DNA from: Isotricha intestinalis
Lineage: Eukaryota > Ciliophora > Litostomatea > Vestibuliferida > Isotrichidae
Assembly: GCA_023807065.1 (NCBI GenBank)
Contig: JAJJLU010003649.1
Span: 1-41,909 of the forward strand
Direction: 5' to 3'
DNA length: 41,909 nt
This document shows, one piece after another, positions 1-41,909 of the stretch (positions are counted from its first letter, which is position 1; each line of letters starts with the position of its first letter). The position numbers were made by a program, and so were the translations under genes. The notes under the pieces were generated by a model that did no database searches, was not told the origin of the DNA, and was given only the letters and a program-made list of their open reading frames with translations.

Positions 1-222
1 TCAAATTGAGTTAATAATAAAGTTCTTTTTAAAAAATGATTTATGATTCTTTGTTGAGTATATAAATTTATTATTTTATTTGTAAATAATTCTTTTTTGA
101 ATCTTAATGTTTCTTTACTTTTAATCTTTATGATTTCTTCTATTTTATCATCTTTATTCCAAAAAAATAATAAAAAAATAATAATTAAATGTAAAAAAAA
201 TACAAAAAAAGAAAAAATAACT
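1..222 (-). CDS. Partial ORF, possible membrane protein running off the window
   Basis: On the minus strand a frame is open from 222 to the window edge (about 74 codons). It begins with a very hydrophobic stretch (Phe/Tyr/Ile/Leu-rich, one helix length, ending in a Trp near 160). It then turns abruptly charged (NKDDKIEEIIKIKSK) and continues to the edge. Upstream, 225-345, another minus frame is also strongly hydrophobic and contains a Met (about 248-250, MLDLYYIFF). One extra T in the 7-T run near 162-168 would join the two frames. So this may be one membrane-anchored protein broken by a homopolymer error or a true frameshift. No family is recognised. An AT-rich non-coding explanation is possible. 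Confidence 0.3.
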
Positions 223-391
223 TTAAAAAAAATATAATATAAATCAAGCATAAAAATAATTAAAGAAAAAAATATTACTTTATAAATTAAATTTATTTCA
301 TTCAAATTAAGTTTATTATCGAATTTAGAATTCTTTTATATTTATTTTAATATATATTTTAAAACATTAAATTATCATAATAAATATTTAA

Positions 392-2101
392 ATGGAAGTT
401 GAATTAATATATAAAGAAAATTCTTTTGTTTTTAATATATCACCATTTATGCCAATTTCTTATTTAAGAACATTATCTCATAAAATATTTCATATTCCAT
501 TTGAATCATTAAATTTATCATATCAAAACATAAATATAGAAAAACAATATAATGATTCTTCTTTAAGTGATTTTTTTCATTCTCCAAATAATAGAATAAT
601 AGTAAAAGTAACAGAATCAGATTCTAAAAATTTATATAAAACTTTATTAACATCAACAATAAGTTCATCTTTAAAAATTCCAAAATTAAATATGAATAAT
701 GTTTATATAAATAATAATATGAATAATTTAAATAGTAATAATGATAATTTAAATAGTATAAATAGCAATTTAAATACTAATAACAATTTAAATATTAATA
801 GTAATAATAATGAAGAAAGAAAAAATTTAAAAAAGCAATTTGACATAAATAGATATATAATAAATAATGAATTAAACGAATCAAAAAAAGAAGAAGAGAA
901 AAAAAAAGAAAAATGTGAAATATGTCAAAAAAGAGAAATATCAATATTTTGTAGAGAAGAGTGTAAATTTTTATGTAAAGTAGATAAAAATATGGGACAT
1001 ATAAATCATAAATATTTAAATGTAGAACAGGGAAATATAGAACAATGTGGTTATTTTTATCAAAAAGAATTAATAAATGAAATTCAAAATCAAGAAAATG
1101 AAATAAAAAATTTAATAGAAAAAGCAAATAAAGAAAGATTAAATGATAAAATAGAAGAAATATATGATATTTTAGCAAAAATTGGAGATACTGAAAGAAA
1201 TGTTATGGATAATATTCCTTCTCTTCCTTTAGATTCAATTACTAATAATGATTATAATGAAATTAAAAGGAATATTTATTATATTAAAGATAATATTAAA
1301 AGTAAAAATCCTTTTACTTATTCTGATAAAAAATCTTTTTTTAAAGAATTACAAAAAGAAGATTTTAATTTAGATAGTTTAAAAAAAGATATTGAATCAA
1401 TTAAAAGAAAATATGATTTTCAAGATATGTTATGTGAAATATTAGAACAATTAAGAATCCATTTAGAAAAATTAAATGAGTCCTTAAATGAAATTTGGAA
1501 TGGAAATAGATTTAATGTAATAGCATTTTCTCATGATATGGAAGAAATATGTAAAACATTAAAAAAAAAATTTCTAGTTAATGTTTCTGATTCAGAAGAA
1601 GAAAATTCAGATTTTGAAAGTGATTTAGAAGAAATATATTTTGAAAATAAAAATAATAATAATAGAATCAATAATGTTATTTTACCTAAACTTTCTTTTA
1701 AGAAGAAAAAAGAAAATAATAGTAAATTACCTTTATTTAATAGTTTAAATGTAAATTTAGAAAGAAGAAAAAAAATATCAAATAATAATATATTAAAATT
1801 TGAAAGTGAAGATTCTGATTCAAATGATTCTGAAGAAAAAGAAAGAAAAAAAAATGCTTTTACTGATAGATTAAATAATAAAACTATGGATGAAAGAAAA
1901 AATAAATTTAATCATAGAAAAGATGATATTCAATTAGATCAAATTTTATTAAATGAAAATAATGTTAGTAAAGGTCCTAAAAGACCTCCTAAAAGAAATA
2001 GTATTAGAATGAGTATTTTTGTAAGAAATATGAATAAAGTTGATTCTGCTAGTACTTCTAAAATTATGAAAGTTAAAAAAAAGAAAAAAAAAATGGTGTA
2101 A
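392..2101 (+). CDS. Ubiquitin-like/B-box zinc finger coiled-coil protein
   Basis: Predicted 569 residues. Residues 1-72 have the spacing of a ubiquitin-like fold: beta-hairpin start MEVELIYKENSFVFNI, a helix with ISYLRTLSHKIF, then a late IIVKV strand. An Asn-rich linker (about 105-150) follows. A B-box-type zinc finger lies near residues 175-206: C175xxC178, C187, C191, C195, then H203 and H206. About 200 residues with helical, coiled-coil character follow (EIQNQENEIKNLIEKANKER), then an acidic Ser/Asp/Glu patch and a basic tail ending in poly-Lys. This resembles TRIM-like proteins without a RING finger. A protein-binding or scaffold role is an inference. The start is the first ATG, in the A-rich context usual here. 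The B-box call is fairly secure; the Ubl call is weaker. Confidence 0.72.
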   Translation: MEVELIYKENSFVFNISPFMPISYLRTLSHKIFHIPFESLNLSYQNINIEKQYNDSSLSDFFHSPNNRIIVKVTESDSKNLYKTLLTSTISSSLKIPKLNMNNVYINNNMNNLNSNNDNLNSINSNLNTNNNLNINSNNNEERKNLKKQFDINRYIINNELNESKKEEEKKKEKCEICQKREISIFCREECKFLCKVDKNMGHINHKYLNVEQGNIEQCGYFYQKELINEIQNQENEIKNLIEKANKERLNDKIEEIYDILAKIGDTERNVMDNIPSLPLDSITNNDYNEIKRNIYYIKDNIKSKNPFTYSDKKSFFKELQKEDFNLDSLKKDIESIKRKYDFQDMLCEILEQLRIHLEKLNESLNEIWNGNRFNVIAFSHDMEEICKTLKKKFLVNVSDSEEENSDFESDLEEIYFENKNNNNRINNVILPKLSFKKKKENNSKLPLFNSLNVNLERRKKISNNNILKFESEDSDSNDSEEKERKKNAFTDRLNNKTMDERKNKFNHRKDDIQLDQILLNENNVSKGPKRPPKRNSIRMSIFVRNMNKVDSASTSKIMKVKKKKKKMV

Positions 2102-2303
2102 AATTTTTATTAGTTTTTTCAAATCTTTTTTTCTTTTTTGTAAATTTGTTTTTTTATTTTTTCTAAATGTAAAAAATGGAATATTTTGAATAATATGTTA
2201 ATATAATTATTATTTTACTCAAACATTTTTTTGTTCATCAAAAAGAAATTATAAAAAGGAATAAATTTATATTTAAAAAATTTAAAAAAAAATAAAAAAA
2301 TAA

Positions 2304-4820
2304 ATGACACCAAAATCTCGCCTCCTTTCCCTTCTTCCATATTTACTTTCCTTCCTCCTCTTCTCCTCTACTCTTTATTTCTGCACTCAACCATTCCCTA
2401 AAAGACAAAGACTTCGTTCCCTTTTATCTCTAGATGAAACTAATGAAATATGTTTCGATGACGCGGACTGGCACATTGGTAACTACTATAGTACAGGACA
2501 AAAAGTATCCTTTGAACGTACAATATACACAGATAATGCACGTCCTTTAATCAACATGGCAATTGGTAAAGGTTCCTATAGTTATAATAGAGGTGAATAT
2601 GTAGAACGACTTGGTCCCTACTTTTTCTTTGTTGTCTGTGCGGGAATCTCTCTCATTGTATGGGTGTTTGTTTGGATATGTTGGGCAAATCAATGTTGTT
2701 GTTGTGATTTTTTACATGCCAAACAATATAGGAATTTAGCTTTTTGGGTTGCTATCATATTCTATTTTGGAATGATTGCTTGTTGTATTAGTGGTTTTGT
2801 TTATCTTTATAGGTTTAATATTGATTTAAATGGAGCTACTTGTGCTTTTGAAAAAGTTTATTATGATATGAAGGAAGGTCAAATGAAAAAAGATTATCCC
2901 AAATGGGAAGGGCTTGAATCTATTAGTTGGAAAATCAAAAATTTAAGTGGGTTTATTAATAAGGTTAAAAAAATCACTGACGAGAAGTTTTTTTTTTATC
3001 CCCCTTCTGATGATTGGGGTTATGATGATGAACTTAAATTAATTGGGAATGATATATATATTAGAACTATAAAACAATTAATTGATGATTCTAATTCAAT
3101 AAAAATTCGTTATAATTATAATTCCAGTATTGATAATTATTCTATTCATGAAAATGGTAATGAAAGTATGAATATCCCATTTTTTGAGAAATATATTCAA
3201 AGTGATAATCTTACCATTTCAAAAACTGCTTTTGGGAAAATTCTCCTAGATATTAGAAGTAAAATTAACCCTTATTTAAATAAATTACAAATTATTCAAG
3301 AAAAAATAAATGAACTTGCTTTAAATGGAGATTCATATATAAATAATTTAAATGAAGTTTCCGCGAATATAAATTCAGTCAATGAAGATTGGAAAAACTT
3401 TAGACCTTTTATTTTAGATAAATGGGATTATTATAGACATGTGACATATGCTTTTTTTTATATTGTTTTATTAATATATTTTATTATAGTTTTAGGATTA
3501 TCGCTTAGTGGTATTGGTTTTTTAATTACATATGTTTGTATTAAAGAGCAAACTTTAATAAGGAAAATATTAGTTATTATTTGGAATTGTGTTAAATTCT
3601 TTGCTTTTTCTTATTTTATGTATGGAGCTGCATTTGGAATGTTAAGTTTAGCTTTCAAAGATTGTATTGGATTTATTAATTATGCTTTTAGTGAAGAAAA
3701 TTTAAATTCTGAAAATCCAATGATAATCCCAAACAAGACTTCAATTCCAGTATTAAAATATTGTTTATTAGGTAAAAAAACAGATTTAATAAAAATGTAC
3801 GAATTAGATACTTTATTAATTGAATCTTTAGAGAACCTTTATACTGAATTTAATAAATTATTGAATTATAATACAGACAATTTAAAAACTTATTTATCTG
3901 CTCAAGAAGGTACAAAATTAATTAATCAATATAAAAGTCTAGAAAAATTAATTCTAGAAAACCCTGAAAATAATAATTTGACAGCCACTATTGTTGATAA
4001 AATAAATAGAATATTAGATGGATGTGATAATACTGAAGATAATTGGGTAATATCAGGATGTGCTGTTAATCAATTTTCATGTGATAGAAATTTTGACACA
4101 TATGCCGAAAACAATTATTATAAAGCAAGTTTATGTAATAAAAAACAATGTTGTGTTGAATTAGTAAAAATTAATAGTAATTGTAATTTTAGTCGATATA
4201 ATCAAAAAATTTATTCTGAATGTAAAAATATTAATAATGAAACTTTTTTTAAATATATTTATTTCATACAAGATTTAAACGACAGGCATAATTCAATTTT
4301 AGATACAATTCAAGGTTACCAAAATTTAATTGTTTCTTCAGTTTTTTCAATGTGTGAAGATTTATTATCATCTATACAAAGTATATCAGATAATTTTAAA
4401 GAGGATTTAAATAAATTTACAGAAGATGCAATAACATATGGTGGAATATTTTCATTTATGGATTGTGCTTTTTTAAGAAATGATATTAATATTATATTTG
4501 AACTTTTTACAAGTTTATCTTCTCGCTCAAGAAGTTTATGTGGAATTTGTTGTTCAATGGCTTTTTTTGGTTGTGTTACTGTTTATTTTTCTCTTTTTTG
4601 TATGTATCATTATGATAAAAGTAGATTTAAAGATTTAAAAAAAGATAAAATTGGTTCTTTTGGTGGAAGCAGTGATGATCATTATCACAAAAAAAAAAGC
4701 AAAGTTCCTTTAATTGATAATCAATATAAAAAAAATAAAGATAAGGAAATTGAATTAACTTCAAGAATTAGTGAAGATAATGATAGCAAGAATGATACTT
4801 CAAGAAGTAAAAGAAAATAA
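2304..4820 (+). CDS. Prominin-like pentaspan membrane glycoprotein
   Basis: 838 residues, close to animal prominins (about 850). A signal peptide or signal anchor occupies residues 8-28. Then come an extracellular segment, TM1 (about 107-127), a Cys-rich cytoplasmic turn (CWANQCCCCDF, 126-136) and TM2 (145-169). A large extracellular loop of about 210 residues is followed by TM3 (about 383-408), TM4 (about 422-450), a second large loop of about 290 residues with many Cys and Asn, TM5 (about 744-768) and a charged cytoplasmic tail. This order, with the Cys-rich TM1-TM2 loop, is the prominin architecture. In animals prominins sit in cholesterol-rich membrane protrusions, and a role in protrusion or cilium membrane is inferred from that. 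The first roughly 400 bases use C-ending and CTN Leu codons far more than the rest of the gene. Confidence 0.75.
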   Translation: MTPKSRLLSLLPYLLSFLLFSSTLYFCTQPFPKRQRLRSLLSLDETNEICFDDADWHIGNYYSTGQKVSFERTIYTDNARPLINMAIGKGSYSYNRGEYVERLGPYFFFVVCAGISLIVWVFVWICWANQCCCCDFLHAKQYRNLAFWVAIIFYFGMIACCISGFVYLYRFNIDLNGATCAFEKVYYDMKEGQMKKDYPKWEGLESISWKIKNLSGFINKVKKITDEKFFFYPPSDDWGYDDELKLIGNDIYIRTIKQLIDDSNSIKIRYNYNSSIDNYSIHENGNESMNIPFFEKYIQSDNLTISKTAFGKILLDIRSKINPYLNKLQIIQEKINELALNGDSYINNLNEVSANINSVNEDWKNFRPFILDKWDYYRHVTYAFFYIVLLIYFIIVLGLSLSGIGFLITYVCIKEQTLIRKILVIIWNCVKFFAFSYFMYGAAFGMLSLAFKDCIGFINYAFSEENLNSENPMIIPNKTSIPVLKYCLLGKKTDLIKMYELDTLLIESLENLYTEFNKLLNYNTDNLKTYLSAQEGTKLINQYKSLEKLILENPENNNLTATIVDKINRILDGCDNTEDNWVISGCAVNQFSCDRNFDTYAENNYYKASLCNKKQCCVELVKINSNCNFSRYNQKIYSECKNINNETFFKYIYFIQDLNDRHNSILDTIQGYQNLIVSSVFSMCEDLLSSIQSISDNFKEDLNKFTEDAITYGGIFSFMDCAFLRNDINIIFELFTSLSSRSRSLCGICCSMAFFGCVTVYFSLFCMYHYDKSRFKDLKKDKIGSFGGSSDDHYHKKKSKVPLIDNQYKKNKDKEIELTSRISEDNDSKNDTSRSKRK

Positions 4821-4963
4821 ATATTATTATTATTATATAGTTTTTTTGAATTTTAATTAAAAATAAAATCTTATTATCTAATTTTTTATTAAGACATTTT
4901 ATAAAAAAACAAATAAAAAAAAAACATATTTTTCATAATTATATTAAAAATATTTCAAAAAAC

Positions 4964-5392
4964 TTAAAAATCTCCATCCATAAGTTTATTAAGAGCTTTT
5001 TGAGTATCTTTGGCTAATTTCTTATATTCTTCTAAATTATTATTAGCAGTTGTGATAGTAGAAATTAAAGTATTACAATCAGTAAGAAGAGATTGAGGAA
5101 GAGTAGAATTTAAAGCAACAACTTTTTCTTTAAATTTGGAAAGATAATGAGAATATAATAAATATATATTATCTACATCATCATCTAAATCTGCATTTTT
5201 TGTTATGTTATCTAATGAATGATTTGCTATAGATGAATTTACATCATTAATTGCTTCAAATAAATCTTGTATTTCTTTTAATGGTCTTCCTAATTTTTTA
5301 CATATTTTCTCCTTTGATCCTTTTGTTTTCACTTTTATTGTTTCTGTTATTATTATGAGAAATGATAATATTAAAATTTGGAAAATTTTCAT
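4964..5392 (-). CDS. Small secreted or lumenal protein, unknown
   Basis: 142 residues on the minus strand. The N-terminus (MKIFQILILSFLIIITET, 1-18) is a classic signal peptide: one basic residue, then a hydrophobic core. The mature part is mostly helical, with repeated LxxL-type spacing (GRPLKEIQDLFEAINDVNSS, then a helix with NLEEYKKLAKDTQKALNKL) and two Cys (one near residue 31 and one near 106). There is no TM segment after the signal, so export or residence in a compartment lumen is likely. I recognise no family. It ends with TAA and faces away from the next gene across a 651-bp intergenic region. Confidence 0.7.
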   Translation of the reverse strand: MKIFQILILSFLIIITETIKVKTKGSKEKICKKLGRPLKEIQDLFEAINDVNSSIANHSLDNITKNADLDDDVDNIYLLYSHYLSKFKEKVVALNSTLPQSLLTDCNTLISTITTANNNLEEYKKLAKDTQKALNKLMDGDF

Positions 5393-6043
5393 TTTTTTTT
5401 AAAGGAATTTGATTTATTTTTTTTTTTTTGCTTATTTTATATTCGTTTTTTTTATCTGTATTTAATTTATTTTATTTATTTATTAATTATTTTTTTATAT
5501 TTTTAAATATTTTAAATAAAATTATTTGAATATTAGATATTAATACAATAATATATATTTAATATCAAAAAAATAATACATATTTTATTTTGAATTTTTG
5601 GGTATTGGAGCAATTACAAAAAGCTTTTTTGTTGTATATATTTTTTAATGTATTAATTTAATATTATATTATTTAATTTTTATTTTGGGAGTTTTGTTTT
5701 TTTTGTGATTATTTAATATTTTCAATTAAATGATTTAGATTTCTTATTTTTATATATGTATTGTTTTATGTATTGTTATTTTTCTCTTTATTTAATAATT
5801 TTTGTTGTTATTTTTTGAATAACAATCCAAAATATCAATATTAATTTATTTGTTATTTCAGTGAACTAATCCAAAACAATAATTGAGAATAACTTATTAA
5901 ACAAATAAACCCAATTTAATATAAAATAAAAAAAATGAAAAAAATAAAATACCAAAATATTAAACAGAATAAAATTATATCTTCTATTATTTCTTGTTTA
6001 ATACTTAATTATATAATTTAAATTTATATGAATATTTAAAAAA
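5393..6043. other. 651-bp divergent intergenic region
   Basis: Lies between the starts of the small secreted protein gene (-) and the 457-residue unknown gene (+), so it should hold both promoters. It is T-rich in the left half and A-rich toward the right end. The stretch around 5596-5636 is slightly richer in G/C than its surroundings. I see no ORF, RNA gene or repeat that I can support. Confidence 0.6.
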
Positions 6044-7417
6044 ATGAGCATTGCAAAAAATAAAATTTCAATATCAAAAATATTAAAGAGTAAATGTTTT
6101 TCTCGAAATTATTCTAAATTACAAAATGCTTTAATAACATATAGATTATTTCCTTATAATTTAAGATTAAAAAAAATCCCTCCAAAAGTTTATTCAATAA
6201 GACCAATAAGGAAAAAATATGATAGTTTAAATAAAAAAAATAATCCTGTTTTTCAATTAGATGATATAATATTAAAAGCAGAAGATAAATTTGAAAAAAC
6301 AAAAGAACGTTTTAATTTTTATAAAGATACAAATAATTTATTTGAAAAAAATTATAAATTATTAGTTAAAAGTTCTTCTGATAAAAATATCATTAAAAGT
6401 GCTGTTCAAATTGAACAAGAGAAAAAAGATGAACAATTATTTAAAAAAGGTCCTTTGCTAATGAAAAAAAAAAGAGAATTGGATTTTTATTATTTAAATA
6501 ATTCAAAAAATAAAAAAATAAAAGTTTCCAATGAAAAATCAGTTAAATTTTTAGAAAAATTAAAAACAATAATAAAAATAAAAAAAAGTAAAAATAAAGA
6601 TGATGAAAATTCAAGAAACAAATATTTAATATTAAATAATAATAATACTAACAATAATAATACAAATAGTAATATAATAGAAAAAGAAATTAGTAATGAA
6701 GAATTAATAAAATCAATTTTACAAACAAATCAATCATTAGATTTATTAAATGAAAATAAAAATTATTTAGATGAATATATAGAAAGAAAAGATAATAATA
6801 AAACTACAACAACAGGATTTTTTTCACCAAATATAACAAATAATTCAATTAAGTATCCTTTACAAAAAAACTTGATGAAAAATTCTTTTGATAATAATAA
6901 ATCAAATATTAATTATTCAAGACAATCAGATAATGAAATAAGAAGGAAAATAAAGGAAAATTCATTAATAACACTTCCAAAAACTAAATTTGAATTATTT
7001 AAAAAATATGGGAAATTAAAAATGAAAAAAAAATATTATACTCAATTTAACAGTCCAAAAATTAATAATTTTAATTCACAAACTCAAATTGAATGTTTTT
7101 ATGAAAAAATTAAATCAAATCCAAAAATTAAAGAAGAAGATTATGAGAATATTAGTAATTATTTTAGAAAAGAATCTAAATCACCTACTCCTATAAATTT
7201 AAAGTCACATTTTTCTTCTTTTCAACTTTTTAATTCTATTAGAAAAACTCAATTAAAACTTCAAGATTTTAATGTAAAAAATTCAGTTAAAAAAATATAT
7301 GAAAATAGAGTTCCTTTTGAAACAAACAAAAAATTTGGAAAATTAGATGAATTAGATATGAAAATAAAATTTTTCCAAAGGAAATTTTCAAAATTTCTTT
7401 TAGATCAATCAAAATAA
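6044..7417 (+). CDS. Basic Asn/Lys-rich protein, unknown
   Basis: 457 residues, with no family recognised. The N-terminus is basic (MSIAKNKISISKILKSKCFSRNYSK), and short basic motifs recur (SIRPIRKKY, KKIKVSNEKSVKFLEKLK). The middle (about 190-215) is an Asn/Thr low-complexity run. The C-terminal third again holds basic, aromatic segments (KTKFELFKKYGKLKMKKKYY and KKFGKLDELDMKIKFFQRKF). No TM segment, signal peptide or zinc motif is visible. The composition suggests a largely disordered cytoskeletal or nucleic-acid-associated protein, but this is only a guess. It converges on the small gene at 7539-7754 with 121 bp between stops. Confidence 0.7.
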   Translation: MSIAKNKISISKILKSKCFSRNYSKLQNALITYRLFPYNLRLKKIPPKVYSIRPIRKKYDSLNKKNNPVFQLDDIILKAEDKFEKTKERFNFYKDTNNLFEKNYKLLVKSSSDKNIIKSAVQIEQEKKDEQLFKKGPLLMKKKRELDFYYLNNSKNKKIKVSNEKSVKFLEKLKTIIKIKKSKNKDDENSRNKYLILNNNNTNNNNTNSNIIEKEISNEELIKSILQTNQSLDLLNENKNYLDEYIERKDNNKTTTTGFFSPNITNNSIKYPLQKNLMKNSFDNNKSNINYSRQSDNEIRRKIKENSLITLPKTKFELFKKYGKLKMKKKYYTQFNSPKINNFNSQTQIECFYEKIKSNPKIKEEDYENISNYFRKESKSPTPINLKSHFSSFQLFNSIRKTQLKLQDFNVKNSVKKIYENRVPFETNKKFGKLDELDMKIKFFQRKFSKFLLDQSK

Positions 7418-7538
7418 AAATATAGTTAAAAATTCTATATATTTAATAATTATATAAATCAAAAAAAGTTATAATAAAGTATCATTCTAAATAAAAACAA
7501 AATAAATATAAAAAATAAAAATATTAAAACTCTTTATT

Positions 7539-7754
7539 TTAAGAACCTTCTTCAGTCAAAACAATAGAATTTTCAATAGAATTTTCTTCATAATGTTTAC
7601 TATATTGTACTAAATTATCTTCCATTTCTAAATGTTGTTTTTTATCTTCAACATTTTTTTTATTTTCAATATTTGAATCAGAAGAATTTTTATCTTCATT
7701 TACTTTGTCCTTCATATCACAATTTAAAGCCATACATTCAATCATATTTCCCAT
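7539..7754 (-). CDS. Small acidic protein, unknown
   Basis: 71 residues. It starts MGNMIECMALNCDMKDK; Gly2 followed by Cys7 and Cys12 could allow N-myristoylation and palmitoylation, although position 6 is Glu rather than the preferred Ser/Thr. The rest is acidic and disordered (Asp/Glu/Asn/Ser with NKKNVEDKKQHLEMED). It is short, but it lies in a gap between larger genes, starts 73 bp from the divergent gene at 7828, and ends with a TAA. I take it as a probable real gene. No function can be assigned. Confidence 0.5.
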   Translation of the reverse strand: MGNMIECMALNCDMKDKVNEDKNSSDSNIENKKNVEDKKQHLEMEDNLVQYSKHYEENSIENSIVLTEEGS

Positions 7755-7827
7755 TCTTTTAATTAAAATAATAATAATTGATTTTAATTATTTTTAGAAA
7801 AAGATTTAATTTTATTTAAAATAAAAT

Positions 7828-9393
7828 ATGAAAAATATTTCTCCTACAACAAATATATATGTTTTAAATAAAAAATTTCATAATTGTTCAGAAAATAAAA
7901 ATAAATCATCATCAGAAACAAATAGAACTACTTTAAGTGGATTAATTAAAAGTAGTGAAGATAATAATTATGGAAAAAAATTTTATAACAAAATAATAAA
8001 TACTATTTTATATTCAAAATATAATGTTTTACCTCAAGAACATGATATGATGCTTTTAGAAAATGTTCTTCAATCAAAATATTGTCATGATCTTGCAGTT
8101 TTTAAAGAAAAAATATTATTTAATTACAATGAAGAATTTTTAAAAAGATTTTATAATCAAGAAGAAAGTATTTTAAGAATTCCTAAATTTGTAACATATT
8201 ATAAAAATTATTTAATGTTTTTTTGTAAACCAATATTTAGTGAATTAGATTTAAATGATTTAATTCAAGCATATAGTGAAAGAAAAGCACAAATTTTTTA
8301 TCAGAATAATTATAAAGATGAAATTCCTAAAGAAGAAAAAGAAAATTTACCTTTATTTACTATTTTTACTCCTAAAATTAGGAAATTAATTTCTAATAAT
8401 AATTCTTTATCTAATTTAACTGTTATTTTTCCTAGTTTAAATAATTCTAATATTTCTTCTCTTGAATCTTCTATGATAAAAATTATTAATGATTTAACTT
8501 TGAAAAAAAACCCAATTAAAAAAAAAGTAAATATGAATATTAATAATATTAATAATAATATAAAAAAAAAAGAAAACAATAATAATACTTTAAGTAACAG
8601 AGAAAAAATTAATAATAAGAATATTGGAATGAAAAAAGAGAATAATAATACTTTAGTGGTAAAAGAAAAAATATCTAAAAATTTTAAAGCTTCAAGTCCA
8701 GATTGTACAAAAACTAATATTTTAGGAAAAAATTTATTTTTCATTTACAATCAAAATTTCAAAAAAGTGATCTCAAATCATAACCACACAAAAACTAGTA
8801 CAAATTTAAATCAATTTATAGAAAAGGTTATTTTAGATAATGGAAATTCAAAAAAAAGTTTTTCTAAAAAATCAGTATCAAAAACAAAAGTATTATATAA
8901 TAAAAAAAGATCTCGAAATTTAATAATAAGTAATCCATTACTTTCAAATTTAGGAATTTATACTTATAAAAATGAAAAAAATAATAAACCTAAATTCTCT
9001 CTTAATTCTATTCATAATACAATAAATTCAATATTATCTCCTGGAAAAAAAACAAGATGTATTACTGAAAGAAATAATCAAAATTTAATTAAAGCAATTA
9101 AACAAGTTGAAAATAATGAAAATAAAAAAATTAAAAAAAATTTATCTAGAAATATTAATAGAAATAGTTTTAGTAATTGTAAAATTCCTTTTTCTACTAT
9201 GTTATTAACTGGAAAAAATTATATTAATAATTTTAATGATTTTATTTTAAAAACTGATTATTATAATAATGGAATGAAAATCAGAAATAATTCGAATCAA
9301 AAAGTTAAAATTAATAATAAAATTATTTCTAATAAAGGGATTAATCAAATTAAACAATGTATTCAAACTCAAAAGAAAAAATTTAAAAAGTAA
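7828..9393 (+). CDS. Asn/Lys-rich protein with a folded N-terminal third, unknown
   Basis: 521 residues. Residues about 45-155 are compositionally normal and look folded (HDMMLLENVLQSKYCHD, FVTYYKNYLMFFCKPIF, ELDLNDLIQAYSERKAQIFY). The remaining two thirds are Asn/Lys/Ser low-complexity, with a repeat-like KENNNTL segment near 245-275. The N-terminal block (FYNKIINTILYSKYNVLP, then YKNYLMFFCKPIFSELDLN) may be a short protein-interaction domain, but I cannot match it to a named family. No signal peptide, TM segment or zinc ligands are visible. It probably shares a promoter with the divergent small gene ending at 7754. Confidence 0.7.
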   Translation: MKNISPTTNIYVLNKKFHNCSENKNKSSSETNRTTLSGLIKSSEDNNYGKKFYNKIINTILYSKYNVLPQEHDMMLLENVLQSKYCHDLAVFKEKILFNYNEEFLKRFYNQEESILRIPKFVTYYKNYLMFFCKPIFSELDLNDLIQAYSERKAQIFYQNNYKDEIPKEEKENLPLFTIFTPKIRKLISNNNSLSNLTVIFPSLNNSNISSLESSMIKIINDLTLKKNPIKKKVNMNINNINNNIKKKENNNNTLSNREKINNKNIGMKKENNNTLVVKEKISKNFKASSPDCTKTNILGKNLFFIYNQNFKKVISNHNHTKTSTNLNQFIEKVILDNGNSKKSFSKKSVSKTKVLYNKKRSRNLIISNPLLSNLGIYTYKNEKNNKPKFSLNSIHNTINSILSPGKKTRCITERNNQNLIKAIKQVENNENKKIKKNLSRNINRNSFSNCKIPFSTMLLTGKNYINNFNDFILKTDYYNNGMKIRNNSNQKVKINNKIISNKGINQIKQCIQTQKKKFKK

Positions 9394-9666
9394 TAATATT
9401 ATAAAAGATGTATATTATATTTTATTTGATTAAAAAATATTTTTCTTTTTATATTATTTTATATAATAGTTTTTATAAACATATTTTTATTCTCAAAATT
9501 TAGAATTGAAGTTAAAAATCTTATTTTGATAAGATATTTTCTTAATATTTATTTATTTTTTTTTCTTTTTTTTACATTTTTTTAAGTATTTTATTTTATT
9601 TTTTATTACTTTAATGATTTTTAATTATTGGAATTTTATATTTTTTTATAAGGAAATAAAATTTTA

Positions 9667-10785
9667 ATGAGTTTAATTTCACCAAAAACAAAAAATGAAT
9701 TTTTAGAAGAATCTACTTCAAAAAATATAAAACAATTAGGTAAATCTTCAAATACAACTGTTAATGGTTATTCTTTATATGATAAATATTTTTCAAAAGC
9801 ATATTTAAATAAAACAAATAAAAAAAAGAGTAAAAAAAAAGAGAATAAATTAAATTTTAATTCATCATTAAATATTAACAATTCAAAAAGAATAAATAGT
9901 AATAATTCAAGTAATTTATCGATTTACGAAGGAGAAAATAAAAATATAAAAAAAAATAATAAAAATGAATTTAATAAAATTATGGAAAATTATTTACATC
10001 AAAGAAATTATGATAGATTTCAAAGAAAAAAAAATTTCCAAATTAAATCATTAACCAATAGAAATATAAAATCAGAAAATAATAGTAATTCAAAAGTAAA
10101 TTTGAATAATAGTAGAAAAAATTTTTCAAGAAATAATTTAATTAATCAATTAAGTAAAAGAAAAAATGATTCTCTGAATAAAATATATAATAATAAAATT
10201 AAATTAACAAGAAATAAAAATTTAAGTATGAAAGATATAGAAAATTTTTCTTCTGTTAAAAGTTTAAAACATTTAAATAATATTAATTTAAATAATAATT
10301 TTAGAAAAGAAAATATTTATCCGAAAAAAATTTTAGAAATCAATATAACAAATAAAAAAAGTAAAAGAGAAACATCACCAAATAATAAAAATAATAATAC
10401 TTTTTTGATTAAAAATAAAAGCCAAAATAAAAAAAAACCACTATCAAAAAGAAAAACAGAAACAAATAATTCGAAAATTACAGAATTAGGAAAAAAATAT
10501 GATTTTCATTTTAATAATGAAAATAAATTATTAAATAAAAATAAAATAAATAAAAGTAAAAATTTAATAAAAAATAATTCTTGTAAAATAATAAATAATT
10601 ATTCAATAAAAAATGGAGAAAGTGAAACAAAAACAAATACATTAAATGAAAAAATAGAAAAAAAAGAAGTTGAACTTGAAGGACCTGAAATTATTCATTA
10701 TTCACTTGTTGAACTTATTCAAAAAGGAAGAAAAAAAATGAAAGAAATTTCTATTAGTTTAGATAATAAAAATAAAGCCAAGTAA
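9667..10785 (+). CDS. Low-complexity basic protein, unknown
   Basis: 372 residues, dominated by Asn, Lys and Ser. Only the two ends look constrained: an N-terminal block with NTTVNGYSLYDKYFSKAYL (about 28-48) and a C-terminal block ELEGPEIIHYSLVELIQKGR (about 335-355), which could be a short helix used for docking. The middle has clustered basic segments (RNYDRFQRKKNFQIKSLTNR). No family is recognised. It follows the 7828 gene in the same direction with 273 bp of AT-rich spacer. Given its composition, a disordered linker or scaffold protein is the most that can be suggested. Confidence 0.65.
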   Translation: MSLISPKTKNEFLEESTSKNIKQLGKSSNTTVNGYSLYDKYFSKAYLNKTNKKKSKKKENKLNFNSSLNINNSKRINSNNSSNLSIYEGENKNIKKNNKNEFNKIMENYLHQRNYDRFQRKKNFQIKSLTNRNIKSENNSNSKVNLNNSRKNFSRNNLINQLSKRKNDSLNKIYNNKIKLTRNKNLSMKDIENFSSVKSLKHLNNINLNNNFRKENIYPKKILEINITNKKSKRETSPNNKNNNTFLIKNKSQNKKKPLSKRKTETNNSKITELGKKYDFHFNNENKLLNKNKINKSKNLIKNNSCKIINNYSIKNGESETKTNTLNEKIEKKEVELEGPEIIHYSLVELIQKGRKKMKEISISLDNKNKAK

Positions 10786-11194
10786 TTTTTTGTTTTATTT
10801 TATTTATTTATATTTTTTAAATTTTTAATTATATTTATAATATAGATTAAAATTTTTTTATTTAATTATTTTTTATCTTTAAATTAAATTATGTGATGGT
10901 AATTATTAACAGTAAATATCATCTTTTAGTTTTTAAGGGAATATTAAATCAAAAATCTAAAATTTGAAAAAATTTTTATTTTAAAAATTATTAATTAAAA
11001 AAATATTTACACTAAAATATAATCTTTTAATTCCAATAATGGATATTTTTTAAATTATAATGCTAATACTAATAAAATATTATATATAAAAGTGTTTTAT
11101 TATAGAAAAAATTTACATTAAACAAATTAAAATTTTCTGAGAAAAAAAGAAAATTTTTAAATTTTTAATTTACTTTTAAATTAATATATTAAAT
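10786..11194. other. 409-bp intergenic region
   Basis: Between two plus-strand genes, so it should hold the terminator of the first and the promoter of the kinase gene. It is A/T throughout. A slightly less AT-rich patch lies near 10889-10925 (GTGATGGTAATTATTAACAG). I see no ORF, RNA gene or repeat that I can support. Confidence 0.55.
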
Positions 11195-14100
11195 ATGGAT
11201 GATAAAAAGAAAAATGTTTCAAATACAAAAACTATTACTCTAAAAATTAAACCAAAGCAAATTCCTATAAAAAATTTTGGAATTTTTTCTGCTTTTTCTT
11301 CAAATTCAAATTCATTTAGACAATCTTTAAAAACATCTTCAAAAGTATCTCCTGATAAAAATAATATCAACAGTATAAATAAAATATATAATAATAATAA
11401 TGAAGAAATGATTACAGAAGGAAAAGAAATTGAGGAAAAAACATTAGAATTTATAAAAAGGAAATTTATTAAAAAGAAAAATTCAAATTTTTTAAATTAT
11501 ACAAATCCAATAAATCATCTGAATAAAATATATGGAAAGAAAGATAATAATGCAATTAAAACTCATATTACAAATACCAATAGTATAAGTATGAACACAA
11601 GTTTACAAAATAATACAAAAATTTATTCTGAAGATAAAAGCAAAACTTTAAATCATACTTTAAATAAAATTATTATTTCTCCTCGAGATGAAATAATTAA
11701 AGGAATTAATGAAATAAATGAAAATAATGAAAATAATGAAAATAATATTATTAACCATAATAACTGTAATAATAATGTTAAAAGTAATAATAACAATAAT
11801 AAACCCAGATTAGGGAGTGGTATACATGAAAAGAAAATTTCAATGAAAATTTTTAATAAATTAGTTAGTAGTTTAAATAAAAATAAAAAGGATTTAATTG
11901 GAAGTGTGAATCTTATTCAACAACAAAAAAAAAGAATGGCTCAAACTGCATTAAATTCAAGAAAAAATTCAAATGAAAAAAGAGTATCAAAATTAATAAA
12001 TCATAAAAAAGGAAATAAAATAAATTTTTATAATAATGAAAATAATATTCAAAATGAATATAAAAACTCTGTTAAGAAGGAGAAACAACAAAGTGAAAAT
12101 AATTCAATATCAAATTCAATGAATATTAATAATATAACAACAAATCAAATAAATAATAATAATAATTCAAATATTAGTAATACTTTAAATAATAATAATA
12201 ATAATAATAATCTTAGTAAAGATAATATTCAAAATAATAAAATTGTAAATCAAAAGTCTTTTTTTCCTTTAACTGCTCCGATGTCAAAACAAAATTCAAA
12301 AGCAAATTCAAAACAAAAAAATAATCCAAATAATAATAATATTAATAATAATAGCAAAGAAAAAAATAATAAAATTGAAAATAAGTTAACTTCTAAAATT
12401 GAAAAATTAGGTTTAAATAATATTAAAAAAGGAAACTATTCTTCTGCAAATTCACCAGGTCATTATTTTATAAATAATATTAATAATAATAATAGTAATA
12501 ATAAAGAAAGTTCACTTGGGAAGAAAAAAAATATAAAAAATGTTGATATTAAGAATTTAATATATAAAAAAAATTTAGGTTCAATTAATAAATTATTAAA
12601 TGAATTCAAAAATGAATTAAGTAATAAACAATTTTTAAAAGAACAAACAAATAAAATAATAAAAAAACAGAAAAAAAACAAAAAAATAAAAAAAGAAAAA
12701 ATATATAATCAAAATCATAAACATAATAGAAATCCAGAGCCAAATAATTATTTAAATAATTCAAATACATCATTATTATCAACAATGAAAGATTCAAATT
12801 ACTATTTAAAAGAAAGTGAAATGTTATCAAAAAGTATTAAAGATTATTATAATAAAAATAAAGAATATCCAAAGACAGATTTATCATTTTACAAATTTGG
12901 AAGAAAAATAGGAAAAGGAGCTTTTGGAAAAGTAAATTTAGGTTTAAATATTTTAACAGGAAGAGTAGTTGCAATAAAATCATTTAATAAAGAAAATATA
13001 ATAAATGAAATATCGAAGAAAAAAATATTATATGAAACAAATTTAATGAGAAAATTACGTCATCCTTCAATCACAAAAATTTTAGAAACTTTTGAAACGG
13101 AAAAATATATGTTAATTATAATGGAATATATTTCAGGAGGAAATTTACAATCTTTTGTGAAAAAAAGGAGAAAATTAGGAGAAAAAACAGCAAAAATATT
13201 ATTTAAACAAATAATAGATGGAATAAAATATATTCATAGTCAAAATATAGTTCATAGAGATATAAAATTAGAAAATATTTTAATAGATTTGAATAATAAT
13301 ATTAAAATATGTGATTTTGGAGTAGGAAAATTAATAAATCAAAATTTAATATTACATGATCAATGTGGAACTCCAGTTTATATGGCTCCAGAAATAATAA
13401 AAGATAAAGGATATTTAGGTTTTCCAGTTGATATTTGGTCAAGTGGTATTGCTTTATATATTATGTTAAGTGGTAATGTCCCTTTTAATAGAGGAAAATT
13501 AAATGATTTACAATATGAAATTTTAAATACTCCTTTAAATCCAATTAAAAATATTAGTAATGAAGCTAATGATTTATTATTTAATATTCTAAATAAAGAC
13601 CCTAAAAAAAGATTTAATGCTGATGATATTTTAAATCATCCTTGGTTAAAAATGAGTGATGTGGAATTTAATATGAATTTAAATGTTAATAAATATCATT
13701 TATTTACTAATGCTGAAATGATTCTTTTAAGTAAAACTCATATTGATTATAGGAAAGCTCCTAAAGGAGAATTAGGAGAAAATTTTACTTTGAGAAATTT
13801 ATATACTATTGATGATAATGTTGATAAGAATAATAAAAATATTGAAACTAAAAGTATTATCTTAGCTCCTTATAATACTATACTCACTGATGATGAAAGT
13901 TATAGTGAAGAATTAGATAATATTAATCCAGAAATTAATACTGAAAATGATATTATTAAATTTAATGGGAAAGTTAAGGAATTTAATATTAATTATGAAT
14001 TAAATAATAATGAAGAAATTGATAATGGAATGTTAATTAATTCTAAAAATGATTTAATTTGTGAAGAAGTTAATAATTCTAAAAATAATATTAGTAATAG

Positions 14101-14302
14101 TGGGATTGTTGTTAAAAGTAATATGCAAAATAAAAATAATAATAATAATAATTCTTTTATTATCAATGATTATTTTGTCAATATGGTAGTTGATTTAGGA
14201 TATAAGAAAGATTATGTTATTAAATGTTTAGAAAAAAATGAATTAAATCCTGCTACTGCTGCTTATTATTTATTTTCAATTTATGAAAACATCAAATCTT
14301 AA
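11195..14302 (+). CDS. CAMK/MARK-SNF1-like Ser/Thr protein kinase with C-terminal UBA-like segment
   Basis: 1035 residues. Residues 1-560 are Asn/Lys/Ser-rich and probably disordered. A complete kinase domain spans about 564-825. It has the glycine loop GKGAFGKV, beta3 Lys in VVAIKSF, VHRDIKLENIL, CDFGVGKL, GTPVYMAPEI, and DIWSSGIALYIMLSGNVPF, and it ends KRFNADDILNHPWL. All catalytic residues are present, and the Thr of GTPVY sits where activation-loop kinases are phosphorylated. The last 45 residues (VNMVVDLGYKKDYVIKCLEK, then NPATAAYYLF) look like the UBA domain found after the kinase domain in MARK/SNF1-type enzymes, but here about 165 residues separate the two. It likely phosphorylates Ser/Thr in polarity, energy or cytoskeletal signalling; the substrate is unknown. 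It converges on the CK1-CDPK gene. Confidence 0.9.
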   Translation: MDDKKKNVSNTKTITLKIKPKQIPIKNFGIFSAFSSNSNSFRQSLKTSSKVSPDKNNINSINKIYNNNNEEMITEGKEIEEKTLEFIKRKFIKKKNSNFLNYTNPINHLNKIYGKKDNNAIKTHITNTNSISMNTSLQNNTKIYSEDKSKTLNHTLNKIIISPRDEIIKGINEINENNENNENNIINHNNCNNNVKSNNNNNKPRLGSGIHEKKISMKIFNKLVSSLNKNKKDLIGSVNLIQQQKKRMAQTALNSRKNSNEKRVSKLINHKKGNKINFYNNENNIQNEYKNSVKKEKQQSENNSISNSMNINNITTNQINNNNNSNISNTLNNNNNNNNLSKDNIQNNKIVNQKSFFPLTAPMSKQNSKANSKQKNNPNNNNINNNSKEKNNKIENKLTSKIEKLGLNNIKKGNYSSANSPGHYFINNINNNNSNNKESSLGKKKNIKNVDIKNLIYKKNLGSINKLLNEFKNELSNKQFLKEQTNKIIKKQKKNKKIKKEKIYNQNHKHNRNPEPNNYLNNSNTSLLSTMKDSNYYLKESEMLSKSIKDYYNKNKEYPKTDLSFYKFGRKIGKGAFGKVNLGLNILTGRVVAIKSFNKENIINEISKKKILYETNLMRKLRHPSITKILETFETEKYMLIIMEYISGGNLQSFVKKRRKLGEKTAKILFKQIIDGIKYIHSQNIVHRDIKLENILIDLNNNIKICDFGVGKLINQNLILHDQCGTPVYMAPEIIKDKGYLGFPVDIWSSGIALYIMLSGNVPFNRGKLNDLQYEILNTPLNPIKNISNEANDLLFNILNKDPKKRFNADDILNHPWLKMSDVEFNMNLNVNKYHLFTNAEMILLSKTHIDYRKAPKGELGENFTLRNLYTIDDNVDKNNKNIETKSIILAPYNTILTDDESYSEELDNINPEINTENDIIKFNGKVKEFNINYELNNNEEIDNGMLINSKNDLICEEVNNSKNNISNSGIVVKSNMQNKNNNNNNSFIINDYFVNMVVDLGYKKDYVIKCLEKNELNPATAAYYLFSIYENIKS

Positions 14303-14609
14303 TATATTGTATATTTCTACAATTTATTTATGTATACTTATTTAATTGCTTTTTTAAATACTATATTATATATTTATATTAAATTAAGAAGAAAAATTAT
14401 TATTTTGAAGAATATTCTCAATAAACTTTTAAAATAAAACTTTTTTAAACTATTATATAATTTAATTAACTCATATAAATAATTATATATAGAATTATCC
14501 TTTATTAAAATAATATAACATTCCTCTTTACAAATAAAATTATAAAATACTTTTAAAAAAATATATATATAATTACTATTAAACTATTATTATTAATAGA
14601 ATATTATTA
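14303..14609. other. 307-bp convergent intergenic region
   Basis: Separates the 3' ends of the two kinase genes. It is nearly pure A/T with scattered short TATA runs near 14560. It must hold both 3' UTR ends and polyadenylation signals, but no single motif stands out. Confidence 0.5.
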
Positions 14610-17600
14610 TTAATTTCCATCTTCAATATCTTCTTCTTCAAAACTAAAATTTTCAATATCTAAATTTTCACTTTCAAAACTTCCTTCTTCCATATTATTA
14701 TGAGATGCATTCATAACTCGGATAAAATCATCAAAATCAATTTCATCTTTATTATTATCATTTAATTCTTCAATAATTTTTTTCCATTGTTTAATATCTC
14801 CTCCGAAAATATTTTTAATTTCTTGAACAGTAATTTTTCCATCACCATCTTTATCAATTAATTTAAAAGTTTTTTCTAATTTATCATCAGTCATTAATTT
14901 CTTAGAATCCATAGTTGCAGTTAAAAATTCAATATATGAAATATCACCATTACCATCTAAATCAATAGATCCAAAAATTTTATTAGTTAAATTGATTGCA
15001 TCTTTTTCACCATAAATTTTAATTAATTCTTTTAAAAAAACTTTTTTTGTAACTTTTCCAGTTCCATTAACATCAAATTTATTAAATATTGAATTTAATT
15101 TATCTTCTTCATGTTTTAAATCAAAATGATTTACCATAAATTGTAATACTGCTTGTTTAAATTTATTTATTTTTATAAAACCTGCCATTTTATGAACTGC
15201 TTTTATTTTATTTAAAGTTTCTAAATTTGATATCACTGAATTTGCAAATATATTTTTAAACCATTTATGTTTTAAACATAACTCTGCATTTGGTCTTTTT
15301 TTTGGGTTTTTAGATAACATTTTTTTAATTAAATCTTTACATGAATTTGAAATATTTTGCCATTCATTTTGTTTAAATTTGGGTTCTGTAAATTTAATAT
15401 TATGTAATATTTCATCATCATTTTTTCCTTCAAAAGGAGGATATTCACAAATTAAAATATATATAATAATTCCACAAGACCATATATCACATAATTCATT
15501 ATAATTTTTATTTATTACTTCTGGAGCAACATAATAATGTGTTCCTATAAAATCTGTTAATTTTTTTCCTGGCCAAAATTCAGTTGCTGTTGAAAAATTA
15601 ACAAATTTAATTTTATATTTATCTTCTATTTTTTTAATGACTATACTTTCTGGTTTAATATCTCTATGAACTATATTTAATGAATGTAAATAATTGACTG
15701 TTAATAAAATTTCCTTCATTACTTGACAAGCTTCTTTTTCATGAAATGATTTATCATTTACTATATATTCAAATAATGGTTTTCCATCAATATTATCACA
15801 TATTACATAATAATTTTCATTATCATCAAATATTTCAAATATTGTTATTATATTTGGATGAGATAATTTTTTTAATATTTCTATTTCTTTTTTATTGTAT
15901 TTTGTCTTATTTATTATTCTCATTGAACGATATTGATGTAATTTTTTATGAAGAACCCTTTTATATATTCCTAATGATTCATCTAATTCTAAATCTTCTA
16001 ATATTTCATAATCATCTTTTATTTGATCTGTTTTTACTTCTAATAATTTTTCTCTTGATAGATTAAATTTCATAAAATTAGCATCTCCTAAATTTATATC
16101 TAAAAGCTGCTTTGACCTTCTTCTTGCTAATAATAAATTTTCATTTCCTGAAAATGAATTTTTTTTACTTTTTTTATTTAGAAGTAAATCAGATGAAGAT
16201 AATTTTAATCCTAGAAATTTACTTGATTTTAACCTTCTACTTTCTAAATTTGGAGTTAAATGTGAAATATTTTCATTTTTATTATCAGAATCAAAAGAAA
16301 ACCTAGTTCTTGAATTTTTTTTTTCTATCAATGGATTACCTTTTAAACTAATAACTCTTTCAATTTTAATTTTTTCTGATTTTTTTGTTTTTTCAGGTTG
16401 ATGAATTCTAACAGTTTTAATAGGAGAAACACAATTGTCTTTATTAATAATTTTATGTATTTTTTCATCTATTTTTTCAATAATTTTATTATCATTATCA
16501 ATTTGAAAATTATCAATACCATCAGGATTAAAATCTAATTTTAAAGTATTATCAGAATTAGATGAACTAGATTCAGAAATAGAATAAGTGTTTTTACTTT
16601 TTGAAATTTTACTATTTGATTCAGAATTTTTAGAACTAACTTCAACTTCATATTGAGGAATATTTTCATTAGATTTTTCAATACCAAAAAATTGAACCTT
16701 TTTTTTGACTTCTTTAATTCCAATATCTTTTTTTTCAGTATTAGTATTATTTCGATTAATGTATTTTATTCTTTTACTGCTACTTTTATTAGAAAGAGAA
16801 ACTCTAATAGTATTGTCCAAATGACTACTACATATATTACAATTTTTAGGAGAATTTAATGAATGATGAATACAATCAGTTCCTTTAAATCTATATTTAT
16901 CCCAAATATGATTTATATCATCAAAAGTCCAATCAAATTTTAAATAATCTCTATCTAAATCATATATTGCTTGACAAGTAGTTAACATATTAATAAAAAA
17001 ACCTCTTAATAAATCATAATCTGGTTTATCTTCAAATTTTAAACTTTTAACATATTTAAAATAAAAAACCATTTCTTGAGGTAAATTAAAGCATAAAATT
17101 TCAACTGGAATTTGTAATTTTTTTTCCATTATTTTCTTAAATTTTTCTCCAATTGCATCATCTTTTAATCCTTGCCAAGGAAGACTTCCTTTTAAAAATA
17201 ATACTAAAACATAACCAATACTTTCTAAATCATCTCTTCTACTTTGTTCAATTCCCAAATGAGTATTAATCGATATATATCTTGCAGTTCCTATTAAATT
17301 TCTTCCTTCTCTATAAGGAATATGTTGTTGATTTTTTTTCATTATATATTTTCTACTTAAACCAAAATCTATCAAATGAATAACATTAGCATTCTTTCTG
17401 TGTCCAATTAAAAAATTTTCTGGTTTAATATCTCGATGAATTATACCACGATTATGAATATATTCAATTCTATTTATCATTTGAATTGCTAATAAACAAA
17501 CAGTTGAAAGAGTAAATTTATTCATTGAACAATATTTAAATAAATCTATTAAATTTGGTCCTAAAAATTCAATAATCATATAATAACCTGAATTATCATT

Positions 17601-17987
17601 TAATATTCCCATTCCATAAAATTTAGGAACTCCAATAACTGTTTCTTGTGGTAAAGCTATATTTCCAGTTAAATCTTGTTTTGTTGATATATTTAATAAT
17701 GTTGTATAAATTTTTGATTCTACTTTTAATTGAGGTGGTTTTTTTTCATTCAATGCCGAACATTTTTCTTTTTTAATTATTACTTCTATATTATCTCTTA
17801 AATTATATGATAAATATATTTTTCCGAATGAACCAGCGCCTATTAAATTTAATATTACATAATTATTTGCTATTAAATGTTTAAAATTTAAATTTTTCTG
17901 GGTTTTCTGCTTTGATGTAGTATTTCCTTTTAAAACTCGACTATTTAAAGTTTTTATATTTTCTTCTTCTGTAATGATTTCTGACAT
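14610..17987 (-). CDS. Casein kinase 1 fused to a degenerate CDPK with EF hands
   Basis: One uninterrupted 1125-residue frame with two kinase domains. Domain 1 (about 41-320) is CK1: GAGSFGKIYL, Lys in VIIKKE, IIHRDIKPENFLIG (HRD about 179-181), LIDFGLSRKY, and the CK1 signature GTARYISINTHLGIEQSRRD. All catalytic residues are kept. A Ser/Asn/Lys-rich linker follows (about 380-665). Domain 2 (about 670-935) is CDPK-like, with DIWSCGIIIYILICEYPPF, a junction segment and EF hands near 972, 1006, 1043 and 1078. In domain 2 the glycine loop is lost, beta3 Lys is Arg690, HRD is kept (774-776) but the metal Asn is Ser (KPES), and DFG is NFS (797-799), so it is probably a pseudokinase. EF2 (DLDGNGDISYIE) and EF3 (DKDGDGKITVQE) are canonical; EF1 has Val at position 12 and EF4 is weak. 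Confidence 0.9.
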   Translation of the reverse strand: MSEIITEEENIKTLNSRVLKGNTTSKQKTQKNLNFKHLIANNYVILNLIGAGSFGKIYLSYNLRDNIEVIIKKEKCSALNEKKPPQLKVESKIYTTLLNISTKQDLTGNIALPQETVIGVPKFYGMGILNDNSGYYMIIEFLGPNLIDLFKYCSMNKFTLSTVCLLAIQMINRIEYIHNRGIIHRDIKPENFLIGHRKNANVIHLIDFGLSRKYIMKKNQQHIPYREGRNLIGTARYISINTHLGIEQSRRDDLESIGYVLVLFLKGSLPWQGLKDDAIGEKFKKIMEKKLQIPVEILCFNLPQEMVFYFKYVKSLKFEDKPDYDLLRGFFINMLTTCQAIYDLDRDYLKFDWTFDDINHIWDKYRFKGTDCIHHSLNSPKNCNICSSHLDNTIRVSLSNKSSSKRIKYINRNNTNTEKKDIGIKEVKKKVQFFGIEKSNENIPQYEVEVSSKNSESNSKISKSKNTYSISESSSSNSDNTLKLDFNPDGIDNFQIDNDNKIIEKIDEKIHKIINKDNCVSPIKTVRIHQPEKTKKSEKIKIERVISLKGNPLIEKKNSRTRFSFDSDNKNENISHLTPNLESRRLKSSKFLGLKLSSSDLLLNKKSKKNSFSGNENLLLARRRSKQLLDINLGDANFMKFNLSREKLLEVKTDQIKDDYEILEDLELDESLGIYKRVLHKKLHQYRSMRIINKTKYNKKEIEILKKLSHPNIITIFEIFDDNENYYVICDNIDGKPLFEYIVNDKSFHEKEACQVMKEILLTVNYLHSLNIVHRDIKPESIVIKKIEDKYKIKFVNFSTATEFWPGKKLTDFIGTHYYVAPEVINKNYNELCDIWSCGIIIYILICEYPPFEGKNDDEILHNIKFTEPKFKQNEWQNISNSCKDLIKKMLSKNPKKRPNAELCLKHKWFKNIFANSVISNLETLNKIKAVHKMAGFIKINKFKQAVLQFMVNHFDLKHEEDKLNSIFNKFDVNGTGKVTKKVFLKELIKIYGEKDAINLTNKIFGSIDLDGNGDISYIEFLTATMDSKKLMTDDKLEKTFKLIDKDGDGKITVQEIKNIFGGDIKQWKKIIEELNDNNKDEIDFDDFIRVMNASHNNMEEGSFESENLDIENFSFEEEDIEDGN

Positions 17988-18078
17988 AATATTTTTGTTT
18001 ATATTATTTTATTATTATATTTAAGTTAATTTATAAATTTATGAATAAAAGTTTTTTATATTTATAAAAATTATAAAC

Positions 18079-18896
18079 CTATTTATTTAATTTTTTTTTA
18101 ATTCTAAATTTTCTTACTCTATAAATTATTCTTCTTATTTTAATTGGTCTTTCAATAATTTCATTTCTTAAAGAATCTAAATCATCTTGAGTTGTTAACC
18201 TACTATTTATTAATTCTTCTTTTGATTCATTTCTTTTTAAAATATTATTGTTTTCACTTTCTTCATTTATTGTATCTATTATTTGAATTTTTTCTGATTT
18301 TTCATTTCCAAGATATAAATTTTGTTCAAACAATAGTATATTATTATTTTGTATATTTTCTTCTTTTATTTCTTTTTCTTTTTCTTTTAATGTTTTATTT
18401 TTTTGTAAAAATTCATTCATTGAATTAATACTGTAATGTTTTTTATTTTTTACAATAAGGAAATCAATATATTCTTTTAAATTTTTTTGAGTAATATTTA
18501 TTTTTTCTAAAATTTTATCAAAAGAATATTTTAAAATATAAATTGTATCATTACATCCTTTACATTTTATATCATAAACTGTAATATTTCTTTCAAATAG
18601 TTTAATTATATTTTTATTCATTATTTTATTTTTAGTTTCTTTATTTTTATATCTCTTTAAATGTGCAAAATCGTATATTTTAGTCCAAGGTAAACCTAAA
18701 AGAAGGTAAGATGTATGTAAAAAAGCTTTGATTATTTTTATTTATACTTCTTGAACTATTTTCAAATTGAATTATATTAAAGTCTGTTGAATATAATCTA
18801 TGAAATCTCTTTTCTTTTTCAAAATCTGAACTTATAAAATTAGTTATTTCAGATTCTGATTTTGACTTAAAAGAATATTTTTTTTTTTTTTGACAT
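18079..18896 (-). CDS. Two-exon gene, unknown product
   Basis: Exon 2 (18695-18079) encodes the bulk. A frame open upstream of the obvious Met (18621) contains LPWTKIYDFAHLKRYKNKE, so the gene starts further up. Exon 1 (about 18896-18748) reads YSFKSKSESEITNFISSDFE, then KRFHRLYSTDFNIIQFENSS. It joins through a 52-nt GT-AG intron, giving SRS-LPWTKIYDF. The only nearby ATG (18896-18894) is followed by a 14-A run. That run puts the ATG out of frame by one base, so either the homopolymer is miscounted or a further 5' exon exists. The product is about 255 residues, with CKGC (a possible half metal site), a helical acidic middle and a basic tail (RRIIYRVRKFRIKKK), ending with TAG. No family is recognised. 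Confidence 0.55.
18696..18747 (-). other. Intron, 52 nt, GT-AG (probable)
   Basis: Minus-strand intron starting GTATAAAT and ending CTTACCTTCTTTTAG. Splicing joins A|GT to restore a Ser codon and links two open frames with normal codon use. It is longer than the other introns here, and there is no homolog to check it, so it is less certain. Confidence 0.5.
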
Positions 18897-19018
18897 TAAT
18901 TTTTATAATTTTAATTAATATTTATAATTTACATTATCTATTTTAAATTTATTAAAAATATAAATTATCATTATTAAAATAAATAAATATATTTTTCATA
19001 AATAATAAATTACTGTTT

Positions 19019-19826
19019 TTATAATTTACAACAATTATTATTATTAGAAGATAAATTATTTTGATTAAAAAAAGAATTATCAACAACAATAGAATTTTCA
19101 TTTCCTTTAAAATATTGACTATTTAAATAACCTAATTTAATACTTTCACTTCTTAATTGAAATTTTTCATCATCAAGAGATTTGATAATATCTTCAATTA
19201 AATTATCAAAAATATCTTGAACTCCAATATTATTTAAAGCAGAAGCTTTAAAATATTTCATTTGATTTTCCTTTGAAAATTTTTCAACATCCTTTTAAAA
19301 TAAAATTATATAAAATTAAATAATACATCTTCATTAATAGTCCAATTAGAACTATTAAGTGAATTATCTTCAACTTTAATATCAATTTTATTTGAAACTA
19401 AATATTTAATACAATTTTCATTTGCAAATTGTTTAATTTCTTTTAACCAATTTTTTAAAGAATAAAAAGATTTTAAATTAGTAGAATCAAATAATAAAAT
19501 TATTCCTTGAGCTCCTTTATAATAAGAAGAAATCATTGTTCTAAATTTTTCATTTCCTGCAGTATCCCACTAATAATATTAATATTATTTAAAGTTACTA
19601 TTTCAAATCTTATTGTTAAATCTGATTTTAATTTTATTTTCTTTACTAAATAATCTATACCTACACTTTGTTTATAATCTTCTTTCACTTTTTCATTTGA
19701 AACATAACAATGAATCATTGTTGTTTTTCCTACTCCACTCTCTCCTATTAAAACTACTTTTATTAAAGGAGCTTTAATGCTTTTTTTGCTTTGAATTAAA
19801 TTCTCATATTTTTCATTATTTTGCAT
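19019..19826 (-). CDS. Rab-like small GTPase, three exons
   Basis: Exons 19826-19599, 19569-19327 and 19291-19019 give about 247 residues. Exon 1 has the P-loop GESGVGKTT (28-36) and the switch I region [11 protein letters not shown]. Splicing creates [20 protein letters not shown] (switch II), followed by IILLFD, SNKID and, in exon 3, [21 protein letters not shown] (the Rab SA motif and last helix). The C-terminus is CCKL, a double-Cys prenylation site. The switch II Gln used in GTP hydrolysis (DTAGQE in most Rabs) is Asn here, so hydrolysis may be slow. It likely acts in vesicle traffic as a prenylated membrane switch. It is divergent from the PP1 gene with 149 bp between the starts. Each exon joint falls where Rab homology demands it, so I am confident in the model. 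Confidence 0.88.
19292..19326 (-). other. Intron, 35 nt, GT-AG
   Basis: Second intron of the Rab-like gene. It begins GTATTATTTAA and ends ATTTTAAAAG. Removing it (phase 0, between an Asp codon and a GAT) restores the Rab frame from NEDV into EKFSKEN and the SA motif; unspliced, the frame stops within 20 bases. Confidence 0.85.
19570..19598 (-). other. Intron, 29 nt, GT-AG
   Basis: First intron of the Rab-like gene. It begins GTAACTTTAAA and ends AATATTATTAG. Removal (phase 0) creates the invariant WDTAG motif directly after RFEI, so the position is certain. Confidence 0.95.
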
Positions 19827-19975
19827 TTTTTTATTTTTTTACTTACTTTTAAAATTGAATAAAAATAAATTTCAAAAAATATGAAAATAAAAAAAAAATA
19901 AAATTATAAATAATTAATAAAAAAAAACTAAAACCCAAGAAAAAAAAAAAAAAATATAAAAACAAAAAAAATAAA

Positions 19976-20915
19976 ATGGTTTCCAAAGAGCCATCCCTTG
20001 ACAAAATAATAGAGAAGCTTCTATCAGTAAAAAAGTAGAAAAAATATATAAATAATATTATTTAGTAAGCCAGGATCAAAAGAGGTGAATTTAAGTGAGC
20101 AAGAGATAAAATTTTTAATAACAAAATCTAAAGAAATATTTATGTCTCAACCAACATTTTTAGAACTAGAAAGTCCAATATCAGTATGTGGAGACACACA
20201 CGGACAATATCCTGATTTATTAAAATTATTTGAAGCAGGAGGATTTCCTCCAGAAGCAAATTATTTATTTTTAGGAGATTATGTAGACAGAGGAAAATAT
20301 TCTTTAGAAACAATATGTTTACTTTTAGCTTATAAAATTAAATATGATGAAAACTTTTTTTTATTAAGAGGAAATCATGAATGTGCTTCAATAAATAGAA
20401 TTTATGGTTTTTATGATGAATGTAAGAAAAGATATAATTTAAAAATATGGAAAAGTTTCATTGATGTATTTAATTGTCTTCCAATAGCAGCATCAATTGA
20501 TGATAAAATATTATTAATGCATGGTGGTTTATCTCCAGAATTAAAAAATGTAGAACAATTAAAGAAAATAATGAGACCAACTGATGTTCCAGAAGAAGGA
20601 TTATTATGTGATTTACTTTGGAGTGATCCTGATTTGAATTGTGATGGATGGGGACCTAATGATAGAGGAGTTTCTGTTGTTTTTAATGAAAATGTGTTAA
20701 AGAAATTTTTAGAAAAAAATGATTTAGATCTTATTTGTAGAGCTCATCAAGTCGTTGAAGAAGGATATGAATTTTTCGGGGATAGAGAATTAGTCACTGT
20801 CTTTAGTGCTCCTAATTATTGCGGAGAATTTGATAATGCTGGAGCTATGATGGTTATTGATGAAAATTTAATGTGTAGTTTTAAGGTTATTAAAAGTAAA
20901 GGAGATGATGAATAA
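19976..20915 (+). CDS. Protein phosphatase 1 catalytic subunit
   Basis: Exon 1 (19976-20034) encodes [20 protein letters not shown]. Exon 2 (20066-20915) encodes the rest, 302 residues in all, the normal PP1 core length. The metal and catalytic motifs are intact: GDTHGQ, GDYVDRG, RGNHE ([17 protein letters not shown]), [27 protein letters not shown], and [12 protein letters not shown] with [14 protein letters not shown]. These are PP1-specific rather than PP2A-like. PP1 removes phosphate from Ser/Thr with two metal ions, and targeting subunits choose its substrates. The long unstructured PP1 tail is short here (ends KSKGDDE). A PP1 inhibitor-2-like gene lies about 7 kb away. A GTG at 20085 would be a false start, since the upstream exon supplies the conserved LDKIIEKLL helix. 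Confidence 0.97.
20035..20065 (+). other. Intron, 31 nt, GT-AG
   Basis: Intron of the PP1 gene. It begins GTAGAAAAAA and ends AATATTATTTAG. It splits an Asn codon (AA|T) and rebuilds the conserved run [20 protein letters not shown]. An in-frame TAG lies at the exon-intron border if it is not spliced. Confidence 0.95.
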
Positions 20916-21599
20916 TTAAAATTATAAAAAAATTTTTTTTGGGTACATTTTTTTTTTTTTTGAAAATGGTTTTTTTCATTTGTTTATCTTAACCACGGGG
21001 TTTTTTAATAATTTTTTTGAAATTTTTTATTTTTTTTGAAAAAAATGTTTTTTTAGTTATTAATGCTTAAGAAATTTTGATTTTTTTAATTTTTTTATAA
21101 TTTTTAGTTAATGATTTTTTTTTTAGATTTATCTAAATAATTTTATGAACAAATAAATAATTAATAAATTATTCTTTTTTTCATAAAAATTAATCATTAA
21201 ATTTTGGAAAAATTACTTAGTTTAATTGTTACAAAATAAATAATATGTGCATTTGTTCATTTATGATATTTCAAAATTTATTCATCAATAATTCTAATCA
21301 AAAATATAAAAAAATTGCTCAATTATATAAATGAATATAAAGAAAATGAATCATGAAATTTAAATTAACTAAAATAAAACACAAAAAATCAAAGAATTAT
21401 TATAGAAAAGATAATTTGAACTATTATATAATATATTAATATATTTTATTTATTAATTTCCATTTGAATTTAATATATTTTTCATTATTAAATCCCTTTC
21501 TTAATAATAAAAACCGTGAAAATAAAAAAATAAAAAAAAATAAAAAATAAAATTCTTTAATATAAATCCTTAAGAAAAAATTATAATTTAAAAAATCAA
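20916..21599. other. 684-bp intergenic region
   Basis: Between PP1 and the Na+/K+-ATPase gene, both on the plus strand. The left part is T-rich with a short G/C patch near 20991-21000 (AACCACGGGGTT, which could form a small hairpin before a T run). The right part is A-rich up to the ATPase ATG. No supportable ORF or RNA gene. The promoter of the ATPase gene should be here. Confidence 0.5.
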
Positions 21600-24500
21600 A
21601 TGGATGTAGAGATAGAAGAAATAGATTCAAATCCAGCTCCAAAAGAAATGAAATTGAATGAAAAAAAATATTCAGAATATCATTTGCAAGCAGAAATGGC
21701 TAAGAAAGCATTAGAAGATCAAGAAGAGAGAGAGAAAGATCCTTTCGACAAAAAATTTGAAAGATATAGAGCTGGGAAAAAAGGTAAAAGTGATGGTTTA
21801 AATGATAAAATTAAAGGCGCTGGAGTTGGTGATTGGAAAGATCAAAAATTAACAAAATTATCATTTTTTGAAAATATGAGAAAAATTTTTTTAGATAAAA
21901 ATCAAATATCAAAAACATTTCCAACAGTTAATATAGATTATAATAAAATTCCTGAGAAAATATTAGAATTAGAAGAAGGAGCATTACCAAAAAATTTAAC
22001 ATCATTTCAATTAGATTACATAAATAAAATGGGAAATGATTTAGAAAGAGAATATTTAGAAAATGGATTATCAAAAGAAGAAGTAGAATTACGTCAAAAA
22101 ACATATGGTCCAAATGCATTACCAGAACCAAAGAAAGTTCCAGGAATAGTAAAATATATAATTGAAATTACATCAGTGTTTTCAATATTATTATGGATTG
22201 CAGCAATATTATCTTTTATAGCATATAGTTTAAATCCTGAAGATTTAAGTAATATGTGGTTAGGAGTTGTTATTGCTATTATTATATTACTAACAGGAAT
22301 GTTTTCTTATTTTCAAAATGAAAAAAGTTCTGATATTATTGATTCATTCAAATCATTTAATGCTGCTTCTGTTATAGTTACTCGAGATGGGAAAGAACAA
22401 ACTATTCCTAGTCAAAATGTAGTTAAAGGTGATGTAGTTCATATTCACATGGGTGAGAAAGTCCCTGCTGATTTAAGAATATTCACTATTAATGGAGATT
22501 TACAATTTGATAATAGTCCCTTAACTGGGGAATCTATTGCTGTAGGTGCTACTAAGGAATGTGGAGAGAAAGGAAGAGAAAATGCTTTGGAAGCTACTAA
22601 TTTAGCTTTCTTTTCTACTAATTGTAAAGAAGGTTCTGGGGTTGGAGTTTGTATTAAAATTGGTTCTGAAACTTTCATGGGAAAAATAGCTGATTTAGCT
22701 TCTAATGCTTCTTCTGGGGAAACTACTCTACAAAGGGAAATTAATAATTTTATCTTTTGGATTGCTTTAGTTGCTATTTGCTCTGGGTTATTATTCTTCT
22801 TTATTGCTCTTGGTATTGGATATGATATTATCACTAATGTTATTTTTTCTCTTGGTATAGTTGTTGCTAATGTTCCGGAAGGACTTATTTCTACTGTCAC
22901 TGTTGCTTTGGCTATTACTGCTAAGAAAATGCTTAAGAAACATATAATGGTTAAAAATTTACAAAGTGTTGAAACTTTAGGAAGTATTACTTGTATTTGC
23001 TCTGATAAAACTGGAACTCTTACTAAAAATAAAATGACTGTTGTTCATGTTTTTTATGATTTGGAAATTAAGAAAACTAGAGAAGATCAAAGAAATTTAA
23101 GAAATGCTGATAATCAAGATATTCCTATGGAAATGTTTGATATTACCGATCCTTCATTTAATTTATTTAAATTTGCTGGAGTTTGTGGTTCAATAGGTGA
23201 ATTTATTACCTCAACTCCAGAAGATTATCTTCCAGTAACACAAGATATAAATAAATATAAGAAAGAACATCCCGAAGCAACAATTGAAGAATTAAAAGAT
23301 TTAAAGGAAAAATTAAGAGAAAAATATTCTCCTCAATATATGAAAGAATACGAATCAAATATAGATGATAGATATACAAATACAGATGCATCTGAAAGTG
23401 GAATAATTAAATTTTTTGAGAAAATAGAACCAATTCAAAAAACAAGAAATGAATATCCTCTTTTTTTCCAAAATGATAATCCAGTATCAATACCATTTAG
23501 TTCGGATTTAAAATATGCATGTTTCATGAGACAAGCCCCAGATAAATCATTTATATTAGCAATGAAAGGAGCTCCAGAGAGAATAATGGCTCGTTGTTCT
23601 ACATATTTATTAAATGGTATTGAAATGCCAATTGATGATACATTCAATGAAAAATTCAGAGAAGCAAACCAAGTATTCGCATTAAAAGGTGAGAGAGTAA
23701 TAGGACTTGCATATATGAAATTACCAAAAAAGGATTTTCCTCCTGATTTTGAATTTAAATTACAGAAAAGTGATAAAACTCATCAGAGAAAAAAAGGAGA
23801 AGATCCAGTAGTGAACTTCCCACTTCGTGGTTTATGTTTCGCAGGTATGGTTGCAATGGAGGATCCACCTCGTGATGGAGTAAAAGAAGCAATAGAATTA
23901 TGTCATAAAGCTGGAATTAAAGTTATTATGGTAACAGGTGATCAATCATTAACAGCTGCTTCAATTGCACATCAAATAGGAATTATTAGTGATATTGATG
24001 ATACACCTGAATTAATACAAAGAAGAGAAAATTTACCCACTTTAGAAGATGCTGAAGCTAAAAGTAATACTATCATTATTGAAGGAACTCGTCTTCAAGC
24101 TATGTTAGATAAAGATTCCTTAATGAGTGATGATAATCCTAGTAAAAATTCATTTTTACGTAATTGGATTATGAAAAGAGATGTTGTCTTTGCGAGAACA
24201 TCACCAGAAAATAAATTAACTATTGTAAATGCCTGTCAACAATTATCTCATATTGTAGCTGTTACTGGAGATGGAGTTAATGATTCACCTGCAATTAAAA
24301 AAGCTGATATTGGAATTGCAATGGGAAAAGTAGGAACTGATGTTGCAAAAGATGCAGCTGATATTTTATTATTAGATGATAATTTCCCAAATATAATAAA
24401 AGGAATAAAACAAGGAAGAGTAATTTTTGATATTTTAAAGAAAATTATAGGATATAATATGAGTTCAAATATGCCTGAATTAATACCATTTTTAGCTTTT

Positions 24501-25424
24501 GTCGTTGTTCAGATTCCTCTTCCAATGTCAACAATATTAATATTATGTATTGATGTTGGAACTGATGTTTTCCCAAATTTAACTCAAAGTTACGAGCATC
24601 CAGAAACAGGATTAATGGAACGTCCACCTAGAAATTGTAAAACAGAGAAATTATGTACAGCAAAATTATTTTTATTTGGATATTTATGTACAGGAATATT
24701 AGAAACTTTCGCATGTTTTTTAACATATTTTGTAATATTAAATGATTATGGTTTCCGTGCATCTAATTTACCATTTTTTTCTTTTCTAAAAGGAATAGAA
24801 CCAGCAAGTCAAGATTATTATAATCCATATGATAGTGATTTCAAAGGAAATTCTCGTGCATTTCTAAGTAAATATGCGGAATTACTGGGATTATATGGTG
24901 AATCTTATGATATATATGTTAAATCAAAGAGAAGAGAACCTAATTGGAATGGAGATTCAGATTTACATTATGATTTAAGATTATTCTATCCTGATAAACC
25001 CGAAAGTTTTTGGGGTGATTGTCATTTCGATTCTCGAGGACAAAGTTATGATGATTATGTTTGTTATAGAATTGAAGCTTTAAGACATTCAAATGGTGCT
25101 TTCTTACTTTCTGCTATAATATTGCAATTCGCCAACAGCTTTAATTATAGAACTAAAGAATTAAGTATGTTTAAACATAAAATGGATAATTGGTATTTAG
25201 TTGGAAGTATTGTCTGGGAATTTATTCTAATTTCTCTTATTCTTTTTGTTCCTGGATTAAATACTGCTTTTGGAACTAGAGCTATTAGAGTTGAACATTA
25301 TTTTATTACTTTAGCTTTTCATGTTACTCATTTTTATTATGGGGAAATTGTTAAATTTTTAATCAGACATTCCAGAAGACCTGATGGAAGTCCTGGATTT
25401 TTTAGAAGATATTTCTTCTATTAA
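21600..25424 (+). CDS. Na+/K+-ATPase alpha-type P-type ATPase (IIC)
   Basis: 1274 residues against about 1020 in animals. The motifs run in order: LTGES (actuator), NVPEGL (M4), CSDKTGTLTKNKM (phosphorylated Asp), a KGAPERI nucleotide pocket, MEDPPRDGVKEA, MVTGDQSLTA, TGDGVNDSPAIKKADIG. The M5-M6 cation ligands match Na+/K+ pumps: SSNMPELIPF and CIDVGTDV keep the Asn, Glu and both Asp. Extra length sits in a long charged N-terminus (about 110 residues), an N-domain insert (ITSTPEDYLPVTQD to about SPQYMKEYE) and a large M7-M8 extracellular loop, where the beta subunit binds in animals. The end (SPGFFRRYFFY) resembles the usual ETYY end. It should exchange Na+ for K+ across the plasma membrane at the cost of ATP. 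No beta-subunit gene is visible in the window. Confidence 0.95.
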   Translation: MDVEIEEIDSNPAPKEMKLNEKKYSEYHLQAEMAKKALEDQEEREKDPFDKKFERYRAGKKGKSDGLNDKIKGAGVGDWKDQKLTKLSFFENMRKIFLDKNQISKTFPTVNIDYNKIPEKILELEEGALPKNLTSFQLDYINKMGNDLEREYLENGLSKEEVELRQKTYGPNALPEPKKVPGIVKYIIEITSVFSILLWIAAILSFIAYSLNPEDLSNMWLGVVIAIIILLTGMFSYFQNEKSSDIIDSFKSFNAASVIVTRDGKEQTIPSQNVVKGDVVHIHMGEKVPADLRIFTINGDLQFDNSPLTGESIAVGATKECGEKGRENALEATNLAFFSTNCKEGSGVGVCIKIGSETFMGKIADLASNASSGETTLQREINNFIFWIALVAICSGLLFFFIALGIGYDIITNVIFSLGIVVANVPEGLISTVTVALAITAKKMLKKHIMVKNLQSVETLGSITCICSDKTGTLTKNKMTVVHVFYDLEIKKTREDQRNLRNADNQDIPMEMFDITDPSFNLFKFAGVCGSIGEFITSTPEDYLPVTQDINKYKKEHPEATIEELKDLKEKLREKYSPQYMKEYESNIDDRYTNTDASESGIIKFFEKIEPIQKTRNEYPLFFQNDNPVSIPFSSDLKYACFMRQAPDKSFILAMKGAPERIMARCSTYLLNGIEMPIDDTFNEKFREANQVFALKGERVIGLAYMKLPKKDFPPDFEFKLQKSDKTHQRKKGEDPVVNFPLRGLCFAGMVAMEDPPRDGVKEAIELCHKAGIKVIMVTGDQSLTAASIAHQIGIISDIDDTPELIQRRENLPTLEDAEAKSNTIIIEGTRLQAMLDKDSLMSDDNPSKNSFLRNWIMKRDVVFARTSPENKLTIVNACQQLSHIVAVTGDGVNDSPAIKKADIGIAMGKVGTDVAKDAADILLLDDNFPNIIKGIKQGRVIFDILKKIIGYNMSSNMPELIPFLAFVVVQIPLPMSTILILCIDVGTDVFPNLTQSYEHPETGLMERPPRNCKTEKLCTAKLFLFGYLCTGILETFACFLTYFVILNDYGFRASNLPFFSFLKGIEPASQDYYNPYDSDFKGNSRAFLSKYAELLGLYGESYDIYVKSKRREPNWNGDSDLHYDLRLFYPDKPESFWGDCHFDSRGQSYDDYVCYRIEALRHSNGAFLLSAIILQFANSFNYRTKELSMFKHKMDNWYLVGSIVWEFILISLILFVPGLNTAFGTRAIRVEHYFITLAFHVTHFYYGEIVKFLIRHSRRPDGSPGFFRRYFFY

Positions 25425-25624
25425 TTTTATTACGTCTTTTTGATTTTTTATGCTTTTATTTTATGATTTTGTTTATCGCTATTTTTATTCATTTTTAGTT
25501 TTTTATTTTGATTTTTTTTATTTTATTTAGTTTATTTTTAATTTAGGAATTTTAAGTAAATAAAAACATTTATTTTTTTGTTTGTTTTTAATTTTTTAAT
25601 TGAAGTGAAAAATTTAATCTAAAT

Positions 25625-27082
25625 ATGAAAAATGAAATAAACAATAATTTTCAATTTGAAGAAGAATATAATAAAGATGATATTATATCTGAAATTAGTC
25701 TTAAACATGGTCGCTCTGCTTATTCTTTATATATTATGAATAATTTTTCTAAAGAAAAAATTAATAAATCTAATTTAAAACCAATAGAAATATTTAAAAT
25801 TCTTTCTGAAAAATGGCGAAAAATAACTTCAAAAGAGAAAGAAAAATATATGAAAATTTCAAAAGAAGAAAAGGAAAAATATAAAAAAGATTTTAAAACA
25901 TTTAAAAAATATTTTTTAAGCAAAGTAGATGAAAATTCAAAATCATTTCAAATTTATTATAACTCTTTAATAGAAGAATATTTTAATAAAGAAGAAATAA
26001 AAGAAATAAGAAATAAGGCTTATGAAAATTGGAAAAAAATGTCTGAAGAAGAAAAATTAAAATATAATAATAAAATAATAAACCCTGACAATTGGATTGA
26101 AAAAATAAAAACTATAAAATATATAAAATCATATGTTATATTTATATATAAATCAATATCAGATTCAAAAGAAAAAAAAGAAGAAATTCCAGGATTTAAA
26201 TTTTTAAAAAATAAATGGGAAAAAATGGAAAAAAATGAAAGAAAAAAATATGAAGATTATGCAAATGAAATAATATCAGAAAGAAAGAAAATAAAAAATT
26301 TATTTGAAAAAAATAATGTAATAAAACCAAAAAAACCAATTGGAGCATATCGAATATTTTTAAGTGAAAAAGCAAAAGAAGGTTTTTTCCAAGGTAAAAA
26401 AAACATATTTAAAGAAGGAAGAATATTATGGAATAAATTATCAAAAGAAGAGAAAGATGAATATTTAAATAAAGCAAAAAAAATAAGATTATGTTTTATT
26501 TATAAAAAATTATTATATAAAAAAAACTTTAAAAAGAATCTTCCAAAAAAACCAAAAAATGCATATAATTGTTTTATAGCTTCAATGAAAGGAATAAAAT
26601 ATGATAAAGGAGATAATTTTTTAAATATGTGTAAAAGAGAATGGGAGAAATTAAGTAAAAATGAAAAAGAAAAATTTGAAATCGAAGCTGAAAAGGATAG
26701 AATAAAATATGAAAAAAAAATGAATAAATTACAATATAGAATATATGATTTACCTAAAAGAGCAAAAACTTCTTTTCAATTTTTTATCACCGAAAAATTT
26801 GATTTGTTTAAAAATGATTATCCTGATTTAAATAATAGAGAAATTTTAGTTTTTCTTGCTAAAGAATGGAATTTTTTAGATGAAAATATTAAAGAAAAAT
26901 ATGAAATTAAAGCTGAAAAAGATCATGAAAGATTTATTAAACAAAATAATAAATTTCAAGAAAAAGGTTATTATGTTCAAACCAAAGAACAAAGAAAAGA
27001 AGATTTTGAAAAAAATAATATTAATATGAATGAAAAAAAAAGAAGTAAATTATTAATTCAGTATCATAAAAAAAAATATTAA
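25625..27082 (+). CDS. Multi-HMG-box protein (about six boxes)
   Basis: 485 residues. At least four clear HMG boxes show the pattern KP.KP..AY..F with W..LS.EEK..Y: around residues 28-95 (GRSAYSLYIMNN, then LSEKWRKITSKEKEKYM), 235-285 (KKPIGAYRIFLSE, then WNKLSKEEKDEYL), 305-375 (KKPKNAYNCFIAS, then WEKLSKNEKEKFE) and 377-445 (KRAKTSFQFFITE, then WNFLDENIKEKYE). Two degenerate ones lie near 98-150 (WKKMSEEEKLKYN) and 160-225 (WEKMEKNERKKYE). Such tandem arrays bind and bend DNA; the closest known layout is UBF, the rDNA transcription factor. No acidic tail is present; the C-terminus is basic. Nuclear location is inferred. Whether it acts on rDNA, on mitochondrial DNA or generally on chromatin cannot be told. 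Confidence 0.85.
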   Translation: MKNEINNNFQFEEEYNKDDIISEISLKHGRSAYSLYIMNNFSKEKINKSNLKPIEIFKILSEKWRKITSKEKEKYMKISKEEKEKYKKDFKTFKKYFLSKVDENSKSFQIYYNSLIEEYFNKEEIKEIRNKAYENWKKMSEEEKLKYNNKIINPDNWIEKIKTIKYIKSYVIFIYKSISDSKEKKEEIPGFKFLKNKWEKMEKNERKKYEDYANEIISERKKIKNLFEKNNVIKPKKPIGAYRIFLSEKAKEGFFQGKKNIFKEGRILWNKLSKEEKDEYLNKAKKIRLCFIYKKLLYKKNFKKNLPKKPKNAYNCFIASMKGIKYDKGDNFLNMCKREWEKLSKNEKEKFEIEAEKDRIKYEKKMNKLQYRIYDLPKRAKTSFQFFITEKFDLFKNDYPDLNNREILVFLAKEWNFLDENIKEKYEIKAEKDHERFIKQNNKFQEKGYYVQTKEQRKEDFEKNNINMNEKKRSKLLIQYHKKKY

Positions 27083-27427
27083 ATATTACTCTATAACCTA
27101 AATATTACATATATATAATATATTAACTAAATTTAGTTATAATGATTATTATTATAATAACTATTTAAATATATAATTTATAAATGTTAAAAGAATTTTC
27201 ATTAAATATAAATCAGATTTATTTTAATATTTGAAGATTCATTTTCTATATAATCTTCATTATTATTATTATCAATATTATTTTTATGAATTGTTATACA
27301 ATTTTTCCGTTTTTTGATAAAATATTTTAATTTTTTAAAATTAAATAAAAAAGAAAAATATATGAATAACATACTAAAAGAGTAAAAATAATTTTTCTAT
27401 TGTTCTTACTTTTAATAATAATATTAT
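27083..27427. other. 345-bp convergent intergenic region
   Basis: 3' ends of the HMG-box gene and the inhibitor-2-like gene face each other here. A/T-rich. A run of ATT triplets on the plus strand near 27257-27285 is low complexity. No supportable gene. Confidence 0.45.
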
Positions 27428-27841
27428 TTAACTTTCACTTTCAGAATCACTATCTTTCATATTTAAAGCTTTTTTTCCATTTTCTAAATTTTTTTCAGTA
27501 TTTTTTTTAATTTCATCATCATCTTCAATTTCTTCAATAGCATTTTGATTTTTAGAAAGCATTTCTTTAACAAGAGTAAATTCATTAATAACACTTCTTC
27601 TTCTAGCCTCTTTAAATTTTTTATTTCTTTCTTCAATTTCTTTTTCATCGTTTTTTGAATTTTCATTTTCTTTAAAATTAGGTTTCATTTTATCCAAATT
27701 TAATTTTCCTCCCATATTCCAACTTACACTATTTCTTTTTTGTGGTTTGTGAATTATATATTCTTTTATATTTAAATTATTTGTAGAATTTCTTAAAGAT
27801 GATCTTTTTGGACTTACAATTTTTTGTTTAGATTCTGACAT
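27428..27841 (-). CDS. Protein phosphatase inhibitor 2-like (PP1 regulator)
   Basis: 137 residues, short, hydrophilic and disordered, like inhibitor-2. The order matches that family: an N-terminal SPKRSSLRNS block, where inhibitor-2 has its KGILK motif; KRNSVSWNMGGKLNLDKMKP, corresponding to the KSQKWDE segment; then FKEARRRSVINEFTLVKEML followed by SKN and an acidic EDDDE, corresponding to the FxxxRKxHYNEG...ARQLISK...DDDE block. That last match is the strongest part. Family members bind PP1 and control or chaperone its active site. It ends acidic with SDSESES, a CK2-like target. The gene lies 7 kb from the PP1 catalytic gene. The call rests on a family pattern, not an alignment, and the HYNEG motif is only partly kept (VINEF), so confidence is moderate. 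Confidence 0.6.
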   Translation of the reverse strand: MSESKQKIVSPKRSSLRNSTNNLNIKEYIIHKPQKRNSVSWNMGGKLNLDKMKPNFKENENSKNDEKEIEERNKKFKEARRRSVINEFTLVKEMLSKNQNAIEEIEDDDEIKKNTEKNLENGKKALNMKDSDSESES

Positions 27842-27957
27842 TATTAAATATATTTATTTATTTAATATTTATGTTTTTTTATTTATTAAAATCAATTTTT
27901 TTATGTTCTGCAAAAAAATAATTATTAAATTTTAGAATTTTTAAAATATAAATTTAA

Positions 27958-29076
27958 ATGTCGAATAATCAAATACTTCATCCTAACTTAATAACTGTGA
28001 TTCCAGGGAATATAACAATACAAAATTTTATTCCTGGGAAATTATATAAAGATAATATTTCAATATATAATACTTGTAATGTTCCAATTGTATTTACTTT
28101 AAGATCAAGTGATAGAAATAAATTATTTGTTGGAGAAAGTACTATTAGATTAGGAGTGAATCAAGCCAAAAAAATTCCTTTAGTTATTCAAGATAAAATC
28201 AAATATAATTATAATAAATTACCTACTCAAAAAGTCTTATACATTCATCTTTCTGGTGAATTGATTGATGAAAAATTTGAAATTGTTTTAAATTATTTTA
28301 ATAAAGGAAATAATAATAAAAAAGATTTTTCTGATAATTCTATTCCTTTAAATTATGAAGAAGATTTTATTAAAAATGGAGGAGAAAAATTAAAAGGACA
28401 AATGTTTCAACCTATGAATTATAATTTTACAAGTAATTATAATACAAATGATATTGAAAATACTGAAGAAAATTTTGAACAGTTTGAACAAATGAATTCG
28501 AATATTAATAATATATTTAAAAACAATAATAATAATAATTTAAGTAATAATAACAATAATAATAATAATAATAACAGTAGTAGTAAAAGTAATGTTAATA
28601 AGAGTAAAATTAACAATTCTAATCAAAAAGAAGTTTTAGATAATTTTGTTTTAAAAAGACAAAATTATAATTTAAATAAAGAAGAAGAATTAAAGAGATT
28701 TATTGATGAATTAATTAAAAAAATATCAGAAATGAAAAGTATATTAGATACTTATCAATTTAATTTTAATAATAAAACAAGATTTGATGATAGTAATTTA
28801 ATAAGACAATCAACATCATTATATTTTATAAGTGATAAATGTTTTATAGAAAATATTAAAGAAAAAGAAAAAGAAATAATTAAGCAAGAACAAGATTTAG
28901 AAATTTCAAATATTAAAAATCAAAATAAAATTTTGGTTGCTGAAAATCAAGCTTTAGAAGAAAGAATAAAAATTTTAGAAAATCAATTAAATGAATATAA
29001 ATCAGAATTAAATGAGCAATATCAAAAAGCATTAAATGAAAATATAGTAACAGATTCAAATAATATAAATGAATAA
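27958..29076 (+). CDS. MSP-domain coiled-coil protein
   Basis: 372 residues. Residues 5-110 form an MSP-type immunoglobulin fold: LITVIPGNITIQNF, then DNISIYNTCNVPIVFTLRSS, and a late KVLYIHLSGELIDEKFEIVL strand. MSP domains occur in VAP proteins at membrane contacts and in cytoskeletal or flagellar proteins. There is no C-terminal TM anchor, so it is not a classical VAP. An Asn/Ser run (about 180-215) follows, then a long coiled coil (about 240-360, with ENQALEERIKILENQLNEYK). It likely forms oligomers. It is divergent from the inhibitor-2-like gene (116 bp) and convergent with the PNKP gene. Confidence 0.7.
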   Translation: MSNNQILHPNLITVIPGNITIQNFIPGKLYKDNISIYNTCNVPIVFTLRSSDRNKLFVGESTIRLGVNQAKKIPLVIQDKIKYNYNKLPTQKVLYIHLSGELIDEKFEIVLNYFNKGNNNKKDFSDNSIPLNYEEDFIKNGGEKLKGQMFQPMNYNFTSNYNTNDIENTEENFEQFEQMNSNINNIFKNNNNNNLSNNNNNNNNNNSSSKSNVNKSKINNSNQKEVLDNFVLKRQNYNLNKEEELKRFIDELIKKISEMKSILDTYQFNFNNKTRFDDSNLIRQSTSLYFISDKCFIENIKEKEKEIIKQEQDLEISNIKNQNKILVAENQALEERIKILENQLNEYKSELNEQYQKALNENIVTDSNNINE

Positions 29077-29205
29077 AACAATAGTATTTTATATTATAAT
29101 AATAACAATAGCAAAAAAGAAAAAAAAGATAAAAAAAGAAAAATAAATAATAAAATTAAATCATTATAGTTTTTACATTTAAAAAAATAAACTTAAAAAA
29201 AAATC

Positions 29206-30462
29206 TTAGCTGAACATATAAAAAATTTCTTTATCTTTTTCACTTTGAAAAGGACCTGGAACAAAATTAACTTGAACAATATCATCAAAGCCTTCATTAA
29301 ATTTAGGTTCTTCATAATTTTTAAAAAAAGTATGAATAGGAATTTGATTAACAGCTTCAGAAAAATGTTTTCTTTCATTATTAATAATTCGTAAATTATT
29401 TAAATGAAAAGCTAAATCTTTATTAACTTTCATAATAAAAGCTCTAACTTTATAATTATTATCTTTAGCAATTTTAATATATTCTTCTCTAATATTTCTT
29501 TGAGGATTTGTATTATCAATAACAATATTATTATTATCTTTTATTGCTTCAATTGCTTTTTCAAAACATTTTTTTTTATTTTTTAAATTATCTTGATTTA
29601 TTCTTATATAATTTTTTAAATAATTTTCACAAAAAGTTGATTTTCCACTTCCAGGAGCACCAATTAAAATAATCATTTCTTTATTTTTATCATTAAATTT
29701 AATATGATCATTATTATTATTATCATAAATGTGATAATCTTCTTTAATTTTTGGAATAGTTTGTTTTTCATTTAAAAAAAATTCTTCAGGAGTTAAAAAA
29801 TTTAAATTACAATTTAAAGCAAATTTATAATCTGAATCACTAAAATCTTTCTTTTTATTTTTTGTTTTTTCTCTTCCAGCAGCATCACCAATATAATAAG
29901 AATTTTCTTTATCAATTTTAATATTATTATTTAATTCTTTTTCAAATATTTCAAACATTCCAATCGATGGTTTTCTATAATAATCTTTTGAAGTTGAAGC
30001 TAAGAAAAGAAAAGGATGTTTAAAATTATTTTTAAATATATTATCTATTCTTTCTTTAAATAAATCTTCATTTATTTTTCCTAAACTTATTATTGATTGA
30101 TTTGAAAAAACTATAAAAATATAATTTTTTTTTGAATATTCTTCTAATGTTTCATTCATTTTTTTTTCATCATATATTGTTTTATAATCTTTTGGAAAAT
30201 TTTCATTATATGAAAATTTTTTCCCTTTTTCTGTTATTAATGTATCATCTAAATCAAATGATATTATTTTTGAACCTGGTTTAAAATTATTATATTTTTT
30301 TATTATTACTGTTTCTATTTTTTCCCATTTTTCTTCATTTTCTTTTTTTTCTTGTTTTTGTTTTAATGAATAATCTTCTATTATTTTTTCTGTTATTTCA
30401 TTGGAATTTTTTATTGTTTCTATTGATTTTTTTTTTTGAGATTTCATTTTATTATTTTTCAA
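29206..30462 (-). CDS. Polynucleotide kinase 3'-phosphatase (PNKP)
   Basis: 418 residues, with both catalytic halves in the PNKP order. The phosphatase half has DxDxT in IISFDLDDTLITEKGKKF (D70, D72), then FVFSNQS and GDAAGREKTKNKKKDFSDSD, the HAD-type motifs specific to PNKP. The kinase half has the Walker A motif GAPGSGKST (about 268-276), then INQDNLKNKKKC and NIVIDNTNPQ. The enzyme restores 5'-phosphate and 3'-hydroxyl ends at DNA breaks so that ligases can act. The N-terminal FHA domain of animal PNKP is missing; instead there are about 55 Lys/Glu-rich residues. It is therefore not recruited by the FHA route. It is likely nuclear, as a repair enzyme. Confidence 0.93.
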   Translation of the reverse strand: MKNNKMKSQKKKSIETIKNSNEITEKIIEDYSLKQKQEKKENEEKWEKIETVIIKKYNNFKPGSKIISFDLDDTLITEKGKKFSYNENFPKDYKTIYDEKKMNETLEEYSKKNYIFIVFSNQSIISLGKINEDLFKERIDNIFKNNFKHPFLFLASTSKDYYRKPSIGMFEIFEKELNNNIKIDKENSYYIGDAAGREKTKNKKKDFSDSDYKFALNCNLNFLTPEEFFLNEKQTIPKIKEDYHIYDNNNNDHIKFNDKNKEMIILIGAPGSGKSTFCENYLKNYIRINQDNLKNKKKCFEKAIEAIKDNNNIVIDNTNPQRNIREEYIKIAKDNNYKVRAFIMKVNKDLAFHLNNLRIINNERKHFSEAVNQIPIHTFFKNYEEPKFNEGFDDIVQVNFVPGPFQSEKDKEIFYMFS

Positions 30463-30543
30463 ATTTTTAAACTATATTTAAAAAAGATTATTGATTTTTT
30501 TTGATATTTTTTATTGAAAAAAAAAGTTTATTAGTTAAGATAT

Positions 30544-31626
30544 TTAAAAAGATATTTTTTGGTTATTTATAATTTTATAAAACATCTGATTTTTATTAAA
30601 ATTATTTTTTGGAGCAATTGCATCTAAAGAATGTTTTTTAATATAATTAGAGAAATCGAAATTTTTTGAATAATTTTTCTTTAATAAATTATTACTTTCA
30701 GTTCTTAAATATGAATTTTCACTAAATGGATTATTTAAAGTTAAATAATTGTAAGAGTTATTAAAGAAATAATGAGATTTTGTTTTTAAATTATGATAAT
30801 TTTCATCTTTTTTTATTTCTTTATTTTTTATTTCTGAACCAAGAATTTTTTGAATATTATTTATTAAAAATGTTGGGTCTTTATTTCCATTAAAAATATC
30901 ATTAATTGTATTTTTGAATAATTGATTTTTATTTATTTTTGGACTTGAATGATTATTTTTTTTATTTTTTCCTTTCATATTTTTCAAAGTATTTTTTGAA
31001 AATTCAAGTTCTATGAAAACAGGAGAATTTCTTGGTTGGATAATTAAATATTTATTAGTAGAAGTTTTACTTGTTTTATTTTGAGAATTTTCAGATAAAA
31101 AATTTGTCGATAAATTTTTATAATCTGATTCTGGTTTTCCAAAAGTAAAATTATTCTTTTTTCTTATTGTTATATTAAAATTATTATCAATATTATTTTT
31201 CTTATCTTTTTTCTTATATGAATTATTATTTGAGTCTTTTAATTCTTTTAATTCTTTTTCATATTTTTTATTTTCAGATTCAATATATTCATTTAAATCA
31301 TTAATATTTAATTTTTCACTTTCAATATTAAAATCTTCATATTTTTTATTTTTCTTATATGCATTTTTTTCACTTTGTTGATTATAAGTCCTCATAAAAT
31401 TAATATTATCAATATAATCTCTTGAAATAGGAAAATTTTTATTTTTTTCATATTTCAATTCTTCAGCACTCCTAATTGAATTCTTTTTTTCATAAATATC
31501 ATTATCATTTGAATTAATTAATTCATTATATTCTTGTTCTATATAATTATTATTTTCTTTTGTGTTCATTGAGTTGAAGTTTTGGTAAGAATTATCAATT
31601 TTAAAACTATCTGAATTACTTTTCAT
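30544..31626 (-). CDS. Asn/Lys/Ser-rich protein, unknown
   Basis: 360 residues with no recognised domain. The sequence is low-complexity, with repeated charged stretches (NIESEKLNINDLNEYIESE) and one moderately hydrophobic segment (KYLIIQPRNSPVFIELEFSK) that may be a short beta strand. The C-terminus carries aromatic Asn-rich pieces (YFFNNSYNYLTLNNPFSENS). It follows the PNKP gene in the minus direction, 81 bp upstream of the PNKP start. No TM or signal peptide. Confidence 0.6.
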   Translation of the reverse strand: MKSNSDSFKIDNSYQNFNSMNTKENNNYIEQEYNELINSNDNDIYEKKNSIRSAEELKYEKNKNFPISRDYIDNINFMRTYNQQSEKNAYKKNKKYEDFNIESEKLNINDLNEYIESENKKYEKELKELKDSNNNSYKKKDKKNNIDNNFNITIRKKNNFTFGKPESDYKNLSTNFLSENSQNKTSKTSTNKYLIIQPRNSPVFIELEFSKNTLKNMKGKNKKNNHSSPKINKNQLFKNTINDIFNGNKDPTFLINNIQKILGSEIKNKEIKKDENYHNLKTKSHYFFNNSYNYLTLNNPFSENSYLRTESNNLLKKNYSKNFDFSNYIKKHSLDAIAPKNNFNKNQMFYKIINNQKISF

Positions 31627-31973
31627 TTTAATATATAATTTATAAAAAAAATATTTATTTAATAAATATCGGAATATTAATAATTTTTATTTTAATAATT
31701 TATCAATATTTTTTAATTTATTAATATAAATTTTACATTTACCTTTATATGTAATAATTAATTAAAATAATTTACTATTTATAATAATTATACACATCAT
31801 TTAACTAATATTAAGAAATAAAAGAATTCTTTCAATAAATTATTATCTAATCATTACTTGAACTAATTTTTTCAATAGAGTAAATAATTTATTATTTTTT
31901 ACTTAAATTCTTTTAAATATGTATTTTACAATTGATAAAAAATTCAAAAAAATTAAAAAAAAAAAAATAAAAA
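31627..31973. other. 347-bp divergent intergenic region
   Basis: Shared upstream region of an unknown gene (-) and the nucleotide-kinase-like gene (+). A/T-rich with a run of A at 31949-31970, just before the plus ATG. No supportable ORF or RNA. Confidence 0.45.
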
Positions 31974-32612
31974 ATGGGATGTGGAGGAACAAAAAAAGAA
32001 ATAAAAAACAAATCTGAAATTGAGCTTTTAGAAAAAACCCGTTATGTATTTGTAGTAGGAGGTCCAGGGAGTGGGAAAAGAACACAATGTAAGAAATTAG
32101 CAGAAGAATTTGGATTTCGTTTATTAACAATTCCTGAAATAATTCATTACGTAATAAAACTTCATATAGTTCAAAATTGGGAAGAAATAAATAAAATATA
32201 TAGTGAAAGTGGAGAAGAAGGAATTGAATCTCAATATATAGTTTTATTCATTCAATTAGTAGTTAAAAAATTAGACGAAGATAAAGTTTTATTAGAAGGT
32301 TTTCCAAGAACACAAAAAGATGTTGAAGAATGGTTTAAACAAACTAATGAACATTTTGTTGAATTATATACTGTTTTATATTTTGATATTCCTGCAAAAG
32401 TTATGCTTGAAAGACAATTACATAATCAAGATGATGAAATTAATGAAGAGGAGGCTAAAAAAAAAATTGCCAAGTTTCAAAGAGAAACTAAACCTACTTT
32501 TATAGATTTTGAAGTTCTTGATAAATTTATTAGAGTAGATGCTATGAAACCTGTTGATGAAGTATTTAAAAGTATTAAAGAAGAATTTATTTTAAAAAAA
32601 TATTATAGGTAA
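31974..32612 (+). CDS. Adenylate/UMP-CMP kinase-like protein, N-terminal lipid anchor motif
   Basis: 212 residues. The P-loop GGPGSGKRTQCKKLAEEFGF (29-48) and LLEGFPRTQKDVEEW (a match to the family's DGFPR) place it in the adenylate/UMP-CMP kinase family, and the helix RETKPTFIDFEVLDKFIRVD fits its C-terminus. It starts MGCGGTKKE: Gly2 with Thr6 is a good N-myristoylation signal, and Cys3 allows palmitoylation. Several substrate-binding Arg residues of the family look absent: the NMP-binding motif (normally GDLLR) reads TIPEII, and the LID motif (normally GRxDDNE) reads NQDDEINEE. So phosphotransfer may be weak, or this may be a regulatory relative. The anchor suggests a role near a membrane or in cilia. 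Confidence 0.75.
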   Translation: MGCGGTKKEIKNKSEIELLEKTRYVFVVGGPGSGKRTQCKKLAEEFGFRLLTIPEIIHYVIKLHIVQNWEEINKIYSESGEEGIESQYIVLFIQLVVKKLDEDKVLLEGFPRTQKDVEEWFKQTNEHFVELYTVLYFDIPAKVMLERQLHNQDDEINEEEAKKKIAKFQRETKPTFIDFEVLDKFIRVDAMKPVDEVFKSIKEEFILKKYYR

Positions 32613-32831
32613 ATAATTACTATTTATATAAAGTTCTTATAAAAGGTTTTTTGTTCTGCTTTAATCTTTTTTTATTGCTTTTTATTATCTTTTTTTATAT
32701 AAGTTTTTTTCTTTTTTTTTGAATTTTGAAAAAAATATAATATTTTAAAATTATTAACTTAAAATCTCTAATTAATTAATAAATATATATTTAACAAATA
32801 CATACCTTAATAATAAAAAATATTTAAAAAA

Positions 32832-34157
32832 ATGAAAACAGGAAAATTTCAAATGGTAGTTTCAAAAAAGAAGGGAAATTTCAATGAAATAATAGGCAAC
32901 AACAGTAAAAGATATCAACAAAAAAATATAAAAAGATTAGGAGGAAATGAATATTATCAAATATCAAAATCAAGTAATATAAATGTAACAAAAAACTCTC
33001 AATTAAAGCAATATATAGATATGACAGTTACACATTTTTCCGTTAAATGTTCTTTATTATGTAATGAAATAGAAGAAATGAAAAGAGAATTTATTACTCA
33101 ATTACAAGGAATAATTGAAGGATTTTCTTTTAATCAACCTAATTATCCTATTATTAAAGGAGGATTTAATAAAAATTTTAATTTTGGTCAAAATTTAAAA
33201 TTTAATAAACTCAATTTAGACAATGGTTATGTTTCTACAAATATTAATGAAAATAATAAAATGATTTATACTAATAATAAGGATAAATATTATATTAATA
33301 ATAATGATGCTTTTGAACATTATTTTGAAAAAAATGGAAGAAAAGGAAATTCAGAAATTAATAATTTATATTCTGAAAAATTATTTGAAGAGAATTCTTG
33401 TAATAAAATTAATATTAATAATATTAATAATTCACGTAATCTTAGTGTACATAAAAAAGAAAAAAGCATTCCTCAAATTAAAAGTATTCATAAAATTAAA
33501 ATAATAACTAATAAAGAAAAAGCTTTGAGAATTTTAATGAAATCTAAAGTATTATCTTTTGATGATAAATTAAAAATAAAAACCTTAAATCATTCTTTAT
33601 TTAATGATTTTGATACCAAAAATATATTAAATACTTGTAAAAAAGATTATGAAAAACAATTAAAAAAAATTAATTCTGATAATCTTGATTTACCAAGTTT
33701 AACTTCAACTTCAGTTTTAAATTTCTTAACAAAAGAAAAAGAAAATGAATTAAAAGATGAATCAAATGAAATAAATAAAAAATTTTTAAATATGTTATTT
33801 ATTTTATCAGATAAAAAAAATAATGAAAATTCTTCTCTTGAAAATAAATATAATGATTTATGTAATGAATTTAAAGTAGATTCAATTAAAAACTTAATTA
33901 TAAATTACCTAAAAACAATAAAAGATAATATTAAAAATGTAAATAATGATATTATTAATAATTTTAATAATTATTTGGAAAATAATAAGGAATTAATTGA
34001 ACAAAATGATAATCAGAACCAATTAATTTCTTTATTTTCTTTTAGTATTAAGGAGTTATATGAAATTTTTAAATTTGAAATTGGAAAAAGAAAAAAAATT
34101 AAAGTTTATGAAAAGTTGTTATGTGATATTAAAAGTTTAGAAAAAAAAATTAAATGA
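32832..34157 (+). CDS. Coiled-coil Asn/Lys-rich protein, unknown
   Basis: 441 residues. N-terminus with Lys and Gly (MKTGKFQMVVSKKKGNF). A helical segment near 55-100 (DMTVTHFSVKCSLLCNEIEE, then MKREFITQLQGIIEG) looks like a coiled coil. The middle is Asn-rich. The last 120 residues are helical again (LENKYNDLCNEFKVDSIKNL, then IINYLKTIKDNIKN and an end with KVYEKLLCDIKSLEKKIK). No enzyme motif is seen. It may be a structural or cytoskeletal protein. The stop is TGA, followed by TAA three codons later. Confidence 0.65.
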   Translation: MKTGKFQMVVSKKKGNFNEIIGNNSKRYQQKNIKRLGGNEYYQISKSSNINVTKNSQLKQYIDMTVTHFSVKCSLLCNEIEEMKREFITQLQGIIEGFSFNQPNYPIIKGGFNKNFNFGQNLKFNKLNLDNGYVSTNINENNKMIYTNNKDKYYINNNDAFEHYFEKNGRKGNSEINNLYSEKLFEENSCNKININNINNSRNLSVHKKEKSIPQIKSIHKIKIITNKEKALRILMKSKVLSFDDKLKIKTLNHSLFNDFDTKNILNTCKKDYEKQLKKINSDNLDLPSLTSTSVLNFLTKEKENELKDESNEINKKFLNMLFILSDKKNNENSSLENKYNDLCNEFKVDSIKNLIINYLKTIKDNIKNVNNDIINNFNNYLENNKELIEQNDNQNQLISLFSFSIKELYEIFKFEIGKRKKIKVYEKLLCDIKSLEKKIK

Positions 34158-34587
34158 TTTTTATAAAGTGTGATTTTATATATGATTCTATTTATAATAT
34201 TTTTATTTTGAGAGAATTAAATATATAAGTCTATTTTATTGGGAAAAATATTTTAAAAAATATCTAGTTTACATTTTATTTTTTAAATTAATTTAAAATT
34301 TCCCATTCATTAAATTTTGATTTAAAAAGTTTTTTCAATATAATTATATTTATTTTTATTATTCCTAATAAAAAACTTTATTCTATATTATAATTGTATT
34401 TATTCTACAAAAAAAAAAATAAAAAAAGTCAATTTCACATAAAAACCAATTTTTAATCAAATATACAAATATGGATTCTCATTATTATTATATCTTTTTT
34501 TATATTTATCATACAATTATCAATTTGTAATGTATTTAAAAACTTCATTTTCAAAGTAAAATACTAATTTTTTTTTATAATTTCTTT
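34158..34587. other. 430-bp convergent intergenic region
   Basis: Lies between the 3' ends of the 32832 gene and the kinase-like gene. It is nearly all A/T, with an A run near 34410-34420. I see no ORF, RNA gene or repeat that I can support. Confidence 0.5.
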
Positions 34588-37228
34588 TCATTCATAGGAA
34601 ATTAAATTATTTTTACAAATTTTCGGAACATTAATAAAACTATTTTTCTTTCTAATATTATTGATTTTATCATCATCAAAAACAAAATATTTTTCTATTT
34701 TTTCATTTCCAAGACAAAGGAATTTTAAATGAGGAGAAGAATAAAGTTTAAATATTTCCCCATTTGGAATTTCTTTAATTCTTCTTTTATTATTTTTTAC
34801 AATTACTTTACATTTGGAAGATTGAATAGGACATTCACAATTAATTTGAATAAAAGGATGTTCTAAAACTTCTTTAATATTCATTCTATCATTAGGATTT
34901 TTTTTTAATAAACCTAAAATATTATATAAAAAATATACCTTCAACAAAATTTTTTGCTTCTTCAGAAATATTTTTCCAATATTTATCAGGGAAAGAAACT
35001 TCTTCATTTAAAATTTTTTTTTCAACTTCTTTAACATTTTCATCATTAATTTCTTCATTATGAAAACTATAATTATAAAAATAATTATCATTACTATTAC
35101 TATTATTATTATTATAATTATTAAAATGGTCATAATAAGGTAAATTTCCAGATAATAAAAAATAAGATATAACACCAAGAGCCCATAAATCAATTTGTTT
35201 ATTAATTGGTTTTTTTAATAAAAATTCAGGAGGAGAATAAGGAAGAGTTCCAATACCATATCCACAATAATCACCTTGTCCAATAAATTGACCAGAAAAA
35301 AAATCTAATAATCTAATTTCCGCATTTTCACTATCATCAGTCATTAATATATTTTCTAATTTTAAATCACCATGAATTATTCCATATTGTTGTAAATAAT
35401 ATATTATTATTGAGATTTCCCTTATTATTTCAGATACTCTCTTTTCACATAATTTATTTTTTCTCTTTTGAAAATATGATAGTAAATCACTTCCTTTATA
35501 ATATTCAGTTATTTTATAATAATTATCACTATTTTCAAATATATCATATACTTTCCCTATATATGGATGATTTATTATTTTTAATATTTCTATTTCATTT
35601 CTTAATTGAGTTATATCCAAAAAATTCATATCTTCTTTTGACATTATTGTAACTACTACTTCTTCATTTGTTATTTTATTTATCCCTTTTTTTATTAAAC
35701 CAAATTTTCCTTCTTCTATTGTTTTCTTTAATTCATATTTTTCTTTTATATTTATATATTTTACTATTGCTTTTTCTAAGTTATTTACTAAAGATAATAA
35801 TTCATCTTTTGATTCAATAAATAATGATATTATTTTTTCTGATGATATTAAATTTATTCTATATAACAATTTATCTTTAAATATTATTTCATTTTCTATT
35901 TTATAATTTATATTTGTTAAATTATTAATTGCAACAAAAGCAAGATCATTTATTTTTTTATAATAAAATAGGTCTTTAAAGCATAAAACACAAAAAAATT
36001 TTTTCATTTTTTTTTCATCAATTAATTTATAAATATAACCTGAATAATTTCCTTTTATTTTATCTGGAATTTCTTCAATCATATTTTCAGATTCTTCTTC
36101 ACTTGATTCTGTAAAATTATCATCTGAAAAAGATAAATATGTTTCATTATATTCTTCATCATTTAAATCTGATATTTTGTCAAAAGTATTTTTACTATGA
36201 TTATTATCATTATTATTATTACTTTTATTTACTAAAGAATTTATTTTTGTTTTATATGAATTATGTTTTTTTTGAATTTTTCTTTCAAATTTTGTTTCTT
36301 CTTTTTTATTATTTTTTTCTCTTTCTAAATTATCACCTATTATTTTATTTAAATTATCTTCAATATTATTCATTGTAAATTGATATGATAATAATCTATT
36401 TTTATTTCTTATATCAACATTATCTATTTTATTTTTATTAAAATTTAAAATTGTTTTTTTTGGTTTATTTTTACATACAGCTTCAATATATTGATAATAA
36501 GTTAGTAAACCATAATTAGGTTTAAATAAAGTATTTTGTGAAGGACCTTTAATAAATTTACTTTTATCTTCAAAATGAATAGATTTAATATTTTGACTTT
36601 TTTCTAAATTATCTAAAATTTCTATAGTCTTTTTATTAAAAGGACTTTTTTCAAAGATGAAAATAATTAAATATAAAAAAATATCTGAGTTTTGATTTTC
36701 AACAATAAATTTAAATTCATTTTCATCCAGATATTTTTTTCCTTTAAAAATAAAATCTAATTTATTATATAATTCTTCTTGGGTTTCAATTCTATTTTCA
36801 AATTCATCACTTTGATTTTTACTACTTATTTGGGGTCTATTTAAAGGAATATATGATAATAAAACTCTAATATCTTCTTTTGAAATTTTATTATTTTTAT
36901 TAAAATCATACATTTTAAAAATAAAAGAAATTAAATTTTCATATTCTTTAGTATATAAAAGCATCATATTATTTACAAAGTTTTTTTCAACAATACAATT
37001 TGAATAAGATGAAAAAATAGAAAATAATTGTTCTTGAATTAATCCTGGTAATTCAAAGTATTTTGCAAATGTTATTTTATTTATTCCTTTATTTCCATTT
37101 TCACTTCTTGATGATAATTCTTTCCAAATATATACTAAATAAGAACGGAATCCAATTATGTTTTTTATTCTATAAATATTGTAAATTTTATAAAAATCTA
37201 TTTTTTCTAATTCATTTATTGTTTCCAT
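34588..37228 (-). CDS. EF-hand, PH and pseudokinase protein
   Basis: Two exons (37228-34939 and 34913-34588) give 871 residues. N-terminal EF-hand-like repeats are visible near 106 (YDFNKNNKISKEDIRVLL). A PH domain (about 392-492) has SGYIYKLIDEKKMKKFFCVL and ends SLVNNLEKAIVKYI. A kinase fold spans about 503-795: EEGKFGLIKKG, VTIMSKED (beta3 Lys is Thr527), IIHGDLKLENIL (HRD Arg is Gly; Asp621 kept), LDFFSGQF (DFG is DFF, 642-644), SPPEFLLKKPINKQIDLWAL. Exon 2 restores the C-lobe LLKKNPNDRMNIKEVLEHPF. Loss of the beta3 Lys and the DFG Gly points to a pseudokinase. The order EF hand, PH, kinase recalls membrane-recruited, Ca2+-responsive kinases; here it likely works as a scaffold. TGA stop. 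Confidence 0.85.
34914..34938 (-). other. Intron, 25 nt, GT-AG
   Basis: Begins GTATATTTTTT and ends TAATATTTTAG. Splits a Gly codon (G|GT) and rejoins VEG with LLKKNPNDRMN, the conserved C-lobe helix of kinases. It is among the shortest introns seen in eukaryotes. Confidence 0.95.
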
Positions 37229-37420
37229 TTTTTTTTGGATTTTTTATTTTTTATTTATTTTTTATAAATTTAAATAGCCAAATGGCTTTTTAAAATATTT
37301 ATTTTAAAAAAAATAATTTATATAAATTACCATATATAATAAATAATTTTTATTTTATTTTTGAAAAAAATAAAATGATATAATACTTACTGAATTAAAA
37401 AAAATACAAAAAAATAAAAA

Positions 37421-38239
37421 TCAATTAAATGTATATAAATCTGAAATTAATTTTCCTCCATCAATATACCATCCAGCTTTCCAAAATAAATCAATATTAG
37501 TGAAAGTAACTTTAATACAATAATCTTTTTTTTTATTTTCTTGAAACATATTTTCCTTAATTTCAAATAATAATTCTTCAATTAAAATACTGGAATTATC
37601 ATCACCATTAGTTCCTCTTTCAAGCATTTCTTCATTTGGAAAATTATTAATAGTATTAATTAATTTATTATCAATAAATATATTACATATTAATCTTGAA
37701 TTTTTCATATTTATAAAAGAATGATGAATGTATAATTTATAATTTCCTTTTAAAATATGATTAAATGTAAAATATATATTTATTCCACATGGTTTTTCCA
37801 AAAATAAACAATTTCCATTAAAATATGTATTAGGTAATTTTTTTATTAACCAATTTTCATTTTTTGTTTTTACCCAATTTTCATAATAAATGATTGAAAA
37901 TATATTTAATCCTTCTTTAGTAAATTTTATAAAATTTCCCTTATTATCTTTCATTCTATATACTCTTTCTTTTTTAATGCAATTTTTCAAATTTTCATCA
38001 ATTTCATTTATCTCCAAATTAAATATTTGCTTTATTTTTTTTAGTTCGTTTTCCCATGATGTTTGATATTCATTAAAACAGTTACAAAGATAAATATTAG
38101 CTGAACATATTTTAGATAAATCATCATAATTCAAAAAATCAAAAAGATAAAAAGTTAAATTCTGCTTTAATTTATTAGAAAAAATACAAGGTATATTTTT
38201 CCTAGTAATTTTACTCATAATTTTTTTAGTTTTTTCCAT
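37421..38239 (-). CDS. F-box-like protein with PP2-type C-terminal domain
   Basis: 272 residues. The N-terminus (about 20-60) resembles an F-box: LTFYLFDFLNYDDLSKICSA followed by NIYLCNCFNEYQTSWENELK, with the Leu/Asp spacing and the Trp near the end. The C-terminal half (about 150-270) is a beta-sandwich-like sequence with paired aromatic strands (IYFTFNHILKGNYKLYIHHS) and an end VTFTNIDLFWKAGWYIDGGK, which recalls the sugar-binding PP2 or FBA domains behind F-boxes. If correct, it is a substrate adaptor for an SCF ubiquitin ligase. It could also be a stand-alone beta protein. It stops at TGA, and its start lies 52 bp from the divergent Rab gene. Confidence 0.55.
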   Translation of the reverse strand: MEKTKKIMSKITRKNIPCIFSNKLKQNLTFYLFDFLNYDDLSKICSANIYLCNCFNEYQTSWENELKKIKQIFNLEINEIDENLKNCIKKERVYRMKDNKGNFIKFTKEGLNIFSIIYYENWVKTKNENWLIKKLPNTYFNGNCLFLEKPCGINIYFTFNHILKGNYKLYIHHSFINMKNSRLICNIFIDNKLINTINNFPNEEMLERGTNGDDNSSILIEELLFEIKENMFQENKKKDYCIKVTFTNIDLFWKAGWYIDGGKLISDLYTFN

Positions 38240-38291
38240 GAAAAAAAAAAATAAATAATTTAAAAGAATATAAATATAACAAAATAATTAA

Positions 38292-38933
38292 ATGTCAACA
38301 TCAAATCCAGAAGAAAAAGAAGATGAAAATTGTATAAAAATAGTATTATGTGGAAATATGCATGTAGGAAAAACGACAATATTATCAGTATATTTAAACA
38401 ATATGTTTTTAGAAGAACCAGCTTCAACATCAACAGAATTTAGTAGTAAAAAATTAATAAGAGGAAACAAAGAATTAACATTAAATATATGGGATACAGC
38501 AGGTCAAGAAAAGTTTTATTCATTAAATAGAATATTTTACAAAGGAGCTCAAATAGCAATTTTAGTGTATGATATAACAGATAGGGATTCTTTTGAAAAA
38601 ATTAAATCTTTTTGGTATAATGAAATAATTAATTATTCTCATCATAATACTATTTTTGGTATTGCTGCTAATAAATATGATTTATATAATGAAGAAAAAG
38701 TAGATGAAAATGAAGCAAGATTATTTGCTAAAAATATTAATGCTGTTTTTAAATTAACTTCTGCTTTTAATAATACTGGTATTACAGAATTATTTGATGA
38801 AGTATGTGATATTTATTTAGGTGATAAACCCAAACCTGATTATACTTTTCATAAGAAAATAGACAAAGGTAAGTCTTTTCTTTTAAAAAAAAAAAAAAAA
38901 AAAACTGAAAAGGAAAATAAGAAATGCTGTTAG
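38292..38933 (+). CDS. Rab-family small GTPase
   Basis: 213 residues. G1 motif GNMHVGKTT (21-29), G3 WDTAGQEKF with Gln kept, G4 ANKYD (near 125), and a G5 SA motif in TSAFNNTGI. The body follows the Rab5/Rab21-type layout (FYKGAQIAILVYDITDRDSF). The C-terminus is a Lys-rich tail with the double-Cys prenylation signal KKCC just before TAG. It cycles between GDP and GTP on vesicle membranes. An 18-19 A run at 38884-38902 encodes the tail's poly-Lys, so polymerase or sequencing slippage there could change the reading frame and remove the CC signal. The gene has a 52-bp divergent spacer with the F-box-like gene. Confidence 0.93.
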   Translation: MSTSNPEEKEDENCIKIVLCGNMHVGKTTILSVYLNNMFLEEPASTSTEFSSKKLIRGNKELTLNIWDTAGQEKFYSLNRIFYKGAQIAILVYDITDRDSFEKIKSFWYNEIINYSHHNTIFGIAANKYDLYNEEKVDENEARLFAKNINAVFKLTSAFNNTGITELFDEVCDIYLGDKPKPDYTFHKKIDKGKSFLLKKKKKKTEKENKKCC

Positions 38934-39046
38934 GTTTTTTCATTATAATTTAAATATTTTATTTTTTTATTTTGATTTTAATTTTTATAATTTGAAATAT
39001 TTAATATATTGAATGTATATTTTTTAAATTTTTTTTATTTAATTCA

Positions 39047-39862
39047 ATGGAATATTTATGTAAAATATTATGTTGTTGTTTTTATTCTAAAAAAAATAAA
39101 AAGGAAAATTTACTCGAAGAAGAAGAATTAGAAGAAATAAATGAAAATGAAATATTTTTACATAAATATTACAGAGAAGACGAAAAGAAAATAAAATTAA
39201 ATTTAACAAAAGAAAAAATTTTAGGTATTTTAGAAATAGAATTTGGCAAAAAATCAGATTCAGAATATAAAGAAATATATAATAAAGATGGCTTAACATT
39301 ACATTTAAAAGAAAGATCATATTTAACAGATAAATTTCCATTAATCAAAATGAGATATATAATTCCAAAAAAAACCTTTAAAGAAGGAACAACTAAAAAA
39401 GATATAGTAAGTTGTATTAGAACTCCAGAAAAAAGAATAATTTGGGATAAAGCAGTCAAAAAATATGAAATATTAAATAAGTTAAACGGATTTAATATTA
39501 TTCATACTTGGATGAATAAACCAATAATAATAATAAGTGAAAGAGATTATGTTGAAAAAAAATATGAATTTTATAATGACAATAATTATTATTCTTATTC
39601 TTCAAGTATTGATGATTATTCAGATGAAAAATATAAAGAAATTGAAAATGTTGTTAGAATTATTAATTATTTATCTTTATATAATATTATGGAAGATAAA
39701 GATAATTTTATTTTTAGATCTCTTAATCAAGTTGATTATAAAATGCCTACTCCAACTTCTTTAATGAGTTTAACTCTTTCTAATAATTTAATTAAATGGT
39801 ATAAAAACTTAAGATGGATGATTAATACTAATGGAAAGGAAATAAACAATAAATCTGATTAA
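39047..39862 (+). CDS. START-domain lipid-binding protein
   Basis: 271 residues. The N-terminus has a Cys cluster next to aromatic and basic residues (MEYLCKILCCCFYSKKNKK: C5, C9, C10, C11), a likely palmitoylation site. Residues about 60-260 fit a START fold: TLHLKERSYLTDKFPLIKMR, IRTPEKRIIWDKAVKKYEIL (the WD motif), IIHTWMNKPIIIISERDYVE, and an end with IIRFRSL-type residues and a last helix SLTLSNNLIKWYKNLRW. START domains carry one lipid molecule (phosphatidylcholine, sterol or ceramide) in a deep pocket. With the anchor it may transfer or sense lipids at a membrane. The ligand cannot be predicted. Confidence 0.75.
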   Translation: MEYLCKILCCCFYSKKNKKENLLEEEELEEINENEIFLHKYYREDEKKIKLNLTKEKILGILEIEFGKKSDSEYKEIYNKDGLTLHLKERSYLTDKFPLIKMRYIIPKKTFKEGTTKKDIVSCIRTPEKRIIWDKAVKKYEILNKLNGFNIIHTWMNKPIIIISERDYVEKKYEFYNDNNYYSYSSSIDDYSDEKYKEIENVVRIINYLSLYNIMEDKDNFIFRSLNQVDYKMPTPTSLMSLTLSNNLIKWYKNLRWMINTNGKEINNKSD

Positions 39863-40257
39863 ATTATTTTATCTTTTTTTATGGAGTTTTTTGGTATTTT
39901 TTTGAATTATGGTAAAATTTATGATCATTTAATTTTATTTTCTTCTTATTTAAATAAAGTTAGTTTATTATATTAAATAATTCCGGTTTTTTATTTGTTA
40001 AAGTATAATTTAAAATTTGAATTCTTGTTTTGGGAAAATAAATTTTTAAATAAATTAAAATAAAAAATATTAAAATCTACAATAATAAACCTAAAATTAA
40101 TAATAATTCAATTATAATATTTTTAATGCTAATAAATCACAGTTGATAATCTATAATATATATTATAGGAAAATTTCAAAATAAATTGATTTAAAAATTT
40201 AAACAAAAAATAAAATATAATATAATTCATATTATCAAAGAATGAAAATATGAATAT
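39863..40257. other. 395-bp intergenic region before the inverted-repeat element
   Basis: A/T-rich 3' region of the START gene. A short patch near 40135-40145 (AATCACAGTTGA) is less AT-rich. No ORF or RNA that I can support. Confidence 0.45.
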
Positions 40258-40410
40258 TACCGTAATTCACGAAATAATTGGAACACCAATCATTCGAATT
40301 TTCGAATTTTAACTGCATCTTGATTTTCTAATTTTCATGAATAATCCTTATTTCTCTAAAAACATACCTGAAAAAAAAAATATTTTTTCGTTATTTCGTG
40401 AATTACGGTA
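40258..40410. mobile_element. 153-bp TIR element flanked by TA (MITE- or IES-like)
   Basis: TACCGTAATTCACGAAATAA at 40258-40277 is the exact reverse complement of 40391-40410. If TA is the target duplication, the terminal inverted repeats are 18 bp starting CCGTAATTC, with TA on each side. The 117-bp interior has no coding capacity; it contains a direct repeat ATTCGAATTTTCGAATTTTA (about 40293-40312). TA duplication with short TIRs fits Tc1/mariner-derived miniature elements and also the TA-bounded internal eliminated sequences of ciliates. It has a higher G/C content than its flanks. I see no second copy in the window. Confidence 0.7.
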
Positions 40411-41500
40411 TATATATAACATTCACATTCTTCTCTATTTATTTCTGAAACAGTTCCAAAATCGATTTTTTTCAATTGACTTTTCAAATTTCCTTTCATT
40501 TTTTTTAATAATATTATTAAGATTAACAAGTGAATTAAATAAAGTAATAGTTTTATCAGGATAAAGTTTTTTTAAAGGAATATTATTTTCACTTTGTAAG
40601 TTACTAATAAATTTAGATTGAACTTAGAATAGATTCAGAAATTGAAAAAGAAGGATTTTCAAATTTTTTTAATATATTTATGAGTTTATTTTTTTTTGAA
40701 GAACTTTATCTAATTGATTATTATTGTTATTATTTGGATTTTTACAAAACTTCTTATTTGAGAAATTGATTTGATTTCTTTTTTTGAATTTTCTTCTATT
40801 ATTGGTTCCATAAAAAAATCTGAATTTAATGATTTGTGATAAATTTCTTTCTTTTGTGTTTCTATTGGATTTAATAATAGTTGAATTAAATTTTTTAAAT
40901 TATTATTTATCTGGATATTTTTTATTTTCTTTTAAAGAATTTATAATTTCAATTTGGTTATTGAATTTATTTTTGTGTCATAACTTGGAAATTTCCCAAA
41001 CGACATTTCTATTAATATACAACCTAAACTTTGTTCAAAAATATAATTTTGAATTTTGGATAAATGTCAAAGAAAAAATAGGAATATAAAAATTATAATA
41101 TTATTATTCTTATCATTAAATAAAATAATATAACTTTTCAAAATATCTATTGATTCAATGTTAATTTCTTCTTGATTTTTAGAAATTTGAAACATTGATG
41201 ATTCTGCTATCTTTTTATATATATTCATTTATTTTATTATCATATTCAATTATTTGTTTAGAAATTGAATATTTTTTGTTATTAATAGAGAATCTCGTTA
41301 TTATATGAATATTCCAATCATTAAATAAAATTTGTTTTTAATATGAATTTGTCATTAAATGATATAGTTTATTATGATAAAAAATCTTTTTATATTAAAA
41401 ATTTCCTTATTTTTTTTTCTTTTCAATTTTCTTTGTTCTTTGACAATTTCTGTGATTTAGAATATTTTTTATTATCTTCTTTAGATGAAATTGAGTTTGA
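40411..41500 (-). pseudogene. Decayed protein kinase-like coding sequence
   Basis: Minus-strand frames each keep pieces of one protein but are broken by stops and frame changes. The best piece, near 41040-40975, reads SLGCILIEMSFGKFP, the conserved kinase subdomain IX. Its preceding Asp-x-Trp are replaced by Glu and Gln (reading FEQ). Further pieces are SKNQEEINIESIDILKSYII (about 41187-41125), a C-lobe-like LKNLIQLLLNPIETQKKEIY (about 40900-40840), and SIEKNRFWNCFRN ending near 40441. At least four frame changes are needed, plus TAA TAA in the middle. Sequencing errors could explain one or two but not the lost residues. The extent upstream of 41300 is unclear. Confidence 0.5.
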
Positions 41501-41660
41501 AGTACTATACTACATATTTATTTTGCTTTTTTGATTTTTTATAAATATTTTATTTTTACAGAAATGATTTTAATGATTTATTGTCTTTCTAATTTATATT
41601 TTTTGATATATATATTAAATAAAAATTTTTATATAATTTTTTTTTTTAAATGTTAAATTA

Positions 41661-41777
41661 TATTTATTATTATTATATTATTATACCTTCTATTTATTAT
41701 TATTATATTATTATACATACTATTTATAATCATTATATTATTTTACTTCCTATTTATTATTATTATATCTATTTACT
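41661..41777. repeat. 30-bp tandem repeat, about 3.9 copies
   Basis: Copies at 41661-41690, 41691-41720, 41721-41750 and 41751-41777. The first two differ only in the last bases (ACCTTC and ACATAC); the third has scattered changes. The unit starts TATTTATTATTATTATATTA. The fourth copy encodes the last codons and TAG of the edge ORF on the minus strand, and the repeat then continues into its 3' flank. Confidence 0.75.
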
Positions 41778-41908
41778 TTTTTTATATTTATTTCTTCTAT
41801 TTTATCATTATTTTTATTTTTATTTAATATCTTTTTATTCTTTATCTCCATTATATATTCAATTTTTTTATTTATTCCTTCTTTCATATTTATTTCATCT
41901 TTCATTTC
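41750..41908 (-). CDS. Partial ORF at the window edge, charged coiled-coil-like tail
   Basis: A minus-strand frame enters at the window edge and stays open for about 52 codons, ending in TAG at 41752-41750. It is rich in Lys, Glu, Asn and Ile (MKDEINMKEGINKKIEYIME, then KNNDKIEEINIKKVN), typical of the ends of real genes here. It has no recognisable domain. It may be the 3' end of a gene whose body lies beyond the window. The stop lies inside the 30-bp tandem repeat. Confidence 0.4.
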   Translation of the reverse strand, partial: EMKDEINMKEGINKKIEYIMEIKNKKILNKNKNNDKIEEINIKKVNRYNNNK

Positions 41909-41909
41909 A

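Follow-up and report, generated by a model that had tools for sequence, protein, structure and literature searches.

The window, that is, the whole 41,909-nucleotide stretch of Isotricha intestinalis DNA under analysis, carries on its reverse strand an open reading frame that begins with an ATG at 17987 and runs for 1125 codons to a TAA at 14610 with 0 internal stops. Table 1 presents an overview of its features. Pfam finds two Pkinase stretches and EF-hands in the encoded protein, and phmmer searches against the PDB match residues 39-353 to CK1 delta (E ~1e-84) and residues ~680-1094 to CDPKs, with the CDPK 3lij as the top PDB match (E 1e-91). From N- to C-terminus, the order is a CK1 domain, a 305-residue linker, a CDPK-type pseudokinase, a junction and four EF-hand positions. 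The original prediction of one frame holding CK1, a linker and a CDPK-like unit agrees with the intact frame and with both searches. Other kinases in the window lie near 13046-13651 and 35138-35584.

Table 1. Coordinates in the window of the CK1-pseudoCDPK fusion gene and its parts
Feature	Position	Strand	Basis or remark
CK1-pseudoCDPK fusion gene	14610..17987	(-)	One uninterrupted frame of 1125 aa, ending in TAA
CK1 catalytic domain (residues 39-353)	16929..17873	(-)	Catalytic set complete: K72, E90, HRD D186, N191, DFG D207, SIN motif
I215-M216, CK1 activation segment	17340..17345	(-)	Clade comparison
Low-complexity linker (residues 354-658), including short blocks of conservation	16014..16928	(-)	Alignment
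Linker block EKSNENI	16659..16679	(-)	Majority block in alignment A1; in place in only 9/20 genome copies
Linker block SDNTLKLDF	16530..16556	(-)	T481 and F486 invariant in A1 (33/33)
Linker block EKIDEKIHKI	16449..16478	(-)	Alignment and genome copies
Predicted CDPK-type pseudokinase domain (residues 659-911)	15255..16013	(-)	Pfam, phmmer, census
Destroyed glycine loop ELDESLG	15969..15989	(-)	Catalytically complete members mostly G.GSYG
Arg690 replacing beta3 Lys	15918..15920	(-)	Alignment
GKP replacing GGE (residues 735-737)	15777..15785	(-)	Alignment, census
HRDIKPES: HRD Asp kept, metal-binding Asn changed to Ser781	15645..15668	(-)	Alignment
NFS replacing DFG (residues 797-799)	15591..15599	(-)	Alignment
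CDPK junction region (residues 912-955)	15123..15254	(-)	Alignable to active CDPKs
EF1 loop DVNGTGKVTKKV	15039..15074	(-)	Degenerate
EF2 loop DLDGNGDISYIE (residues 1009-1020)	14928..14963	(-)	Canonical
EF3 loop DKDGDGKITVQE (residues 1045-1056)	14820..14855	(-)	Canonical
EF4 loop NDNNKDEIDFDD	14727..14762	(-)	Degenerate

By codon score, the fusion frame is the top of the six in 15/15 segments, those of the linker included, and one reverse frame is likewise positive in 12/15. All ten indels that separate the gene from its nearest paralogue are multiples of three (10/10). The window's own genome (57 Mb) has both halves together at 20 places, and a full-length record that is 98% identical (P0001) lies on a separate contig of 3668 bases. 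On these grounds chance and misassembly, the latter having been named as a way to refute the original prediction, are ruled out. The related idea that two genes were read as one, or that an assembly joint sits in the linker, draws on P0021, a half-length record of 633 residues that belongs to the clade of the window gene and lacks the CK1 half. It is scarcely credible against the identical layout at the 20 genome places, the full-length records on other contigs, the coding signal through the linker, the in-frame indels and the correlated divergence of the two halves (r 0.80, with 0/2000 permutations as high). P0021 itself may be truncated, or may be a sign that the dead CDPK can exist alone.

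A family of CK1-CDPK fusions

The census of the fusion comprises 176 sequences, consisting of the 20 genome places and 156 database proteins, many of them near-copies; the database proteins are the best 120 matches listed per protein search. Among the matches listed, both halves are present in 155 of the 156 database proteins. In quick trees made without bootstrap, the fusions stand apart from 19 single-domain CDPKs in the CDPK half (SH-aLRT 99) and from 7 single-domain CK1s in the CK1 half (SH-aLRT 98). With both halves in frame and separate from single-domain kinases in both trees, the sequences classify as a CK1-CDPK fusion family. Separate genes in relatives would have spoken against the fusion as first proposed, and among the kinases sampled neither half has a close single-domain counterpart.

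Conserved blocks in the linker also mark the family. A strict T...[DEN]F block is found in 18/20 genome copies and an E.ID..I block in 19/20, and these two are taken as its shared linker blocks. KtNENnP, a candidate from alignment A1, was dropped as a family-wide block, being in place in only 9/20 genome copies. Shuffled controls gave 0.16 (NEN), 0.14 (T) and 0.07 (E.ID) per linker, values that are a rough yardstick only, since in the control the T pattern was looser and the linkers were 307 residues long, whereas the real search spanned 430 residues.

Several side observations concern the records and their surroundings. Automatic record names hide the CK1 half: only 3 of the 120 listed are named, all as 'calcium-dependent protein kinase'. 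When frames of at least 60 aa from the 2 kb flanks of C900 were compared with the window, no flanking frame matched; apart from the gene itself, the comparison gave frames on its opposite strand and weak similarity of its kinase parts to the other kinases of the window. Among the matches listed from scans of viral and prokaryotic contigs (19/19 and the best 80 of 576), all are distant kinases, with best segments at or below 41% identity, and the scans are uninformative on the fusion. Like that of the rumen ciliate Entodinium, the genome contains telomere-like CCCCAAT repeats (CCCCAAN repeat matches 956/863 against 0/1 in controls), while the GGGGTT telomere repeat gave 0 matches and the window's own ends carry no telomere repeat.

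The two kinase halves

The CK1 half is intact, as first proposed, in that its match to CK1 delta is joined by a complete catalytic residue set. The K/E/D/N/D residues are kept in 175/175 census sequences holding a CK1 half, and SIN replaces APE within RYISINTH. Judged by its complete K, E, HRD, N and DFG residues and its SIN motif, the domain belongs to the CK1 family and is predicted to be catalytically active. It shares this complete domain, with SIN for APE, with the CK1 delta/epsilon family and differs in bearing a CDPK module behind a long linker; the available parts of two sources describe CK1s as single-domain kinases (PMC4177888, PMC3019232).

The second half has the order of a CDPK (CAMK group; apicomplexans, ciliates, plants), that is, kinase, junction and four EF-hand positions, and is assigned to that type by its layout. 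Unlike a CDPK, it has a destroyed kinase active site, a broken EF4 and a complete CK1 in front. The losses originally listed are all present, with ELDESLG for the glycine loop, Arg690 for the beta3 Lys, Ser781 for the metal-binding Asn and NFS for DFG. Having lost these elements of a competent CDPK, the module therefore reads as a pseudo-CDPK rather than an active CDPK, and the second kinase is predicted to be without activity.

This loss divides the census cleanly. Outside the clade of the window gene, 166/166 sequences are without change at any scored second-kinase catalytic residue, one of them (C426) being cut before HRD by a contig end. Within the clade, the Gly loop is gone, NFS stands in place of DFG, Ser in place of Asn and GKP in place of GGE in 10/10, and the beta3 Lys has become Arg in 9/10, P0006 keeping Lys. 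No further independent catalytic loss was found outside the clade among the 176 sequences, C426 being scored only up to its cut, and catalytic loss as a family-wide trait was rejected. The dead members form one clade in the trees of both halves. The window gene is thus not the lone unusual gene it had been taken for: 18 of the 20 fusion places in its genome fall outside the clade, with a second kinase without catalytic losses, and the dead CDPK is one lineage. The sharper finding, as read from these sequences, is that within a family of dual kinases one lineage has lost catalysis in its second kinase.

It is conceivable that the second kinase works in some unorthodox manner such as metal-independent phosphotransfer, which has reportedly been claimed for CASK. 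The domain retains the HRD Asp, alpha-C Glu and APE region, is under purifying selection and keeps its beta3 Lys in P0006. This is nevertheless improbable, since the Gly loop, the Asn, the Asp and Gly of DFG and the Glu of GGE are gone together in 10/10 clade members and the beta3 Lys in 9/10, and we know of no unorthodox kinase with as many catalytic losses.

Calcium sites and selection

The 'full' CDPK-like unit first described stands as to its four EF-hand positions in order, and the loop residues bear out EF2 and EF3 as canonical; EF1 and EF4, which went unmentioned, are broken. EF1 is also degenerate in 154/163 other family members scored. EF2 and EF3 are canonical in 10/10 clade members, whereas EF4 is canonical in 0/10 as against 162/162 other family members scored. 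By their residues, EF2 and EF3 qualify as Ca2+-binding loops and EF1 and EF4 do not, and Ca2+ is predicted to be bound by the former two. The catalytically complete paralogues have EF1 broken and EF2-4 usable, as is reported for PfCDPK3 in the available part of PMC5528832.

Among seven clade members the pseudokinase is 81-93% identical. At matched CK1 identity, the values for clade pseudokinases and complete kinases are 83.9 vs 85.4% in the 84-88% bin, 88.4 vs 89.6% in the 88-92% bin and 85.4 vs 77.3% in the 80-84% bin, which holds 2 clade pairs only. For one pair, dN/dS (NG86) is 0.25 in the pseudokinase, 0.28 in CK1 and 0.56 in the linker. Because its identity is near that of live kinases and its dN/dS is 0.25, the dead module is under selection and not decaying. 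A paralogue that is decaying into a pseudogene, with an unselected CDPK half, would fit the CDPK tree, in which the clade sits on a long stem branch (0.83), but is very improbable given this conservation, the loss common to all 10 members found and a window copy without stop or frameshift. The artefact readings (two genes, misassembly, pseudogene) are accordingly rejected from genome copies, database records, identity, dN/dS and coding signal.

The clean split of the census, with a dead kinase as conserved as the live ones, makes it probable that both kinases were live in the ancestor and that in one lineage the CDPK became a conserved Ca2+ module on CK1, with two sites and no catalysis.

Possible coupling of the halves and its meaning

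The favoured reading, to which a probability of about one half is given, is that the protein is a Ca2+-responsive CK1 in which Ca2+ operates the dead CDPK, now an allosteric or docking module. Coupling between the halves, Ca2+ control of CK1 included, is predicted; to our knowledge, no direct Ca2+ switching of CK1 has been described. At rest, the pseudokinase and junction would pack against the CK1 domain or the linker, or hold the protein to a partner. Ca2+ would then fill EF2 in the N-lobe and EF3 in the C-lobe, the loaded calmodulin-like part would grip the junction helix, and the module would change shape. Because the second kinase would pass no phosphate, access of substrates to CK1 would be altered through contact alone. 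With EF4 lost, one Ca2+ site per lobe would remain, probably shifting the Ca2+ set-point relative to the three-site dual-kinase paralogues. In CDPKs, according to the available part of PMC5528832, the activation domain moves bodily upon Ca2+, and a single N-lobe ion is enough for structural change.

The CK1 activation segment offers some support. Among catalytically complete relatives, position 215 is K in 28/31 and position 216 is N in 30/31, against I215 and M216 in 9/9 clade members that hold CK1. At sites conserved across the family, changes peculiar to the clade are concentrated in the dead kinase (22/118) but occur in CK1 as well (8/154, K215I/N216M included), and those in CK1 are as expected if it had fitted itself to a new partner surface. 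Counting against a Ca2+-responsive CK1, the clade is somewhat looser than the complete kinases in the junction (74.3 vs 79.5%) and EF part (78.7 vs 82.7%) in the 84-88% bin. The beta3 Lys kept in P0006 and the CK1-less record P0021 count on the same side. The long, mostly variable linker, with a mean clade identity of 58%, would equally suit two domains acting apart. It would also suit tethering, and the dead CDPK may instead serve as a scaffold that directs CK1 to a substrate or location dependent on Ca2+, or that forms pairs with dual-kinase paralogues, for which the 18 non-clade fusion places in the same genome offer possible partners. CK1 would then stay constitutively active, as CK1s usually are, and its complete residues and the retained EF2 and EF3 fit this account. 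It is the less probable of the two readings; the fixed clade changes in the activation segment weakly suggest that CK1 itself was affected.

No CK1-CDPK fusion was found in the open-access literature searched, a direct phrase search giving 0, so that the fusion may be called undescribed as first proposed, albeit as a large family rather than a single unusual gene. It is also close to the dual-kinase fusions of the same ciliate, which have the same architecture and linker blocks and group with it against the sampled single-domain kinases, but have a complete second kinase and a canonical EF4. RSK- and JAK-like tandems likewise carry two kinase folds in a single chain; there one fold regulates the other, as may be the case here, and the JAK regulator is a pseudokinase. 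In those tandems the kinase groups differ (AGC and CAMK, or tyrosine kinases), the order is another, and the chain has no EF-hands. SCAMK, which joins SnRK3 to calmodulin-like domains in Metakinetoplastina, is likewise a lineage-specific kinase/calmodulin-like gene fusion, though the available part of its description gives one kinase (SnRK3), no CK1 and no mention of a pseudokinase (PMC5924475).

CDPKs have been proposed, in the available part of PMC6925433, as targets for controlling rumen protozoa, and the fusion is of interest for how rumen ciliates use Ca2+ signalling. Tentatively, and at somewhat less than even odds, rumen-type ciliates would possess a family of Ca2+-coupled CK1s, in an old branch of which the CDPK gave up its ATP and substrate contacts, went from three Ca2+ sites to two and became a purely allosteric CK1 switch. 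A natural, expanded family of CK1 with a Ca2+ sensor, one branch of which lacks the ordinary phosphotransfer tie, offers a ready comparison for the takeover of regulation by a pseudokinase. If the reading is true, a comparison between the dead clade and the dual-kinase sister genes would separate phosphotransfer-dependent from mechanical coupling.

Architecture and genomic setting of the fusion gene

The window gene encodes two kinase folds in a single frame, and Pfam assigns two protein kinase stretches and EF-hands to its product. In a PDB search, residues 39-353 match CK1 delta (E about 1e-84) and residues about 680-1094 match CDPKs (E 1e-91). The original prediction of an intact CK1, a linker and a CDPK-like unit in one frame is accurate. 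The CK1 domain has K72, E90, Asn191 and the Asp of both HRD and DFG. The second kinase keeps the HRD Asp and alpha-C Glu; its glycine loop reads ELDESLG, Arg690 replaces the beta3 Lys, Ser781 the metal-binding Asn and NFS the DFG motif, all four being losses that had been listed at those sites. Scored by our own rule (D at loop position 1, D/N/S at 3, D/N/S/G/E at 5 and E/D at 12), EF2 and EF3 are canonical, as had been claimed, and EF1 and EF4 are non-canonical.

Coordinates of the fusion gene and neighbouring features in the window
Feature	Position	Strand	Details
Protein kinase, next door to the fusion gene	11195-14302	plus	1035 aa; kinase 566-818
CK1-pseudoCDPK fusion frame	14610-17987	minus	ATG to TAA; 1125 codons without internal stop
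Metallophos (calcineurin-like) phosphatase frame	20142-20915	plus	257 aa; begins almost at the domain edge
P-type ATPase	21600-25424	plus	1274 aa; closest to Na,K-ATPase and H,K-ATPase alpha subunits
EF-hand and kinase protein	34922-37228	minus	768 aa; weak EF-hand match (below Pfam cut-off) 103-125, then CAMK-like kinase 498-765

Several lines of evidence bear on whether this is one gene. A codon score, for which 16 further frames of the window served as training set, ranks the fusion frame first of six in 15/15 segments of 75 codons, linker included; in 12 of these segments a reverse frame mirrors it with a positive score. Each of the ten indels that separate the window gene from its nearest paralogue in the genome (on contig C900; 75% identical) is a multiple of three. 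A search of the organism's own genome (57.3 Mb, 2153 contigs) found 20 places in which the frame of a CK1 domain continues into linker and CDPK sequence: 16 span both halves, three are truncated where the contig ends (C1525, C426, C1000) and one (C927) is frame-broken near EF1, perhaps as a recent pseudogene or through sequencing error. In the protein collection, the window protein has 356 relatives at E up to 1e-40 and the C1083 copy 475 at E up to 1e-60. With the best 120 of each used, the matches listed comprise 156 different proteins, 155 of them with both halves. Among these matches, seven clusters (P0001-P0007) share 70-98% identity with the window protein over 99-100% of its length; with the half-length P0021 they make eight clusters of 145 member sequences. 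P0021 is a 633-aa gene call that starts within the linker on a 3695-base contig, for which fission and truncation are both possible. Misassembly had been named as one outcome that would undo the fusion; given the genome places, the listed proteins, the coding signal and the in-frame indels, an assembly accident is in practice excluded.

The pattern CCCCAANCCCCAANCCCCAA gave 956 + 863 matches in the genome, against 0 + 1 for its reversed control. Nearly all listed matches read CCCCAAT, many sit in the first few bases of their contig, and C15 carries the repeat at both contig ends; the window's own ends bear no repeat of this type. PMC6211341 reports (CCCCAAT)n as the putative telomere repeat of the rumen ciliate Entodinium caudatum. 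The stops of 20 long window frames are TAA in 16, TAG in two and TGA in two. The assembly is read as macronuclear and as coming from a rumen-type (trichostome) ciliate. Among the neighbours, the adjacent kinase begins with a long Asn-rich stretch, and its C-terminus appears UBA-like by eye. The phosphatase looks PP1/PP2A-like by eye and probably has an exon upstream. The EF-hand and kinase protein shares its domain order with PITG_08008 of Phytophthora, for which that order is reported as new in PMC3019232.

Loss and conservation in the second kinase

Catalytic positions were read in an alignment of 176 sequences, comprising the 20 from the genome and the 156 listed proteins; these counts are not independent, since P0001 and P0003 nearly duplicate the window gene and C900, and many sequences outside the window gene's clade closely resemble one another. 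The CK1 Lys, Glu, HRD Asp, Asn and DFG Asp occur in 175/175 sequences holding a CK1 half, which P0021 lacks. Small variants are an Ala for the first loop Gly in C1202 and C911, DYG for DFG in C927 and HKD for HRD in C1279. The scored catalytic residues of the second kinase are lost in a dead clade of ten sequences (the window gene, C900, P0001-P0007 and P0021), the exceptions being a retained beta3 Lys in P0006 and an Ala at one loop position in P0007. Outside this clade, 166/166 sequences show no change at any scored residue, C426 being cut before HRD.

To what extent the dead domain is constrained was examined in seven clade members, omitting P0001, P0003 and the fragment P0021. Mean identity is 85.8% for the pseudokinase (range 81-93%), 87.5% for CK1 and 57.7% for the linker. 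For pairs binned by CK1 identity (80-84, 84-88 and 88-92%), pseudokinase means are 85.4, 83.9 and 88.4% (2, 13 and 3 pairs), and catalytically complete pairs give 77.3, 85.4 and 89.6% (949, 144 and 167 pairs). The clearest loosening in the dead clade is in EF4 (64.9 vs 78.3%, the latter over a broad 78-92% CK1 range). For the single pair of window gene and C900, NG86 dN/dS is 0.28 for CK1, 0.56 for the linker, 0.25 for the pseudokinase and 0.27 for junction plus EF part. By these sequence comparisons, the dead kinase domain is kept and not decaying.

Clade-specific changes were defined as another residue in at least 8 of 9 dead-clade members where at least 90% of 31 complete members are conserved. 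They affect 22/118 conserved positions of the second kinase, 8/154 of CK1, 3/14 of the junction, 5/53 of the EF part and 0/7 of the linker. Those in the second kinase strike the glycine loop, A688, K690, G736/E737, N781 and DFG, which belong to the nucleotide site and, by general kinase anatomy, to an acidic substrate and ribose contact. The CK1 changes include K215I and N216M, both in the activation segment.

History of the fusion family

Thinning the first 140 sequences at 88% identity leaves 39, namely 31 others and eight of the dead clade that were kept whatever their identity. Trees were built on these 39 fusions, omitting four cut or broken genome copies, P0021 and near-copies; both are quick trees without bootstrap in which several single-domain rows are long and no root is inferred. 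When 19 of the 20 listed single-domain CDPK places of the genome are added to the CDPK half, the fusions separate from them (SH-aLRT 99), and the dead clade comes out as a single group (100) with a long stem (0.83 changes per site) and no resolved sister in this tree. When seven of the eight best single-domain CK1 matches are added to the CK1 half, the fusions again separate (98), the dead clade is again a single group (100), and five fusions whose second kinase is complete group with it (99). Divergence in one half tracks divergence in the other (Mantel r 0.80, n=39; 0.71 among the 31 catalytically complete members; 0/2000 permutations as high), indicating that the halves mostly stayed together. 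The simplest reading would be a single fusion of two live kinases, then expansion and one later loss of CDPK catalysis. As the tree is unrooted, the direction towards loss rather than gain rests on CDPKs being active kinases in general and on every other fusion being live.

The genome also appears, from sequence searches, to hold a large CK1 expansion; the CK1 search returned at least 125 matches, with the 20 fusion places ranked first and other kinases last. CK1 and CDPK families are both described as expanded in ciliates (PMC3341644), Paramecium is credited with about 101 CDPK-class genes (PMC3019232) and CK1s are described as single-domain (PMC4177888, PMC3019232). No CK1-CDPK fusion is named in the accessible parts of the open-access literature searched, that on CDPK mechanism included.

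Predicted calcium sensing and possible control of CK1

In described CDPKs, according to PMC5528832, the junction keeps the kinase blocked while Ca2+ is low, and Ca2+ binding moves the whole activation domain. The same source gives PfCDPK3 a broken EF1 and three bound ions, with a C-lobe that grips Ca2+ so tightly that its authors take the N-lobe for the switch. Counting only sequences that reach the loop in question, EF2 and EF3 are canonical in 10/10 dead-clade members and 162/162 others, EF4 in 0/10 vs 162/162, and EF1 in 0/10 vs 9/163. Most catalytically complete fusions share the PfCDPK3 pattern, whereas the dead clade has lost EF4 too, leaving one predicted Ca2+ site per lobe. This loss would probably lower C-lobe affinity and change the Ca2+ set-point.

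Two linker blocks are family-wide candidate contact sites. The first, T...[DEN]F, has T481 and F486 invariant in the alignment of fusion proteins and occurs in strict form in 18/20 genome copies; E.ID..I occurs in 19/20 and lies behind the first block in 17 of its 18. A third block from that alignment, KtNENnP, is in place in only 9/20.

With ordinary phosphotransfer from the second kinase predicted to be lost, any effect of it on CK1 would have to come through contact, release of a block or localization. Direct control of CK1 by the CDPK module is given about an even chance (roughly 0.5) and is favored over pure tethering, a less likely role for the module. Tandem kinase folds in which one serves as regulator, with or without catalysis, are an established principle illustrated by RSK and JAK, and the CK1-pseudoCDPK protein may be viewed as a variant of it.
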